This document shows positions 1 through 64,000 of a DNA stretch of 64,000 nucleotides, piece after piece (positions within the stretch are counted from its first letter, which is position 1; every line of letters begins with the position of its first letter). A program made the position numbers and the translations under genes. The stretch is from Bacteroidales bacterium. GTDB lineage: Bacteria; Bacteroidota; Bacteroidia; Bacteroidales; FEN-979. Where the stretch lies: assembly GCA_028706295.1 (NCBI GenBank), contig JAQWBQ010000008.1, positions 1 to 64,000 of the forward strand, written 5' to 3'. Below the pieces are notes generated by a model. The model searched no databases, was not told the origin of the DNA, and was given only the letters and a program-made list of their open reading frames with translations.

Positions 1-493
1 GACCTTTCAACGTGCCTTTCCGGTAAAAAACCGCAGCACGGCCCCAGGCAACCAGTTTCACAATCTGTTGGTTTCCGTTCAGCAGGAAACCAATTGAATC
101 ATCAACTACGAAAGGTGTATTCACGTTATGCGGATCTACGGTAACACGGACAAAGATGTAAATGCTGTCGTCACCCGGGATCTCCACATTTTCAACTTTG
201 GCCGAAGGAACACCGTTTACATTGATCCGGAAACATGATGATGATCCACCGGCAACCGATATGCTCGATATACTTACCTTCCGGTCATGGTTGTTATAAA
301 CCACGAGTCGATGGGTAACAGAGCCGACAGAAGGAAAAACGGTATCGAAAAACACCGTGTCAGTCGAAAAAGAAAGAGAAAGGTCCGGACTGGAATCCAA
401 TTTCTGGTTCTTTCTGCATGACACCGAAATTACAAACGTGACAAGGAGTGATAAAAATATGAAAATGAAATATTTAAACTTGTAAAATAGCAC
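1..493 (-). CDS. Putative surface lipoprotein, N-terminal part (gene runs off the left edge)
   Basis: My own reverse-strand translation gives an open frame of 164 codons from a GTG at 493 with no stop before the window edge. It opens with a hydrophobic signal segment followed by VISVSC, a plausible lipoprotein Cys. The next part reads LSFSTDTVFFDTVFPSVGS and then an Ig-like beta region with VAGGSSSCFRINVNGVPSAK and LVAWGRAA. I recognise this N-terminal pattern from Bacteroidota lipoproteins that often carry a right-handed beta-helix further on, but the C-terminus is not in the window. The exported-lipoprotein call is fairly safe and the function is unknown. It is divergent from the debranching enzyme gene. 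Confidence 0.65.
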   Translation of the reverse strand, partial: MLFYKFKYFIFIFLSLLVTFVISVSCRKNQKLDSSPDLSLSFSTDTVFFDTVFPSVGSVTHRLVVYNNHDRKVSISSISVAGGSSSCFRINVNGVPSAKVENVEIPGDDSIYIFVRVTVDPHNVNTPFVVDDSIGFLLNGNQQIVKLVAWGRAAVFYRKGTLKG

Positions 494-558
494 CGTTTAT
501 CGAATGTTAAGATATTATTAAGTTTGATTATAGGTAACGCTAAAAACACAGATTATTG

Positions 559-566
559 TAATTTTG
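559..566 (+). promoter_or_regulatory. Candidate -7 promoter element for the glycogen cluster
   Basis: TAATTTTG matches the Bacteroidota -7 consensus TAnnTTTG and lies about 50 bp before the preferred ATG at 617. No TTTG is seen at the ideal 19-bp distance, so only the -7 half is supported. Confidence 0.4.
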
Positions 567-616
567 CAAATCATTTTTAATGCTTATATTTGAATTTTTC
601 AAAGAAAATCAATACA

Positions 617-2557
617 ATGAGTTATATCAATTTTGACAAGACCCAACTCGTAAATCTTGAATATTCGCTCAGTCGTGAATTGCTTCGTTCAAACCGTGCA
701 GGTTCCTACGCAAATTCAACGATCATTAACTGCAATACCAGAAAGTATCACGGAATGCTTGTAACTCCGCAGCCCGGCATTGACCATGAAAATCACGTTC
801 TTTTGTCGTCATTGGATGAGACAATTATTCAAAGGGATGCCGAATTCAATCTCGGGATACATAAATATCCGGGCGGAGTCTATAACCCGAAAGGTCATAA
901 GTACTTCAGGGATTTTGTTACCGAGCCGATCCCGATGATGACCTACCGGGTAGGAGGGGTGATCCTGACCAAGGAAATGATCTTTACAACCCGTGAAGAC
1001 CGGATGATCATCAAATACACACTGGTGGATGCCCATTCTCCTACCAGGATCAGGTTGAAACCGTTTTTGGCGTTCAGGAATATCCACGCACTGAGCAGGG
1101 AGAACATCTTCGCAGACAAAAAATACGAACCGGTTTCGAAAGGAATCAAGGTCAGAATGTACCTGGGATACACCGACCTTTTCATGCAAATCTCCAGTGA
1201 AAATGAATACACCCATGTACCCGACTGGAATTATAATATTGAATACCAGGAGGAGATGGACCGAGGATATGAATACCAGGAAGACCTTTATACACCGGGT
1301 TTTTTCGAGTTCGATATAAAAAAAGGAGAAAGCGTTTATTTTGCAGCAGGGATCAGAGAAATCAAACCATCGATGATGAAAAGGGCATTTGAAGCTGAAC
1401 TAAAACTGCGCACCCCCCGGAACAATTTCGAGAATTGTCTTGCCAATGCTGCCCAGCAATTTATTATTGTCAAAGGGAAAAATACCGAAGTTCTGGCGGG
1501 ATTCCCCTGGTATGGACGATCGGGACGCGGTACCTTTATCTCACTGCCCGGTTTGACACTGGTTCAGGGTGATCATGTTACCTGTAAAGCGGTGATTGAT
1601 TCCATGATCGCTGAGATGCAAGGCCCGTTTTTCCCGAACACGGGCTCAGGTAGTTCTGCTACCTATTGTACTTCAGATACATCCCTCTGGTTTTTCTGGA
1701 CCCTCCAGCAATACGCACTTTTCACGGGTGTGACTGCCGGAATCTGGAAGGAGTACGGCAAAAAAATGAAGCTGATACTCGAAAGTTACCGCAACGGAAC
1801 GGATTATAATATCCATATGGAGCCCGACGGCTTGATCCATGCCGGCATTCCCGGAAAAGCGCTAACATGGATGGATGCCATTGCTTACGGGAAACCGGTC
1901 ACGCCCCGTTTAGGGAAAACCGTCGAAGTCAATGCATTATGGTACAATGCAATCTGCTTCAGCATTGCAGTGGCAGAGGCTGCAGGGGATTTGGATTTTG
2001 TCGGAGAATGGATCGAACTTGCCCGGATGATTCCCGATTCCTTTGTCTCCGCATTCTGGAGCCCGGAGAAAAAATACCTTGCTGATTATATTGATGGCGC
2101 TTATAAAGACTGGACGGTCAGACCCAATATGGTTATTGCGACCTCCCTCCCCTATACACCGGTAAAGGAAGAGATCAGAAAAGAGATCCTGAGCCGGGTA
2201 AAACAGGAGTTGTTAACGCCGAGAGGACTGCGTACACTGACCCCGAAAAGTCCGGTCTACAAAGGAAATTACTTCGGAAATACTTTTGAACGAGACACGG
2301 CTTGCCACCAGGGCACCGTCTCTCCATGGATTCTTGGCCATTTTGTTGAAGGATACCTGATGATTCATGGTAAGAGCGGACTTTCATTTATTAAATCAAT
2401 TTTTGAGGGATTTGAAGCTGTAATGACAGAACACGGAATAGGAACAATCTCAGAGTTTTATGACGGCGATCCTCCGAATGCACCAAGAGGGGCAATCTCC
2501 ATGGCATGGTCCGTAGCTGAACTTTTACGGATCAATTACCTGATAAAACAGGTTTAG
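617..2557 (+). CDS. Glycogen debranching enzyme (amylo-alpha-1,6-glucosidase family)
   Basis: 646-residue cytoplasmic enzyme expected to remove alpha-1,6 branch stubs from glycogen. The N-terminal GDE domain shows NRAGSYANSTIINCNTRKYHG. The C-terminal (alpha/alpha)6-barrel has TWMDAIAYGKPVTPR, VEVNALWYNA, and AISMAWSVAELLR near the end. The usual family motif GRDTFI reads GRGTFI here, with Gly305 (codon 1529-1531) where an Asp is expected. A TTG nine codons upstream (590) keeps the frame open, but ATG 617 begins the conserved sequence. It is the first gene of a same-strand glycogen cluster. The family call is firm; activity is less sure because of Gly305. Confidence 0.9.
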   Translation: MSYINFDKTQLVNLEYSLSRELLRSNRAGSYANSTIINCNTRKYHGMLVTPQPGIDHENHVLLSSLDETIIQRDAEFNLGIHKYPGGVYNPKGHKYFRDFVTEPIPMMTYRVGGVILTKEMIFTTREDRMIIKYTLVDAHSPTRIRLKPFLAFRNIHALSRENIFADKKYEPVSKGIKVRMYLGYTDLFMQISSENEYTHVPDWNYNIEYQEEMDRGYEYQEDLYTPGFFEFDIKKGESVYFAAGIREIKPSMMKRAFEAELKLRTPRNNFENCLANAAQQFIIVKGKNTEVLAGFPWYGRSGRGTFISLPGLTLVQGDHVTCKAVIDSMIAEMQGPFFPNTGSGSSATYCTSDTSLWFFWTLQQYALFTGVTAGIWKEYGKKMKLILESYRNGTDYNIHMEPDGLIHAGIPGKALTWMDAIAYGKPVTPRLGKTVEVNALWYNAICFSIAVAEAAGDLDFVGEWIELARMIPDSFVSAFWSPEKKYLADYIDGAYKDWTVRPNMVIATSLPYTPVKEEIRKEILSRVKQELLTPRGLRTLTPKSPVYKGNYFGNTFERDTACHQGTVSPWILGHFVEGYLMIHGKSGLSFIKSIFEGFEAVMTEHGIGTISEFYDGDPPNAPRGAISMAWSVAELLRINYLIKQV

Positions 2558-2664
2558 TGAAACCCGGGCAGAGCCGAACCCTTACTGTTCATTCTTTAAT
2601 TCAATATATTTTATAAATCGGAAAACAGAATTCGTCAGTTGTACATCGTAAATCAACAGATAAA

Positions 2665-3948
2665 ATGCGTGTTTTAATGTTTGGGTGGGAGTTCCCACCT
2701 CATATTACGGGTGGATTGGGAACGGCATGTTTCGGACTTACCAAAGGTCTGGTCAAACATGGTATCGGGGTGACCTTCGTCGTACCCAAAGCATTCGGAG
2801 ATGAAACCAAAGAGGGGTTCCGGTTGGTTAACGCCAGCGATATTGTTCTTGACATGGAACAGCATGAAACCCGACTCTTTCTGGAGAAAATCCAATATAT
2901 GGAGATTGGCTCCAACCTCGTTCCCTATCTTGATCCTGAAGAGTTTGAGATTGCAGTTACTGCACAAAAACTGGAAGAAAGCTCAGAACACAAAATATTC
3001 TCCAAACAATACACCTTTTCCGGGAAATATGGGCCTAACCTCATGGAGGAGGTTTCCCGTTATGCACTTGTCGCCACTTCACTCGCATCTGCCAGCGATT
3101 TCGATGTGATTCACGCCCACGATTGGTTGACCTATCCTGCCGGCATCGCTGCCAAGAAAATATCCGGAAAACCCCTGGTGGTTCATGTTCATGCCACTGA
3201 ATTCGACCGCTCGGGAGAGAATGTCAACCAACCGGTATATGATATTGAACGGCAAGGCATGACCGAAGCAGATGAGGTGATCACCGTGAGCAATCTGACC
3301 CGGCAGATCGTGATCGATCGTTATGGAATCCCCGCAGAGAAGGTGTTTACAGTACACAATGCCGTCGAACCTGTCGACCGCCCGGAACTTGAAGGTGTTA
3401 CGAAACATGTAAAAGAAAAAGTGGTTACCTTCCTGGGAAGGGTCACCTTCCAGAAAGGTCCGGATTACTTTGTCGAAGCTGCCTATAAAGTGTTGAAACG
3501 GGATTCCAACGTCAGGTTCGTCATGGCTGGCTCGGGTGACCTTCTCAACCGGATGATCCGCAGGGTGGCCCAGTTAAAAATTGCAACCAAGTTTCATTTT
3601 ACAGGCTTTCTTTCAGGTCCGGAAGTCGATACCATGTTTGCGATGAGCGATGTCTATGTGATGCCTTCGGTTTCAGAACCTTTTGGTATTTCTCCCCTGG
3701 AAGCCATGCGATCAAATGTACCTGTGGTGATATCCAAACAGTCGGGAGTAGCTGAAGTTCTTCAACATGCCCTAAAGGTGGATTTCTGGGATATCGATGC
3801 TCTGGCCGATGCTATCTACGGCATTCTCCATTATGACGGACTACGGAAAATGTTCATCCGTTATGGGAAGAGCGAAGTCGATAACATTCTTTGGGAGAAT
3901 GCTGCTGTCAATATTATTGATGTTTATAACAAAGCTGTTTATAAGTGA
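2665..3948 (+). CDS. GT4-family glycosyltransferase, probable glycogen or glucan synthase
   Basis: 427-residue GT-B fold enzyme. The N-terminal half has GWEFPPHITGGLGTA, the glycine-rich acceptor-side loop, and HAHDWLTYPAG. The C-terminal half has FLGRVTFQKGPDYF and the E-x7-E nucleotide-sugar motif SEPFGISPLEAM (Glu338 and Glu346). No membrane segment is visible. It sits 107 bp after the debranching gene and 4 bp before the GH57 gene, so it is very likely co-translated with the latter. Bacteroidota and archaeal relatives next to GH57 genes are annotated as glycogen synthases. Sugar donor and product are not proven by sequence; an exopolysaccharide role is the main alternative. Confidence 0.85.
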   Translation: MRVLMFGWEFPPHITGGLGTACFGLTKGLVKHGIGVTFVVPKAFGDETKEGFRLVNASDIVLDMEQHETRLFLEKIQYMEIGSNLVPYLDPEEFEIAVTAQKLEESSEHKIFSKQYTFSGKYGPNLMEEVSRYALVATSLASASDFDVIHAHDWLTYPAGIAAKKISGKPLVVHVHATEFDRSGENVNQPVYDIERQGMTEADEVITVSNLTRQIVIDRYGIPAEKVFTVHNAVEPVDRPELEGVTKHVKEKVVTFLGRVTFQKGPDYFVEAAYKVLKRDSNVRFVMAGSGDLLNRMIRRVAQLKIATKFHFTGFLSGPEVDTMFAMSDVYVMPSVSEPFGISPLEAMRSNVPVVISKQSGVAEVLQHALKVDFWDIDALADAIYGILHYDGLRKMFIRYGKSEVDNILWENAAVNIIDVYNKAVYK

Positions 3949-3952
3949 ATTT

Positions 3953-5389
3953 ATGAGATCGATCTGCCTTTATTTTCAAGTACATCAGCCCTTCCGGCTC
4001 AGGACTTACCGGTTCTTCAACATTGGTCACGACCATCACTACTACGATGATTACCAGAACAGGCATATCATTCGTCGGGTCGCTGAAAAGTCGTATCTGC
4101 CTGCCAACAAACTGATGCTCGAATTGATCAGGGAGTACGGGAGTGCCTTTCAGATAAGCTATTCCATTTCTGGAACTGCCTTAGAACAGCTCCAGACGTA
4201 TGTGCCCGCCGTGATTGAAAGCTTTCAGGAACTGGCAAGTACCGGACAGGTTGAATTCATTGCCGAGACTTATGCCCACTCCCTCTCTTCCTTAAAAAAT
4301 AAAGATGAATTCGTCAGGCAGGTCGATAAGCATGCCTCGACCATCCGGGAACTTTTCGGGAAAAAACCGCTGACTTTCCGGAATACCGAGCTGATCTACT
4401 CCGATCAGATTGGTGAAATGGTCGCGGAAATGGGATTCCATACGATGCTGACCGAAGGTGCAAAACACATCCTGGGCTGGAAAAGCCCCAATTATATCTA
4501 TTGCAACAACCTCAATCCAAAACTGAAAGTTTTACTCCGGAACTTCCCCCTCAGCGATGACCTTACTTTTCGGTTTTCAAATCAGGATTGGTCGGAATGG
4601 CCCCTCACCACTGAAAAATTCGTCAATTGGCTAAAATCCATCGAAAAACAGGAAGAAGTGGTAAACCTGTTCATCGATTATGAAACCATCGGAGAACACC
4701 AATGGGAGGAGACAGGTATTTTTGATTTCTTCAGACACCTTCCGTCGACTGTTTTTTCAACTTCCGATTTTGCCTTTAAAACACCAGATACACTGTATCA
4801 TGAACTACAACCCGTCTCAGCGATCTCCGTGATGCATCCGATTTCATGGGCTGATGAGGAACGGGATCTTACCGCCTGGCTGGGAAATGAAATGCAGGAT
4901 GAGGCATTTGCGAAACTTTATTCCTATGAATCGAAAGTCAGAGGCTGCGATGACCCTTCAATCCAACGAGATTGGATTTACCTGCAAACAAGTAACCATT
5001 TCTATTATATGTGCACCAAGTGGTTTTCGGCAGGGGAGGTACATAAGTACTTCAATCCCTACGGGTCTCCTTACGAGGCTTTTATCAACTACATGAATGT
5101 GCTCTCCGATTTCATGATCAGGGTCGACGATTATTACCTCCAGAAAGATTCCGAGAAGGAACCCTCCATTGATCAGCCCCCAGTATCTGTTGAAAAGAAG
5201 CCACGATCGGTGAAAAAGTCCAAGAAAGAAAAGGCAACTGAAATAAAGCCAGCCACCACCAGAAAGGCCAAAACGAAAATATCAAAACCAGGCCCAACGA
5301 CCTCCAACAAAAAAAAAAGCGGAAAATCTGAGAAAAAAACAGATGCCGTGGCAACCGGGAAAGCTCCAAAACAGGTAAGAAAGAAATAA
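3953..5389 (+). CDS. Glycoside hydrolase family 57 protein (alpha-amylase-like) with lysine-rich tail
   Basis: 478-residue GH57 enzyme acting on alpha-glucan. Conserved regions in order: YFQVHQPFRL at the N-terminus, GQVEFIAETYAHS, FRNTELIYSD with the expected nucleophile Glu146, and FIDYETIGEHQWEETG with the expected acid Asp242. The ATG at 3953 lies 4 bp after the upstream stop and starts directly at the conserved region. The open frame extends further upstream, but that part is the other frame of the GT4 gene. The last 78 residues (DNA about 5156-5389) are low-complexity with 23 lysines, not part of the hydrolase fold. Amylase is likelier than GH57 branching enzyme because the protein is short, but branching activity is not excluded. 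Confidence 0.88.
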   Translation: MRSICLYFQVHQPFRLRTYRFFNIGHDHHYYDDYQNRHIIRRVAEKSYLPANKLMLELIREYGSAFQISYSISGTALEQLQTYVPAVIESFQELASTGQVEFIAETYAHSLSSLKNKDEFVRQVDKHASTIRELFGKKPLTFRNTELIYSDQIGEMVAEMGFHTMLTEGAKHILGWKSPNYIYCNNLNPKLKVLLRNFPLSDDLTFRFSNQDWSEWPLTTEKFVNWLKSIEKQEEVVNLFIDYETIGEHQWEETGIFDFFRHLPSTVFSTSDFAFKTPDTLYHELQPVSAISVMHPISWADEERDLTAWLGNEMQDEAFAKLYSYESKVRGCDDPSIQRDWIYLQTSNHFYYMCTKWFSAGEVHKYFNPYGSPYEAFINYMNVLSDFMIRVDDYYLQKDSEKEPSIDQPPVSVEKKPRSVKKSKKEKATEIKPATTRKAKTKISKPGPTTSNKKKSGKSEKKTDAVATGKAPKQVRKK

Positions 5390-5409
5390 GTTGGTTTAAT
5401 GTTGATATT

Positions 5410-8400
5410 ATGAAGGACAAGGTATTTGAAACTCCTGATTACATCTTTGAAACGAGCTGGGAGGTTTGTAATAAAGTCGGCGGAATTTACACCACCATTG
5501 CAACCAAAGCCCAGATCCTTTCTGAGGATTTCAAGGACAACTACATCCTTATCGGACCTGATGTCTGGAAGGAAACCCATCAGAATCCGGAATTTCAGGA
5601 GGATAAATTTCTCTATAAATCATGGAGGCAGGTGGCTGAAACTGAAGGACTGCGCATAAAAGTCGGCCGGTGGAATATTCCCGGAAAGCCGGTCGTAATC
5701 CTGGTTGATTTCACTCCCTATTTCTCCGAAAAAGATAAAATCTTTGCCCACTTCTGGGAACAATATAAACTCGACTCCTTATCGGGAGGCTGGGATTATG
5801 TTGAACCCGCTTTTTTTGGATATGCTGTCGGAAAAGTCATTGAAAGCTTTTACAATTTCAACCTCTCACATCACGATAAAATCGTTGCTGTTTGTCATGA
5901 ATGGCTTACGGGTACCGGTATTCTGTATCTTAAAGAAATGGTCCCTCAGGTTGGGACTGTGTTCACGGCACATGCTACCGTGGTGGGCCGTTCTATTGCC
6001 GCCAACGAACTCCCGCTCTATAAAAACCTTGAAAATTATAACGGTGATGCCATGGCCCGACAGTTCGGTGTGACTTCAAAATTTTCACTCGAACGGCTGT
6101 CGGCTCAGGAAGCCGATTGCTTTACCACTCCCGGTCAAAACACCAACAATGAGGCAAAACAATTCCTGGGGATTGAGGCTGATTTGCTGACACCTGAAGG
6201 CTTCGACGACTCTTGGGTTCCTCCCCGCGATGTTTTCAATACAAAAAGAGAAACTTCGCGAAATAAAATCATGGAGGTGGCGGCCGGATTGATGGGAATG
6301 GAATTTCCTAAAAATACCATCCTGATCCTTAACAGCGGCAGATATGAACTACGGAACAAGGGATATGAACTGTTTATCGATGCCCTGGGTTTACTCAATT
6401 CCCAATCGAAACTTTCTCAGCCAATTATTGCAGTTGTGGCCATTCCAGGAGGGCCGACCGCACCTAAGAAAGATCTCATCAATCGAATCAATCAAAAGGA
6501 TTTTTCGCAAGTACGTCAGGAAGAATATTGCACCCATACCATCCTGGAACCGGAAAATGATCAGATTCTGAAACGGATCAAGGCCAGGGGTTTGATGAAC
6601 CGGCCCGAAGATAAAGTGAAGGTGATCTATATTCCTACTTATCTGACAGGTACCGACGGAATCTTTGACCTTAACTATTACGACCTGCTTATCGGGTTTG
6701 ACGGGACCGTTTTCCCATCCTATTACGAACCGTGGGGCTATTCATCACTTGAAAGCCTGTCATACCACATTCCCACAATTACCACATCGTTAACCGGTTT
6801 CGGACAATGGATCAAAGCAATGTTCCCGGGTCTGAAGGATTGTACTGCAGTGATCGACCGGAATGACGACAACGATAGCGAGGTTGTTGAAAATATTGTC
6901 AGACATATTATCAGTTGTGCTTCCAAAACTGAAAAAGAGATCATAAAAGCAAAGATTAAAGCCTATGAAATATCACGATCGGCTTTATGGAAAAACCTGA
7001 TTGTAAATTACAGGGAAGCTTTCTCCAATGCACTGGATAAAAGTCTGTCACGTGCTGAACTTTATGCAGGGAAGCAATCTCAGGTACAGGCCAGGGCATT
7101 AAAAACTTCAACAGAACTGAAACCGGAATGGAAAAAGGTTCTTATCCAGCAAAAACTTCCCGATAACCTTGCAAGCATTGAACGGATTGCTAAGAATCTT
7201 TGGTGGTCGTGGAATTACGATGGTTCCGAACTGTTCGAATTGATCAACAAGGATCGGTGGTATGAATTCAACTTTAACCCCATTGCCCTGATTGAATCGT
7301 TATCGTTCCTGGAACTTCAGGAACTAAGCGCCAATGAGAAATTTGTCAGTAAACTGAACAAGGTGACGGCCAATTTCGATGCCTATATGGCAAAAGTGGC
7401 TGATAAACCAGCGGATACCATCGCCTACTTCAGCATGGAATATGGCTTGCACGACACTGTTAAAATCTTCTCCGGTGGTCTTGGAATGCTTGCCGGCGAC
7501 TATCTCAAAGAAGCCAGCGACTCCAATATCAACATTGTTGGAATCGGCCTGCTGTACCGTTACGGATATTTTACCCAGAGTTTGTCAATTTTTGGAGATC
7601 AGATCGCGATTTACACCCCTCAGAAATTTACCCATTTGCCACTGATCCCGATCAGGGATGCACAGGGAAACTGGCTGAAGATCACATTTGCCTTCCCGGG
7701 GAGAACCATGTATGCCAAGGTTTGGCGCTGTGATGTGGGACGGGTACCTCTGTACCTTATGGATACGGATATTGAGGAGAACTCGGAGGTCGACCGCGCA
7801 ATAACCCATCAACTTTATGGCGGTGACCTCGAAAACAGACTGCGTCAGGAATTGCTACTTGGTATCGGAGGGATCAGGTTGCTCGACGCGATCAACATCA
7901 AACCCGACCTGTTCCATAGCAATGAAGGCCACTCCGCTTTTATTGGCCTTGAAAGGTTGCGCAAACTGATCCAGAATGAAAAACTGACCTTCCAACAATC
8001 CATGGAGGTGATCAGATCGTCAACCTTGTTTACCACCCATACACCCGTCCCTGCCGGCCACGATACCTTCCCGGAAGACCTCCTTCGTCAGTATCTTTCC
8101 CACTATCCGGATCAAATAAACATGAAGTGGGAACAGTTCGTAAACCTGGGCAGAATGGTCGATAATGATGCCAATGAAAAATTCTCCATGAGTGTTTTTG
8201 CGGCCAAATTCTCACAGGAGATTAATGGTGTCAGCAAAATACATGGCAGAGTGACCCGGGATATGTTTGCCAAATTGTACCAGGGGTATTATCCCGAAGA
8301 ATTGCATATCGGATATGTTACCAATGGCGTTCATCTTCCCACCTGGACCGCCAAATCCTGGCTTCAGCTCTATAAAAAGGAATTCGGTGACGGATTTTTC

Positions 8401-9657
8401 GAAGATCAGTCGAACCCCAACTATTGGAAAAAGATCCATGATGTTGACGATGAGACGATCTGGAAGACTAAGATGAAGCAAAAAGATCAGATGTCGGAGT
8501 TTTTGCTGCAACATTTGTATGCAGATATGACCCGCAGGCATGAGAATCCAAAGCTGATTTTTAAAATCAGGGAAAGCAGAAATCCCAAAGCACTGACTAT
8601 CGGATTTGCCAGAAGATTCGCCACCTATAAAAGAGCCCATCTGCTTTTCAGCAATCTCGACAGACTTTCTCGGATTGTGAACAATAAGGATAAGCCGGTT
8701 CAATTCATGTTTGCCGGCAAAGCCCACCCAAATGATAAAGCCGGCCAGGATTTGATAAAACGAATTTATGAGATTTCCCATCTGCCTGAGTTTCTCGGGA
8801 AGATTTTCTTCTTCGAGAATTACGATATGCGTCTCGCCAAGTATCTGATCAAAGGAGTGGATATCTGGCTCAATACTCCTACACGACCTTTGGAAGCTTC
8901 AGGAACGAGTGGCGAAAAGGCAGTCATGAATGGAGTTGTGAATTTCAGCGTCCTCGACGGATGGTGGGCCGAAGGTTACAGACCTAACGCCGGATGGGCG
9001 CTTCGGGAAGAGTCAACCTATGATAATCCGCAGTTTCAGGATGAGCTGGACGCAGAAACTATTTATTCCATACTCGAAGAAGAGATCATTCCGATTTACT
9101 ATGATGTGAATGAAAAAAATATTCCGGTAAAATGGGTCTCCTATATTAAAAACACGATTTCCGAGATTGCGCCCCATTTCACCATGAAACGTCAGCTTGA
9201 TGACTACATTCGCCAGTACTACCATCCGATGCTGAAAAGAACACGGATCCTGACCGGTAAAAATTACGAAATGGCCCGTCATATAGCCTCCTGGAAAAGA
9301 AAGGTAATCCGGGGATGGGAAAGCATTGAGGTGATATCGATGAAAGTTCCTGATTCGAACCAGAAACCGCTGCAATTGGGCGAATCGTTTAAAGCGGAAA
9401 TCATCCTTGATCTGAATGAATTATCAGGAACGGATATCGGGATCGAAGTGCTCTTCGGAAAAAAAATAAACGACGAAGTAAAGGAACCATCTTTCAAAGA
9501 AGAGATGACCCTGGTTAAATCGGAAAAGAATATCGTTTCGTTCGTTTGCGATATACCTATCAACCAGGCCGGTGTCTATGACTTTGTATTCCGCCTTTTC
9601 CCCAGAAGCCCCTTACTTCCCCACCGTCAGGATTTTAACCTCGTCAAGTGGATCTGA
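5410..9657 (+). CDS. Fused GT3 glycogen synthase and GT35 alpha-glucan phosphorylase
   Basis: 1415-residue two-enzyme protein. Residues about 10-560 are a eukaryotic-type GT3 glycogen synthase: SWEVCNKVGGIYTTIATKA, CHEWLTGTG, VFTAHATVVGRS, and YYEPWGYSSLES carrying Glu440 and Glu448. Residues about 590-690 match the DUF3417 phosphorylase N-domain (AKNLWWSWNYDG). Then comes the short-type phosphorylase: AYFSMEYGLHDTVKIFSGGL, HSNEGHSAF, TTHTPVPAGHDTF, and EASGTSGEKAVMNG, where Lys1170 should bind PLP. It would join UDP-glucose-dependent synthesis and phosphorolysis of glycogen in one chain. It follows GH57 by 20 bp. Bacteroidota are known to carry this pairing either fused or as adjacent genes. 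Confidence 0.93.
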   Translation: MKDKVFETPDYIFETSWEVCNKVGGIYTTIATKAQILSEDFKDNYILIGPDVWKETHQNPEFQEDKFLYKSWRQVAETEGLRIKVGRWNIPGKPVVILVDFTPYFSEKDKIFAHFWEQYKLDSLSGGWDYVEPAFFGYAVGKVIESFYNFNLSHHDKIVAVCHEWLTGTGILYLKEMVPQVGTVFTAHATVVGRSIAANELPLYKNLENYNGDAMARQFGVTSKFSLERLSAQEADCFTTPGQNTNNEAKQFLGIEADLLTPEGFDDSWVPPRDVFNTKRETSRNKIMEVAAGLMGMEFPKNTILILNSGRYELRNKGYELFIDALGLLNSQSKLSQPIIAVVAIPGGPTAPKKDLINRINQKDFSQVRQEEYCTHTILEPENDQILKRIKARGLMNRPEDKVKVIYIPTYLTGTDGIFDLNYYDLLIGFDGTVFPSYYEPWGYSSLESLSYHIPTITTSLTGFGQWIKAMFPGLKDCTAVIDRNDDNDSEVVENIVRHIISCASKTEKEIIKAKIKAYEISRSALWKNLIVNYREAFSNALDKSLSRAELYAGKQSQVQARALKTSTELKPEWKKVLIQQKLPDNLASIERIAKNLWWSWNYDGSELFELINKDRWYEFNFNPIALIESLSFLELQELSANEKFVSKLNKVTANFDAYMAKVADKPADTIAYFSMEYGLHDTVKIFSGGLGMLAGDYLKEASDSNINIVGIGLLYRYGYFTQSLSIFGDQIAIYTPQKFTHLPLIPIRDAQGNWLKITFAFPGRTMYAKVWRCDVGRVPLYLMDTDIEENSEVDRAITHQLYGGDLENRLRQELLLGIGGIRLLDAINIKPDLFHSNEGHSAFIGLERLRKLIQNEKLTFQQSMEVIRSSTLFTTHTPVPAGHDTFPEDLLRQYLSHYPDQINMKWEQFVNLGRMVDNDANEKFSMSVFAAKFSQEINGVSKIHGRVTRDMFAKLYQGYYPEELHIGYVTNGVHLPTWTAKSWLQLYKKEFGDGFFEDQSNPNYWKKIHDVDDETIWKTKMKQKDQMSEFLLQHLYADMTRRHENPKLIFKIRESRNPKALTIGFARRFATYKRAHLLFSNLDRLSRIVNNKDKPVQFMFAGKAHPNDKAGQDLIKRIYEISHLPEFLGKIFFFENYDMRLAKYLIKGVDIWLNTPTRPLEASGTSGEKAVMNGVVNFSVLDGWWAEGYRPNAGWALREESTYDNPQFQDELDAETIYSILEEEIIPIYYDVNEKNIPVKWVSYIKNTISEIAPHFTMKRQLDDYIRQYYHPMLKRTRILTGKNYEMARHIASWKRKVIRGWESIEVISMKVPDSNQKPLQLGESFKAEIILDLNELSGTDIGIEVLFGKKINDEVKEPSFKEEMTLVKSEKNIVSFVCDIPINQAGVYDFVFRLFPRSPLLPHRQDFNLVKWI

Positions 9658-9700
9658 TCTTATCAACCTATTGTTTAATATAAATGGAACTTTTTAGAAA

Positions 9701-10447
9701 ATGAAGTTATTAGAAGGAAAAACCGCATTGATTACAGGCGCCAACCGGGGTATTGGCAGATCAATTGCTTTGAAATTCGCTACCCATGGAGCAAATGTTG
9801 CATTTTCAGATATAAGGCTTACAGACGATACTGTTTCCCTTGAAAATGAAATAGCTGCCCTGGGCCTGAAAACAAAAGGATATGCCTCTGACGCCAGTTC
9901 ATTTACCGAAAGTGAACAACTCATCAATAACGTGATGGATGACTTTCAAACCATCGACATACTGGTGAACAATGCCGGGATCACCCGGGACAACCTTTTG
10001 CTCAGAATGACAGAACAGGATTGGGACAGGATTATCAATGTTAACCTGAAATCGGTCTTTAACCTGACAAAGGCAATCCAGAAAGTCATGATAAGGCAAC
10101 GATTTGGTTCCATCATCAACATGAGCTCTATTGTCGGAATTGAAGGAAACAGCGGCCAGTCAAACTATGCCGCTTCCAAAGCAGGCATCATCGGTTTTAC
10201 AAAGTCGATTGCCCAGGAATTAGGCTCACGGAATATCCGGTGCAACGCGATTGCACCAGGTTTTATTGAAACTGAAATGACCGCTGGACTTTCACAGGAA
10301 TTTCGTGATAAATGGGTCGTCGATATCGCATTGAGACGCGCTGGAACACCGGATGATGTTGCCAACCTTGCCCTGTTTCTTGCTTCCGACCTGAGCTCAT
10401 ACATTACCGGTCAGGCCATCACGGTTTGTGGCGGACTCCATACCTAA
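9701..10447 (+). CDS. fabG: 3-oxoacyl-ACP reductase-type short-chain dehydrogenase
   Basis: 248-residue classical SDR that would reduce a 3-oxoacyl thioester with NADPH in fatty acid elongation. The cofactor loop is TGANRGIGRS, followed by NNAGITRDNLLLRM, SSIVGIEG, and the catalytic Tyr156 and Lys160 in SNYAASKAG. The C-terminus AITVCGGLH is typical of FabG. It lies 43 bp after the phosphorylase fusion on the same strand, with no acyl-carrier or other fab gene beside it. It may therefore be a FabG paralogue acting on another keto substrate. The SDR/FabG family call is secure. Confidence 0.85.
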   Translation: MKLLEGKTALITGANRGIGRSIALKFATHGANVAFSDIRLTDDTVSLENEIAALGLKTKGYASDASSFTESEQLINNVMDDFQTIDILVNNAGITRDNLLLRMTEQDWDRIINVNLKSVFNLTKAIQKVMIRQRFGSIINMSSIVGIEGNSGQSNYAASKAGIIGFTKSIAQELGSRNIRCNAIAPGFIETEMTAGLSQEFRDKWVVDIALRRAGTPDDVANLALFLASDLSSYITGQAITVCGGLHT

Positions 10448-10461
10448 AAACCAGTTCTGTT

Positions 10462-12534
10462 TTGTTTGTCATAACTGAGTACCCTGCAGGTTTCATACTG
10501 CTTTGTATTATCCTGGGAGCCGGATACGCCGCAATTTTATACTTTAGAGATCTGCGAAAACGGTCAAAACCATTACTCAACTGGAGTCTTGCTATTCTTA
10601 GATTACTTTCCGTATTCCTGATTTCTTTCCTTCTGCTTTCTCCCTTATTAAAGAGAACTGACCGCATTCTTGAAAAACCGTCCGTGATTATCGGAATCGA
10701 TAACTCTGAATCCATGGTCCTTACCCGCGATTCCTCCTTTTGTATCAAACACCTGCCGGGAATACTCGATACCCTGATCCAAAATCTTGAGGATAAGTTT
10801 AATGTTAAAGTTTATAGTTTCGGTAGCCGTGTCTCCACTGGGTTCAAACCGGTTTTCAAGGATCCGGAAACAGATCTTTCACTTTTTTTGGATGAATTCA
10901 TCAATCGTTACTCCAACCTGAATGCAGCAGCAGTCGTTCTGATCACCGACGGCATTTATAATAAAGGAACAGATCCCTTTTACACAGCCCGTAAAATTAC
11001 CTTCCCAATTTATACTGCAGGGATCGGAGATACCACAGTAAAAACTGACGGAGTGGTCAGGAACGTCAGGGTCAATAAAGTGGTTTACAAAAATGATCAG
11101 TTCACTGCAGAAGCGGTGATTGATCTGATTGGCTACCAGGGAACCTCTGTAAAACTGCGTTTAACACAGGGATCGAAAATACTCGAGGTGCGTGAAACTA
11201 CAGCGCCATCTGAAAATACAACCCGAAAAATTCCGTTTACAATTGAAGCCAAAGAGAAAGGATTCTACAAATATTCCGTCATTCTCGATAATCTGCCACT
11301 TGATGAAAACAAAGATAACAACCGGTACGATTTTTATGTAGAGGTTCGCGAAGCGCGTAAACAGATAGCCATTGTTTCGACAATGTCGCATCCTGATATC
11401 AATGCCATGAAAAGCGCCCTTGAAGGAACTTCCAATTATGAAATCAGCACGTTGAGTCCGGCTGAGTACCACTCCTCGGGAAAACAATATGATCTTGTTA
11501 TTCTTTACCAGCTTCCGTCGATCACCGGGATAAACGAACTCAGCGACCTAACTGCATCCGCCGTTCCACTGTTATGCATCCTCGGAACACAGACGGATAT
11601 TAATGGATTTAACAAACTAAACATTGGTTTCCTGATTAATGGATTTAAAAACTCTTTTTCCGATGCCACTCCGGTTATCAATGAAAATTTTTCGTTATTT
11701 ACTCTGAATCAAAATGATTTTCAGGTATTTGCCAATTATCCTCCTTTGCTTTCTCCTTTCGGATTATATCAAAACAGCCCTGCTGCCGAGGTTCTCTTTT
11801 ACCAGAAGATCTCCGGCATTTCCACCGGAACACCTTTAATTCTGATAAGCAGGACTCCAGTTCGAAAGGCAGGTATTATTGCGGGGGAGAACTTCTGGAG
11901 GTGGAGAATTTCATCCTATTCGCAAACCAGGAGCCATGAACCGTTTGATATACTCTTCGAAAAAATTGTAAATTACCTGACAGTTAAAAAGGAACAGGAG
12001 CTTTTTAAAGTGTCGGTTAAAAACAGGATCCGGGAGACAGAACCTGTCGAAATGGAAGCTGAAGTGCGGAATGCCTCCAATGAACTCATAAACGATATGG
12101 ATGTTGAACTAAATATAATGGATTCGGCAAACCATTCGTATCCCTTCGTCTTTGGTAAAACACAAAAGGGTTATTATCTTAATGCAGGCATCTTTCCTCC
12201 CGGAACGTACAAGTACAGCGCTGGTGTGAAAGTGGGCCCCGATTTCCGGAGATCTTTCGGAGAATTTATCGTTACTCGCAACAGCCTTGAACGGATGGAA
12301 CTGGTTGCAAACCACAGCCTTCTCAGTCGGATATCCGAAGCCCATGACGCTGAAATGGTTACTAAATTTGAAATAGCATCACTGGCTGATACAATTAAAA
12401 ACAGGCCGGAACTCAGAACCGTGTTTTATAACGAGATACGGATGAAAGACTTACTTGGGAACCCTTTGCTCTTTATAGTTATTTTGGCATTGCTTACCCT
12501 TGAATGGATTCTTAGAAAAAGAGACGGAAGGTAA
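10462..12534 (+). CDS. Membrane VWA-domain protein (BatA-like), function unknown
   Basis: 690 residues from a TTG start. Two N-terminal membrane segments (residues about 9-28 and 43-62) precede a von Willebrand A domain with the MIDAS sequence DNSES at Asp80 and VVLITDG later. A long beta-rich region follows, and a last membrane helix (about 668-682) ends in a basic tail. An ATG at 10426 is in frame but would overlap fabG by 22 bp, and its extra residues are the shadow of the conserved FabG C-terminus. Bacteroidota relatives begin with a similar TEYPxxF sequence, so TTG 10462 is preferred. No partner chaperone ATPase (MoxR) is nearby. The role is unknown. Confidence 0.75.
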   Translation: MFVITEYPAGFILLCIILGAGYAAILYFRDLRKRSKPLLNWSLAILRLLSVFLISFLLLSPLLKRTDRILEKPSVIIGIDNSESMVLTRDSSFCIKHLPGILDTLIQNLEDKFNVKVYSFGSRVSTGFKPVFKDPETDLSLFLDEFINRYSNLNAAAVVLITDGIYNKGTDPFYTARKITFPIYTAGIGDTTVKTDGVVRNVRVNKVVYKNDQFTAEAVIDLIGYQGTSVKLRLTQGSKILEVRETTAPSENTTRKIPFTIEAKEKGFYKYSVILDNLPLDENKDNNRYDFYVEVREARKQIAIVSTMSHPDINAMKSALEGTSNYEISTLSPAEYHSSGKQYDLVILYQLPSITGINELSDLTASAVPLLCILGTQTDINGFNKLNIGFLINGFKNSFSDATPVINENFSLFTLNQNDFQVFANYPPLLSPFGLYQNSPAAEVLFYQKISGISTGTPLILISRTPVRKAGIIAGENFWRWRISSYSQTRSHEPFDILFEKIVNYLTVKKEQELFKVSVKNRIRETEPVEMEAEVRNASNELINDMDVELNIMDSANHSYPFVFGKTQKGYYLNAGIFPPGTYKYSAGVKVGPDFRRSFGEFIVTRNSLERMELVANHSLLSRISEAHDAEMVTKFEIASLADTIKNRPELRTVFYNEIRMKDLLGNPLLFIVILALLTLEWILRKRDGR

Positions 12535-12547
12535 CTTTCCCGGCTCC

Positions 12548-13378
12548 TTAGAGGTCTTTTTTTGCCATAATCCACCAAACGATTCCCACCATCAACGCAG
12601 CGTACAACAAGGCAATCAGGCAAGAGCCCGCCGTAACCGAATCCTGTAAATTCACTCCCATAATCTGCTTTAATACCGGTATAGCCGGGTACTCGGTAAT
12701 CCTGAGTATGGAGTTTACAGGCAGATAGGTCGAAATGCCGTTTTTAAAAACAAGCGGACTCTTCAGGAAATAATAAACAATCGGTTCAACAATAAAGACA
12801 TAAAGGGTAAATAAAGCAATGGATAATCCCGTATTCCTGATAAGAAATCCAAAAAAGAATGCAAAAATTAAAAATGTGAGCATTGTAAAAAAGAATCCGG
12901 GAATGAACGAAATTTTGTCAAAGATCATTCCGGCATCGGGATTGGCCGTGTGTGAAAAGCCAAGGACCAGAATCCCAAAGAAAAGAAGTACTGTAATGAC
13001 AAGTGAAATAAGTACAATAAGAAGCAGTTTCGAGATTAGAATCTCTGATTTATTCAACCCGTTGATTACGTTCTGGCGGATGGTTCTATAAGTAAACTCA
13101 TTGGTTATCAGAATAATGATAATTATGGCCGGAAATATCAGTACATATCGGAAGGTTGCAAAATAAGTGATGTTTTGCCAGATCCATGGAAAAAAATAGA
13201 TGGTTACATGAGGGATCGGTATCGGCAAATGCCTGTTCATATCATTAACAATGCTGTTAATCATGAATTCAGCCATCAATATTCCGAGAATGAGAAAAAG
13301 AAAATAGAGACCTATCAGGATCCAGAAAACCTTGTAGGTCATTATCTTTTTGAATTCGATTTTAAGGAGTCTGATCAT
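12548..13378 (-). CDS. ABC transporter permease (bacitracin or lantibiotic exporter type)
   Basis: 276-residue integral membrane protein with about six hydrophobic segments. It starts MIRLLKIEFKKIMTYKVFW, the usual cytoplasmic entry of ABC-2-type permeases, and ends with a membrane helix and MAKKDL. It overlaps the upstream ATPase gene by 17 bp, so the two are translationally coupled and should form one exporter. The substrate cannot be read from sequence. It converges on the VWA gene with a 13-bp gap and no visible terminator hairpin. Confidence 0.85.
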   Translation of the reverse strand: MIRLLKIEFKKIMTYKVFWILIGLYFLFLILGILMAEFMINSIVNDMNRHLPIPIPHVTIYFFPWIWQNITYFATFRYVLIFPAIIIIILITNEFTYRTIRQNVINGLNKSEILISKLLLIVLISLVITVLLFFGILVLGFSHTANPDAGMIFDKISFIPGFFFTMLTFLIFAFFFGFLIRNTGLSIALFTLYVFIVEPIVYYFLKSPLVFKNGISTYLPVNSILRITEYPAIPVLKQIMGVNLQDSVTAGSCLIALLYAALMVGIVWWIMAKKDL

Positions 13379-14270
13379 TTTTTTCTTCTAAAAGTTCAAG
13401 GAAGTGTTGTTCAAGACTGCGTTTTCGTTCCGACAGATGGGTCAGGGTAATTCCGTCGCGAAAACAACCGTTGTTGATATCTGCCGGGGTAATTCTCGCT
13501 TTGAAAAAAGCCTGGAATATCCCGTTTTTCTTTTCAACCGATTCAATATCAGTATGCGTATGCAGCCATTTTTCAAGGGCAACCGGATCTGATGCACCAA
13601 GCTCAAAACAATCAGAAACCGAAAGCACTTCACTCACTTTGCCATCGAAAAGCTTGGTCCCCTTGTTGAGAACGGCTACATGGGAACACACCTTTTGGAC
13701 TTCGTCGAGAAGGTGCGAAGCTATAATAATGGTCGTCCCCTGTGAAGCTACCTGCAGTATAATCTCCCGGATGTGCGCAATGCCCTGTGGATCCAGCCCG
13801 TTGGTCGGCTCGTCAAGGATCAGAACTTCAGGATTCCCAAGTAGGGCAGAAGCGATTGCAAGCCTTTGCTTCATCCCAAATGAAAAAGTTCTGAACCTGG
13901 TATTCCTTCTCTCATACAACCCTGTAACCTTAAGAACCCGGTCAATGTCATCGTAATCCATCTCTTTGATGTCAGCAACGATTTTCAGATTAAGGGCCGC
14001 CGTGAGATAGGGAAAGAAATTCGGACTTTCGATTACGCTGCCGATGCGTTTCCGGCTCTCCTTGCCGGGGTGTTCTCCGAACCATTGAAAGGTGCCTGAA
14101 TCAGCGCGCACCAGTTCAAGAACAATACTCAGGGTAGTGGTTTTTCCACTCCCGTTGGGACCTAAAATACCGAAAACCTGCCCGGGTTGAACCTCAAGCG
14201 ACAGGTCGTTTACAGCATGGATCTTTCCGTAATGTTTAGAGATTCCACTGATCGATAGTACGTTTGTCAA
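13362..14270 (-). CDS. ABC transporter ATP-binding protein
   Basis: 302-residue ABC ATPase from TTG 14270. It has Walker A GPNGSGKT (residues 37-44), the variant signature FSFGMKQRLAIA, and Walker B VLILDEPTNGLD, followed by IIIASHLLDEVQ. An ATG at 14312 is in frame but would overlap the previous gene by 29 bp with an unconserved leader. The TTG lies 13 bp after that gene's stop and opens on the conserved LSISGISKHYG. It powers the permease encoded just downstream. About 80 C-terminal residues past the ATPase core are typical of drug and bacteriocin exporters. Confidence 0.88.
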   Translation of the reverse strand: MTNVLSISGISKHYGKIHAVNDLSLEVQPGQVFGILGPNGSGKTTTLSIVLELVRADSGTFQWFGEHPGKESRKRIGSVIESPNFFPYLTAALNLKIVADIKEMDYDDIDRVLKVTGLYERRNTRFRTFSFGMKQRLAIASALLGNPEVLILDEPTNGLDPQGIAHIREIILQVASQGTTIIIASHLLDEVQKVCSHVAVLNKGTKLFDGKVSEVLSVSDCFELGASDPVALEKWLHTHTDIESVEKKNGIFQAFFKARITPADINNGCFRDGITLTHLSERKRSLEQHFLELLEEKNDQTP

Positions 14271-14283
14271 AATTTTCGGTGTT

Positions 14284-15057
14284 TTAATGTGTTTCAGGTT
14301 TCTTTGACGCATCCGGCAGGGTCACGTTACAAGTTCCCATCCTGAATGGTTCTTCTGATAACAGAAATATCGCGGGTACCTTATGAATTTTCAACCCGGC
14401 TCCTTTCCATTCCCGGATTTTTCGGGATTGGATGAATTCATCGGGTCCGGTCATTCCTGCTGCAACACAAAGCAAAGTCTCCGGGCGACAGGTTTGAAGG
14501 AGCGTTTCGAAAACCTGGTGGTTCCGGTACGGAGTTTCAATGAAGATCTGGGTCTGATTGCCTTTTCTGATCTCTTGTTCTATTTCCCTGATCTTTCTGA
14601 TGCGCTGCCGTTTTTCTTTGGGAAGATATCCATGAAAAACGAAATTCTGACCGTTAAATCCTGAGGCCATCAATGCCAGCAGAATAGAGGAGGGGCCTGT
14701 GAGAGGAATAACCCGGATACCCTGACGGTGGGCAGCCTTCACAATCACCGATCCGGGATCGGCAACACAGGGAACACCGGCTTCAGATAGCAATCCGACA
14801 TCGTACCCGTCAATGGTGTAACGGATCAGTTGCTCAGCTTCGGCATCATCTGAATGTTCGTTGAAGACCAACAAGTACAGATCATCTATTCTCTTGGTTT
14901 GTCCCACGCTGATCAAAAACCTTCGGGCCGTCCGTTCTTCCTCAACAATAAAATGAGTAAGATTTCTGATGATCTTCAGGGTTCCCTCAGGCAGCACTTC
15001 CTCCACATCGCTTTGAGCGATCAGTGCCGGGATTAGATATAGACGTCCTTTATTCAT
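14284..15057 (-). CDS. SAM-dependent methyltransferase, tetrapyrrole-methylase (RsmI-like) family
   Basis: 257 residues. The opening GRLYLIPALIAQSD, the core LLSEAGVPCVADPGSVIV and PLTGPSSILLALMASG place it in the tetrapyrrole methylase superfamily that includes the 16S rRNA methyltransferase RsmI. The glycine-rich motifs differ from true RsmI (SEAGVPCVADPG rather than SDAGTPGISDPG), as in a Bacteroidota paralogue group, so the rRNA target is not certain. The start ATG overlaps the dehydratase stop by 8 bp, indicating coupling within the dnaA-led minus-strand series. Confidence 0.8.
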   Translation of the reverse strand: MNKGRLYLIPALIAQSDVEEVLPEGTLKIIRNLTHFIVEEERTARRFLISVGQTKRIDDLYLLVFNEHSDDAEAEQLIRYTIDGYDVGLLSEAGVPCVADPGSVIVKAAHRQGIRVIPLTGPSSILLALMASGFNGQNFVFHGYLPKEKRQRIRKIREIEQEIRKGNQTQIFIETPYRNHQVFETLLQTCRPETLLCVAAGMTGPDEFIQSRKIREWKGAGLKIHKVPAIFLLSEEPFRMGTCNVTLPDASKKPETH

Positions 15058-16027
15058 GGCTCATCCAGGGCAGATCAGAGAGATCGACATTACCTCCTGA
15101 AATAATGATCCCGGTTTTCCGGGATTTAACATCAATTTTACCTTCCATTATCGCAGCAAAAGGAACTGCCGACGAGGGTTCAATCAATATCTTCATTCTT
15201 TCCCACAGGTATCTCATGGCAGTGACAATACTTTTTTCAGAAACAGTTACAATTGAAGTAACATGCTCAAGAATGATGGGAAATGTGAGCGAACCGAGCG
15301 AAGTTCTCAAGCCGTCGGCAATCGTCTCCGGATTGACCGAAGGATGGAACTGTCGGCTGTTGTACGATAGAAAAGCATCGTTGGCCTGTTCCGGTTCAGC
15401 AGCAATCACACTGGCTCCACGACTGAAATAATGAACTGCAAGCGCTGTTCCGGAAAGCAATCCGCCTCCTCCTACAGGAGCGATGACCAACTCAAGGTCA
15501 GGGACTTCCTCGATCAGTTCCAATGCTGCAGTGGATTGTCCTGCAATAATTTTGTAATCGTTATAAGGATGGATCTCCGTGGCACCGGTGTCGCCTAATA
15601 CGGTGTCAAGAGTCGTTTCCCTGGCCCGGAGGGTAGGTTCGCAAAAGGTAATCTTGCCACCGTATTCTTTGACCGCATCCACCTTGATTCTCGATGAATT
15701 GGAAGGCATCACGATAAAGGCATCGGTACCCACAATCGAAGCAGCCCACGACAGCGCCTGTGCATGATTTCCCGAAGAATGGGTGGCTACTCCCTTCCGG
15801 ATGCGGTCCGGCGCCATCGACAACATCGCATGCATGGCCCCTCTGGCTTTGAAAGCGCCTACTTTCTGGAAATTTTCACACTTAAAATATATTTTCGATT
15901 GATATGTCTTATCAATGGTCGAACAGGTTAACACCGGAGTGCGGTTAATATAAGGCCTGATCCGGTTGGCGGCGCGAAGAATTGTTTCAGCATCGGGCAA
16001 TAAATGTAAAGTATCAGCAGGCCCCAT
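15050..16027 (-). CDS. PLP-dependent threonine/serine dehydratase
   Basis: 325-residue fold-type II PLP enzyme, expected to deaminate threonine or serine to the 2-oxoacid; serine racemase is the main alternative. The PLP lysine is Lys60 in GAFKARGA. The substrate loop is SSGNHAQALSWAA and the phosphate-binding loop is GGGGLLSG. The length stops at the catalytic domain with no ACT regulatory domain, as in catabolic TdcB-like enzymes rather than biosynthetic IlvA. The start overlaps the end of the phosphatase gene by 14 bp. Confidence 0.87.
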   Translation of the reverse strand: MGPADTLHLLPDAETILRAANRIRPYINRTPVLTCSTIDKTYQSKIYFKCENFQKVGAFKARGAMHAMLSMAPDRIRKGVATHSSGNHAQALSWAASIVGTDAFIVMPSNSSRIKVDAVKEYGGKITFCEPTLRARETTLDTVLGDTGATEIHPYNDYKIIAGQSTAALELIEEVPDLELVIAPVGGGGLLSGTALAVHYFSRGASVIAAEPEQANDAFLSYNSRQFHPSVNPETIADGLRTSLGSLTFPIILEHVTSIVTVSEKSIVTAMRYLWERMKILIEPSSAVPFAAIMEGKIDVKSRKTGIIISGGNVDLSDLPWMSHE

Positions 16028-16493
16028 GTTGTTTCGATTCCAGATTGTTTACTATCGCTTTGCACGCCAGTTCAAGTTCCCTGTAAACCGCCTCAAATGC
16101 AGAAAAATCATGGTACCAGGGATCTTTCACTTCACGGTTTTGACCGGGATAAACCACATTGAGAAGATATTCGACTTTCCTTCTGTCATCATCATTCCCG
16201 GCAAGACGTAATGCCTGAGAATAATGTGACTGGTCCATTACATAGATCTGATCGAAGTTGACAAAGTCAGCAGCGGTAAACAACCTGGCACGGTGTTTTG
16301 AAATATCGGTTCCCATTTGAGCTGCTACACGGATGGCACGGGGATCGGGTGTATCACCGACATGAAAGGACTCAAACCCACAGGAATCAACCTCGATATT
16401 AAGATTTAGCTCCATGGCTTTCCTCCTCAAAATACCTTCTGCCATCGGCGAGCGGCAGATGTTTCCTGTACAGACGAAAAGAATTTTAATCAA
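16014..16493 (-). CDS. Low-molecular-weight protein-tyrosine phosphatase
   Basis: 159-residue LMW-PTP. The P-loop CTGNICRS starts at residue 8 (nucleophile Cys8, Arg14), and the general-acid loop is VKDPWYHD near residue 119. It would remove phosphate from tyrosine, or possibly arginine, on proteins. In Bacteroidota such enzymes often act on capsule kinases, but no kinase or capsule gene is nearby. It lies 17 bp after the dnaA stop and overlaps the dehydratase by 14 bp. Confidence 0.9.
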   Translation of the reverse strand: MIKILFVCTGNICRSPMAEGILRRKAMELNLNIEVDSCGFESFHVGDTPDPRAIRVAAQMGTDISKHRARLFTAADFVNFDQIYVMDQSHYSQALRLAGNDDDRRKVEYLLNVVYPGQNREVKDPWYHDFSAFEAVYRELELACKAIVNNLESKQHGAC

Positions 16494-16510
16494 AGCCAGG
16501 GGAGATTCTG

Positions 16511-17947
16511 TTATAATTTGATCCGCTTGTCAAGCTCCTCGACAAACTGCCGGAACTGCTTATCCGTTTCGACAAGATTGTTAACCGTGCGGCAGGCATG
16601 CAAAACGGTCGCGTGGTCCTTATTTCCGCAATGCAATCCGATACTGGCAAGAGAGGCTTTGGTGTGCTTTTTCGAAAAATACATCGAAAGCTGACGGGCC
16701 TGAACGATCTCTCTTTTCCGGGTCTTTGAATGGATCATCTCAACAGGTATGTTGAAATAATCGCAAACGACCTTCTGAATATAATCAATGGAGATCTCGC
16801 GGGAAGTGTTTTTAACGAATTTGTCGATCATCTGTTTGGCCAGATCAAGCGTGATGATCTTTTTATTCAGCGAGGATTGTGCCAATAAAGAAATGAGTGC
16901 GCCTTCAAGCTCACGGATGTTTGTATTGATGTTATATGCCAGATATTCCACAACCTCGCCTGGGATCTGGATCCCATCATTGTAAAGCTTTTTATGCAGG
17001 ATGGCTATTCGGGTCTCCAGATCAGGTACCTGAAGGTCGGCCGACAATCCCCATTTAAAGCGTGATAACAACCTGGGCTCAATTCCCTTCATCTCCACAG
17101 GTGGTTTATCACTGGTCAGAATGATCTGATTACTTTTTTGATGCAAATGATTGAAAATGTGAAAGAAAACATCCTGAGTCTTCTCCTTTCCGGCAAGATT
17201 ATGAATATCATCAAGAATCAGAACATCGATCATCTGGTAAAAATGAATAAAATCATTCTGGTTGTTGTTCCTGACCGAATCAATAAACTGGTTGGTGAAT
17301 TGATCGGTGGTAACATAAAGCACGGTCTTCTCGGGAGCATTATTCTTGACCTGTAACCCGATGGCATGGGAAAGGTGCGTCTTTCCAAGCCCGGTCTGAC
17401 TGTATATCAAAAGGGGATTGAAGGCAGTCTTGCCCGGATTGCTGGCAACTGCAAAACCTGCCGATCGGGCCAGACGGTTACAATCACCCTCAATAAAATT
17501 CTCAAAAGAGTAACTTTCAATCAATTGAGAATTCACCTTGATCTTTTTCAATCCGGGAATAATGAACGGATTGGGAATTTCTTTTGAGCTACCTCTGTTT
17601 AAATCAATTGGCATAGATACCGGTGGATTAATAGTAGCTTTCTTTTCTCCAGTTGGTACTTTAATGGTATAGGGACCGGGATCGTGGTCTGAATTATCAA
17701 CAATGATACTGTATTCAAGCCTTCCCTCAACACCAAGTTCCTTTTTTATGGTCTTCTTTAATAATCCGATATAATGTTCCTCAAGCCATTCATAAAAGAA
17801 CTGACTTGGAACCTGAATCGTCAAAACACTATCTTTTAACCTAATAGCATTTATGGGCAAGAACCAGGTCTTGAAACTTTGATACGGTATGTTATCTTTG
17901 ATGACTTTGAGGCAATTTTCCCAAACTTCAACAGCTTCTTTTTCCAT
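16511..17947 (-). CDS. dnaA: Chromosomal replication initiator DnaA
   Basis: 478-residue AAA+ initiator that binds DnaA boxes and opens the origin. Domain I starts at MEKEAVEVWENCLKVIKDN. Walker A is SQTGLGKT (183-190) and Walker B LILDD (243-247). The DNA-binding domain IV carries KHTKASLASIGLHCGNKDHA. An ATG 19 codons upstream (18004) is in frame, but the extra leader is not typical of DnaA, so the ATG at 17947 is preferred. It is the first gene of a minus-strand series of six. The upstream gap has inverted repeats and an AT-rich block. Confidence 0.95.
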   Translation of the reverse strand: MEKEAVEVWENCLKVIKDNIPYQSFKTWFLPINAIRLKDSVLTIQVPSQFFYEWLEEHYIGLLKKTIKKELGVEGRLEYSIIVDNSDHDPGPYTIKVPTGEKKATINPPVSMPIDLNRGSSKEIPNPFIIPGLKKIKVNSQLIESYSFENFIEGDCNRLARSAGFAVASNPGKTAFNPLLIYSQTGLGKTHLSHAIGLQVKNNAPEKTVLYVTTDQFTNQFIDSVRNNNQNDFIHFYQMIDVLILDDIHNLAGKEKTQDVFFHIFNHLHQKSNQIILTSDKPPVEMKGIEPRLLSRFKWGLSADLQVPDLETRIAILHKKLYNDGIQIPGEVVEYLAYNINTNIRELEGALISLLAQSSLNKKIITLDLAKQMIDKFVKNTSREISIDYIQKVVCDYFNIPVEMIHSKTRKREIVQARQLSMYFSKKHTKASLASIGLHCGNKDHATVLHACRTVNNLVETDKQFRQFVEELDKRIKL

Positions 17948-18151
17948 TAATGCAGGTAACCTTGAGAGATTCGTGGTAAGATAATTTTGTTCGCTAATTA
18001 TCAAGTATTTAGAAATTGATTTGAAATCAAAATTCTAAGATGAACGGTCATTTTGAATAATTAACAAAATTTGGAAAAAAAAGTTTATAAAAAAAATTTT
18101 TCAAGCTTGATTTATTAAAATAAAAATATAAAATACGACTGCTTTTCAGAC

Positions 18152-18185
18152 CTTGTCAGGATACCTTCCAGAGGTATCAAACAAG
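18152..18185. repeat. Two-part inverted repeat upstream of dnaA
   Basis: CTTGT (18152-18156) pairs with ACAAG (18181-18185), and inside it GATACCT (18160-18166) pairs with AGGTATC (18172-18178) around a 5-nt loop. No T-run follows on either strand, so it does not look like an intrinsic terminator. Confidence 0.6.
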
Positions 18186-18200
18186 ACTTCAACAGGTTGA

Positions 18201-18225
18201 ACATGTTAGTTTGAACCTAACATGT
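18201..18225. repeat. 9-bp inverted repeat upstream of dnaA
   Basis: ACATGTTAG (18201-18209) and CTAACATGT (18217-18225) are exact inverse complements around a 7-bp spacer. The arm size and spacing fit a dimeric regulator site. No terminator tract follows. Confidence 0.6.
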
Positions 18226-18347
18226 CCTTATTTAAAAACCGTCTAAATTTCAAGTGTATTAACTTTCAAACAGTTAGAAAAATCAGGCAATTCAGCAATA
18301 TTTACTCAGATTGAATATAAGTTATTCCTGCCAACAGATGACTCAGG

Positions 18348-18953
18348 TTACCTTAATGTAACACCTCTTATCCGCTGCATTTTCGATTCCAGGAAACCAA
18401 CCTGCCTCTTTCGGATCTGGAACCGGATCTCATACTGATCACCTGCCGTCTGCCCGATGATCTTGCATCCCGACTCTTTGATTATCCGCATCACCTCATT
18501 CATCAGTGGGTAGTCAAATTGCACGGAATATTCCTTCATCATCACGGATTCAACAATGACAGCTTTTTCCAGTGCCTCCTTTGCGGCAGTCCGGTAAGCA
18601 TGTATTAGTCCGGGAATCCCAAGTTTGGTACCCCCGAAATACCGGGTCACGACGATCAGTACATCATACAGCTCCTTCGAAAGGATTTGCCCGTAAATGG
18701 GTTTCCCCGCTGATCCCGAAGGCTCTCCGTCGTCCTGAATACGATAAATAAAGTTCTCATATCCAATCCGGTATGCAAAGCAGTGGTGGTTCGCATCGTA
18801 ATATTTCTTTCGGATTCGATCCAGCGCTGATTTTGCTTCTTCTTCTGAAACAACCGGTAAGGCATTGGCAATGAATTTGCTGGCTTTATCCCTGTATGTT
18901 CCTTCGGATTCGCCCGAAATGGTAAGATACCAATCCCTATTCTCCTCTTCCAT
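18348..18953 (-). CDS. YigZ/IMPACT family protein
   Basis: 201-residue UPF0029 protein. The family core is clear: DDGEPSGSAGKPI, then VVTRYFGGTKLGIPGLIHAY, followed by a C-terminal ferredoxin-like domain. Eukaryotic IMPACT modulates Gcn1/Gcn2 signalling; the bacterial role is unsettled. It is divergent from prmC with 34 bp between the two start codons. A near-consensus -7 (TAATTTAG on the minus strand, 18959-18966) lies 5 bp upstream of the ATG. Confidence 0.9.
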   Translation of the reverse strand: MEEENRDWYLTISGESEGTYRDKASKFIANALPVVSEEEAKSALDRIRKKYYDANHHCFAYRIGYENFIYRIQDDGEPSGSAGKPIYGQILSKELYDVLIVVTRYFGGTKLGIPGLIHAYRTAAKEALEKAVIVESVMMKEYSVQFDYPLMNEVMRIIKESGCKIIGQTAGDQYEIRFQIRKRQVGFLESKMQRIRGVTLR

Positions 18954-18970
18954 GTCAGCTAAATTACTTT

Positions 18971-18978
18971 TAATTTTG
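18971..18978 (+). promoter_or_regulatory. Candidate -7 promoter element of prmC
   Basis: TAATTTTG matches the consensus and lies 9 bp before the prmC ATG at 18988, predicting a leader of only a few bases. It decides the start: longer open-frame starts at 18865 would be upstream of the promoter and inside yigZ. Confidence 0.5.
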
Positions 18979-18987
18979 CTTCCTGTG

Positions 18988-19896
18988 ATGAAACTTCAAG
19001 GGATAACGGTCAAAAATCTGACGGGTACTTTTATCGATACCCTGAAACAGGTTTATCCCGATCGGGAAATCCGTCAGATTCTTTTCATCCTCTTCGATGA
19101 GTACCTGGGATTAACCCGGAGAGAGGTTCTTCTTGATCCGGATCGGATTATTCCGGATCAGGTGGCAGGAAATTTCATAATGACACTCGAAAAACTGGCC
19201 TCAGGGAAACCGCTTCAATACATTCTGAAAAAAGCATGGTTCGGTGACCTGACCCTGTACGTAGATGAACAGGTATTGATTCCGCGTCCCGAAACCGAAG
19301 AGCTGTGCTGTTTGATCATCCGGGATTTAAAAAAACTAAAGAAAGCACCTTTGAACATTCTGGATATTGGTACAGGATCGGGTTGCATTGCCATTTTACT
19401 TAAAAGAGCATTTCCCGATCTTCATGTGACCGCTATGGATAATTCCGCGCCATCACTGAAGATTGCAGGTATCAACGCACAAAACTGTAAAACCGGGATA
19501 TCATTTCTTTTAGATGATATTTTAAAACCTCACTCATTAAAAGATCCGGAGCAATATGATCTGATAGTAAGCAACCCCCCTTATGTTACCAATTCAGATA
19601 AAAAAAAGATGCATCAGAATGTGATTGATCACGAACCCGCGACGGCCTTGTTTGTTTCAGATGAAGATCCCTTGTTTTTTTATGATGCAATAATCCGGTA
19701 CACCCATCAGAAATTAAAGCCTGGTGGCAAATTATACCTGGAGATCAATGAAAGGTTCGGACATGAAACGTCTGTTCTTCTGAGGCAATCCGGATTCGAA
19801 TTCGTTGAGGTAATCCCGGATTTGAATGGTAAAGACCGTTTTGTCACCGCGGCTTTAAAATCTCGGAAAGCTCTGCGTTCGAAACAAAGATTGTGA
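18988..19896 (+). CDS. prmC: Release factor glutamine methyltransferase
   Basis: 302 residues. PrmC methylates the Gln of the GGQ motif in peptide release factors. The N-terminal helical domain ends in GKPLQYILKKAWFG. The SAM-binding motif is ILDIGTGSGCIA and the catalytic NPPY is at 196-199, preceded by LIPRPETEEL. The ATG at 18988 fits both the promoter and the family length. The last 53 bp overlap the 3' end of the convergent DUF3298 gene. Confidence 0.93.
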   Translation: MKLQGITVKNLTGTFIDTLKQVYPDREIRQILFILFDEYLGLTRREVLLDPDRIIPDQVAGNFIMTLEKLASGKPLQYILKKAWFGDLTLYVDEQVLIPRPETEELCCLIIRDLKKLKKAPLNILDIGTGSGCIAILLKRAFPDLHVTAMDNSAPSLKIAGINAQNCKTGISFLLDDILKPHSLKDPEQYDLIVSNPPYVTNSDKKKMHQNVIDHEPATALFVSDEDPLFFYDAIIRYTHQKLKPGGKLYLEINERFGHETSVLLRQSGFEFVEVIPDLNGKDRFVTAALKSRKALRSKQRL

Positions 19897-20962
19897 TCGT
19901 ACCAAATGAATGGGGTGCTATTTCGTATGGATTGTAAACAAATCCAATCCCCTGGGAGCTAAGATAAAAATTTTCTGAAGGTTTGATCAGATCTGTGAAG
20001 TACCCGCGATCTGTGAGTTTCACGGTCTCCTTTAATCCGGTTGTTTGGCGGAGTTTAGCGGTAAGAATACCGGTCAATTTACCCTCAGAACCCGGAAAAA
20101 ACAGATCCCGAACGCTGATGATTTTTCCGTTCTTCAGATCAAAAGTCTTGTACAAGCTGGTTTCCAGTCCATGTGCGCCTCCCGTAAATTCATAAGTCAT
20201 CACCATATACGACAGCACATGGAGCTCATTGTACAGAACAAATCCTGACTTAATCAACTCCCAATTCAGGCTGGGACCTGACTGTTCATTCAATAAAGGT
20301 TCATTCGTCTGAAAATATTCGTTGAAAAATGCATCTTTAATGGTATTCACCAATTGCTGTGGATCTTTTTCTTCTGTCTGTCCCTCTTGAAACAGGCTAA
20401 GAATGGTATCAGTAACAGAACCAGGAACAGCAGGATTCAATCGGCGATCTGGAATTACAACCGTTAGCCGAAGATGGGCCGAAGGTTCACTTTTTTCTTT
20501 AAGGATTGGCCGCTTTTCATTCAGCGTCAGAACCTTAAAATTCATAGTTCCTGCAGGATAGCTTTCTGCAAGCCGGAAATTCATTTTGGTGGAATGCAAT
20601 CCGGCATTAATCCATACCCCCGACATCTGGTTGTTATTAGCCAGGGTTCCGCTCAGCACCGGTCCGCGATCGTTACCCCATTCCCTGATCCGGAATTTTC
20701 CTTTAGCATCGACTTTCCCATATACCTGCCTTACGGACCCATCAATATTATGGTATCTGACATTTTTAGTGGCATCGGCAACATGATAACTGGCAGTGCC
20801 AAAAAGGGTATCTCCGACTTTGACAAGATTCATTGTCAGTTCAAGTTCTGAACCGATGGTTCCTGTAAGATGCATGAATGAAGCTGTTTCCTGTTTTCTC
20901 TGGGCAAGACTGTAGAAAGATATAAACAAGAATATAGTCAGGTAAATGGTCCCGGTTCTCAT
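19844..20962 (-). CDS. Exported DUF4163/DUF3298 (RsiV-like) protein
   Basis: 372 residues from ATG 20962, with an N-terminal signal peptide ending near SFYSLAQRK. The C-terminal DUF3298 part shows GGAHGLETSLYKTFDLKNGK and VYNPYEIAPHSFG. In RsiV this fold binds lysozyme, but no sigma factor or anti-sigma membrane helix is present here. The function is unknown; a periplasmic or surface location is likely. It begins 10 bp after the yggS stop, so the two are co-transcribed. Its 3' end overlaps prmC by 53 bp. Confidence 0.82.
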   Translation of the reverse strand: MRTGTIYLTIFLFISFYSLAQRKQETASFMHLTGTIGSELELTMNLVKVGDTLFGTASYHVADATKNVRYHNIDGSVRQVYGKVDAKGKFRIREWGNDRGPVLSGTLANNNQMSGVWINAGLHSTKMNFRLAESYPAGTMNFKVLTLNEKRPILKEKSEPSAHLRLTVVIPDRRLNPAVPGSVTDTILSLFQEGQTEEKDPQQLVNTIKDAFFNEYFQTNEPLLNEQSGPSLNWELIKSGFVLYNELHVLSYMVMTYEFTGGAHGLETSLYKTFDLKNGKIISVRDLFFPGSEGKLTGILTAKLRQTTGLKETVKLTDRGYFTDLIKPSENFYLSSQGIGFVYNPYEIAPHSFGTITIFVSNAELSEILKPR

Positions 20963-20972
20963 TGCGGAGATG

Positions 20973-21638
20973 TTAATTTTTACATTCAAAAATGGTGGTG
21001 CCCAATCTGATCATGGTACTCCCTGCACGGATCGCAATCTTATAATCGCACGACATCCCCATCGAAATGTCTTTGAATACCGGATCCAAACTAAAGAATT
21101 GGTTTTTCAGAGTCTGAAAATGATCGTGAAGAGTTTTAAACTCATTAAAAATCAAGTCTTCATCCTCTGTAAACGAAGCCATCCCCATCGTACCGATCAC
21201 CCTGATGTTTTGCAGGAGTCGGAACTGGTCGGATGACAGAATCCTGATCGCCTCCTCAAGGTTCAAACCATATTTCGACTCCTCGGTGGCAATGTGAAAC
21301 TCCAGCATGCAATCAATGACCCTGTTATTTCTGATTCCATAATGATTGATTTCGTTCAGTAACGATAAGCTGTCAACACTGTGGATCAGGTTTATAAAAG
21401 GAGCAATGAATTTAACTTTGTTGGATTGGAGATGGCCGATAAGATGCCACAAGATATCAGAAGGCAAATGGTCTTTTTTGGACATCAATTCCTGTACCCT
21501 GTTTTCGCCAAAATGCCGTTGACCCGCATGATAAGCTTCCATGATACGATCACAGGATTGATTCTTTGAAACCGCAACGAGGGTGACGTGTTGTGGGATC
21601 GTGTTCTTCAGCTCAGCAATACGTTTTCCGATGGTCAC
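20973..21638 (-). CDS. YggS family PLP homeostasis protein
   Basis: 221 residues from a GTG start. YggS/PLPBP binds PLP without known catalysis and balances vitamin B6 and amino-acid pools. It shows TLVAVSKNQ with the PLP lysine, HFGENRVQEL, HLIGHLQSNKVKFI, and GMSCDYKIAIRAGSTMIRLG. The frame stays open to 21779, but that extension lies inside the divergent membrane sulfatase gene and upstream of the likely promoter. GTG 21638 begins the conserved TIGKRIAEL. Confidence 0.9.
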   Translation of the reverse strand: MTIGKRIAELKNTIPQHVTLVAVSKNQSCDRIMEAYHAGQRHFGENRVQELMSKKDHLPSDILWHLIGHLQSNKVKFIAPFINLIHSVDSLSLLNEINHYGIRNNRVIDCMLEFHIATEESKYGLNLEEAIRILSSDQFRLLQNIRVIGTMGMASFTEDEDLIFNEFKTLHDHFQTLKNQFFSLDPVFKDISMGMSCDYKIAIRAGSTMIRLGTTIFECKN

Positions 21639-21661
21639 AGTTTTATTCCATTTTACCGGGA

Positions 21662-21669
21662 CAAAAATA
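21662..21669 (-). promoter_or_regulatory. Candidate -7 promoter element of yggS
   Basis: The minus strand reads TATTTTTG (plus CAAAAATA). It lies 23 bp upstream of the GTG start at 21638 and supports that short start. It sits back to back with the divergent promoter at 21674-21704. Confidence 0.4.
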
Positions 21670-21673
21670 CGGA

Positions 21674-21704
21674 TTTGTCGGTTTTCAGCGGAACCGTAAC
21701 TTTG
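21674..21704 (+). promoter_or_regulatory. Full Bacteroidota promoter for the membrane sulfatase
   Basis: TTTG at 21674-21677, exactly 19 bp, then TAACTTTG at 21697-21704. The ATG at 21715 is 10 bp further on, predicting a leader of about 4 nt. Confidence 0.7.
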
Positions 21705-21714
21705 TATTTTTTTC

Positions 21715-23571
21715 ATGAAAAGGATTCTCTCATCTTTCCTCAGGCAAATAGTGTTCTGGCTGATGTTCTTCGGCTTCACCCGACTTGTTTTCCTGATCTA
21801 TAACATTCCATTGCTCCTTGCTGAGAAAATTGGCTTTATCGAAACCATTAAAGGTTTCTGGTTTGCTTTAAAACTGGATTTTGCAACAACCTGTTATATT
21901 ATGGTTATTCCTTTTCTCATCCTTGCAGTGCAATCATTCCTGAAAAAAAAATGGTTATCCGCGATCAATCGGTGGTACACCTACATCATTATAATGTTAT
22001 ACTCCCTGGCTACAGCTGCAGAACTGGGCATCTACCCCGAATGGAAGACCAAGCTTACCTACAAAGCTCTGAAATACCTGCAACATCCTTCTGAAATTTA
22101 TAATTCGGCCGAAACAGGAACTTTTTTTCTCCTGTTGTCGATTTTTCTCGTTCTATGCGCCGCTGGGATTCTCCTTTTTAAAAAATTCTTTGCACCCTCT
22201 TATGGCGAATCAAAACGAAAACTGCTGTTTAATTTCCTTTTCGTTTTGACGGTTCCCGTCTTGCTTTTCCTTGGAATGCGTGGTGGCATCCAGCAGATTC
22301 CGATCAACCAAAGCGAATCGTATTACTCCAATCACAATATTCTGAATATTGCAGCAGTAAACACAGCCTTTAATCTTTATATCAGTGTCTTCGAAAATCT
22401 GGAAAACTTCAATAACAATCCATATCTCTTTATGGATGATGCACAAGCTTCACAGATTATGAAGAAAATTTATCAGACACCCTGCGATTCGACCAAACTC
22501 ATCTTAAAAACGAATCGACCCAATATCGTCCTGTTAATCCTTGAAAGCTGGTCGGCCGATCTCATACAAAGTCTTGGGGGTGAACCCGGGATTACGCCGG
22601 AATTCAGAAAACTTGAACAGGAAGGTATATTATTCACCAATGTGTACGCATCAGGGTCGCGGTCTGAACAAGGCCTTGCCTCAATTTTGTCAGGATTTCC
22701 TGCCCATCCGGTAAGTTCCATTACCGTGCAACCCGATAAATTCGTGAAACTGCCTTCGATGGCAAAAATCCTGGAACAATCAGGCTATTCTACGGCATTT
22801 TATTTTGGAGGCCAGCTCATCTATGGTAATATTAAAAGCTATATTATTTTCAACGGCTTCGATAAAATAATGGAGGTTTCCGATTTCCCCGGGTCCACGC
22901 CGCGGGGTAAGTTAGGAATCCACGACCAATTTACACTTGGTTATTTGGTTGAAGATGCCGGGAAACTGAAGGAACCCTTCTTTACAGCGCTTTTTACCCT
23001 GAGTACCCATTCACCCTGGGACCAGCCCTTTGAAAAACCTTTAAAATGGGGAGATAATGAACAGGAGTACATCAATGGTGCATACTATACCGACCATTAC
23101 CTGGGTCAGTTTTTCAAGAAGGCCCGTACAAAACCCTGGTACGACAATACGCTATTCATCATCGTGGCAGATCATAGTCACAACTCCTACCGGAACTGGC
23201 ACCCTCAATCGAGGGAATATCACCTTATTCCAATGCTTTTTTGTGGCAATGTTATCCGGGATCAATTCAAAGGAACCCGCGAACAGAAGCTCGGAAATCA
23301 GCATGATATAGCAGCAACCCTCCTGAGGCAACTGAATTTACAAACCTCGGCCTTTATTTATAGTAAAAATCTGTTGAATCCTTGCAGTCCCGACTTCGCC
23401 TATTATTCAACTGATGATGGAGTGGGTTGGGTCAGACCACCATTCTACTTCACGTTTGAGAAAACCAGTTCCTACAATTACTGGTGGAATTCGCCGGCAT
23501 TACCCGACTCGATAAGGAAAGAAGGTGAGGCTTATCTTCAGACAGTTTTTGAAGATTATATGCACGACTAA
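21715..23571 (+). CDS. LTA-synthase-like membrane sulfatase/phosphotransferase
   Basis: 618 residues. Five membrane segments lie in the first 190 residues, then an extracytoplasmic alkaline-phosphatase-fold domain with NIVLLILESWSADL (metal ligand Glu277), ASGSRSEQGLASILSG (probable nucleophile Ser317) and VADHSHNSY. In Gram-positives this family polymerises glycerol phosphate. In Gram-negatives such proteins usually move phosphoglycerol or phosphoethanolamine onto surface glycans or lipids. The stop codon runs into the A-tract that forms the U-run of the opposing terminator. Confidence 0.87.
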   Translation: MKRILSSFLRQIVFWLMFFGFTRLVFLIYNIPLLLAEKIGFIETIKGFWFALKLDFATTCYIMVIPFLILAVQSFLKKKWLSAINRWYTYIIIMLYSLATAAELGIYPEWKTKLTYKALKYLQHPSEIYNSAETGTFFLLLSIFLVLCAAGILLFKKFFAPSYGESKRKLLFNFLFVLTVPVLLFLGMRGGIQQIPINQSESYYSNHNILNIAAVNTAFNLYISVFENLENFNNNPYLFMDDAQASQIMKKIYQTPCDSTKLILKTNRPNIVLLILESWSADLIQSLGGEPGITPEFRKLEQEGILFTNVYASGSRSEQGLASILSGFPAHPVSSITVQPDKFVKLPSMAKILEQSGYSTAFYFGGQLIYGNIKSYIIFNGFDKIMEVSDFPGSTPRGKLGIHDQFTLGYLVEDAGKLKEPFFTALFTLSTHSPWDQPFEKPLKWGDNEQEYINGAYYTDHYLGQFFKKARTKPWYDNTLFIIVADHSHNSYRNWHPQSREYHLIPMLFCGNVIRDQFKGTREQKLGNQHDIAATLLRQLNLQTSAFIYSKNLLNPCSPDFAYYSTDDGVGWVRPPFYFTFEKTSSYNYWWNSPALPDSIRKEGEAYLQTVFEDYMHD

Positions 23572-23607
23572 AAAAAAAAAGGATGGTGCAAAACCGCGCC
23601 ACCCTTT
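23568..23607 (-). terminator. Intrinsic terminator of the serine operon
   Basis: A 12-bp stem (23596-23607 with 23578-23589, one mismatch and one G-U pair) with a 6-nt loop is followed on the minus strand by an uninterrupted T-run reaching the sulfatase stop codon. It lies 25 bp after the DUF1015 stop. On the plus strand the stem is followed by only three T, so it works mainly for the minus strand. Confidence 0.85.
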
Positions 23608-23631
23608 ATGCTCTTTACGCTTTTGAAACAA

Positions 23632-24879
23632 TCAGTCAAGAAGGTGAACAACCAGTCCTGAGCGAAGCTTAGGCTCAAACCAGGTTGTTTTGGGTGGCAT
23701 TATATTGCCTGAATCTGCAATATTGATGAGTTGCTTCATGGAGACCGGGAAAAGGGCAAAAGCAACCTTCATTTCACCATTATCAACGCGCTTCTTCAAC
23801 TCGCCGAGTCCCCTGATTCCACCAACAAAGTCAATCCGGTTCGAGGTTCTGAGATCTTTGATCCCCAATATCTGGTCGAGAACCAACCTGGAAAGTATGG
23901 TTACATCAAGCACCCCGATGGGATCGGTATCGTCAAAGGTCCCAGGTTTTGCAGTTAGCGAATACCAGCACCCTTCCATGTACATTGAAAAATTGTGCAG
24001 TGATCCCGGTTTGTAAATTTCCGATCCCATTGACTTTATGGTAAAGACCCCTTCCAGTTTCTTCATAAACTCCCCCGGATCCATACCATTTAGATCTTTT
24101 ACCACCCGGTTGTAATCAATGATCGAAAGCTGGTTATCAGGAAAGTGAACAGCAAGAAAATAGTTATACTCCTCCGATCCCGTATGATTCGGATTGTTGA
24201 GCTTTTTCTCATTGCCAACCAAAGCCGCTGCTGCGGTCCGGTGATGACCATCAGCAACATAGGTATATGGTATATCTTTGAAAAGAGATACCAGGCGGGA
24301 AATAATATCATCGTTATCAATGACCCAAAAATGGTGCCCAACGCCATCAGGTGCCACAAAATCATAAACAGGTTGGTGATCTTTTACAAACCGTTCAACA
24401 ATCACATCGATTTCCTGAACAGCAGGATAAGTGAAGAAAACAGGTTCCATATTGGCATTTGTGATCCTGACATGTTTCATCCGGTCTTCTTCCTTATCCT
24501 TCCGGGTGAGTTCATGCTTTTTAATTATCCCATTCATGTAATCCGAAACCCCGGCGCAACCCACAATCCCATACTGGGTTTTTCCGTTCATGGTTTGCGC
24601 GTATATATATAGGAGTTCCTTTTGATCGGGCACCAGCCATCCTTTTTCTCGATAAAGTCCGAAATTTTCTTTAGCCTTGTCATAAACAGGTTGTGAATGA
24701 ATGTCGACCGATTCAGGAAGGTCAATTTCCGGTTTGATTATATGAAGTAAGGAATAAGGATTACCCGCAGCCTCAAGCCGTGCTTCGGTTGAATTCAAAA
24801 CATCATAAGGCCTTGAAGCCAGTTTTTCAGCAATTTGCACAGGGGGTCTGAGCCCCTTAAAAGGTTTTAAAATAGCCAT
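23632..24879 (-). CDS. DUF1015 family protein, serine-operon associated
   Basis: 415-residue soluble protein. It starts AILKPFKGLRPP and SRPYDVLNSTEA, and contains YTYVADGHHRTAAAA with Asp210-Gly-His-His-Arg214. The DGHHR motif resembles that of ParB/Srx-fold free-serine kinases (archaeal SerK, SbnI). It is the last gene of the serC-serA operon and ends at a strong terminator. I infer a role in serine or phosphoserine metabolism. This is a context argument, not a known activity of this protein. Confidence 0.85.
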   Translation of the reverse strand: MAILKPFKGLRPPVQIAEKLASRPYDVLNSTEARLEAAGNPYSLLHIIKPEIDLPESVDIHSQPVYDKAKENFGLYREKGWLVPDQKELLYIYAQTMNGKTQYGIVGCAGVSDYMNGIIKKHELTRKDKEEDRMKHVRITNANMEPVFFTYPAVQEIDVIVERFVKDHQPVYDFVAPDGVGHHFWVIDNDDIISRLVSLFKDIPYTYVADGHHRTAAAALVGNEKKLNNPNHTGSEEYNYFLAVHFPDNQLSIIDYNRVVKDLNGMDPGEFMKKLEGVFTIKSMGSEIYKPGSLHNFSMYMEGCWYSLTAKPGTFDDTDPIGVLDVTILSRLVLDQILGIKDLRTSNRIDFVGGIRGLGELKKRVDNGEMKVAFALFPVSMKQLINIADSGNIMPPKTTWFEPKLRSGLVVHLLD

Positions 24880-24921
24880 TAAAAAAAAGTTGAAAATCAG
24901 TTAAAAATCTACAATTAATCT

Positions 24922-25353
24922 TCAGATACTCTCGACGCTTTCATCATCATCAAGCTCATCGGGTTTGACACTCCGCTGAAGAGATCCGATGAGAGCGCCG
25001 ATCATCTTGGTCATCTCCATCAAATGATTTTTTGAGTCATCAAATGCACTCGCCGAAATGAACGATCGGCTTTGTGCAACAGTAGAAAGAACAACACACT
25101 CCCTGACCGAGCTTTTTGCCATTTTCAGATAATAAACAAACTGACTCTTGTTCCGGGATGATCCTTCAGCAATATTGAGCGCAATTCCGTGAGCAGAGTT
25201 CAGAAAACGGTCAAAAAAGGATTTCATAAAGGGATCATTACCTGAACTTTTTGCCACCTGGTACACCCAATCAATGTACTCGAGTGCTTTGTGATAGATT
25301 CGCAAATCTTCAAACCTGAAGAAAGTACTGGGTCTTTCGTGATCGTTTTCCAT
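24922..25353 (-). CDS. Four-helix bundle protein (23S rRNA IVS-type family)
   Basis: 143 residues. The pattern FRFEDLRIYHKALEYIDWVY, then GIALNIAEGSSRNKSQFVYYL and KMAKSSVRECVVL, is the small four-helix-bundle family first noted in 23S rRNA intervening sequences. The biochemical role is unknown. It is inserted between serA and the DUF1015 gene on the same strand, 84 bp after serA and 42 bp before DUF1015. It may have its own promoter element. Confidence 0.85.
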   Translation of the reverse strand: MENDHERPSTFFRFEDLRIYHKALEYIDWVYQVAKSSGNDPFMKSFFDRFLNSAHGIALNIAEGSSRNKSQFVYYLKMAKSSVRECVVLSTVAQSRSFISASAFDDSKNHLMEMTKMIGALIGSLQRSVKPDELDDDESVESI

Positions 25354-25415
25354 GGGGCAGTTCGATTAATTAAACATTTGTAGACTTGAACAAATCATTT
25401 TCAGTACAATGATGA

Positions 25416-25423
25416 CAAATATA
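25416..25423 (-). promoter_or_regulatory. Candidate internal -7 element before the four-helix-bundle gene
   Basis: The minus strand reads TATATTTG, matching the consensus, in the 84-bp gap after serA. No good -33 element is visible. It could give the last two operon genes separate expression. Confidence 0.35.
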
Positions 25424-25437
25424 AACATATTTACAGG

Positions 25438-26361
25438 TTATTTATTAACCTGAAAAGTTTTATCGCCTTTGGTAATATAATTGACAATCTGTTTGGCGGC
25501 AGCAATTCCGGCATTAATATTGGCTTCTTCCGTCTGCGCTCCCATTTTTTTAGGTGTACAGAAACACTTTGATTTAAAATTTGCCTCAATTTCAGCTTTA
25601 TTAGAGGGCTCAACATCCGACAGGTAAGCAAAGTCTTTCCGTTCCTGGAACATACGCAATAAATCAGCCTCATGAATGACCTCAGCCCTTGCGGTATTGA
25701 CAAGGCATGCAGGTACAGGCATTTTCGACATTAAAGCATAATTGATGGATTGTTTTGTCTGACTGTTAGCAGGAATGTGAAGGGAAATATAATTACAGGT
25801 TGCATACAACTCCTCTACCGTACCGATCCATTTAACACCATCCTTTTCGATCTCGGCTTTCGGCACATAAGGATCAAATGCACATACATCCATGCCAAAT
25901 CCTTTGGCAATCCGGGCCACATTTTTTCCTACATACCCGTAGGCATGGATCCCAAGTTTTTTTCCCATAAGCTCTGAACCCGATTTGCCATTATAAAAAT
26001 TTCGGGCATAATAGACCATCATCCCGAGTGCCAGCTCTGCAACGGCATTGGAATTCTGGCCGGGAGTATTCATGGCCACAATCCCCTTAGCGGTGGCGGC
26101 CTGAAGGTCAATGTTGTCATAGCCTGCACCGGCCCTGACAATGATCTTTAACTTGTTCCCGCCATCAATGACAGACTTGTCAGCTTTATCACTCCGGATG
26201 ATCACGGCATCCACGTCGGCAACCGCCCTGATGAATTCCTCCTGTGCGGTGTAACCCTCGAGAAGAACCAACTCAAAACCGGCTTCTTCAACCACTTTAC
26301 GAATTCCTTTCACAGCGACAGGGGCGAAAGGCTTATCCGTGGCAACTAATACTTTTGTCAT
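25438..26361 (-). CDS. serA: D-3-phosphoglycerate dehydrogenase
   Basis: 307-residue short-type enzyme without ACT domain that oxidises 3-phosphoglycerate to phosphohydroxypyruvate, the first step of serine synthesis. It has RAGAGYDNIDLQAA, the NAD loop GIHAYGYVGKNVARIA, Arg225 in NTARAEVI and Glu251 in SDVEPSN. The usual catalytic TPHxGA reads TPKKMGAQTEEAN, so Lys271 stands where His is expected; I recall this as a Bacteroidota lineage form. ATG 26361 is preferred over a longer open frame. It follows serC by about 45 bp. Confidence 0.9.
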   Translation of the reverse strand: MTKVLVATDKPFAPVAVKGIRKVVEEAGFELVLLEGYTAQEEFIRAVADVDAVIIRSDKADKSVIDGGNKLKIIVRAGAGYDNIDLQAATAKGIVAMNTPGQNSNAVAELALGMMVYYARNFYNGKSGSELMGKKLGIHAYGYVGKNVARIAKGFGMDVCAFDPYVPKAEIEKDGVKWIGTVEELYATCNYISLHIPANSQTKQSINYALMSKMPVPACLVNTARAEVIHEADLLRMFQERKDFAYLSDVEPSNKAEIEANFKSKCFCTPKKMGAQTEEANINAGIAAAKQIVNYITKGDKTFQVNK

Positions 26362-26406
26362 GATTTCTGGTTTTAACCCGGGCTTAATCAATTGCCCGGA
26401 AAATAA

Positions 26407-27477
26407 TTAAATATTGTTTTTCTCAAATTCATTCATTGCATCAACCAGCGCCTGAACACTTTCATAAGGTAAGGCATTGTATGTGGATGCTCGGAATCCA
26501 CCAACCGAACGGTGTCCCTTGATACCGATCATTCCGCGGGTCTTCGCAAACTCCATGAAGGCGTCCTCCTTGTCTTTATACTGTTCCTTCATCACAAAGC
26601 AGATATTCATCAGCGAACGACTCTCTTTTTCAACCGTGCCCGTAAACATCTTGCTGTTATCAATCGTGTTATAAAGCAAGTTTGCTTTTTTGAGATTCAT
26701 TTGCTCAATGACTTTTACACCTCCCAATCCCTTGATCCATCTTAAGGTTTCAAGACAGGTATAAATGGCAAAAACAGGAGGTGTATTGAAAAGTGAAGGT
26801 TCCTTTAAATGGGTTGCATAATTTAGCATAGTAGGGATCTTCCTCGTCACCCGGCTCAATATCTCCTCCTTTATGATTACAAAAGTAACACCGGCAGGAC
26901 CCAGGTTTTTTTGAGCTCCGCCATAAATCAGGTCATACTTGGAAATATCAACGGGACGGCTTAAAATATCCGACGACATGTCAGCCACAAGAGGTACAGG
27001 GCTTTCAATATCGGTCCTGATCTCTGAACCATAAATGGTATTGTTGGTGGTGATATGGAAGTAATCAACATCGGCAGGAATAACATATCCCTTTGGAATG
27101 TATGTGAAGTTTTTATCCGATGAAGAGGCGACCACATTTACCTCGCCGAAGAATTTTGCCTCTTTGATTGCCTTCTGAGCCCAGACTCCTGTTTCGAGAT
27201 AGGCCGCTTTCCGGTTCAGAAAATTGTAAGGAACCATGCAGAATTGCATGCTCGCGCCTCCGCCTAAGAAAACAACCTGGTACCCGGCCGGGATCTGAAG
27301 CAATTCTTTGAATAAAGCCATCGTTTCATCAAGAATACCCTGAAAATCTTTACTGCGATGTGAAATTTCCAGAAGCGATAAACCTATACCGTTCAAATCA
27401 AGAATGGCTTTCGCTGAGTTTTCAATGGCAATCCTGGGTAGGATCGAAGGCCCTGCATTAAAATTGTGTTTTTTCAT
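26407..27477 (-). CDS. serC: Phosphoserine aminotransferase
   Basis: 356-residue fold-type I PLP enzyme converting phosphohydroxypyruvate and glutamate to O-phosphoserine. It starts [11 protein letters not shown], with LGGGASMQF at the phosphate-binding region and Lys190 (PLP) in [12 protein letters not shown]. The C-terminus has [15 protein letters not shown]. It is the first gene of serC-serA-(four-helix bundle)-DUF1015. Confidence 0.95.
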
Positions 27478-27529
27478 GATATATATGATTTAAAATGAGA
27501 AATATGTTAATTGATTCATTTCATCGAAG

Positions 27530-27560
27530 CAAAGATAAGTAATGCAGGATAAAATTAAAA
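27530..27560 (-). promoter_or_regulatory. Promoter of the serine operon
   Basis: The minus strand reads TATCTTTG at 27530-27537 with TTTT (one change from TTTG) 19 bp upstream at 27557-27560. It lies about 50 bp before the serC ATG. Confidence 0.6.
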
Positions 27561-27594
27561 AATAAATTTGACAGCCGATACAGTTATGAAATCG

Positions 27595-28530
27595 TTAAGG
27601 CTTTTTTACTGAATTCCTGGCATCGATCTTCTGCAGAAAATACCAGTACCCTCCTTTGAAAAAAAATCCACAGTAAGTTTCACCGGAAGGAACATAATAA
27701 CGATATTGACCTTCCAGTAAAGGATCAATCGGAATTAAATGATCGAAAACCAGTACCTTCTGTTCATTTAAATGCTCTTCAAATGTTCTACGGGCTGAAT
27801 CCCATTTACGGGTAACCGACAAGGGCTGATCTTCATATTTTAACGACATCGAGCTGGAAGCATCGAACATGAATACAACCCGTGAAAAATGACCCGTTTT
27901 GTAATCCGGGAACCGATAAGCCCCAAAGACGGGATGATGCAGGGAGTCAAAACTCAGGATATCAATGACTTTTCGAGTAATTTGCCGGTCTTTACCCGAC
28001 CATCCGAGGAGGGTATAAAAAGTGCCTCCCTCTTCATCTTTGCAGGTGATGATCCTATAATATAAGGCGCCAAACCAATTATCAACACTTAAAATAGCAG
28101 AATCCAAATCGCCACCGAAATCAGACCCGTCGGTTAATGTAAAAATCGGTTTTGTGTCAGATAAGTTCACCTTTATAAATCCAAAATACCGGAATCTGCC
28201 TTCAGTGGTAAGGATATTCCACTGAAAGAAGGTAAGTGAACCATCATCCGAACTGATCCTGTTCAACGTTTTTACCTTCTCGAGTGAATAAGTTTCCGCT
28301 TCCAGCGTCTGTATAAACTCATACAACACCCTGGTAAAGATTTCATTGTACCTGAGTCTCTGAGAATCATTCTTGACCTGCGACATTTCCAGCATCAAGT
28401 AGGAAAGTGTGTCACCAGGTTGGCTGAAACCGATGTTTTTCTGACCGTTACACGTCAGGGATAAGCCAAGGTATCCAAAACATAAGAATCTCAGTACGAA
28501 TGAAACATCCCGGATACTTTGAAAATTCAT
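27595..28530 (-). CDS. Exported protein of unknown function
   Basis: 311 residues with an N-terminal hydrophobic signal ending near LTCNGQK; cleavage after NGQ or lipidation at that Cys are both possible. The mature protein is soluble with no repeats. Clear stretches are DNWFGALYYRI, YTLLGWSGKDRQITRKVIDIL and FMFDASSSMSLKY, which I have seen only in uncharacterised Bacteroidota proteins. DASSSMS resembles a VWA motif but the rest of that domain is absent. It is divergent from the acyl-CoA reductase gene. Confidence 0.7.
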   Translation of the reverse strand: MNFQSIRDVSFVLRFLCFGYLGLSLTCNGQKNIGFSQPGDTLSYLMLEMSQVKNDSQRLRYNEIFTRVLYEFIQTLEAETYSLEKVKTLNRISSDDGSLTFFQWNILTTEGRFRYFGFIKVNLSDTKPIFTLTDGSDFGGDLDSAILSVDNWFGALYYRIITCKDEEGGTFYTLLGWSGKDRQITRKVIDILSFDSLHHPVFGAYRFPDYKTGHFSRVVFMFDASSSMSLKYEDQPLSVTRKWDSARRTFEEHLNEQKVLVFDHLIPIDPLLEGQYRYYVPSGETYCGFFFKGGYWYFLQKIDARNSVKKP

Positions 28531-28570
28531 AACAATTACTACAGTTTCTGCAAAAATGAGAACTTCCGGC

Positions 28571-28578
28571 TAACTTTG
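28571..28578 (+). promoter_or_regulatory. Candidate -7 promoter element of the acyl-CoA reductase gene
   Basis: TAACTTTG, 13 bp before the ATG at 28592, predicting a leader of about 7 nt. The best -33 (TCTG at 28547-28550) is 20 bp upstream. Confidence 0.5.
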
Positions 28579-28591
28579 CAAAAAAAAGGTC

Positions 28592-29638
28592 ATGGAACTC
28601 AAGGCCCGAGTTGATTCATTTGAGATGCTTGGAAGGCAGATAAGATCATTAACCGATCCAGAGAATCCAATCCGGGATGCCGGCTTCATCAGTGCAGTCA
28701 GAAAAGCAACGGCTGAAAATCCCTGGTTTACCGAAGAAAACATTCTTACGTCTCTGAGAAATATTAGCCTGGCGCTTACCCGGGAAAAAATTCAGAAATG
28801 GCTGGAGCCATATTTTCAAAGACTCTCGGATAAACAAGCCCATTTTAATAAGACCATTGCCGTGATCATGGCAGGCAACATCCCAGCCGTGGGTTTTCAC
28901 GATTTTCTGTGCGTTTTGATATCCGGTCACCGGCTTCTGGGCCGTTTGTCTTCACAAGATTCGATACTTGTACCATTTCTTGCAGAACTGCTTTGCAAGA
29001 TCGACTCAAGGTGGAAGGAAAATATTCGATTTACCCGCAATCAGATTGAACACTTTGATGCCCTTATCGCCACTGGTAACGATAATTCTTCCAGGTATTT
29101 CGATTATTATTTCCGAAATTATCCGAACATCATCCGTAAAAACAGGAACAGCATCGCTATTCTGACTGGACATGAAAACCCAAAGGAACTTGAAGGTATT
29201 GCAGATGATTGTCTGCTCTATTTCGGACTGGGCTGTAGGTCCGTCTCCAAAATATTTGTTCCGCCCGATTATGATTTTTCTGCTATCGGTAAGGCTATGG
29301 AAAAATACGCACATTACCTGAATCATCCGAAATATCATAATAATTACATATACAACAAATCCATTTACCAGGTCGGACAAATTCCTTTTCAGGACCATGG
29401 TTTTCTACTATTTAAAGAAGACCCTGAATTGGTTTCACGAATTGCCTGTATTCATTATGAATATGTACAAGATATCAGGAAGTTAGAAACAAAAATAAAA
29501 GAAGACAGATCAAAAATCCAGTGTGTAGTGGCCCTCCCGTCAACCGCTTACAAGTCCATAGCCCCTGGGAAAGCACAGCAACCGGAATTGTGGGATTATG
29601 CCGACGATGTTGATACCATGGAATTTTTACTGTTTTGA
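28592..29638 (+). CDS. LuxC-type acyl-CoA reductase
   Basis: 348 residues of the aldehyde-dehydrogenase-like LuxC family, which reduces acyl-CoA or acyl-protein to an aldehyde with NADPH. It has VIMAGNIPAVGFHDFLCVLI and the active-site Cys215 in GLGCRSVSKIFVP. No luciferase or LuxE gene is nearby, so light production is not implied; a lipid or fatty-aldehyde role is likelier. Shorter than marine LuxC but complete for Bacteroidota relatives. Confidence 0.85.
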   Translation: MELKARVDSFEMLGRQIRSLTDPENPIRDAGFISAVRKATAENPWFTEENILTSLRNISLALTREKIQKWLEPYFQRLSDKQAHFNKTIAVIMAGNIPAVGFHDFLCVLISGHRLLGRLSSQDSILVPFLAELLCKIDSRWKENIRFTRNQIEHFDALIATGNDNSSRYFDYYFRNYPNIIRKNRNSIAILTGHENPKELEGIADDCLLYFGLGCRSVSKIFVPPDYDFSAIGKAMEKYAHYLNHPKYHNNYIYNKSIYQVGQIPFQDHGFLLFKEDPELVSRIACIHYEYVQDIRKLETKIKEDRSKIQCVVALPSTAYKSIAPGKAQQPELWDYADDVDTMEFLLF

Positions 29639-29650
29639 ACCAAAAAATTC

Positions 29651-29681
29651 TTTGAAGAATAAATAAAAATGAATATCTTTG
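29651..29681 (+). promoter_or_regulatory. Consensus promoter of the L31 gene
   Basis: TTTG at 29651-29654, exactly 19 bp, TATCTTTG at 29674-29681. The L31 ATG at 29709 is 27 bp downstream. This is the best promoter match in the window. Confidence 0.8.
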
Positions 29682-29708
29682 CACCCTCATTAAAATATGC
29701 CATTTAAA

Positions 29709-29978
29709 ATGAAAAAAGACATTCATCCAAAAGATTACAGGTTGGTCGTTTTTAAAGATATGTCGAACGATTACGCCTTTCTCTCAAAATCAACCGTTAA
29801 AAGTAAAGAAACCATTGTTTGGGAAGACGGGATGGAATATCCGCTGGTTAAACTTGAGATCTCACACACGTCGCATCCTTTTTACACCGGAAAAATGAAG
29901 CTTGTTGATACCGCCGGAAGGGTGGATAAATTCAAAAGCCGTTACCAGAAACATCTTGATCAGAAGGCTGCAAAATAA
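29709..29978 (+). CDS. rpmE2: Ribosomal protein bL31, type B
   Basis: 89-residue large-subunit protein. It starts [20 protein letters not shown] and has [21 protein letters not shown]. It lacks the zinc-binding cysteine set of the other L31 form, so it is the zinc-independent type B. An in-frame ATG at 29697 adds four residues that relatives lack, so 29709 is preferred. It is a single-gene unit between its own promoter and terminator. Confidence 0.95.
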
Positions 29979-30000
29979 GAATATATGACAATATCACCGA

Positions 30001-30034
30001 AAAGCCTCCGTTTTTCGATGGAGGCTTTTTTATT
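30001..30034 (+). terminator. Intrinsic terminator of the L31 gene
   Basis: AAAGCCTCC (30001-30009) pairs with GGAGGCTTT (30020-30028) around a 10-nt loop, then a run of T. It is 23 bp after the L31 stop codon. Confidence 0.9.
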
Positions 30035-30046
30035 CTTTTGATGATT

Positions 30047-30054
30047 TAACTTTG
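30047..30054 (+). promoter_or_regulatory. Candidate -7 element giving a leaderless mRNA
   Basis: TAACTTTG ends 5 bp before the ATG at 30060. With usual spacing, transcription would begin at or within a base or two of the ATG. No clear -33 is visible; that position falls in the preceding terminator. Confidence 0.5.
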
Positions 30055-30059
30055 ACACC

Positions 30060-31250
30060 ATGAATTACATCCTTTTTGATGAAAGCATCGTCCGTACCAA
30101 CTTGCTTCCACTGACTTTTGTCAGACCTGTGGCTGATATTCGCGTCGGAATTCTGACCATCAGGGAAAAATGGGAAAAACGCCTGAAGTCAAAGACTTCA
30201 ACACTGACTGAACCTTACCTGTCGACCAAATTTCCCATTGTCAAAATGGCGGAAAATATTCTGATAAACGGGTCGATTTGTCCGAATGACGAAATTATCG
30301 ATGCTGTAAGTAAACTCAAACCGAATCAGACGCTGGTCTACAACGATACCATCATTGCGCTTCATGTAACACAGGAAGACCTTGAAAGCATTGGAGAAAC
30401 TACCTCTTCAGGCATCGAAGAGATACGTGTTCAAAGCGCGCCTTTAAAAATAAATCATACCTGGGAAATCTTTTGTAAAAATGAAGAGGCAATAGCTGAA
30501 GATTTTCATCTTCTGACAAAAGGCAGGAAATCAAGCAAGATCAGTGATTCGAACCGCCTCCTTGGCGCTGAAAATATTTTTGTCGAAAGAGGTGCTCAGA
30601 TCGAATGTGCGATCCTGAACGGGTCGACCGGCCCGATTTATATCGGTAAAAATGCCGAAATCATGGAAGGGGCAGTCATCAGGGGACCCTTTGCCCTTGG
30701 AGAAGGAGCCCAGGTTAAAATGAACGCGAAGATTTATGGCCCTACTACCATAGGTCCTTTTTGCAGAGTCGGAGGAGAAGTTAATAATTCTGTCATGTTT
30801 GCCTATTCGAATAAAGCCCACGACGGGTTCTTAGGACATTCAGTAATAGGAGAGTGGTGTAATCTCGGCGCCGATACCAATACTTCCAATCTGAAAAACA
30901 CATATGATACCGTCAGGTTGTGGAGCTATGGTAAACAAACTTTTATTAATACCCACCTCCAGTTCTGTGGCCTGATTATGGGGGATCATTCAAAATGCGC
31001 CATCGATACCCAATTTAATACTGGTACCGTTGTCGGCATCAATGCCAATATTTTCGGCAGCGGGTTCCAGCGTAATTTTATTCCCTCCTTTGTCTGGGGC
31101 GGTACGGCTGGACATACTAATTACAGCATAAAGAAAGCGCTGGAGGTTGCTGAGATCGTTTACAAACGCCGACACAGGACCTTTGATGAAATTGAAAAAG
31201 ATCTGCTGACCAGCGTTTACAATCTTACCTTGAAGAACAAATACTTGTAA
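30060..31250 (+). CDS. GlmU-like sugar nucleotidyltransferase with left-handed beta-helix
   Basis: 396 residues. The N-terminal domain (NYILFDESIVRTNLLPLTF, RPVADIRVGILTIREKW) is the divergent NTP_transf_4 type of Bacteroidota. The C-terminal part from about 190 is a hexapeptide-repeat beta-helix with GPIYIGKNAEIMEGAVIRGP and TTIGPFCRVGGEVN. The likely reaction is NDP-sugar formation or sugar acyl transfer, substrate unknown. It is not canonical GlmU, since the classical GxGTRM pyrophosphorylase loop is not seen. It is monocistronic, with its own promoter. Confidence 0.8.
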   Translation: MNYILFDESIVRTNLLPLTFVRPVADIRVGILTIREKWEKRLKSKTSTLTEPYLSTKFPIVKMAENILINGSICPNDEIIDAVSKLKPNQTLVYNDTIIALHVTQEDLESIGETTSSGIEEIRVQSAPLKINHTWEIFCKNEEAIAEDFHLLTKGRKSSKISDSNRLLGAENIFVERGAQIECAILNGSTGPIYIGKNAEIMEGAVIRGPFALGEGAQVKMNAKIYGPTTIGPFCRVGGEVNNSVMFAYSNKAHDGFLGHSVIGEWCNLGADTNTSNLKNTYDTVRLWSYGKQTFINTHLQFCGLIMGDHSKCAIDTQFNTGTVVGINANIFGSGFQRNFIPSFVWGGTAGHTNYSIKKALEVAEIVYKRRHRTFDEIEKDLLTSVYNLTLKNKYL

Positions 31251-31348
31251 ATCAATCTCTTCTCTCCTGGTATAATTGTTGTAAATTACCGGCTCATTTT
31301 ATCCGATTTGGATGCTGTCAGTTTGACAAATGATTGAGGAATTATATT

Positions 31349-33802
31349 ATGGAGCATAAACCCTTCAGCTTTTCTGATATTCTAGATACCGACACAGAAT
31401 ATATCCCCTTGTTATCTTCCGAAGATGAGGAAGCAATGCACGCGGAGGATGTTCCGGAAGTACTTCCCATACTTCCATTAAAAAATACGGTTCTCTTCCC
31501 GGGAGTTGTAATTCCCATAACCGTAGGACGCGACAAATCGATAAGGCTGATCCGCGAATTTTATAAGGGAACCCGCATTATTGGCGTCGTCTCCCAGAAA
31601 GATCCCCTTATTGAAGATCCGGAATTCGGCGATTTGAATTTAATCGGGACCGTCGCTTATATTATAAAGATTCTGCAAATGCCCGATGGGAGTAATACCG
31701 CCATTATTCAAGGTAAAAGACGATTTGTGATGAACCAGGTGGTTCAGTCAGAACCCTATATTTCAGCCCTTGTATCTGCATTTGACGGTCCCGTGGAAGT
31801 TCCTCGTGAAAACGGAGAATTTATAGCGCTCATTGCATCTCTAAAAGATCTGGCGATTCAGATTATCTCAAAGTCGCCAAACATTCCTTCCGAAGCAGCC
31901 TTCGCCATCAAGAATATTGAGTCGCCTTCATTCCTGGTTAACTTTATTTCTTCCAGCCTCAATATCGAACTTCACGAAAAACAAAAGCTTCTTGAAATTA
32001 TCGACCTGAATGAATTTGCAAATAATGTACTTTCATATCTCACCAAGGAACTCCAGGTAGTAGATCTGAAACAACAGATCCAAAATAAAGTCAAAAGCGA
32101 TCTTGATAAACAACAACGTGACTTTCTGCTGAATCAACAACTGAAAACAATTCAGGAAGAGCTGGGAGGCAATCCCAATCTGCAGGAATCAAATGCTCTG
32201 AGGGAACAGGCGGCCGGTAAAAAATGGTCTAAGGAGGTTGCCGAGATCTTTGAAAAAGAGATGAATAAACTTCAGAGGATGCACCCTATGGCCGCAGAGT
32301 ATTCGGTTCAGACCAGCTACCTCGAGACTCTGGTGCAACTACCCTGGGGGGAGTATACCGACGATAATTTGGATCTACGCCATGCGCAAACGGTTTTGGA
32401 TGAAGATCACTTTGGTCTGGAAAAGGTAAAGGAACGGATTGTTGAACACCTGGCAGTGATCAAGCTCAAGAAAGACATGAAGGCCCCCATTCTTTGCCTG
32501 GTCGGCCCACCGGGTGTCGGAAAGACATCTCTCGGAAAAAGCATAGCAAGAGCACTTGGTCGTAAATATACCAGAATGTCTCTGGGTGGCCTCCGCGACG
32601 AATCAGAACTCAGGGGCCATCGTAAAACCTATATCGGAGCCATGCCGGGCAGGGTGTTGCAAAGCCTGAAAAAAGTTAAATCTTCGAACCCTGTTTTTGT
32701 CCTCGATGAAATCGATAAAGTGCTTGGTATGAATATCAATGGCGATCCACAGGCAGCCTTGCTCGAAGTTCTGGATCCCGAACAGAACAACACATTTTAC
32801 GATAATTACCTCGAAGTTGAATACGATCTTTCGAGGATTATGTTCATTGCCACTGCCAATACCCTGAGCACGGTACATCCCGCCCTCCGCGACCGGATGG
32901 AAGTTATTGAACTGCCAGGTTACCTGATGGAAGAAAAAATTGAGATTGCAAAAAGACATTTGATTCCCAAACAGCTACATGAGCATGGATTGAAAAATAA
33001 ACAACTTCTGTTTCCGGATACACTGCTGAAAAAGATTATTGAGGATTACACCCGCGAATCCGGGGTACGTACGCTGGAAAAAACCATCGCTAAAGTGATC
33101 CGGAGCAAGGTTAAAATGATCGTACTTAATGAAAAGTTTGAGAAACGTCTCAAAAACACTGACCTTAAAAAGGTTTTAGGTAGTCCGATCTTTCAGGTCG
33201 AAAAGGATATTTCCAATACCATTCCTGGTGTTGTAACAGGCTTGGCCTGGACCGCTACCGGAGGGGAGATTCTGTTTATTGAAGTCAGTCTGAGTCGTGG
33301 GAAGGGTGACCTTGTTCTGACAGGCAACCTGGGCGATGTAATGAAAGAATCCGCCTCAATTGCACTTGCATACCTGAAAGCACATTGTGAATCACTCGAT
33401 ATTCATCCGGATATTTTTCAACAATGGAACGTGCACATTCATGTTCCTGAAGGCGCCACACCGAAAGACGGCCCTTCTGCCGGAATTACGATGTTCACAG
33501 CCCTCGCGTCAGCCTTCACCCAGCGAAAAGTGAAAAATAAAATTGCCATGACAGGAGAAATCACCCTTCGGGGAAAAGTTCTTCCGGTCGGTGGTATAAA
33601 GGAAAAAATGCTCGCCGCAAAACGAGCCAGGATCCAACATATCGTTCTTTCATCCGAAAACAGGAAGGAAATCGAAGAAATTAAGGAATCCTATATCGAA
33701 GGCCTTACTTTTCATTACATTGAAGAGATGAAACAGATTATCGATATTGTCCTGATGAAGGAAAAAATTAAAAACTCCCTCAACCTGGATTATAAGGTTT
33801 AG
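31349..33802 (+). CDS. lon: ATP-dependent protease Lon
   Basis: 817 residues. Lon degrades misfolded and regulatory proteins in the cytoplasm. The N-terminal LON domain starts LPILPLKNTVLFPGV, Walker A is GPPGVGKT (386-393), Walker B VFVLDEIDKV, and the protease dyad is Ser710 (PKDGPSAGIT) and Lys753 (GGIKEKMLAA). ATG 31349 is preferred over an in-frame TTG at 31334. The oligopeptide-binding lipoprotein gene starts 21 bp downstream and is probably co-transcribed. Confidence 0.96.
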   Translation: MEHKPFSFSDILDTDTEYIPLLSSEDEEAMHAEDVPEVLPILPLKNTVLFPGVVIPITVGRDKSIRLIREFYKGTRIIGVVSQKDPLIEDPEFGDLNLIGTVAYIIKILQMPDGSNTAIIQGKRRFVMNQVVQSEPYISALVSAFDGPVEVPRENGEFIALIASLKDLAIQIISKSPNIPSEAAFAIKNIESPSFLVNFISSSLNIELHEKQKLLEIIDLNEFANNVLSYLTKELQVVDLKQQIQNKVKSDLDKQQRDFLLNQQLKTIQEELGGNPNLQESNALREQAAGKKWSKEVAEIFEKEMNKLQRMHPMAAEYSVQTSYLETLVQLPWGEYTDDNLDLRHAQTVLDEDHFGLEKVKERIVEHLAVIKLKKDMKAPILCLVGPPGVGKTSLGKSIARALGRKYTRMSLGGLRDESELRGHRKTYIGAMPGRVLQSLKKVKSSNPVFVLDEIDKVLGMNINGDPQAALLEVLDPEQNNTFYDNYLEVEYDLSRIMFIATANTLSTVHPALRDRMEVIELPGYLMEEKIEIAKRHLIPKQLHEHGLKNKQLLFPDTLLKKIIEDYTRESGVRTLEKTIAKVIRSKVKMIVLNEKFEKRLKNTDLKKVLGSPIFQVEKDISNTIPGVVTGLAWTATGGEILFIEVSLSRGKGDLVLTGNLGDVMKESASIALAYLKAHCESLDIHPDIFQQWNVHIHVPEGATPKDGPSAGITMFTALASAFTQRKVKNKIAMTGEITLRGKVLPVGGIKEKMLAAKRARIQHIVLSSENRKEIEEIKESYIEGLTFHYIEEMKQIIDIVLMKEKIKNSLNLDYKV

Positions 33803-33823
33803 AAAAATCCCTCCGATTAAAAA

Positions 33824-35503
33824 ATGAGGTACTTTTACAATCTGTTTATGAATAAGTACCCCGCCATATTTCTGCTGATAACATTGTTTTTCCCGGGATG
33901 TTCCGGCCCCGGTGAACAAAATGGCAAAACCGTCTTCCGATATAACGAAGCTGCAAATATCACAACTCTTGATCCTGCTTTTGCCCGCGATCAAGCCATC
34001 ATCTGGGCTACCAATCAACTATTCAATGGGTTGGTTCAGTTGAATGATAATCTCGAAATTATGCCCTGTATTGCCCATAGTTGGGAGATCGGGGATTCGG
34101 GTACCAGTTATATTTTTCACCTCCGTAGTGATGTTTTTTTTCACGATAATCCCGCATTTTTGAATTCAACCGGCCGGAAAGTCACGGCGATTGATTTTGT
34201 GTTCTCATTAAACCGAATACTGGATCCGGCCGTCGCCTCACCGGGGGCTTGGATCTTCAATTGGATCAAGTACGAAAATGGCAAACCTGCATTCACAACG
34301 CTGGATGATTCCACGCTAATTATTAAACTGAACAGGCCATTCCCGCCATTTCTCAGTTTGCTTACCATGCAATATTGTTCTGTCGTTCCAAAGGAAGCAT
34401 TGGATTTTTATAAATCTGATTTTCGACGTCATCCGGTTGGAACGGGACCATTTCAGTTTAAAATGTGGCAGGAAGGAGTGAAGCTGGTCCTGTTAAAAAA
34501 CCAGCGATATTTTGAAACCCGGGAAGGTAAACACCTTCCATATTTAGACGCGGTTTCTATTACATTCGTTGCAGATAAACAATCAGCTTTTCTTGAATTC
34601 ATCAAAGGCAACACCGATTTTCTATCCGGTCTTGACCCGGCCTATAAGGACGAACTCCTGACCCCCGATGGGACTTTACAGAAGAAATATTCCGGGAAGT
34701 TGCACCTGATCACCCAAAACTATCTGAATACGGAGTACCTTGGGTTTGTCCTAAACCAGGGAGGCCCTGCTGCTCAAAAAAAACTAGTGCGGAACCGTTC
34801 TGTCAGGAAAGCAATTAATATTGCATTTGACCGGGGAAAAATGATACAGTACCTGCGTAACAATATCGGCACTCCCGGTCTTCAGGGGATTACCCCTAAA
34901 GGATTACCGTCATTTGATTCGACAGCAATATTCAATGCCTATGATCCTGATCGTGCTAAAATACTGTTGGCAGAAGCTGGATACCCCGACGGGAAAGGTC
35001 TCGATCCTATTGTTCTCACTTCGACCGCAGATTATCTTGACATTTGTAAATATATCCAGCATCAGGTTCAAAAAATCGGGATCAATCTGAGAATCGAAAT
35101 AAGTCCGCCTGCCGCAGTAAAAGAGATGAAAGCAATGGCGAATCTGACTTTTTTCAGGGCTTCGTGGATTGCTGATTATCCCGACGCCGAAAACTACCTT
35201 TCCATGTTTTACAGCCGGAATTTCTGCCCTAAAGGTCCGAATTACACACACTTCTCAAATCCTGAGTTCGACCAGCTCTATGAACAATCCTTATCAACCT
35301 TAAACGATTCCATTAGATTTTCACTTTACAGAAAAATGGACCGGATTATCATGGAGGAAGTGCCTGTTGTCATCCTGTATTATGACCAGGTTCTCAGATT
35401 TACCCAATTGGATATCGAGGGTCTCGGAATCAACCCGATGAACCTGCTTACCCTGAAGTATGTCACAAAGAACCACTTAAACCATCATAGGCAAGAGAAA
35501 TGA
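33824..35503 (+). CDS. Oligopeptide-binding lipoprotein (SBP family 5)
   Basis: 559 residues. A signal peptide ending LFFPGC marks a lipoprotein. The mature part is a family 5 solute-binding protein: NEAANITTLDPAFARDQ, IFHLRSDVFFHDN, HPVGTGPFQF and RKAINIAFDRGKMI. A second in-frame ATG at 33848 gives a tighter signal peptide and may be the true start. No permease or ATPase gene of a Dpp/Opp system is beside it. Peptide binding is the family norm; other ligands are possible. It overlaps the convergent hydrolase gene by 41 bp. Confidence 0.88.
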   Translation: MRYFYNLFMNKYPAIFLLITLFFPGCSGPGEQNGKTVFRYNEAANITTLDPAFARDQAIIWATNQLFNGLVQLNDNLEIMPCIAHSWEIGDSGTSYIFHLRSDVFFHDNPAFLNSTGRKVTAIDFVFSLNRILDPAVASPGAWIFNWIKYENGKPAFTTLDDSTLIIKLNRPFPPFLSLLTMQYCSVVPKEALDFYKSDFRRHPVGTGPFQFKMWQEGVKLVLLKNQRYFETREGKHLPYLDAVSITFVADKQSAFLEFIKGNTDFLSGLDPAYKDELLTPDGTLQKKYSGKLHLITQNYLNTEYLGFVLNQGGPAAQKKLVRNRSVRKAINIAFDRGKMIQYLRNNIGTPGLQGITPKGLPSFDSTAIFNAYDPDRAKILLAEAGYPDGKGLDPIVLTSTADYLDICKYIQHQVQKIGINLRIEISPPAAVKEMKAMANLTFFRASWIADYPDAENYLSMFYSRNFCPKGPNYTHFSNPEFDQLYEQSLSTLNDSIRFSLYRKMDRIIMEEVPVVILYYDQVLRFTQLDIEGLGINPMNLLTLKYVTKNHLNHHRQEK

Positions 35504-36230
35504 ATTGGGGTAATTGGCCTCCAACCTCCTGATGCAAACCCATCTGGTGGCTGATGTGGGTGATAAATCCCTGCCGTGGCCGTAATTCTGTCAGTAATGC
35601 TATTGCCTCCTCGAGGTTAAAATGTGAATAGTGTTTTTTTTCACGTAAAGCATTGACAATAACTACTTCAGATCCCCGTATCTTTTTTTTCTCCGGTTCC
35701 TCTATTTTGACGGCATCCGTTATATAGGTTAATTCCTTAATCCGATAACCGAAAACAAAATTTGAGGTTCCGTAATGCAGGGCTTTGATTGGTATTATTT
35801 GTAAATCGCCGATATGGAATGGTTTGTTATTTATCTTGCGCAAATTTATCTCCGGAACCCCTGGATACGGCTCCTTGTGAAATGCATAGGAGAATTCACG
35901 CCTGATCGATCGCTGTACCCCGGGTGTCGAATAAACATCTGTCGGCCGGCCGTTGAAATAATTAAATGCCCTTACATCATCAAGCCCTCCCAAATGATCT
36001 TTATGATCATGGGTGATCAGGATGGCATCAATGGTACTTACCCTTTCACGTAACATCTGTTGCCTGAAGTCGGGACCACAATCTATAACGATCCGGAGAC
36101 CGTCTGTCTCTACCATAAACGATGAACGAAGCCGCTTGTCACAGGGATCTTCTGAACAACAAACGCTGCAATTACAAGCTATAACAGGTACCCCCTGTGA
36201 AGTGCCTGTGCCAAGAAAAGTGAATTTCAT
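35463..36230 (-). CDS. MBL-fold metallohydrolase (PhnP-like)
   Basis: 255 residues from ATG 36230, which opens on FTFLGTGTSQGVPV. The metal-binding motif is THDHKDH (His74, His76, Asp78, His79). A cysteine-rich stretch CNCSVCCSEDPCDKRLRSS (residues 19-37) precedes it, like the structural zinc site of PhnP-type phosphodiesterases. A phosphodiesterase or related hydrolase is likely; the substrate is unknown and no phosphonate genes are nearby. Confidence 0.87.
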   Translation of the reverse strand: MKFTFLGTGTSQGVPVIACNCSVCCSEDPCDKRLRSSFMVETDGLRIVIDCGPDFRQQMLRERVSTIDAILITHDHKDHLGGLDDVRAFNYFNGRPTDVYSTPGVQRSIRREFSYAFHKEPYPGVPEINLRKINNKPFHIGDLQIIPIKALHYGTSNFVFGYRIKELTYITDAVKIEEPEKKKIRGSEVVIVNALREKKHYSHFNLEEAIALLTELRPRQGFITHISHQMGLHQEVGGQLPQFISLAYDGLSGSL

Positions 36231-36246
36231 TAAGGTTCTTTTCCGG

Positions 36247-36254
36247 CAAATATA
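36247..36254 (-). promoter_or_regulatory. Candidate -7 element of the MBL hydrolase gene
   Basis: The minus strand reads TATATTTG, 16 bp upstream of the ATG at 36230. It supports the short start rather than the frame extension to 36314. No convincing -33. Confidence 0.4.
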
Positions 36255-36319
36255 GTGTCTTTGCTCTATCAGACCATACTTTTTCATGTGACTGGTCGTT
36301 AGGTGTAGGATCATGAATG

Positions 36320-36350
36320 GTTGAATATTGATTAGATTCTCCTACCTTTG
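36320..36350 (+). promoter_or_regulatory. Promoter of the DUF6913-dapA operon
   Basis: GTTG (36320-36323), 19 bp, TACCTTTG (36343-36350), then 25 bp to the ATG at 36376. Confidence 0.65.
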
Positions 36351-36375
36351 CACAACCTGAAAATATCAGAGAAAA

Positions 36376-36933
36376 ATGTTTCGGAAAATCAGAATCAGGA
36401 TTGGTAAATATTACTTCAGAAAAGAACAGGAACATCGCCAGCGAAATTGTAAGCTGATGAATCTTGGGGAAGCCAAAAGAATTGGGATTCTATATACACT
36501 GGATGATGTCCCCGATTATGAAAGGGTGTCGGATTTTGTTACCCGCCTTCAGGGAGACCATAAAGAAGTTAAAGCCCTTGGATTTGTCAAGAATAAAAAC
36601 CTGGTTCAACGATTCCTCCCAAAGCTTTCTTACGATTTCTTTAGCCGCAGGGACTTGACCTGGTTCTATAAACCCATTCACAGCCAGGTTCGCGATTTCA
36701 TTGAAAAGGAATTTGATTTGCTTATTGACCTGAGTATTGGCGATAATTTTCCCCTGAAATACATTTCGGGACTTTCAAATGCCTTGCTTAAAGTGGGATG
36801 CTTCTCATCTGAGAACACCAGCTATTACGACCTGATGATCGATCCGAAACCCACAATGTCATCCGATGAATACCTTGGACAAATCCAGCATTATCTCACC
36901 ATAATCAATTCCCATGCGAAAAGGATTCAATAA
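36376..36933 (+). CDS. DUF6913 family protein
   Basis: 185 residues, basic N-terminus, no signal peptide or membrane helix. Recognisable family stretches are RIGILYTLDDVPDYERVSDF, FSRRDLTWFYKP and FDLLIDLSIGDNFPLKYISG. It occurs upstream of dapA in many Bacteroidota, and here its end overlaps the dapA start by 20 bp, so the two are coupled. Function unknown. Confidence 0.85.
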   Translation: MFRKIRIRIGKYYFRKEQEHRQRNCKLMNLGEAKRIGILYTLDDVPDYERVSDFVTRLQGDHKEVKALGFVKNKNLVQRFLPKLSYDFFSRRDLTWFYKPIHSQVRDFIEKEFDLLIDLSIGDNFPLKYISGLSNALLKVGCFSSENTSYYDLMIDPKPTMSSDEYLGQIQHYLTIINSHAKRIQ

Positions 36934-37813
36934 ATTCAAAGGTACAGGGGTGGCTATCGTCACACCATTTAAAAAGTCAGGAGCCATCGACTTCCAGTCA
37001 TATGAAAAGATTCTAAACCATGTCATCCAAGGAGGGGTTGATTTTATCGTAGTTTTAGGTACCACAGGTGAAGCCCCTACCATTTCGAAGCAGGAAAAGA
37101 AGGCGTTGATTGAGTTTTCGGTTGAAAAAATTGAGAAAAGGGTTCCGGTCCTTGTCGGAATCGGTGGAAACAGTACTTCTGATACTATTTTGACAATCCA
37201 CGGTTCTCCATTTAAAGGTGTTGATGGAATACTTTCTGTATGTCCCTATTATAATAAACCACAACAGGAAGGACTTTACCAACACTTTAAAACAATCGCA
37301 GAAGCAAGTCCCGTTCCGGTTATTCTATACACCGTGCCTGGAAGGACAGGCAGCAATCTTAACGCTAATACAACCCTGAGATTGGCAAACGATTTTGAAA
37401 ATATTATCGGAATTAAAGAAGCCTCCGCCAATTTTGATCAGATCTTTCAGGTCTTAAAAAACCGGCCAAAGGATTTTTTGGTCCTATCAGGTGATGATGC
37501 ATTGACATTGCCACTTGTTGCCAGCGGCGCTGATGGCGTGATCTCCGTAACTGCCAATGCATTCCCGCATGAGGTTTCACAAATGGTCAGATATGGTTTG
37601 GCTGGTCAGATGAAAGCAGCCCGGTCGATTCATTATCAACTACTCGACTTCACAAACACGTTGTTTGCCGATGGAAGCCCGGCAGGGATAAAAGCTGCGC
37701 TTGAAATCAAAAAATTATGCCAGAATAACTTGCGCTTGCCTTTGGTGAACGCAAATCATGAAGTTTATAAAAAAATCCGTTCACTTCTCCAAAAACTTGA
37801 ACAATCCAACTAA
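36914..37813 (+). CDS. dapA: 4-hydroxy-tetrahydrodipicolinate synthase
   Basis: 299-residue TIM-barrel aldolase that condenses pyruvate and aspartate semialdehyde for lysine and diaminopimelate. It has GTTGEAPTISKQE, Tyr139 in ILYTVPGRTGSNL and the Schiff-base Lys168 in IGIKEASANFDQ. No other dap gene is in the window. It is translationally coupled to DUF6913. The ATG at 36914 gives the normal N-terminus KGTGVAIVTPF. Confidence 0.95.
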   Translation: MRKGFNKFKGTGVAIVTPFKKSGAIDFQSYEKILNHVIQGGVDFIVVLGTTGEAPTISKQEKKALIEFSVEKIEKRVPVLVGIGGNSTSDTILTIHGSPFKGVDGILSVCPYYNKPQQEGLYQHFKTIAEASPVPVILYTVPGRTGSNLNANTTLRLANDFENIIGIKEASANFDQIFQVLKNRPKDFLVLSGDDALTLPLVASGADGVISVTANAFPHEVSQMVRYGLAGQMKAARSIHYQLLDFTNTLFADGSPAGIKAALEIKKLCQNNLRLPLVNANHEVYKKIRSLLQKLEQSN

Positions 37814-37836
37814 CCGACCCGAACAACCTACTTTCT

Positions 37837-39588
37837 ATGAAAATGAATTGTCAACCAAATCTTCTTGTTATCACGTCCCTATTCCTTATTCTGTGCATGA
37901 ATCCTTCTGGCGGATTTTCACAATTCCTTGATCCGGTTAACACGGATAGTGTTCTAAATGAAAGGGGAGAGGTTTATTTCACATTTGAGATTAAAGACCG
38001 GGAAGAAATCGGATTTCTTACGAAAATTATTTCATTGGATCATGTAAATAATGCAACCGTGTTTGCTTACGCCAATAAAGATGAGTTCGCTTCCTTTCTC
38101 AGGCTGAATATTCCATACAGGATCCTGCCGGCACCGGGCCTTAGCCTGTCAAAAGAAGAACTGGATTACAGATCCACCGGGAAAATGGATAATGAAACGA
38201 CCATCTGGAACTACTACCCCAATTATAATGAGTACCTTACTTTGATGACGGGGTTCGCAACTGCCCATCCTGACCTCTGCCAACTTGACACCGTTGGCAC
38301 GTCCGTTCAAAATCGCCTGATTCTTTGTTTAAAGATCAGCGACAATGTGGAACAGACCGAAGCAGAACCTCAATTTCTTTACACATCCTCCATCCATGGA
38401 GACGAACTTACCGGTTACGTACTGATGTTGCATTTCATCGACTATCTTCTTATCAATTATGGCACTGATCCTGCCATTACAGAATTGGTAAATAATACGG
38501 AGATATTTATCAATCCGCTTGCGAACCCCGATGGCACTTTTAATGGTGGAAACAATTCCGTGTATGGCGCAATTCGTTTTAATGCAAATTACATCGATCT
38601 GAATAGGAATTTTCCCGATCCTAAAGTGGGCCAGCACCCCGACGGCAATGCATGGCAGAAGGAAACAGTAGCATGGATGGATTATGCATCTCAACATCAT
38701 TTTTCACTCTCAGCAAATTTTCATGGCGGTGCCGAAGTCTTTAATTATCCATGGGACACCTGGTCAAAATTTACTGCTGATGATGACTGGTGGCAGTTTG
38801 TCGGAAGAGAATGGGCAGATACGGTACATCAATATGCCCCGGCCGGCTATTTTACCTATATGAACAACGGAATCTCCAACGGAAATGCTTGGTATGAGAT
38901 CAATGGTGGACGACAGGATTATATGAACTACTGGCATCATTGTCGTGAAGTCACAGTCGAAATTTCAGATATTAAATTATTGCCAACAAGTCAACTATTG
39001 AATCATTGGGAATACAACTACCGGACATTTCTGAATTTTATGAGACAAGCACAGTATGGCATCAATGGTATAGTTTCCGATACCGTCACGGATGAACCGG
39101 TAGAAGCTAAAGTACTGATACACAATCACGATAAGGATAATTCAGAAGTATACTCACATTTACCCACTGGGTTTTATTCTCGTCCTATCTTTGAGGGAAC
39201 CTATAACCTGACATTTTCAGCCCCGGGTTATTACACCAAAACTGTGACAAATGTGGAGGTAACCAACTGGGAAACAACACCTCTCGACGTCCAACTTCGT
39301 CCGCTTACTTTTGATGCTCAGGATAAAACCACCCGGAAAACTATGATATTTCCCAATCCATCAGACGGGCATTTTAAATTGGTGTTCCCTGAACATCCGG
39401 TCAATCCATCCTGTGCGATTCAACTCCTGAACGAAATGGGTGTTGTAGTTTACTCCGACGACCTTTCCTGCGAAAAAGGCTGTACCCAAATCAGCATTTC
39501 ACTGCCCTCATTGGCTCCGGGAGTCTATTTCCTGAAATTCAATACCGGTTACAGGATCTATTTTGATAAACTGATCCTGAGAAACTAG
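37837..39588 (+). CDS. Secreted M14 zinc carboxypeptidase with T9SS sorting domain
   Basis: 583 residues. A signal peptide (about 1-29) and propeptide precede an M14 domain with zinc ligands His187 and Glu190 in SSIHGDELTGY and His296 in SANFHGGAE. The catalytic Glu375 is in EVTVEISD. A carboxypeptidase-regulatory-like beta domain follows (about 405-475). The C-terminus (IFPNPSDGHFKLVF to GVYFLKFNTG) is a type A T9SS sorting domain. The enzyme should be exported by T9SS and trim peptides outside the cell. Its TAG stop shares a CTAG palindrome with the opposing gene's stop. Confidence 0.92.
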   Translation: MKMNCQPNLLVITSLFLILCMNPSGGFSQFLDPVNTDSVLNERGEVYFTFEIKDREEIGFLTKIISLDHVNNATVFAYANKDEFASFLRLNIPYRILPAPGLSLSKEELDYRSTGKMDNETTIWNYYPNYNEYLTLMTGFATAHPDLCQLDTVGTSVQNRLILCLKISDNVEQTEAEPQFLYTSSIHGDELTGYVLMLHFIDYLLINYGTDPAITELVNNTEIFINPLANPDGTFNGGNNSVYGAIRFNANYIDLNRNFPDPKVGQHPDGNAWQKETVAWMDYASQHHFSLSANFHGGAEVFNYPWDTWSKFTADDDWWQFVGREWADTVHQYAPAGYFTYMNNGISNGNAWYEINGGRQDYMNYWHHCREVTVEISDIKLLPTSQLLNHWEYNYRTFLNFMRQAQYGINGIVSDTVTDEPVEAKVLIHNHDKDNSEVYSHLPTGFYSRPIFEGTYNLTFSAPGYYTKTVTNVEVTNWETTPLDVQLRPLTFDAQDKTTRKTMIFPNPSDGHFKLVFPEHPVNPSCAIQLLNEMGVVVYSDDLSCEKGCTQISISLPSLAPGVYFLKFNTGYRIYFDKLILRN

Positions 39589-40838
39589 AATTTTTCAGCA
39601 AATGCAGGGATTCCGCCGTTTGCATACCGGCCTTCATCCAGTTTTTTCCTGACTTCTGCAAATGAATTAATGGTATATGTCACGTCTTCCAAGGTGTGAG
39701 CTGCGGTAGGAATCAACCGTAACATGATCACATCTTTAGGAACAACCGGATAAATAACCACACTGCAGAAAATACCATAGTTCTCGCGAAGATCCGCAAC
39801 GACCTGAGTGGCTTCAGGGATGCCACCTTTGAAAAAGACCGGGGTGACGGGTGATTGGGTCTTTCCGATATCAAATCCTTGTTCACGTAATCCTGCCTGC
39901 AATGCCTTGACGATGGTCCATAACCTTTCCCTGAGTTCAGGCCGTGTTCTGATCAGATCCAAACGTTTTAGCGAACCCACGACCATGGGCATTGGTAATG
40001 ATTTGGCAAAAATCTGTGATCGCATATTATACGCCAATGCCTTAATGATGCGCTTTTCGCTGGCAACAAAAGCACCGATACCGGCCATGGCTTTGGCGAA
40101 AGTTCCGAAATAAACATCCACACCATCCATCACATTCTGTTCCTCACTGGTGCCTGCACCTGTACTTCCCATGGTTCCGAATCCATGAGCATCATCCACA
40201 AGTAAACGAAAACCGTATTTATCCTTAAATTGAAGAATCCCCTTAAGATTACCAAGATCCCCGGGCATGCCAAATACCCCTTCGGTAATGACCAGTATTC
40301 CGCCACCGGTTTCATCGGCTACCTTCCGGGCATGCTTGATCTGCGCCTCAAACCGATCCAGATTGTTGTGGGGAAAAACAAACCTTTTGCCGATATGCAA
40401 CCTCAGTCCGTCAAGAATACACGCATGCGACTCAGAATCGTACACAACAACATCATGACGGTCAAGCAGGGAATCAATTATAGAGACCATTCCCATGTAA
40501 CCGAAATTTAATAAATAAGCAGCCTCCTTCCTTTCAAAAGCAGCCAGTTCATGCTCTAATTGTTCATGATATTTTGTTTGCCCCGACATCATGCGTGCCC
40601 CCATGGGAGAAGCCAGCCCGAATTTTTCAGCAGCTTCCGAATCTGCCTTCCTTACTTCGGGATGATTGGCCAATCCCAGGTAATTATTAAGGCTCCACAC
40701 AAGGACAGGCTTTCCCCTGAAAAACATCCGGTTAGAAATTTCCCCTTCAAGCTTGGGAAAATAGTAATATCCATGACCCTGATCGGCAAGCTGCCCCAGC
40801 GGCCCCATGTTGCTCTCAACTTTATTAAAAAGATCCAC
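39585..40838 (-). CDS. Alpha-oxoamine synthase family PLP enzyme
   Basis: 417 residues, fold-type I. Members condense an amino acid with an acyl-CoA: glycine C-acetyltransferase, 8-amino-7-oxononanoate synthase, serine palmitoyltransferase or cysteate acyltransferase. It has WSLNNYLGLANHPEV, GLASPMGARMMSGQTKYHEQ, VDDAHGFGTMG (Asp216, His218) and PLP Lys249 in FGTFAKAMAGIGAF. The substrate cannot be assigned from sequence. A sphingolipid or sulfonolipid base is plausible in Bacteroidota. It is monocistronic. Confidence 0.82.
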   Translation of the reverse strand: MDLFNKVESNMGPLGQLADQGHGYYYFPKLEGEISNRMFFRGKPVLVWSLNNYLGLANHPEVRKADSEAAEKFGLASPMGARMMSGQTKYHEQLEHELAAFERKEAAYLLNFGYMGMVSIIDSLLDRHDVVVYDSESHACILDGLRLHIGKRFVFPHNNLDRFEAQIKHARKVADETGGGILVITEGVFGMPGDLGNLKGILQFKDKYGFRLLVDDAHGFGTMGSTGAGTSEEQNVMDGVDVYFGTFAKAMAGIGAFVASEKRIIKALAYNMRSQIFAKSLPMPMVVGSLKRLDLIRTRPELRERLWTIVKALQAGLREQGFDIGKTQSPVTPVFFKGGIPEATQVVADLRENYGIFCSVVIYPVVPKDVIMLRLIPTAAHTLEDVTYTINSFAEVRKKLDEGRYANGGIPAFAEKF

Positions 40839-40883
40839 GATACAATAAGTTTATAGGGTGTGATTATATAAAGATTCTGATTG

Positions 40884-40891
40884 CAAAATTA
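40884..40891 (-). promoter_or_regulatory. Candidate -7 element of the oxoamine synthase gene
   Basis: The minus strand reads TAATTTTG, 45 bp upstream of the ATG at 40838, in the divergent gap shared with bamD. Confidence 0.45.
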
Positions 40892-40964
40892 CCAAAAAAT
40901 AATACTATAAACCATGGAAAACCGTTACTATCTGCGAACATTATGATTTTTCAATTAATCTTTG

Positions 40965-40972
40965 TACTTTTG
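40965..40972 (+). promoter_or_regulatory. -7 element of the bamD operon, leaderless configuration
   Basis: TACTTTTG ends 4 bp before the bamD ATG at 40977. Transcription would start on or next to the ATG. An open frame from a TTG at 40962 runs through this element and is therefore unlikely to be the start. Confidence 0.55.
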
Positions 40973-40976
40973 CAAA

Positions 40977-41825
40977 ATGAAATATAAGGCCTTATCTGCA
41001 CTGTGTATCTGCCTTTTACTGTTCGCTTCTTCATGTAAATTTCAAAAGGTACTGAAAAATGGCACAGCAGATGAAAAATACGAACAGGCGTTGAAGCTTT
41101 ACGCAGAAAAAGACTATTCCAGGGCACTTCAACTGTTCGATCAACTTATCGGAACTTTACGGGCAACTGAAAAAGCCCAGAAAATTGCCTATATGTATGC
41201 CTATAGTTATTATCATCAAAAAGACTATACTCTGGCTTCTTATTATTTTAAAAGATATTCAAACAATTATCCCAACGCTCCCGAAACTGAAGAATGTTTG
41301 TTCATGAGTGCATACTGTAATTTCCTCAATTCACCGGAGTACAGCCTGGATCAATCCATAACACAGGAAGCGATCAAAGATCTTCAGCTTTTCACCAATA
41401 CCTATCCAAATAGTAAACGCGTGTCCGAATGTAATGACTTGATGGATCAGCTCAGGTTTAAACTGGAACTGAAGGACTATAAAATGGCTAAACTCTATTA
41501 CCGGATGGATGATTATGCCGCATCAATTCAGGCCTTCGGCAGCATCTTAAAGGAGTTTCCAGATACTCCGCACCGTGAAGAAATCCTCTTCCTCATCTTT
41601 AAGTCCTACTACAAATACGCAAAAGAGAGTATCGACTCAAAGAAAAAAGACCGCCATTCAAAAGCACTTATCTCTTATAATGAATTTGTATCGCAATTCC
41701 CCGAAAGCGAGTTCTTAAAAGAGGCAACCGATCTAAAAGAACGCTCCAAAAAAGAATTGGATGCACTATACCTGAAAGACCAGAAATTATTGAATTCCGA
41801 AAAATTTAAAGAGTCAACCAAATAA
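40977..41825 (+). CDS. bamD: Outer membrane assembly lipoprotein BamD
   Basis: 282 residues. A lipoprotein signal ends LLFASSC. TPR-like helices follow: EKYEQALKLYAEKDYSRALQ and IAYMYAYSYYHQKDYTLASY, then EEILFLIFKSYYKYAKES. BamD is the essential TPR partner of BamA in beta-barrel insertion. First gene of bamD-omega-coaBC-DUF4835-recN with gaps of 13-37 bp, a conserved Bacteroidota order. Confidence 0.92.
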   Translation: MKYKALSALCICLLLFASSCKFQKVLKNGTADEKYEQALKLYAEKDYSRALQLFDQLIGTLRATEKAQKIAYMYAYSYYHQKDYTLASYYFKRYSNNYPNAPETEECLFMSAYCNFLNSPEYSLDQSITQEAIKDLQLFTNTYPNSKRVSECNDLMDQLRFKLELKDYKMAKLYYRMDDYAASIQAFGSILKEFPDTPHREEILFLIFKSYYKYAKESIDSKKKDRHSKALISYNEFVSQFPESEFLKEATDLKERSKKELDALYLKDQKLLNSEKFKESTK

Positions 41826-41840
41826 TAAACCGAAGTAATT

Positions 41841-42176
41841 ATGGATTACAAAAGAGTGAAAACGGATATCAACGCAGTTACCAGAAACATTGAAGATTTT
41901 ACTGAAGGCACCAACAATATTTATGAAACTGTTGCTGTCATTTCAAAAAGAGCCAATCAGATTGGACTGGAAATCAAGGAAGAATTAAATCAAAAACTTT
42001 CTGAATTTGCAACCACCTCCGATAATCTTGAAGAAGTTTTTGAGAACAGAGAGCAGATTGAGATCGCCAAGTTCTATGAACATCTTCCAAAACCTACACT
42101 GATTGCAATTCATGAATATCTGGGCAGTGATATATATTTCAGAAATCCTCACAAAGAAAGACCTGAAGATTTCTGA
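41841..42176 (+). CDS. rpoZ: RNA polymerase omega subunit, Bacteroidota type
   Basis: 111 residues. ETVAVISKRANQIGLEIKEE resembles the Rpb6/omega core, and the context between bamD and coaBC is that of Bacteroidota omega genes. The C-terminal part (EHLPKPTLIAIHEYLGSD) is lineage specific. It should stabilise the beta-prime subunit during assembly. The gap to bamD is 15 bp. Confidence 0.85.
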   Translation: MDYKRVKTDINAVTRNIEDFTEGTNNIYETVAVISKRANQIGLEIKEELNQKLSEFATTSDNLEEVFENREQIEIAKFYEHLPKPTLIAIHEYLGSDIYFRNPHKERPEDF

Positions 42177-42190
42177 AAAACATCCGGAAC

Positions 42191-43381
42191 ATGCTCAAAG
42201 GAAAAAAAATAGTTATTGGTATAACGGGCAGCATTGCTGCTTATAAAATCCCATTCCTGATAAGATTACTCATCAGAAATGGAGCTGAAATTCAGGTGAT
42301 CATGACACCTGCGGCAAAAGAATTTGTCACGCCACTGACACTTTCGACACTTTCTCAGCGTCCTGTTATTATCGATCCTTTCGTTACCGGTACCGGTGAA
42401 TGGAACAACCATGTGGAACTTGGCCAATGGGCTGATTTAATGCTTTTTGCTCCCGTAACTGCAAACACACTAAGCAAGATGGCAAGAGGAAATGCCGACA
42501 ACTTCCTCATTACGGCCTATCTGTCAGCAAAATGCCCGGTTTATATTGCCCCCGCCATGGACCTGGACATGTACGCTCATCCATCGACGCAACAAAATAT
42601 CAGGATGTTGCGATCATACGGAAATGCTGTTATTGAACCTCAGACCGGTGAGCTTGCAAGCGGACTGACGGGTCAGGGAAGGCTCGAAGAACCTGCTGTC
42701 ATCTTTGATACTATTGTCGGACATTTCAGAAAAACAACCCTCCTGAAAAATAAAAAGGTCATGATAACGGCTGGTCCGACTCATGAAAAAATTGATCCGG
42801 TAAGATATATCTCAAATTACTCTACAGGGCAAATGGGTTTCTGTCTGGCCGAGGAAGCAGCATTACGGGGGGCTAAAGTTACACTGATCTCGGGGCCGGT
42901 GAACCTTTCAATCTCCCATAACTCCATAACGCAAATACCCGTTGAATCAGCCACTGAAATGCATAAAGAGTGCCTTAAAGCCGCCCCGGATTCGGATATC
43001 CTGATTATGGCAGCGGCAGTGGCAGATTTTAAACCGCAACATGCAGCAATTCAGAAAATCAAGAAAGATGGTCACCCCCTGCCACTCAGTCTTGAACCAA
43101 CAATCGACATTTTAAAGGATCTTGGCAACCTGAAGAAAAAAAATCAGATTCTTGTAGGTTTTGCACTTGAAACCAATCAGGAACTTGCCCACGCCAAGAA
43201 AAAGCTTAAAGAAAAAAAACTGGATCTAATCGTTTTAAATTCCTTACAGGACCCGGGTGCAGGATTCGGTCATCTTACAAATAAGGTGACGGTAATTGAA
43301 AAGAACGGGAAGGTGCACGACGGCGTACTGAAACTAAAAAGCGAAGTTGCGGCCGATATTTGGGATATTATTACTGCTTAG
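42191..43381 (+). CDS. coaBC: Bifunctional phosphopantothenoylcysteine decarboxylase/synthetase
   Basis: 396 residues. The N-terminal flavoprotein CoaC (about 1-180) has GITGSIAAYKIPFLIR, NNHVELGQWADLMLFAPV and PAMDLDMYAHPSTQ. The C-terminal CoaB has MITAGPTHEKIDPVRYIS and MAAAVADFKP. It makes 4'-phosphopantetheine on the way to coenzyme A. Gap of 14 bp to the omega gene. Confidence 0.95.
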   Translation: MLKGKKIVIGITGSIAAYKIPFLIRLLIRNGAEIQVIMTPAAKEFVTPLTLSTLSQRPVIIDPFVTGTGEWNNHVELGQWADLMLFAPVTANTLSKMARGNADNFLITAYLSAKCPVYIAPAMDLDMYAHPSTQQNIRMLRSYGNAVIEPQTGELASGLTGQGRLEEPAVIFDTIVGHFRKTTLLKNKKVMITAGPTHEKIDPVRYISNYSTGQMGFCLAEEAALRGAKVTLISGPVNLSISHNSITQIPVESATEMHKECLKAAPDSDILIMAAAVADFKPQHAAIQKIKKDGHPLPLSLEPTIDILKDLGNLKKKNQILVGFALETNQELAHAKKKLKEKKLDLIVLNSLQDPGAGFGHLTNKVTVIEKNGKVHDGVLKLKSEVAADIWDIITA

Positions 43382-43394
43382 TAGTTCGACCCTT

Positions 43395-44309
43395 ATGATT
43401 AAATATACCTGTTACGCTATCGTAACCCTGTTACTTGTCTTCTCAAAAACCCTGGTTGCCCAGGAACTAAACTGCATGGTTAATATCTCCACACAGAAAG
43501 TTGAAGGCACTGACAAAAGAGTATTTGAGACGCTCCAAACTGCCATTTTCGAATTTATGAATAATCGGAAATGGACTAACTACAATATTAAGGTTGAAGA
43601 GCGGATCGAATGTTCGCTTCTACTGACCATTAATGACCGGCTGAGTGCGGATGAGTTCCGGGGAACACTCAATGTGGTTTTGCGCCGACCTGTACTGAAT
43701 TCAGCCTATAATTCAGTGCTTATTAACTATATTGATAAAGCAATTCAATTCCGTTACGCTGAGTTTCAACCACTCGATTATTCCGACGGCACATTCTCCT
43801 CTAATCTGACCTCGATTCTTGCTTATTATGCCTACACGATCCTTGGATTTTATTTTGACTCCTTCTCGCAAAATGGTGGAACCCCTTATTATGAAAAAGC
43901 TCAGGAGGTTGTTAACGCGGCACAAAACACCTCAGAACCGGGATGGAAAGCTTTTGAAAGTGAGAAAAACCGATGGTGGATCGTTGGCAGCTATCTCAAT
44001 CCCGCGAACTCAGGTTTAAGAAATTTTGCTTACAGATATCACCACATGGGATTGGACATGATGTATGATAAAGTTGACCAGGGGAGAGCAAGTGTCAGTG
44101 AAAGCATTGAAATCCTGCAGAAGGTTTATAACGAGAAACCAAATTTATACATACTCCAAATGATATTTGATGCTAAAAGGGATGAACTTGTAAATATTTT
44201 TGCGGATCAACGGGTTCCCCCGATGGAAAAATCAAATGTTGTGAACATTCTTAAAGATATTGACCCTTCAAACAGCTCAAAATACCAATCGATCCTTGAC
44301 TCTAAATAG
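43395..44309 (+). CDS. DUF4835 exported protein
   Basis: 304 residues from ATG 43395, 13 bp after the coaBC stop. The signal peptide ends near KTLVAQE, followed by LNCMVNISTQKVEGTDKRVFETLQ. The family is common in Bacteroidota between coaBC and recN and is thought to be periplasmic or outer-membrane associated. No function can be read from sequence. Confidence 0.88.
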   Translation: MIKYTCYAIVTLLLVFSKTLVAQELNCMVNISTQKVEGTDKRVFETLQTAIFEFMNNRKWTNYNIKVEERIECSLLLTINDRLSADEFRGTLNVVLRRPVLNSAYNSVLINYIDKAIQFRYAEFQPLDYSDGTFSSNLTSILAYYAYTILGFYFDSFSQNGGTPYYEKAQEVVNAAQNTSEPGWKAFESEKNRWWIVGSYLNPANSGLRNFAYRYHHMGLDMMYDKVDQGRASVSESIEILQKVYNEKPNLYILQMIFDAKRDELVNIFADQRVPPMEKSNVVNILKDIDPSNSSKYQSILDSK

Positions 44310-44346
44310 CAACTGCCGGATACATTATCATTAACCAAGCCAGCCG

Positions 44347-46005
44347 ATGCTGTTAAAATTATCCATTCAAAATTACCTGCTGATTAAAGATCTGGAGCTT
44401 GATTTTGCTTCCGGATTTACCGTGATTACAGGTGAAACAGGGGCAGGGAAATCAATTATTCTTGGAGCATTAAACCTTATCTTGGGACAGCGGAACGATT
44501 CGTCAGTCGTATTCGATAAAACAAGAAAATGCATTATCGAAGGCCTTTTCAGGATATCTGGATACGTTCTTGATGACTTTTTTAAAAAAAATGATCTCGA
44601 TTATGATGAACTGCTGACAGTGCGGAAAGAAATCAGCGATAATGGAAAATCCAGATCCTTTATTAACGATTCACCGGTGACACTTTCCGTACTTAAAGAA
44701 CTTGGGGAACGGCTCGTCAATATCCATTCCCAGAATTCAATTATTACTTTACATAACGCTGATTTTCAGATTGCAGTAATCGATAGCTTTGCCAGAATTC
44801 AGGAAAAAGTATCAGCTTTCCGCAGTACCTTTCAAAACTGGAACTCTAAAAAAAATACCCTTGAAGAATTAATCAGGAAAGAAGCGAAACTAGCATTGTC
44901 ACGCGATTATGATCAATTTTTGTATGATGAGCTGTCCTCAGCACGACTGAATTCTCAGGAATTATTGGACCTGGAAGAAAAACAACGCATTTTAATCAAC
45001 CTGGAAGAAATAAGAGGAAATCTTCGTCGTGCATCTCAAGTTCTTTCAGGAGATGAAGTAAATATCCTCTCACAACTTAAAGAGGTATCCCAAGCATTAA
45101 ACCAGGTTTCCGGGTTTCAGGCAGATATTAAACTATTAGCTGAAAGAATTAATTATAACTACATTGATATCAAGGATTTATCAAATGATATTTCATTGAT
45201 CGGAAACCGCCTGGATGGCGATCCCGGTGAACTTGAATCCATTTCACAGCGACTCGATCAATTGTACCGGCTCCTAAAAAAACATCAAAAAAGTAATATC
45301 GATGATTTAATTGACCTTTACCATGAAATCGAATCGAAATTGTCCAGAACAGATAACCTGGGCCAGGAGATTCGTGAATTAAAAAAAGAGGTGACCGATC
45401 TTAAAACTGATCTGTTGACAAAAGCTAAAGAAATTTCAATCCTTCGAAAAAATATCATCCCTGTATTTACGTCAAAAGTTGAAAATTCTCTGGTGCAACT
45501 CGGGATTCCGTTTCCTACCTTCAGAGTAGAGTTACAATCAGCTGACGATCTTTTGACCTCCGATGGTTTAGATAAAGTAAAATTTCTATTCAGTGCAAAT
45601 AAAGGTCTTGAAGCCAGTGATATAGAAACATCCATTTCAGGAGGTGAATCATCCCGACTCATGCTCACCATTAAATCGATGATAAGCCAAAAGAACCTTT
45701 TACCAACAATCTTTTTCGATGAAATCGATTCCGGTGTATCTGGAAAAATTGCCGGTATGGTGGGAAAAATTCTGAATGAAATGGGCAGTACCATGCAGGT
45801 AATCGCCATCACCCACCTTCCTCAGATTGCCGCAAAATCATCACAGCATTTTTTAGTATATAAAATTAATAATCAAGATATTACACAAACAAATATAAAG
45901 AAATTATCTAATAAAGAACGCATTGAGGAAATAGCAAAAATGTTGAGCAATGAAAAGGTTACACCTTCAGCAATAAAAAATGCTAAAGATTTATTAAACA
46001 ATTAA
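44347..46005 (+). CDS. recN: DNA repair protein RecN
   Basis: 552-residue SMC-like ATPase for double-strand-break repair. Walker A is GETGAGKS (29-36). Coiled-coil arms lie at about 160-370, with many Leu, Glu and Lys. The ABC signature is SGGESSRLML and Walker B is TIFFDEIDSGVSG. It lies 37 bp after DUF4835. Confidence 0.95.
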   Translation: MLLKLSIQNYLLIKDLELDFASGFTVITGETGAGKSIILGALNLILGQRNDSSVVFDKTRKCIIEGLFRISGYVLDDFFKKNDLDYDELLTVRKEISDNGKSRSFINDSPVTLSVLKELGERLVNIHSQNSIITLHNADFQIAVIDSFARIQEKVSAFRSTFQNWNSKKNTLEELIRKEAKLALSRDYDQFLYDELSSARLNSQELLDLEEKQRILINLEEIRGNLRRASQVLSGDEVNILSQLKEVSQALNQVSGFQADIKLLAERINYNYIDIKDLSNDISLIGNRLDGDPGELESISQRLDQLYRLLKKHQKSNIDDLIDLYHEIESKLSRTDNLGQEIRELKKEVTDLKTDLLTKAKEISILRKNIIPVFTSKVENSLVQLGIPFPTFRVELQSADDLLTSDGLDKVKFLFSANKGLEASDIETSISGGESSRLMLTIKSMISQKNLLPTIFFDEIDSGVSGKIAGMVGKILNEMGSTMQVIAITHLPQIAAKSSQHFLVYKINNQDITQTNIKKLSNKERIEEIAKMLSNEKVTPSAIKNAKDLLNN

Positions 46006-46036
46006 TTATTTATTATAATTAAACTTTTACTTAAGT

Positions 46037-46044
46037 TAAATTTG
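46037..46044 (+). promoter_or_regulatory. Candidate -7 promoter element of fabI
   Basis: TAAATTTG, 11 bp before the ATG at 46056, within the 50-bp gap after recN. It predicts a leader of about 6 nt. No clear -33 element. Confidence 0.45.
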
Positions 46045-46055
46045 ATCTTTAAACT

Positions 46056-46892
46056 ATGGGACATAATTTGCTTCAAGGGAAGAAAGGTATCATTTTCGGG
46101 GCGCTTGATGAAAAATCGATTGCTTGGAAGATCGCTGAACGGGCTCATGATGAAGGTGCTGTCTTCACGCTGTCTAACACTCCTGTTGCATTGCGTTTTG
46201 GTGAAATACAAATGTTGGCTGACAAATGCCAATCCGAAATAATTCCTGCTGATGCAACTGTTGTTTCAGACCTCGAAAATGTGTTTACTAAATCCATGAC
46301 AATATTGGGAGGAAAAATTGATTTCGTTCTCCACTCTATTGGTATGTCTTTGAATGTAAGAAAACACCGCGAATATGATGATCTGGATTACGATTATTTT
46401 CAGAAAACCATTGACATCTCAGCACTTTCGTTTCATAAAATGCTCCAGGTAGCAAAAAAGTTAAATGCCATTAATGAGTGGGGATCCGTTCTTGCCCTAT
46501 CTTATATTGCAGCTCAGCGGACATTGGTTGGTTATAACGACATGGCAGATGCAAAATCACTGCTTGAATCAATAGCCAGAAGTTTCGGCTATATTTATGG
46601 TCGCGAAAAAAGGATCCGGATTAATACCATTTCACAGTCACCAACCCGAACCACCGCAGGTAGCGGAATAAAAGGAATTGATGGTCTGCTCGATTTCACC
46701 GACCGGATGTCTCCCCTTGGTAATGCAACGGCCGATGAATGTGCTGATTTCTCAATCGTGCTCTTTTCCGACCTTTCCCGCAAAGTCACCATGCAAAATA
46801 TCTACCATGACGGAGGCTTCTCAAGTATGGCTATGAGTCTCAGGGCTATGACTCAATATAACAAATGCCTGGACGAGGATGAAATTAAATGA
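46056..46892 (+). CDS. fabI: Enoyl-ACP reductase
   Basis: 278 residues. FabI carries out the last step of each fatty-acid elongation cycle with NADH. It opens LLQGKKGIIFGALDEKSIAW. The catalytic set is Tyr150, Tyr160 and Lys167 with the Tyr-x6-Lys spacing in VGYNDMADAKSLLES, typical of FabI rather than classical SDRs. The SPTRTTAGSGIKG loop is shared with FabI. Confidence 0.93.
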   Translation: MGHNLLQGKKGIIFGALDEKSIAWKIAERAHDEGAVFTLSNTPVALRFGEIQMLADKCQSEIIPADATVVSDLENVFTKSMTILGGKIDFVLHSIGMSLNVRKHREYDDLDYDYFQKTIDISALSFHKMLQVAKKLNAINEWGSVLALSYIAAQRTLVGYNDMADAKSLLESIARSFGYIYGREKRIRINTISQSPTRTTAGSGIKGIDGLLDFTDRMSPLGNATADECADFSIVLFSDLSRKVTMQNIYHDGGFSSMAMSLRAMTQYNKCLDEDEIK

Positions 46893-46912
46893 CCATCTTT
46901 GACCCTTTTTCT

Positions 46913-46920
46913 TAACTTTG
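46913..46920 (+). promoter_or_regulatory. Candidate -7 promoter element of the etf operon
   Basis: TAACTTTG, 38 bp before the etfB ATG at 46959. No TTTG at the ideal distance. Confidence 0.5.
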
Positions 46921-46958
46921 CACCCCAAAATTTAGTTTGTCATTCAACCTGATTTTCA

Positions 46959-47708
46959 ATGAAAATATTAGTTTGTATTAGCAACGTCCCCGATACGACC
47001 ACGAAGGTAAAATTTGTGGATGACCTTAAAAGACTTGATACAAACGGGATACAGTGGGTTATTAACCCATGGGATGAACTATCCCTGACCCGTGCACTTG
47101 AATTGAGAGATGATCCCGCCTCCGGGATAACCTCTGTTACAGTGGCCCATGTTGGTTTGATATCATCAGAACCTACTATTCGCAAAGCACTGGCTCTCGG
47201 TGCCGACGATGCAATAAGAGTAAATGCCGACCCAGCCGACGCTTTTTATGTCGCCAATCAGCTTTCAGAGATTATTAAGGCTACACCATTTGATCTCATT
47301 TTATGTGGAATCGAATCAAGCGATTACAATGGCTCAACGGTTGGAGGTATGCTGGCAGAATTTCTCGAAATCCCTTCTATATCATCCGTATCGTCGGTGT
47401 ACATTGAAAATGGAAAATTTCTGATCCACAGGGAAATCGATGGTGGTAAAGAAATCCTCTCCGTTGATGGCCCTTTTGTCGCAATTGTTCAGAAAGGCAT
47501 TGCAAAGGAACCAAGAATAGCAGCAATGCGTGGAATCATGTTGGCTCGCACAAAACCCATGAAAGTCGTTGAACCGGTACCCTGTGACCTCCTTATCAAT
47601 CTGGTGAGCTTTGAATTACCTGCCCCCAGGACCGCCTGCCAATTTATCGATCCCGACCATCCGGGGCAACTGATCGCATTGTTACAAAATGAAGCAAAAG
47701 TTATTTAA
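46959..47708 (+). CDS. etfB: Electron transfer flavoprotein beta subunit
   Basis: 249 residues. ILVCISNVPDTTTKVKF at the start, WVINPWDELSLTRALEL and LILCGIESSDYNGSTVGGML are EtfB features; the last region lies at the AMP-binding fold. It pairs with EtfA to carry electrons from acyl-CoA dehydrogenase. First gene of a five-gene operon with short gaps of about 7-27 bp. Confidence 0.95.
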   Translation: MKILVCISNVPDTTTKVKFVDDLKRLDTNGIQWVINPWDELSLTRALELRDDPASGITSVTVAHVGLISSEPTIRKALALGADDAIRVNADPADAFYVANQLSEIIKATPFDLILCGIESSDYNGSTVGGMLAEFLEIPSISSVSSVYIENGKFLIHREIDGGKEILSVDGPFVAIVQKGIAKEPRIAAMRGIMLARTKPMKVVEPVPCDLLINLVSFELPAPRTACQFIDPDHPGQLIALLQNEAKVI

Positions 47709-47730
47709 TCGTTGACCAATCAAAGATCCT

Positions 47731-48702
47731 ATGTCAGTTTTAATATTCGTTGAGCACTGGGAAGGGAAGTTTAAGAAGTTAAGTTTTGAACTTGTTTCCT
47801 ATGGAATTAAGATTGCCGAATCGCTCCAGACAGAAGCAATCGTATTATGTATCGGAGATATTGATCCTTCTGAGATGGACAAATTATCCCTGTATGGTCC
47901 GGATCGGATTATCAATGTCAAACCGGGAAATTTAAGCCATTTCGACAGTAAGATTTACACCGCAGTTATTGCTGGTCAGGCTGAAAAGAATTCAGCCTCA
48001 TTGTTGATACTTTCCAACAATATTACAGGGAAAGCACTAGCTCCCCGATTATCAGTAAAATTAAAAGCAGCAATCGCATCAGGGGTTAGCCGTTTACCAA
48101 TCAGCATCAACCCATTCATCGTATATAAAAAGGTTTTCTCAGGAAATGCCTATGCACACCTTGAACTCAAATCTGAAATCAAAATCCTGACACTGGCTCA
48201 GAATTCCTTCGAACTAATCACCCGCGATAAAGTACCTGCAGTCGAAACAATCACCGTCGAAGCTGATGCTGAAGCGTTAAAAACGAAACTGCTAGAAACC
48301 CTGAAACAATCAGGAAAGATATTATTGACCGATGCTGAAATTGTAGTATCTGGTGGAAGAGGCATGAAATCACCTGACAATTGGGGCCCGATCATCGAAC
48401 TTGCCGGACTTCTTGGTGCTGCCACTGCATGTTCACGGCCCGTATCTGATGAGGGTTGGCGTCCGCATGAAGAGCACACCGGTCAGACGGGTAAGATCAT
48501 CGCTCCGAACCTCTATTTTGCCATTGGCATCTCCGGAGCAACACAACACTTAGCCGGCGTTAGTTCTTCAAAATATATCGTTGCCATTAACACTGACAAA
48601 GATGCACCTATCTTTTCTACTGCCCAGTATGGTATTGTTGGAGATGCCGGAAAAGTGCTTCCCAAATTGGTAGATGCTGTTAAAGAATTGAAGACGAAAT
48701 AA
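47731..48702 (+). CDS. etfA: Electron transfer flavoprotein alpha subunit
   Basis: 323 residues. The FAD-binding C-terminal domain is clear: [49 protein letters not shown] and [18 protein letters not shown]. It carries the FAD that exchanges electrons with the dehydrogenase and with the membrane oxidoreductase encoded downstream. Confidence 0.95.
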
Positions 48703-48709
48703 ATCGGAG

Positions 48710-50032
48710 ATGTTAAAACAAATTATTTTTGCTCTGACCCTGGTTGCAACGTTAGGTTTTTTTACTTATACCGTGCTTAGAATTGCGGAATTCGTAAAAC
48801 TTACAAAACCAGCATTCCCTGTCAGGAAGATCGGACAACGCTTTTTAGTGACCCTCCGGGTCGCCCTTGGCCAGACAAAAATCTTCCGCCGACCAATCAT
48901 AGGCCTGCTTCATGCATTGGTCTTTTGGGGTTTTTGCGTTATTCTTTTCGGAAGTATAGAAATGGTTATCGATGGTCTGACAGGCCAGGAACGATCACTT
49001 AGATTTTTGGGGGGATTCTATGACTTCATGATCGCTTTCGGAGATATCTTCGCTCTTCTTGTCGCCATTTCTATTCTTGTTTTTCTGGTACGACGCATTT
49101 TCTTCCATATCGCTCGTTTTGAAGGAGTCGAAATGAAAAGGATCTCACATATCGACGCCAATATTGCATTGACCATGATTCTTTTATTGATGGTTTCCCT
49201 ACTTGGCATGAACTGCTCATATTACGAAGGACTTGATTTTTCGGGGCAACCTCAGGCAGGTATCTATCCGGTGAGTAGCCTGCTATCCGTACTTTTTTCA
49301 ACGCTCAGCCATGACCAGCTCCGTATTCTGAACGAGTTTTTCTGGTGGCTCCACATACTTCTGATCTTCATTTTTGCAAATATTCTTCCGTATTCGAAAC
49401 ATTTTCATGTATTCATGTCCGTTCCAAATGTTTTTTTATCACGTCTTGAACCTTTGGGAAAATTGACAAATATGGATTCTATTACCAGGGAAGTGAAAAT
49501 GATGTTAAATCCCACCTCAGATTTCTCAACAGATCAGGAAGGGCAATCACCACCAGAACGTTTCGGTATCAAGGATGTTGAAGACATCACCTGGAAAAAT
49601 TATCTGGATTCACTATCATGTACTGAATGTGGTCGTTGCACTTCAGTTTGTCCTGCCAATCTGACCGGGAAACGACTTTCTCCACGGAAAATACTCATGG
49701 ATGTAAGGGCACGAATGAAAGAAAAGGGTCCGGGTCTGGTTAAAAATGGCAGGTCGTTTGACGATACTAAATCATTATTGCGCAACTATATTTCCGAGGA
49801 GGAATTGTGGGCTTGCACAACCTGCAACGCATGCGCAAAGGAGTGTCCGATCAATATTAACCATCCCTCCATTATCGTTGACATGCGTCGGTACCTTGTG
49901 ATGGAAGAGGCTTCGGCGCCTGGTGGACTTAAAAGCGTCTTTAACAATATTGAAAATAATGGGGCTCCCTGGCAATTCTCACCGGAAGACCGGTTGCTTT
50001 GGGCACAAAACCTGGAAATACGGATCAATTAA
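48710..50032 (+). CDS. Membrane-bound 4Fe-4S protein (ETF:quinone oxidoreductase-like, HdrC/NarI type)
   Basis: 440 residues. The N-terminal half has about five to six membrane helices with NarI-like character, including [17 protein letters not shown] and [15 protein letters not shown] with potential haem-ligand histidines. The cytosolic C-terminal half has two 4Fe-4S motifs: Cys304, 307, 310, 314 and Cys369, 372, 375, 379. With the next gene it corresponds to the membrane Fe-S oxidoreductase that accepts electrons from Etf and reduces menaquinone in several anaerobes. That role is inferred from family and context. Confidence 0.87.
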
Positions 50033-50046
50033 ACGAACACCCTAAA

Positions 50047-50841
50047 ATGGAAGTACAAAAGCTTGAAATTCCGGTGATGGCCGACCTTTTCGCAAAGGGA
50101 GAAAAACCTGAATACCTTTTCTGGGTGGGTTGCGCCGGCGCATTCGACGACCGCTATAAAAAGGTCACTCAGGCATTCGCCAAAATTTTATCATTTCTCC
50201 ATGTCAGTTACGCTGTTCTGGGTAAAGAAGAATCATGTACCGGCGATCCGGCTCGTCGTGCAGGAAATGAAATGCTATATCAGATGCAGGCTTTGCAAAA
50301 TATTGCGACCTTCGAACGATACGGAATTACCAGGATCATTACCATTTGTCCGCATTGCTATAATATTTTCAAAAATGAATATCCCGATCTGGGAGGCAAG
50401 TATACGGTGATCAACTATCTTCAATTTATTGAGAAAATGATTGCAGAGAAGAAACTGAAATTGGATACTACCAGATTCAAAGGGAAAACCATTACCTATC
50501 ATGATCCTTGCTACCTGGGCCGTGCAAACAATATTTATAATGAACCCCGGATTATCCTCCAAAACCTTACATCGGGAATTTCGGAAATGGAACGGCATAA
50601 AAGTTTTGCGCTTTGCTGTGGCGCAGGGGGCGCTCAGATGTTTAAAGAAGCTGAGGCCGGTAATAAAGAAATTTTTATTGAACGAACCGAAGAGGCACTG
50701 CGAACGCATGCTGATATTATTGCCACCGCATGCCCATTCTGCATGACCATGATTACTGATGGGATTAAATATAAGAACCATGAGGAACTCGTGAAAAACT
50801 ATGATATTGCCGAGTTAATTGTACAGTCCTTAGATATTTAG
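50047..50841 (+). CDS. CCG-domain Fe-S protein (HdrB-like)
   Basis: 264 residues from ATG 50047, 14 bp after the previous stop. Two cysteine-rich CCG-type repeats are visible through CPHCYNIF with YHDPCYLGRANNIY, and LCCGAGGAQMF with ACPFCMTM. Such domains hold the unusual non-cubane Fe-S cofactors of HdrB-type proteins. It should form one complex with the membrane Fe-S protein; in other phyla the two are often a single polypeptide. Confidence 0.87.
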   Translation: MEVQKLEIPVMADLFAKGEKPEYLFWVGCAGAFDDRYKKVTQAFAKILSFLHVSYAVLGKEESCTGDPARRAGNEMLYQMQALQNIATFERYGITRIITICPHCYNIFKNEYPDLGGKYTVINYLQFIEKMIAEKKLKLDTTRFKGKTITYHDPCYLGRANNIYNEPRIILQNLTSGISEMERHKSFALCCGAGGAQMFKEAEAGNKEIFIERTEEALRTHADIIATACPFCMTMITDGIKYKNHEELVKNYDIAELIVQSLDI

Positions 50842-50859
50842 CAACTTAAAAGCAATAAA

Positions 50860-52641
50860 ATGGAGCAAAAAAAAGTATTGAAGAGTGGAGAATTTCTGGT
50901 AGATGAAATTGCAGCCTCTGATGTCTTTATTCCTGAAGAATTTGATGAAGAACAAAAAATGATCGCTCAGACCTGTCAGGACTTTCTGGATACAGAGTTG
51001 TATCCCAATCTTGACCAGATCGACACTCCCGACGTATCTTTAATGAAAACGATCCTGAAAAAAGCCGGGGACCTGGGACTGATGGGTATTTCAATTCCTG
51101 AAGAATATGGTGGATTCGGGCAATCTTTTGTCACCCAAATGTTGGCTGCCGAAACCATTGGTGCAGGTCACTCTTTCTCTGTTGCATTTATGGCCCACAC
51201 GGGAATCGGTACGTTGCCCATAATGTATTACGGAAATGAGGATCAGCGGCAACGATATGTCACACGGTTGGCCGCCGGTGAATTATTAGGAGCCTATTGC
51301 CTTACAGAACCCGGTGCCGGTAGTGATGCAAACTCCGGAAAAACCCAGGCTGTGTTATCCGAAGATGGCAAACACTATATTCTGAATGGTCAGAAAATGT
51401 GGATCACCAACGCTGGATTTGCCGACACCCAGGTGGTTTTTGCAAAGATTGATAAAGACCGGGTATTGAGCGCTTTTATTGTCGAACGCAGTTTCCCGGG
51501 CGTGGTAATCAATCCCGATGAACACAAAATGGGTATCAAAGGTTCATCGACAGCTCAAATATTTTATAACGACGTGAAGGTGCCGGTTGAAAATCTCATT
51601 GGAAATAGGGGCGAGGGCTTCAGGATTGCTCTAAGCATCCTTCATATGGGACGAATAAAACTGGGAGCAAATGTACTTGGCGCCTCTAAAAAAGCAATTA
51701 ACGACTCGGTCAAATATGCAAACGAACGCAAACAGTTCGGGGTATTGATCTCTTCATTCGGAGCAATTAAACATAAACTCGCTGAACAAGTAATAAAAAC
51801 CTATGCTCTTGAATGTTCTATTTACAGGCTAAGTAAAGATATCGACGAACTAATAGAGAAAAATAAACAATCAGGAATGGATAAAGGCAGGGCTTCCATT
51901 GAAGCAATTAGCCATTATGCTGTCGAAGCTGCCATTCTAAAGGTTTATGGATCGGAAGTTCTTGATTTTGTAATTGATGAAGCTGTCCAAATCCATGGCG
52001 GAATGGGTTACTCCGCTGAAATGGCTGTCGAAAGAGGCTATCGCGATTCACGCATCAATCGGATATTTGAAGGAACCAACGAAATAAACAGGTTGCTTGT
52101 TGTCGACACCGCGATGAAACGAGCATTGAAAGGCGATTTTGATCTCTTCGGTAAAGCTGCCGCCTTATCCGAGGCCCTTGAAACGATTGCCATAGAAGCT
52201 GCCTCTGAGGAATCCTTCTTTAATGAAAAAGCCCGGATCATTAAAAATTTCAAGAATTTAGTTCTGGTACTTATCCACGCTGCAGTTAAAAAATTCGAGA
52301 AAAAACTCGTGTCGGAACAGGAAATCCAAAATAACCTTACCGATATAATCATGGAGATATATCTGGCTGAATCAATGTCACTAAGAATTCAAAAAGTGGA
52401 AGCATTAAAAGGAAATTCCGGTGAAGTATACCGTAATATGCTCGATGTTTTCATTTATGATGCTGCCGGGAAAATCAGGAAAGCGGGATTCGATGCCATA
52501 AATTCTATTGAACCGACAAACCTCGCAGATAAGTATTATAACGCCATCAACAAACTTACAATGGTTCCCGGTATCAATGTTAAAGAGCGTCGCAGAAATA
52601 TTGCTGACACTTTAATTGAACAGAATAAATACCGTTTCTAA
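50860..52641 (+). CDS. Acyl-CoA dehydrogenase, long (VLCAD-like) form
   Basis: 593 residues. It opens the double bond at C2-C3 of acyl-CoA and passes electrons to Etf. It shows GLMGISIPEEYGGFG, YCLTEPGAGSDANS, MWITNAGFADTQVVFAKI and RIFEGTNEINRLL; Glu404 is the expected base. About 180 residues beyond the usual core form a helical C-terminal extension as in VLCAD and ACAD9. Last gene of the operon, ending at the terminator at 52699. Confidence 0.93.
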   Translation: MEQKKVLKSGEFLVDEIAASDVFIPEEFDEEQKMIAQTCQDFLDTELYPNLDQIDTPDVSLMKTILKKAGDLGLMGISIPEEYGGFGQSFVTQMLAAETIGAGHSFSVAFMAHTGIGTLPIMYYGNEDQRQRYVTRLAAGELLGAYCLTEPGAGSDANSGKTQAVLSEDGKHYILNGQKMWITNAGFADTQVVFAKIDKDRVLSAFIVERSFPGVVINPDEHKMGIKGSSTAQIFYNDVKVPVENLIGNRGEGFRIALSILHMGRIKLGANVLGASKKAINDSVKYANERKQFGVLISSFGAIKHKLAEQVIKTYALECSIYRLSKDIDELIEKNKQSGMDKGRASIEAISHYAVEAAILKVYGSEVLDFVIDEAVQIHGGMGYSAEMAVERGYRDSRINRIFEGTNEINRLLVVDTAMKRALKGDFDLFGKAAALSEALETIAIEAASEESFFNEKARIIKNFKNLVLVLIHAAVKKFEKKLVSEQEIQNNLTDIIMEIYLAESMSLRIQKVEALKGNSGEVYRNMLDVFIYDAAGKIRKAGFDAINSIEPTNLADKYYNAINKLTMVPGINVKERRRNIADTLIEQNKYRF

Positions 52642-52698
52642 AATTCATTTTATACTACTTCTCCTGATTTTCGCACAGGAAGCAACAATAATAACAGA

Positions 52699-52737
52699 CA
52701 CGGCAACAAGTGAAAACTTGTTGCCGTGATCTTTTTT
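52699..52737 (+). terminator. Strong intrinsic terminator after the etf/acyl-CoA dehydrogenase operon
   Basis: CACGGCAACAAG (52699-52710) and its exact complement CTTGTTGCCGTG (52717-52728) form a perfect 12-bp stem with a 6-nt loop, followed by ATCTTTTTT. It is placed between convergent genes. On the minus strand no T-run follows. Confidence 0.93.
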
Positions 52738-52757
52738 AAACAGAATGGTAACCTGGA

Positions 52758-55310
52758 TTATCCGGTTGGTAAAGCATCTGTACTGTCAGACTTTTTAACG
52801 ACAACCAGGATTTCTTCCTTTTCCTTTGAATAATCTACCAGGATCGTATCCGTTTCAGAAATTTTTGTCTTGATGATCTCCTCAGCAAGAGTATCTTCGA
52901 CATATTTTTGAATTGCACGTTTCAAAGGTCTTGCTCCAAACTGTGCATCCCAACCTTTATCAGCAATGAAGTCTTTTGCAGTTTCTGTAATAACAATTTG
53001 ATAACCAAGTCCTTTGATACGATCGTACAATTGTTTCAACTCAATGTCAATGATCCTGTGAATATCTTCTCTTTCCAATGAATCAAAGATCACGATATCG
53101 TCGATACGATTGAGAAACTCGGGTGCAAATGCTTTCTTCAATGCATTTTCAATAACACCCCGTGCATAATCTCCGGAGGAAGCTTGTTTTGCTGAAGTTG
53201 AAAATCCGACACCCTGCCCAAAATCTTTTAATTGTCTTGATCCGATGTTCGAAGTCATGATCACAATAGTATTTTTGAAGTCGACCCGCCGGCCAAAACT
53301 ATCCGTGAGCACACCGTCATCCAAAACCTGAAGCAGGAGGTGAAAAACATCAGGATGTGCCTTCTCAATCTCATCCAGTAATACAATTGCATAAGGTCGC
53401 CTCCTTATTTTTTCAGTAAGTTGCCCCCCTTCTTCATAACCCACGTACCCCGGAGGAGCTCCTATCAGGCGCGAAACAGCAAATTTTTCCATGTATTCGC
53501 TCATATCAATCCTGACAAGTGCATCCTCGGTATCGAAAAGATATTTTGAAAGAACTTTTGCCAGATGGGTCTTTCCGACTCCGGTAGGACCTAAAAAGAT
53601 AAATGTTCCAATAGGTTTGTTGGGATCCTTCAATCCGGCTCTGTTGCGACGGATCGCCTTTACAACCTTCTTTATTGCTTCATTCTGTCCGATAACGGAT
53701 CCCTCAAGTTCGGCCTCCATATGGATCAATCGATCACTTTCATTCTTTGCAATTCGTTGGACAGGAATACCGGTCATCATGGCTACGACTTCTGCTACAT
53801 TTTCTTCGCCAACAACCTGCCGGTTCAATTTTGCATTTTCTTCCCACTTTTTCTTCTCCCGCTCAAGGCCTTCCTGTAGTTTTCGCTCTGTATCTCTCAG
53901 GTCGGCAGCCTCTTCAAACTTCTGGCTGTTGATTGCAGCCATCTTCTTCTTCCGTGTCTCCTCAATCTGATTTTCAATGGTTACAATCTCAGAGGGCACA
54001 TTTATATTTGAAATATGCACCCTCGCTCCGGCCTCATCAAGCGCATCAATGGCCTTATCAGGCAGATACCGGTCGGTAATGTATCTGTTGGTCAGGGATA
54101 CACAGGTTTTAATAGCTTCATCAGTATATTTGACAAGATGGTGGTCCTCGTATTTTTCTTTTATATTATGTAGAATCTCCACGGTTTCTTCAGGAGTCGT
54201 CGGATCAACCAATACCTTCTGGAATCGCCGTTCAAGAGCTCCGTCCTTTTCGATGTATTGACGATATTCATCCAGCGTGGTCGCCCCGATGCACTGTATG
54301 TCACCCCGGGCAAGAGCGGGTTTAAACATGTTGGAAGCATCCAGTGATCCGGATGCATTACCTGCTCCAACGATTGTATGAATCTCATCAATGAAAACAA
54401 TTATATTGGGATTTTTCTCCAACTCATTCAAAACCGCTTTCATGCGTTCTTCAAATTGACCACGGTATTTCGTACCGGCTACCAGTGAAGCAAGGTCAAG
54501 AGAAACAAGTCGCTTGTTGAATAAAGCCCGTGATACTTTTCTCTGCACAATACGTAAGGCAAGTCCTTCAGCGATAGCAGATTTGCCCACGCCGGGTTCA
54601 CCAATCAGAATGGGATTATTCTTTTTCCTTCGGCTCAGGATCTGCGCAATCCTTTGCAACTCCGTTTCGCGGCCGACAATGGGGTCCAGACGGCCTTCTT
54701 CGGCAGCCTTGGTTATATCTCGTCCGAAATTATCTAGGACCGGAGTTTTCGATTTTGAATCCTGGCCTTTTTTCTGATTGGCAGAAAAACCCTTTCCGCC
54801 TTCATCCGACTCCTCATCCTCTTCATCTTTCGGAAGAATGTCCTGCGGTTCAAAATTAACTTCATTGCTGCCACTGGCAAGAATTGATTTTAACTCTTCT
54901 TTTACGCTCCCATAGGTCGCACCATAGGTGGCAAGTGTCTTGGTTACCAGATTGTTCTCATCCTTTAAAATTGCCATCAACAAATGCTCTGTTCCAATCA
55001 ATTCACTGTTAAACAGTTTTGCCTCAAGATAGGTTATTTTTAAGGCACGCTCAGCTTGTTTAATCAAAGGAATGTTCTCACCGGAAATTTGAACCTCTTT
55101 GTGACTGGCAACAGCCATTTCAAGTTTTTTCCGGACAACTGACAGTTCAACCCCAAGAATCTTCATAATTCTGATGGCAAGTCCTTCACCTTCACGAATA
55201 ATCCCCAGTAATAGATGCTCAAGCCCAATATAATCATTTCCCAGTCGCTGAGCCTCTTCCCGACTATAAATCAAAACATCCTTAACACGTTGTGAGAATT
55301 TTGCTTCCAT
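52758..55310 (-). CDS. clpC: Clp protease ATPase ClpC
   Basis: 850-residue AAA+ unfoldase for ClpP. Two N-terminal Clp repeats (about 5-145) and an acidic linker (160-171) come first. The first AAA has GEPGVGKS (237-244) and VFIDEI (305-310). The UVR/M region (about 445-485) has [20 protein letters not shown]. The second AAA has GPTGVGKT (574-581) and [14 protein letters not shown]. The UVR motif makes it ClpC rather than ClpA or ClpB. The adaptor ClpS is encoded at 62969. Divergent from gyrA. Confidence 0.95.
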
Positions 55311-55383
55311 AATAATTTCAATAATTAGATGGCATACGACAAAAAGTGAACCATGTTATTTCCGGTAATTCTGTCATGTTTTT

Positions 55384-55391
55384 CAAAAATA
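55384..55391 (-). promoter_or_regulatory. Candidate -7 element of clpC
   Basis: The minus strand reads TATTTTTG, 73 bp upstream of the clpC ATG in the 264-bp divergent gap. No -33 at the right spacing, and no HrcA/CIRCE-like inverted repeat was seen. Confidence 0.3.
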
Positions 55392-55502
55392 CAATCCTTA
55401 TCATCAAAATGTTGCAGAAATGCCTTTATTTATGAACACTTTCATGTTAGTAAGACCATAAAAATCTCAATAAAAAAGCATGGTTTTCTGCCTGAAATTT
55501 CT

Positions 55503-55510
55503 TACTTTCG
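55503..55510 (+). promoter_or_regulatory. Weak -7 candidate of gyrA
   Basis: TACTTTCG, one change from TAnnTTTG, 64 bp before the gyrA ATG. Offered as the best match only. Confidence 0.25.
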
Positions 55511-55574
55511 TATGCACTATTCGGATATTATATCTATCTGATTATTAAACTCATAAATCACAGAAAAAGACAAT

Positions 55575-58112
55575 ATGGAATCGGGTGAAAAGATCATTCA
55601 GGTAAACATCGAGAATCAGATGAAAACCGCTTACATTGATTACTCAATGTCGGTTATTGTACAGCGCGCTTTACCTGATGTCAGAGACGGACTAAAACCC
55701 GTTCATCGTCGGGTATTGTATGGTATGTATGAACTCGGTGTCTTATCAAACCGTTCCTATAAAAAATCAGCAAGAATTGTTGGTGAGGTACTGGGTAAAT
55801 ATCACCCCCATGGCGATACTTCGGTTTATGATGCTATGGCAAGGATGGCTCAGGACTGGAGTTTACGATATCCATTGGTTGATGGTCAGGGTAATTTCGG
55901 CTCTATGGATGGAGATAATCCTGCAGCCATGCGGTATACAGAAGCCCGTCTGCAAAAAATTGCCGAAGAAATGGTTGCCGATATTGAAAAGGACACAGTA
56001 GAATTCCGGAATAATTTCGATGATTCACTACAGGAACCTACCGTCATGCCTTCACGGATACCAAATTTACTGGTTAATGGGGCATCTGGAATTGCAGTAG
56101 GAATGGCAACCAACATGGCTCCTCATAATCTGAGTGAGGTCTCTGATGGAATTATAGCCTATATTGATAACCGGGAAATCACCATTCCAGAGCTCATGAA
56201 ATTCATAAAGGCCCCCGATTTCCCAACCGGAGGAATTATTTACGGATATGAAGGAGTTAAAGATGCTTTTGAAACGGGGAGGGGAAGAATTATTTTAAGA
56301 GGAGAAACAAAAATTGAACAAGATGATCATGGCCGGGAAAAAATAGTTGTCACATCGGTTCCCTACCAGGTAAATAAAGCCGACATGATCAAAAAAACTG
56401 CTGATCTGATCAATGATAAAAAAATTGAAGGAATATCGGATATCCGGGATGAATCAGACCGCAATGGCGTCAGAATCGTTTATGAATTAAAACGTGAGGC
56501 AATTACCAATGTAGTTCTCAATAAATTATTTCGATTGACTCCTTTGCAAACCTCGTTCAATGTCAATAACATAGCGCTGGTTAAAGGCCGTCCAATGATG
56601 TTAAATCTAAAGGACATGATTCATCATTATGTGGAACACCGACATGATGTGATAACACGACGAACCAGATTCGAGCTCGAGGAGGCGGAAAAAAGAGCCC
56701 ATATTCTCGAAGGGCTTCTTATTGCACTGGATAATCTGGATGCTGTCATTACGCTCATCCGGGCGAGTGAAACACCCGAGGAGGCAAAGCTGGGCTTGAT
56801 GAACAATTTTGGTCTCACTGAAATACAGGCTAAAGCAATACTTGATATGAGGTTGCAAAGGCTGACCGGTCTTGAACGTGAAAAGATCAAGGAAGAGTAT
56901 GCTGAACTGATGAAACTGATACAACATCTCAAAGAGATTCTCTCAGATGAATCATTGCGGTTGGGTATCGTCAAAGATGAGCTTCGCGAGATCAAAGAAA
57001 AGTATGGAGATGAACCTAAAACCCAAATTGTTTACTCTGCTTCCGATTTCAGAATTGAAGATACCATTGCTGATGAAAATGTAGTAATCACCATCTCACA
57101 CATGGGCTATATCAAGAGGACCCCCCTGACCGAATACAGGCGTCAGAACAGGGGAGGAAGAGGAACAAAAGGAAGTGAGATAAGAGATGAAGATTTTCTT
57201 GAACATTTGTTTATCGCTACCAACCACAATTATCTGTTGCTTTTCACAGAAAAGGGAAAGTGCTTTTGGTTAAGAGTTTTTGAAATTCCGGAAGGCGGAA
57301 AGACCTCTAAAGGTCGCGCTATTCAAAACCTGGTAAATCTGGATGTTGACAATAAAGTCAGGGCAATCATTAATGTTAAAGATTTGAAGGACAATGAGTA
57401 CGCATCATCTAATTTTATCATACTAGCCACTAAAAAAGGAACGATTAAAAAAACTTCACTCGAAGCATATTCACGACCACGTCAGAATGGTATCAACGCA
57501 ATCACCATCAATGAAGGGGATCAGCTTTTAGAGGCAAGACTGACACAAGGAACCGACGAAGTTGTCCTCGCATTGAAATCAGGAAGAGCAATCAGGTTCA
57601 ATGAAAAGACGGTGAGACCAATGGGTCGGAATGCGATCGGCGTGAGAGGTATCACTTTGGCCGGGTCCAATGATGAAGTGATCGGTATGATTTGCATTCC
57701 TTTAGACCGTAAAGCTGAAGTCCTTGTAGTATCCGAAAACGGGTATGGTAAAAGGTCTGATCTTGATGATTACCGAATTACAAACCGTGGCGGTAAGGGT
57801 GTGAAAACCCTAAACATCACAGATAAAACAGGTGCTTTAATTGCAATAAATGATGTTACTGATAATGATGATATTATGATCATTAATAAGTCCGGGGTTA
57901 TTATTCGGATGGCCGTTTCGGATTTACGGATAATAGGCAGGGCAACTCAGGGAGTCAGGTTGATTAAAATAGATGAAGGCGATGCAATAGCCGCTGTTGC
58001 AAAAGTTGATGTGGAGGTTGGCACAGAAAATAGTGAAGGGGAGGTTGGCACAGAAAATGGTGAAGGGGAGGAGTCCCATGATGAAAGTGATAACACCAAC
58101 TTAGAAAATTAA
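55575..58112 (+). CDS. gyrA: DNA gyrase subunit A
   Basis: 845-residue topoisomerase II subunit that cuts and passes DNA. Catalytic Tyr121 is in [10 protein letters not shown]. The quinolone region reads [17 protein letters not shown] with Thr82 and Asp86 at the positions of E. coli Ser83 and Asp87. The GyrA box lies in [12 protein letters not shown], confirming gyrase rather than ParC. The C-terminal beta-pinwheel ends in an acidic tail encoded partly by a 27-bp tandem duplication. Confidence 0.96.
58014..58067 (+). repeat. 27-bp tandem repeat in the gyrA acidic tail
   Basis: Two head-to-tail copies (58014-58040 and 58041-58067) differ at one base, giving EVGTENSEG then EVGTENGEG in frame. 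A multiple of three, so length change would keep the frame. Confidence 0.9.
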
Positions 58113-58147
58113 TTTTATGATACGAATATAAAATCAGCGGGCTTGTT

Positions 58148-58155
58148 TATCTTTG
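58148..58155 (+). promoter_or_regulatory. -7 promoter element of the TPR gene
   Basis: TATCTTTG, 49 bp before the ATG at 58205. No good -33 at 19 bp. Confidence 0.5.
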
Positions 58156-58204
58156 CAGTCTGCAAATCAATTCAATGTAATCATCTATAACAACACACAA
58201 ACCA

Positions 58205-59389
58205 ATGAAAAAATTTGCTTTATTTCTGTTTTTCGCGGTCTCAGTTACCCTTGTATTCGGACAGAAGAATGTTCGGCAATCGGCCTCCAACTATCTGAAA
58301 GATGGTAAATTAGATAAAGCCATGGAAGCCATAAACCAATGTATTCTGGATCCCAACACCGCCCAGGATGCCAAAGCATGGTTCCTTCGTGGCAATATTT
58401 ATCTGGAGTTATCAAACACCCAGGATGTCAAATTTAAGGCACTCGATCCGGACCCACTAACAAAAGCCCTCGAATCCTATAAAAAGGCTGTTGAATTTGA
58501 CACCAAAAAAGAGTACTATGATGATATTGTTGCCAAACTGAACTGGCAGCGTAATAATTATTATAATGCTGCGGTGGATAATTACAACAAAAAAATGTTT
58601 AAAGACGCTATGATAAATTTTTCGAGAGGGGCAGAGGTTCTTGAAATGGCAAATGTTCCCGATACGGTATCATTATTGAATGCCGCCACCTGCGCTTCGC
58701 TTGCCAATGAGAAAGAAGCAGCAAAGGATCTTTATCTTAAATTATTGAAGTTGAACTACAAATCACCGCAAGTATTTATAACTATATCAGATATTTATCG
58801 TCAGGATAAAGATTCTGTGAATGCTTTGAGATTTATTAAAATGGGGCAGCAGCTGTACCCATCCGATTTTCGTTTGTTTTTGTCTGAGACAAATATTTAC
58901 TTGACCTTTAACAGGACAGAAAAGGCTTTAAATAACCTGAAATTTGCTTTAAAACAGGATTCAACAAATTCCTCTGTTGCTTTTGCCCTTGGAACCATTT
59001 ATGATAACCTTTCTAATGATACAACACGTACAACCGAACAACGGGCTGCGTCGTTCGGGAATGCCGTCGACACTTATAAAAATGCAATAAGGCTAAATCC
59101 TGATTACTTTGATGCTATTTATAACCTTGGCGCCATTTACGTCAATAAAGCTGCTGTGATTGAAGAAGAAGCCAATAAACTTCCGCTTGATGCTACTACA
59201 AAATACGAACAACTCAAATCTGAAGCAAATACACTGCTTTCAAATGCGTTGCCTTATCTTGAAAAGGCCACCATATTACAACCTACCGATATCAACACGC
59301 TGGTAACATTAAAGCAAATTTATGCAAGGACAAACCAGAATGATAAAGTTAAGGCTATTCAGGAAAAAATCAATGAACTAAAAAAATAG
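58205..59389 (+). CDS. Exported tetratricopeptide repeat protein
   Basis: 394 residues. The signal peptide ends LVFGQKN. TPR units follow, for example KAWFLRGNIYLELSN, KDAMINFSRGAEVLE, DYFDAIYNLGAIYVNKAA and ALPYLEKATILQPTD. TPR arrays bind other proteins; the partner is unknown. Monocistronic, with its own promoter and terminator. Confidence 0.88.
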   Translation: MKKFALFLFFAVSVTLVFGQKNVRQSASNYLKDGKLDKAMEAINQCILDPNTAQDAKAWFLRGNIYLELSNTQDVKFKALDPDPLTKALESYKKAVEFDTKKEYYDDIVAKLNWQRNNYYNAAVDNYNKKMFKDAMINFSRGAEVLEMANVPDTVSLLNAATCASLANEKEAAKDLYLKLLKLNYKSPQVFITISDIYRQDKDSVNALRFIKMGQQLYPSDFRLFLSETNIYLTFNRTEKALNNLKFALKQDSTNSSVAFALGTIYDNLSNDTTRTTEQRAASFGNAVDTYKNAIRLNPDYFDAIYNLGAIYVNKAAVIEEEANKLPLDATTKYEQLKSEANTLLSNALPYLEKATILQPTDINTLVTLKQIYARTNQNDKVKAIQEKINELKK

Positions 59390-59427
59390 TAAAACGTTTT
59401 CATACCATTCGGTAGGAGGTCGATATC

Positions 59428-59456
59428 AAAGCCAGGTATTTTTTCCTGGCTTTTTT
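59428..59456 (+). terminator. Intrinsic terminator of the TPR gene
   Basis: AAAGCCAGG (59428-59436) pairs with CCTGGCTTT (59445-59453) around an 8-nt loop, followed by T residues. It lies 39 bp after the stop. Confidence 0.88.
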
Positions 59457-59515
59457 ATACTTTTTCTATTTAACATAATATTAATTATAGGAAATAATGA
59501 AGTTATTCATTCAAA

Positions 59516-60517
59516 TCATTTTAAAGGAAATAAAATAGTTGTCTGCCATTTCATGGTATCCTTTTCTTGATGCGGATCTGTAACATAGATTTCCCAAGGA
59601 GTTTCAACAGGAATCCTGCCTATTTCTTTTATATATTGGTCGAGAATATTATACACGATTCCGGTCTTACTGTAGGATCCAAAATATTGAGCAGCGACGA
59701 CATCCTGCTCTGGGATATTGAGAACCTTAACCCTTCCTGATCCTTTGGATACATTCTCAACCGGAACCCCAATGTTCATGGTGGATTGTTGGCTGACAGA
59801 ATCCCATTTCAAAAAAATTGCCAATGGTGCCCCGGAAACTTGAATCTGGTGTGTGTTGATATATGAATATATTTCATTATATGCTTTTGACATGATTTCA
59901 GGATACGTGTCAGGTCCGGCTGAATCTGTCACCACCAAAATAACCTGGGGTGTCATCCGAAATTCTTCAATTTTTGGCCATTTCGAACGTGCTTCTGCAA
60001 CATATTTGAGTTTGAGAAGCCCTTTTTCAAAATCCAGTCCCATCATTCTGTCCATTAATAGTCCCATGTATCTTGAAACTGGATTATATCCAAGGTCTCC
60101 CTGGTCAGTCCACACCACTTTACAACTGTCGCCGGTACGTTCGATTGATATCCTGCCTTTCGATTTATGAGCGCCATTATTAAAAGCTAAATCGTATTCA
60201 ACCAATTCATTTTCTATAGTTTCTGTTAAGATCATCTCACCTTGTCCAAACTTTTTTCCACTCCATCTCCATGATGAACCGACCAGCCCTCCGGTACCTT
60301 TCAATACAAAAACAGCAGTTGAATCAGCCTGTTTGGTCCATGGTACCCACAAGTACCAACGGTAGAAATTGCTGGTCAGTTGATATAAAATAGCTGGGGT
60401 TGAATTCACATACCGAACCCGTTCGACTTTATAACTCTTTGGTAATAAATATGATATTATCACCAAGACAGCAAGGATTCCCAGAATCCAGTATAAAATT
60501 TTCAACATTGTTTTCAT
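59516..60517 (-). CDS. Membrane-anchored SRPBCC plus GyrI-like effector-binding protein
   Basis: 333 residues from ATG 60517. One membrane helix (LKILYWILGILAVLVIISYL, residues 5-24) anchors an SRPBCC domain (about 35-165, with GSSWRWSGKKFGQGEM) and a C-terminal GyrI/AraC effector-binding-like domain (about 195-333, with AAQYFGSYSKTGIVYNILDQYI and WEIYVTDPHQ). Both folds bind small hydrophobic ligands. No DNA-binding domain is present. Function unknown. The longer open frame to 60568 lacks family support. Confidence 0.82.
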   Translation of the reverse strand: MKTMLKILYWILGILAVLVIISYLLPKSYKVERVRYVNSTPAILYQLTSNFYRWYLWVPWTKQADSTAVFVLKGTGGLVGSSWRWSGKKFGQGEMILTETIENELVEYDLAFNNGAHKSKGRISIERTGDSCKVVWTDQGDLGYNPVSRYMGLLMDRMMGLDFEKGLLKLKYVAEARSKWPKIEEFRMTPQVILVVTDSAGPDTYPEIMSKAYNEIYSYINTHQIQVSGAPLAIFLKWDSVSQQSTMNIGVPVENVSKGSGRVKVLNIPEQDVVAAQYFGSYSKTGIVYNILDQYIKEIGRIPVETPWEIYVTDPHQEKDTMKWQTTILFPLK

Positions 60518-60587
60518 ATGGCAAAATTTTATTTGTGTAAAATTAATCCGTATTATGATGAAATGCAAAACAATCGGGAAATAATAC

Positions 60588-60595
60588 TATTTTTG
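60588..60595 (+). promoter_or_regulatory. Candidate -7 element of the SDR/5-alpha-reductase operon
   Basis: TATTTTTG, 21 bp before the ATG at 60617. No matching -33. Confidence 0.35.
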
Positions 60596-60616
60596 CCTTT
60601 ACTCTAAAACACTCTG

Positions 60617-61597
60617 ATGAAAATTGCTGTAACAGGCGCCAATGGTCACGTTGGAGTCAATCTTTGCAAAAGATTATTGGAATCAGGGCACGAAGTGAAT
60701 GCCCTGATCCATCAAAATGCTGAAAATCTTAAAAATCTTCCGATCCGACTCTTTCAGGGTGATCTGCTAAAAAAAGAAACTTTACTTCCCTTTGCAGATG
60801 GCTGTGAGGTCATGTTTCATCTTGCTGCAAGGATTTCCATTACGGGCGACCAAAACAGTTTAGTGACCGAAACCAATGCCACCGGAACAAGGAATATCAT
60901 TGAAACGGTAAAATACTGTAAAATAAAGCGATTGGTACATTTCAGTTCCATTCATGCTTTTTCACAGTCACCTTCAGATGAGGTGCTGGATGAGACCCGT
61001 CCGTTAGTTTCTCATAGAGGCTTCTCCTATGATTGTTCTAAAGCAGATGGTGAAAAATCAGTTTTAGAAGCTGTGAAAACCGGAATTGATGCTGTTGTTG
61101 TCAGCCCTACAGCCATCATAGGACCTGAAGATCCCGAACCTTCACTTGTAGGAAAAGCGGTGATAGACATTTATAATCATAAAATTCCTTCCTTAATACC
61201 TGGCGGTTATGACTGGGTTGATGTCAGAGATGTTGTTACCGGTGCAATTTCTGCAATGGAAAATGGTAAAAAAGGTGAAAAGTATTTATTGTCAGGACAT
61301 TATCACAGCCTAAAAGAATTTTCAGCGAGTATTTCGCAGGCAACCGGGAGGAAAACTGTTCAGACTGTAGTCCCTGTATGGCTTGCAAGAGTAGGATTGC
61401 CATTTACTACACTTTACTCCAGGATTCTTGGAACTATTCCCCTGTACACGCATGAGTCATTAACGATTATTACGGAAGGAAGCCGATTGATCAGTCATGC
61501 AAAAGCCAAGAAAGAACTAAATTACCATCCCCGTCCGTTAACGGACACGATCGCTGATCTTGTTGATTGGTTCAAGCAGCAAAAACGAATCATTTAA
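60617..61597 (+). CDS. NAD(P)-dependent epimerase/dehydratase (extended SDR)
   Basis: 326 residues. The cofactor loop GANGHVG (7-13) and the catalytic Ser111, Tyr138 and Lys142 (HFSSIHAF and SYDCSKADGEK) define an extended SDR. The overall look, including VVSPTAIIGPEDPEPS, is that of dihydroflavonol-reductase or 3-beta-hydroxysteroid-dehydrogenase-like members rather than sugar epimerases. It is followed after 11 bp by a 5-alpha-reductase-like gene, so a shared sterol, isoprenoid or lipid substrate is inferred. Confidence 0.85.
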   Translation: MKIAVTGANGHVGVNLCKRLLESGHEVNALIHQNAENLKNLPIRLFQGDLLKKETLLPFADGCEVMFHLAARISITGDQNSLVTETNATGTRNIIETVKYCKIKRLVHFSSIHAFSQSPSDEVLDETRPLVSHRGFSYDCSKADGEKSVLEAVKTGIDAVVVSPTAIIGPEDPEPSLVGKAVIDIYNHKIPSLIPGGYDWVDVRDVVTGAISAMENGKKGEKYLLSGHYHSLKEFSASISQATGRKTVQTVVPVWLARVGLPFTTLYSRILGTIPLYTHESLTIITEGSRLISHAKAKKELNYHPRPLTDTIADLVDWFKQQKRII

Positions 61598-61608
61598 ATA
61601 CATACTGA

Positions 61609-62373
61609 ATGAAAGAATCAACTTTCTATCTGCTCGTGTATCTTTGGATAGCCATTGCACTGGTTTCATTTCCTTTTATACTCAAAATTGCTGCCCCGTA
61701 TGGAAGACATGCTTCAAAACGATGGGGTGGCATGATTGACAACCGGATCGGATGGATTATCATGGAGTTACCTGCTTTAATTGTGTTTGCAGGTTTTTAT
61801 ATTTTTGGAACAGGAGCGCATCCACCCGTTACCTGGGTCTTTTTCGGATTTTGGGTTTTTCATTATATAAACCGTACCCTCATTTTTCCTTTCAGATTAC
61901 GGACTAAAGGAAAAAAAATGCCACTGGCAATAGTTCTCATGGCAATTTTCTTCAACCTCGTAAATGGCTCCATCAATGGATATTTTCTGGGAACAATTGC
62001 AACTGAAGCGAGATATCCCCTGTCATATTTTGGAGATCCCAGATTCATAGCCGGGGTAGTATTTTTTATTTCAGGGTTAGCAATTAACTGGAACTCCGAT
62101 TATATTTTAATTCATTTAAGAAAACTCGGGGAATCAGGCTATGTCATTCCTCAAAAAGGATTGTTCAAATACATCTCCTGCCCGAATCATTTCGGAGAGA
62201 TTGTTGAATGGTCGGGATTTGCACTGATGACATGGTGTTCACCTGCACTAGCTTTTGCTATGTGGACCATGGTAAACTTACTACCCCGGGCATTGCACCA
62301 TCACAAATGGTATCAGACTACCTTTCCGGAATATCCTCCAGAGAGAAAAGCGGTTATCCCATTTATCCTGTAA
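61609..62373 (+). CDS. Steroid 5-alpha-reductase family membrane protein
   Basis: 254 residues with about six membrane helices. It has the C-terminal family pattern KGLFKYISCPNHFGEIVEWSG, then HHHKWYQTTFPEYPPERKAVIPFIL, as in 3-oxo-5-alpha-steroid 4-dehydrogenases. HYINRTLIFPFRLRTKGK is also typical. It should reduce a double bond next to a keto group using NADPH. The natural substrate is unknown. Operon partner of the SDR upstream. Confidence 0.87.
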   Translation: MKESTFYLLVYLWIAIALVSFPFILKIAAPYGRHASKRWGGMIDNRIGWIIMELPALIVFAGFYIFGTGAHPPVTWVFFGFWVFHYINRTLIFPFRLRTKGKKMPLAIVLMAIFFNLVNGSINGYFLGTIATEARYPLSYFGDPRFIAGVVFFISGLAINWNSDYILIHLRKLGESGYVIPQKGLFKYISCPNHFGEIVEWSGFALMTWCSPALAFAMWTMVNLLPRALHHHKWYQTTFPEYPPERKAVIPFIL

Positions 62374-62394
62374 TCCGGCGCTGTATAATTTTGT

Positions 62395-62436
62395 AATCCA
62401 GAACCGATTTTTGATTTTTTACCAGGTTTTTGGATT
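62395..62436 (+). terminator. Possible weak terminator hairpin after the 5-alpha-reductase gene
   Basis: AATCCA (62395-62400) with AACC (62402-62405) pairs with GGTT (62425-62428) and TGGATT (62431-62436) around a T-rich loop. No clean U-run follows, so this is tentative. Confidence 0.3.
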
Positions 62437-62446
62437 GAACCTCTTT

Positions 62447-62795
62447 CAGACCACTATATAACAACGATGGGAACCTCCTCTGGCCGAAGCTGTTCCCATC
62501 CCGCATCCAGTCGACCGTAGTCTTCCGGGGCGTCCAAGCTACAGTTATTGTGGGTGATCTTCTCAGTCAGGGTCTCCCCTTTCTGTTCGTTCCGGCTTCC
62601 GGTTTGAAAAATCCTTTCGGATCCATCTCCCTTTCGTCCCCGCTGTGAACTCCCCCGTGTTGTCGGCACCTTTCGGAGCGTGACTTATCGGGCTTTGCCA
62701 GGAGTGCATGTCGCCTTTCGGTTCCTGCTTTCACCAGCGTGTTTTCCAGCGTCCCTTTTATCTCTCGCTTGAGTTTCCAAATATACTGCAGACCA
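62447..62795. repeat. 7-bp direct repeats bracketing the GC-rich islet
   Basis: CAGACCA occurs at 62447-62453 and 62789-62795, just outside the GC-rich segment. It could be a target-site duplication or chance. A second short direct repeat CCAGCGT (62734-62740, 62746-62752) is internal. Confidence 0.35.
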
Positions 62796-62800
62796 TACAG
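62447..62800 (-). ncRNA. Candidate structured non-coding RNA of unknown family (GC-rich islet)
   Basis: This 595-bp gap (62374-62968) has no supported gene. 62461-62760 is about 56 % GC (167 of 300 counted), while 62840-62960 is strongly AT-rich. On the minus strand it shows tetraloop-capped hairpins: ATCC-GAAA-GGAT (62611-62622), two more CC-GAAA-GG loops (62666-62679 and near 62715-62722) and a C(UUCG)G loop. The UUCG lies inside a long stem closed by 9 bp, GATGGGAAC (62466-62474) with GTTCCCATC (62492-62500). GAAA and UUCG loops appear only in the minus reading, which sets the strand. CAGACCA repeats directly at both edges (62447-62453, 62789-62795). No group II domain V, RNase P, tmRNA or SRP signature was found. 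Ends are approximate. Confidence 0.5.
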
Positions 62801-62968
62801 GTAAAGCAAGTTTCAATCTCAGCAGTTACCAACTCCCTTTCAACAAATGTTTTAAACAAAATGTTAATAAACAATTTTTTTAATATATTTATTTACAGAA
62901 TATTAGAACAATCAAAAAGGATTGTGTTAATAAAATGTCAGTAAGTTGTTAGTAGGAAAAATTCTTAA

Positions 62969-63241
62969 TTATTCGATTGTTACTGTTAAACCGCGAACGG
63001 TCATCTCTTCGAACAGGGGTTTAATTTCATCATAATCACCGCTTTTAACTGCACATTTTCCCGTGTAATGGGCTATGAGTGCGCACTGTTCAGCTTGTAT
63101 AGGTTCATGATTGCAGATTTCGATCAGCGATTGAATTACGAAATCAAACGTATTCACATCATCATTATACAATACCAGATTTTTTGGAATAAGGTCCTTT
63201 GTAAAGGGATGTGATACTGGTCGGTTTTCTTCTGCTGGCAT
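62969..63241 (-). CDS. clpS: Clp protease adaptor ClpS
   Basis: 90 residues. LVLYNDDVNTFDFVIQSLIE matches the ClpS core that binds N-degron side chains, followed by CALIAHYTGKCAVKSG and a C-terminal beta strand. It would deliver N-end-rule substrates to the ClpC/ClpP machine; clpC is in this window at 52758. Divergent from the Nudix gene with overlapping promoters. Confidence 0.93.
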   Translation of the reverse strand: MPAEENRPVSHPFTKDLIPKNLVLYNDDVNTFDFVIQSLIEICNHEPIQAEQCALIAHYTGKCAVKSGDYDEIKPLFEEMTVRGLTVTIE

Positions 63242-63260
63242 GAGTAAATTTTATTTGCCA

Positions 63261-63291
63261 CAAAGTTAAGCATTAACAAGCCAAACCAATA
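63261..63291 (-). promoter_or_regulatory. Promoter of clpS
   Basis: The minus strand reads TAACTTTG at 63261-63268, with TTG at 63287-63289 18 bp upstream. The ATG at 63241 is 19 bp downstream. Confidence 0.6.
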
Positions 63292-63297
63292 ACTTTG
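63290..63297 (+). promoter_or_regulatory. -7 promoter element of the Nudix gene
   Basis: TAACTTTG, 16 bp before the ATG at 63314. It overlaps the -33 zone of the divergent clpS promoter. Confidence 0.55.
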
Positions 63298-63313
63298 GTA
63301 AAAAAAGAAGCAT

Positions 63314-63973
63314 ATGAATTTTGGTCCGTCTATTTATGCTCTTGAACAACGATTAAAGAAGCCTTTGCCAGGACGCAATGCTCAGTTGAAAATGGCATCC
63401 ATGGTCAGAATTCAGAAGATGATTAAAAGTGGTGTTCCTAAGAATGCTATTCAGAGCAGCGTGCTTATTCTGCTCTATCCACACCTGGATACAATCGGAA
63501 TGGTTCTTATGCTACGTCCGCAATACCAGGGCATTCACAGCGGACAGATTAGTTTACCAGGCGGAAAGGCAGAGCATGCCGATAAAGATTCCAGAGATAC
63601 AGCACTTCGTGAATCAAAGGAAGAAATCGGCATTAATCCGACCCAAATAAAGCTTTTGGGAAAACTGACTGATTTATATATTCCACCCAGCAACTATTTG
63701 GTATCTCCATATATCGGGTATCAGGAGTCCCATCCGAAATTTCATCCGGATCCCGCTGAAGTTGCAAAAATTATTGAAATAACCTTGGATGAACTTCTTG
63801 ACAGTAGGAATATCAGGAAGAAGAGGGTAAAATTAGTTTTTGGATTATCACTAACGGTGCCAGCATTTTACATTGATCACAACATAATTTGGGGTGCCAC
63901 TGCAATGATTCTCAGTGAATTCAGGGAATTATTTTTAGAAGCATTAAATATTGCGTGCGAGGAAACCGGGTAG
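63314..63973 (+). CDS. Nudix CoA pyrophosphatase (NudL-like)
   Basis: 219 residues. RPQYQGIHSGQISLPGGKAE followed by the Nudix helix RESKEEIG (99-106) matches the NudL/CoA pyrophosphatase group, which splits coenzyme A into 4'-phosphopantetheine and 3',5'-ADP. The Nudix box has the extra residue and GxxExxD form usual in NudL. The gene is complete and ends 27 bp before the window edge. Confidence 0.9.
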   Translation: MNFGPSIYALEQRLKKPLPGRNAQLKMASMVRIQKMIKSGVPKNAIQSSVLILLYPHLDTIGMVLMLRPQYQGIHSGQISLPGGKAEHADKDSRDTALRESKEEIGINPTQIKLLGKLTDLYIPPSNYLVSPYIGYQESHPKFHPDPAEVAKIIEITLDELLDSRNIRKKRVKLVFGLSLTVPAFYIDHNIIWGATAMILSEFRELFLEALNIACEETG

Positions 63974-64000
63974 TTATTTCGATTTGGATTCGGAAAAACA

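What the first reader, a model, noticed from the sequence alone, without database searches (positions are those of the whole stretch)
62447..62800. GC-rich, tetraloop-studded islet: possible undescribed structured RNA or RNA-based mobile element
A non-coding gap holds about 330 bp at roughly 56 % GC inside AT-rich flanks. Read on the minus strand it contains several GAAA-capped hairpins, a UUCG-capped arm within a 9-bp closing stem, and short internal repeats. Both edges carry CAGACCA in direct orientation. The loop types occur only in one reading direction, which favours an RNA on the minus strand. I could not match it to tmRNA, RNase P, SRP, 6S or group II domain V by eye. A 5' group II-type intron remnant or an IscB/HEARO-like RNA is a possible alternative.
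Basis: partly seen in the sequence, partly recalled or inferred. Interest (0 to 1): 0.75.

Follow-up and report, generated by a model that had tools for sequence, protein, structure and literature searches.

The report
Likely DnaA-controlled RNA gene in Bacteroidota
This stretch of DNA matches a conserved, likely folded, non-protein RNA that many Bacteroidales bacteria share and that the RNA catalogue searched here does not contain; its promoter region carries DnaA-box-like sites, so it is predicted to be controlled by DnaA, the protein that starts chromosome copying, which would tie an unknown RNA to the bacterial cell cycle.

Summary
The islet is real and the minus-strand RNA reading is right. 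It belongs to a vertically inherited RNA family (about 320 nt here). 18 relatives were aligned with it; covariance models match 85 and 92 of 393 Bacteroidales genomes and, more diverged, two further groups of the class. No Rfam family matches the RNA. Covariation is strong: 21 of 22 pairs of the 3' core change on both sides, and two long-range helices join the 5' and 3' cores. It is not protein coding and shows no sign of mobility; the CAGACCA repeat is not conserved.

The surprise lies upstream. A Bacteroidota-type promoter is preceded by an array of DnaA-box-like 9-mers, 72-74 bp before the -7 element in 46 of 46 rows. In a sister group, 4 of 5 arrays hold canonical DnaA boxes. In 30 whole genomes, 19 of 21 perfect palindromes of this array lie beside the RNA. 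DnaA control of the RNA is my best reading; transcription, DnaA binding and the RNA's function are untested. A replication-origin reading is not supported.

The parts
62456..62773 (-). Structured RNA gene (predicted transcript; start inferred from the promoter, end from the terminator-like hairpin and T-rich tail)
   Evidence: R1 match 62458-62785 E 6.6e-105 (the window row is in the model); 18 aligned homologues; covariation; no conserved frame
62862..62870 (-). Box 1, TTATTAACA (DnaA-box-like, the only one of the four matching TTATNMACA exactly in this genome)
   Evidence: Invariant or nearly invariant block in 46 rows; coordinates
62850..62858 (-). Box 2, TGTTTAAAA, inverted to box 1 (degenerate here; TGTTAATAA exactly in 31 of 46 rows)
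62837..62845 (-). Box 3 position, TGTTGAAAG (degenerate here)
62826..62834 (-). Box 4 position, AGTTGGTAA (degenerate here)
62807..62809 (-). -33 promoter element TTG
   Evidence: A TTG lies 20-21 bp before TAnnTTTG in 46 of 46 rows; coordinates; Bacteroidota promoter consensus recalled
62778..62785 (-). -7 promoter element TATATTTG (TAnnTTTG)
   Evidence: TA and TTTG invariant in 46 of 46 rows
62767..62771 (-). 5' strand of P1 (CAAGC)
   Evidence: Pairs with 62535-62539; 212 of 220 cells paired, 20 with both sides changed
62756..62762 (-). Conserved single-stranded 5' core GATAAAA
62753..62755 (-). 5' strand of P2 (GGG)
   Evidence: Pairs with 62552-62554; 123 of 132 cells paired, 15 with both sides changed
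62570..62752 (-). Variable inner domain with GNRA-capped hairpins
   Evidence: length and sequence vary between families; approximate limits
62552..62554 (-). 3' strand of P2 (CCC)
62544..62549 (-). Conserved 3' core AATAAC
   Evidence: AAC invariant in 45 of 45 rows
62535..62539 (-). 3' strand of P1 (GCTTG)
62508..62527 (-). Hairpin P3
   Evidence: 7 pairs, all with changes on both sides
62466..62500 (-). Terminator-like hairpin
   Evidence: 15 pairs, 14 with changes on both sides
62456..62465 (-). T-rich tail

Best explanation
The islet is the gene of a conserved, likely structured, non-protein-coding RNA of about 320 nt on the minus strand, predicted to be transcribed from its own Bacteroidota-type promoter and likely controlled by the replication initiator DnaA through an array of DnaA-box-like sites at a near-fixed distance upstream. 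Shown by sequence: homology, covariation, loss of reading frame, conserved promoter and box geometry, conserved synteny within the family. Inferred: that DnaA (ATP-DnaA, which rises and falls with replication; recalled) is the protein that binds the array and sets the promoter's activity. Inferred further: the RNA folds so that P1 and P2 bring the conserved single-stranded cores GAUAAAA and AAUAAC together, while a fast-changing inner domain with GNRA hairpins acts as a scaffold. The core would then bind a partner (protein or RNA), so that the RNA's dose reports the state of DnaA. The partner and the direction of control (activation or repression) are unknown.
For: RNA: 18 homologues aligned with the window (19 rows), lengths 326-343 nt. 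In A2, 20 of 42 pairs change on both sides, against 11.9 in shuffles, 0 of 500 reaching it. In A4, 21 of 22 pairs, 91% of cells paired against 34-54% when slid. P1/P2 in 44 rows: 0 of 2000 row shuffles reach the observed double changes. 118 of 128 pairwise indels against the window row are not multiples of three. 85 of 393 (R1) and 92 of 393 (R3) genomes of the order match, the window's own included. DnaA: box 2 lies 72-74 bp before the -7 element in 46 of 46 rows and has at most 2 mismatches to TGTTAATAA in 45; the boxes were not part of R1, which found the order loci. TTATNMACA boxes (a pattern chosen after seeing the alignment): 83 in 44 upstream windows, 43 windows with at least one, shuffled mean 1.6; in 8 windows of f128/f121, canonical TTATCCACA 6 times in 5 windows, shuffled mean 0.02. 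L182 (f128) has five box-like 9-mers at an exact 12-bp period, one being TGTGGATAA. Perfect inverted repeat: 21 sites in 30 whole genomes (29 of them RNA carriers), 19 sites beside the RNA (RNA places). DnaA recognition motif DHATV in 12 of 12 genomes read from Bacteroidales and f124, DHSTV in 5 of 5 from f121/f128; box position 6 is A in 90 of 94 sites of the first two groups and C in 9 of 14 of the last two. dnaA lies within 200 kb of the RNA or box element on the same contig in 9 of 17 genomes, 46 kb in the window's own. dnaG lies convergent within the 1.5-kb flank downstream of the RNA in 12 of 27 other Bacteroidales loci.
Against: No expression or binding data were available. The window's own array is weak: only box 1 of four fits TTATNMACA, and 44 Bacteroidales windows hold 0 canonical TTATCCACA. 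A palindrome nearly unique per genome would equally suit a dedicated dimeric regulator, and 10 of the 29 carriers searched lack the perfect form. The box/DnaA-residue correlation is not clean: f121 has DHSTV but 4 of 5 sites of the A type, DnaA was read in only some of the genomes whose boxes were counted, and sites within clades are not independent. The f124 loci and L182 were found with R2, which contains the box array, so boxes there are partly by construction; the other f128 and all f121 loci were also found by R3 without boxes. dnaA is far or on another contig in 7 of 17 genomes, and in one (G487) the element itself is uncertain. The fold of the window sequence alone is not significant. 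301 (R3) to 308 (R1) of 393 order genomes gave no match, so the RNA is not universal in the order, or the models miss diverged forms.
Confidence: 0.6

Rival explanations
1. Structured RNA gene controlled by a dedicated dimeric transcription factor (not DnaA) that binds the 20-21-bp inverted repeat GTTATTAACAA(n)TTGTTAATAAC.
For: The perfect inverted repeat is nearly unique per genome (21 sites in 30 genomes, 19 at the RNA), as expected of a one-target regulator; symmetric halves.
Against: The array continues beyond the palindrome with TGT[GT]nATAn sites; in f128 the palindrome is replaced by direct repeats with canonical DnaA boxes in 4 of 5 windows. Among the nearest ORFs of 25 loci I saw no regulator gene shared across families, though only neighbours were looked at and L182 has a TetR-like ORF by eye.
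Confidence: 0.25
2. The array is the chromosomal origin (oriC) and the RNA is an origin-linked transcript that helps open or prime it.
For: DnaA-box cluster beside a 22-24% GC stretch; gyrA at 55.6-58.1 kb and dnaA at 16.5-18.0 kb in the window; skew goes from negative to positive across the RNA in C83 and G020 and to less negative in G197; dnaG within 1.5 kb downstream in 12 of 27 loci.
Against: The C83 change is not exceptional within its contig (23-31% of positions show a larger one). Skew turns the other way at the RNA in G128 and G136, within 100 kb of it in G342, within about 0.4 Mb in G689 and near the box element in G656, while G628 shows no switch at its element; G336 is unclear. rRNA operons of six f124 genomes point toward the element. 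PMC4755523 (passages) reports that oriC in Bacteroidetes is commonly far from dnaA. The array keeps its distance to a promoter, which an origin need not do.
Confidence: 0.08
3. A diverged version of a known housekeeping or large RNA (RNase P, tmRNA, 6S, SRP, group II intron, HEARO, OLE, ROOL, GOLLD) that Rfam models fail to recognise.
For: Housekeeping-like features: own promoter, terminator-like end, vertical inheritance.
Against: No cmscan match at gathering scores in the window or 20 order loci; in 20 wider loci 10 matches, all Flavo-1 or L19-leader hits outside the RNA or element; best match in 62380-62960 has E 2.2. ARAGORN finds no tmRNA. A separate RNase P RNA with E 7.2e-82 exists in the same genome.
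Confidence: 0.05

Closest known systems
Large ornate bacterial RNAs (OLE, ROOL, GOLLD; raiA motif; PMC12286853, passages read)
   Same: Large, conserved, multi-hairpin noncoding RNA with its own gene and unclear core function
   Different: No Rfam match; smaller here (about 320 nt); promoter with a near-fixed DnaA-box-like array
Bacteroidetes RNA motifs of Weinberg 2010 (Bacteroidales-1 RF01693, Bacteroides-1 RF01694, Flavo-1 RF01705, 6S-flavo RF01685; PMC2864571, passages read)
   Same: Structured RNAs of the same phylum found by comparative genomics
   Different: None of their Rfam families matches the window or 20 order loci; Bacteroides-2 and GUCCY-hairpin, shown without an Rfam number, could not be tested
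Rfp RNAs of Flavobacterium psychrophilum (PMC9723704, passages read)
   Same: Newly mapped independent transcripts, some conserved, in the same phylum
   Different: Coordinates are in a supplement I could not read, so identity with the flavobacterial rplS-linked element is untested
DnaA-box clusters outside oriC (datA, DARS of E. coli; DnaA-controlled promoters; recalled)
   Same: Clustered DnaA boxes at one chromosomal locus
   Different: Here the cluster sits at near-fixed distance from the promoter of a structured RNA

Membership tests
RNase P RNA (RF00010) | Covariance-model match | tested here: not met
   No match in window; genuine copy on contig C32
tmRNA, 6S (RF00013/RF01685), SRP RNA | Covariance-model match (tmRNA also by ARAGORN) | tested here: not met
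   No match at gathering score in the window or 20 order loci; ARAGORN 0 genes in 62000-63300
Group II intron / HEARO (IscB-linked) RNA | Covariance-model match and mobile or nuclease context | tested here: not met
   No Rfam match; family-conserved synteny with clpS and a steroid-dehydrogenase-like gene
OLE, ROOL, GOLLD, raiA | Covariance-model match (as far as each is in Rfam 15) | tested here: not met
   No match in the window or 20 order loci; none among the 10 matches of 20 wider loci
Structured noncoding RNA (general) | Compensatory changes beyond shuffles and slid controls | tested here: met
Structured noncoding RNA (general) | No conserved reading frame | tested here: met
   118 of 128 pairwise indels not multiples of 3; longest stop-free runs 40-108 codons in 19 rows
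Structured noncoding RNA (general) | Transcribed | not testable with these tools
   No RNA-seq; only promoter and terminator-like sequence
DnaA-controlled promoter | DnaA-box-like sites more than chance at conserved distance | tested here: met
DnaA-controlled promoter | Canonical TTATCCACA in the window's own array | tested here: not met
   0 canonical in 44 Bacteroidales windows; box 1 is TTATTAACA
DnaA-controlled promoter | DnaA binds and alters transcription | not testable with these tools
   -
oriC | Lies at the GC-skew minimum | tested here: inconclusive
   Both kinds of switch seen

The most novel reading that the evidence does not exclude
A class-wide replication-state RNA: in Bacteroidia, DnaA directly switches a large structured RNA from a dedicated box array, and that RNA feeds back on replication or growth. 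Box sequence and DnaA's recognition residue may have co-evolved at this one promoter, and the flavobacterial rplS-linked element with several hundred nt of non-coding sequence behind it would be the same system, diverged.
Probability: 0.35. Interest if true: 0.95.

Novelty: new variant of a known kind. Interest (0 to 1): 0.8.

Why it matters
A conserved RNA class without an Rfam match, found in 22-23% of 393 sampled Bacteroidales genomes and in sister groups, is notable by itself. If DnaA controls it, it would be a rare link (as far as I recall) between the bacterial replication initiator and a structural RNA, and it would make cell-cycle control in Bacteroidota testable with simple binding and deletion tests.

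Tried and rejected
Mobile element: no plasmid or phage blastn match of the window's RNA and no exact core-pattern match in IMG/VR; synteny kept; CAGACCA repeat not conserved. Protein gene: rejected. RNase P: elsewhere in the genome. oriC: mixed skew, dropped to a rival. Pattern hit L039 (labelled Gammaproteobacteria) judged chance by eye. Short R1 hits of about 35 nt on the opposite strand are the terminator-like hairpin read backwards.

Rows left out: L006 (truncated) from all alignments; near-duplicates L002 (kept in A2), L058, L059 and the second copy of L070 from A4, A5 and the pair and box counts; the second copy of L078 from A4 and the counts (kept in A5); L032 (inner deletion) from A4 and the counts, kept in A5 and unknown when A2 was made. 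L079 was left out of A5 and the P1/P2 and box counts because at the place R1 gives, no 5' core or box array is seen; one search has a second short match about 180 bp further up in that genome (G377), so its 5' end may be displaced, but I did not follow it: it counts as a miss. In some searches the 3' core was found by a pattern that fixes letter classes on the P1 3' strand, so its pairing level is partly by construction, its covariation less so. The R1 alignment A3 was not used for pair counts. One search stopped on a missing file and one search was an empty script. A1 had wrongly cut window coordinates and was replaced by A2. Of the 30 genomes, G063 is not a carrier and was included by mistake.

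Full report
Observation. The GC-rich islet and its one-sided GNRA loops are there. Folding the minus strand alone gives z -1.72, the plus strand +0.81, so by itself the window would be only suggestive. The CAGACCA pair at the edges is exact but not conserved in relatives.

Homologues. A DNA search of 199 genomes including the window's own, followed by local re-alignment, gave 18 relatives of the same genus or family that align over most of the RNA, plus one truncated locus, L006, left out. It added three RNA loci not in the first set: L032, L034 and L040. A covariance model R1 from 19 rows matched 85 of 393 genomes of the order, 50 of 207 genera; a model R3 of the 3' core matched 92 of 393, 51 of 207 genera. 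R3 is part of what R1 covers, so the two are not independent, and E-values of both are rough. In the phylum sample of 395 genomes R3 matched 8, one of them the window's own; four are f128 and three f121. For all four f128 (G506, G541, G616, G624) and, weakly, one f121 genome (G805, 12.8 bits) the upstream/5' model R2 matched beside the 3' core; for G689 and G552 it did not, and joining 5' and 3' parts there rests on my reading of the sequence. A fifth f128 genome (L182, G748) has R2 and a 25.7-bit R3 match in the same locus, but not in the stricter.

Structure. In A2, 20 of 42 predicted pairs change on both sides against 11.9 expected from shuffles. In A4 it is 21 of 22, with 91% of cells paired against 34-54% when slid. 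These structures came from RNAalifold on the same alignments, which favours them over the slid versions; the shuffles do not correct for relatedness. Two long-range helices close the RNA: P1 (CAAGY with RCUUG) and P2 (GGC with GYC and equivalents); in 44 rows the observed double changes (20 and 15) were reached by 0 of 2000 row shuffles. The inner domain varies in length and sequence between families. L032 lacks much of it (245-nt match against about 330) yet keeps both cores.

Promoter and box array. Upstream of the RNA, 46 aligned rows share a Bacteroidota-type promoter (consensus recalled): TTG, 20-21 bp, TAnnTTTG in 46 of 46 rows. Further up lies the block GTTATTAACAA(n)TTGTTAATAAC followed by two more TGT[GT]nATAn-like sites. 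Box 2 starts 73 bp before the -7 element in 43 rows, 72 in 2 and 74 in 1; it is TGTTAATAA exactly in 31 rows, with 1-2 mismatches in 14, and unrecognisable in one, L075. The order loci were found with R1, which starts at the -7 element, so the boxes were not selected for. TTATNMACA-type boxes (a pattern chosen after seeing the alignment) number 83 in 44 windows (shuffled mean 1.6). In f128/f121, canonical TTATCCACA occurs 6 times in 5 of 8 windows (shuffled mean 0.02): 4 of 5 f128 windows and 1 of 3 f121. L182 carries five box-like 9-mers with starts exactly 12 bp apart, among them TGTGGATAA, a pattern I recall from DnaA arrays. Of 30 whole genomes searched with the strict palindrome, 19 have it, at 21 places, and 19 of these places are the RNA's upstream region; the reversed control pattern occurs at one place (G144). 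Eleven genomes have no perfect palindrome, the window's own and nine other carriers among them, and one (G063) that is no carrier. The window's DnaA (16511-18004, minus) has DHATV at the recognition helix (helix assignment recalled), as do 11 other DnaA read from Bacteroidales and f124, while 5 from f121/f128 have DHSTV. Box position 6 differs in the same direction (A in 90 of 94 sites against 5 of 14; Fisher p 3e-7, sites not independent). Against this, f121 has DHSTV with 4 of 5 A-type sites, and the genomes read for DnaA are only partly those counted for boxes.

Neighbourhood. In the window's family, clpS is found in 21 of 22 loci, the steroid-dehydrogenase-like gene in 20 and the NUDIX gene in 20 (domains). 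In 27 other Bacteroidales loci, dnaG lies convergent within the 1.5-kb flank in 12 (at the far edge of it in L063 and L066) and a RelA/SpoT gene in 4; several of these loci come from the same families. dnaA is on the same contig within 200 kb of the RNA or element in 9 of 17 genomes, farther in 3, on another contig in 4, and unclear in G487. 11 of the 92 R3-positive genomes have two matches; in G197 two copies, each with its own array, start 484 bp apart.

Wider relatives. In flavobacteria-like f124 genomes, R2 finds boxes plus promoter. Of 13 such loci examined from f124 and other families, 9 lie just downstream of rplS, followed by several hundred bases without a conserved ORF and, by eye, a terminator-like hairpin. 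These loci were found by a model that contains the array. I could not show that this is the same RNA: R3 does not match it, and Rfam finds there only Flavo-1 and L19-leader matches outside the element.

Replication geography. Skew across the RNA goes from negative to positive in C83 and G020, to less negative in G197, is unclear in G336, and goes from positive to negative in G136 and G128. In G342 such a positive-to-negative switch lies within 100 kb, in G689 within about 0.4 Mb, and near the element in G656; in G628 there is none at the element. rRNA operons in six f124 genomes point toward the element. I therefore do not claim an origin.

Mechanism. Most likely DnaA binds the array and sets transcription of the RNA; the RNA's conserved core, held by P1/P2, would act with an unknown partner. 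Only sequence evidence supports this. Literature: term searches listed no paper whose title or abstract start describes this RNA; I read passages of four papers and no supplement, and the library holds only part of the literature.

Noticed in passing
L167, L169, L170, L172, L174, L175, L176, L178, L181: Flavobacteria-like genomes carry the same kind of box array plus promoter directly downstream of rplS, followed by several hundred nt without a conserved ORF and a terminator-like hairpin before (in several, by my reading) an isocitrate-dehydrogenase-like gene; possibly a diverged counterpart RNA.
   Followed up: partly
L055-L058, L060-L063, L066, L067, L071, L078: In 12 of 27 other Bacteroidales loci dnaG (DNA primase) lies downstream of and convergent with the RNA within 1.5 kb.
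   Followed up: partly
window 16511-18004: DnaA with DHATV instead of DHTTV (E. coli form recalled) at the recognition helix; all 12 DnaA read from Bacteroidales and f124 share it.
   Followed up: partly
L168, L180: The f128 version of the RNA is about 620 nt and repeats GAGACGGGYAACCGCAGAAGTGC-like units several times.
   Followed up: no
L032 2442-2686: A copy that lacks much of the inner domain but keeps both cores and the promoter array (natural variant or assembly error).
   Followed up: no
G326:C167:8363 and G158:C865:19834: Perfect palindromes away from the known RNA copies of these genomes; not examined for a further RNA.
   Followed up: no
L042 (SACF01000013.1): MAG contig labelled Alphaproteobacteria has the length of the contig of the 97%-identical relative and the same RNA, so it looks like a mislabelled Bacteroidales genome.
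   Followed up: no
G628, G548, G533, G656, G459, G564: rRNA operons in these f124 genomes point toward the box element, and the dnaA gene lies within 32 kb of the element in four of the six.
   Followed up: partly
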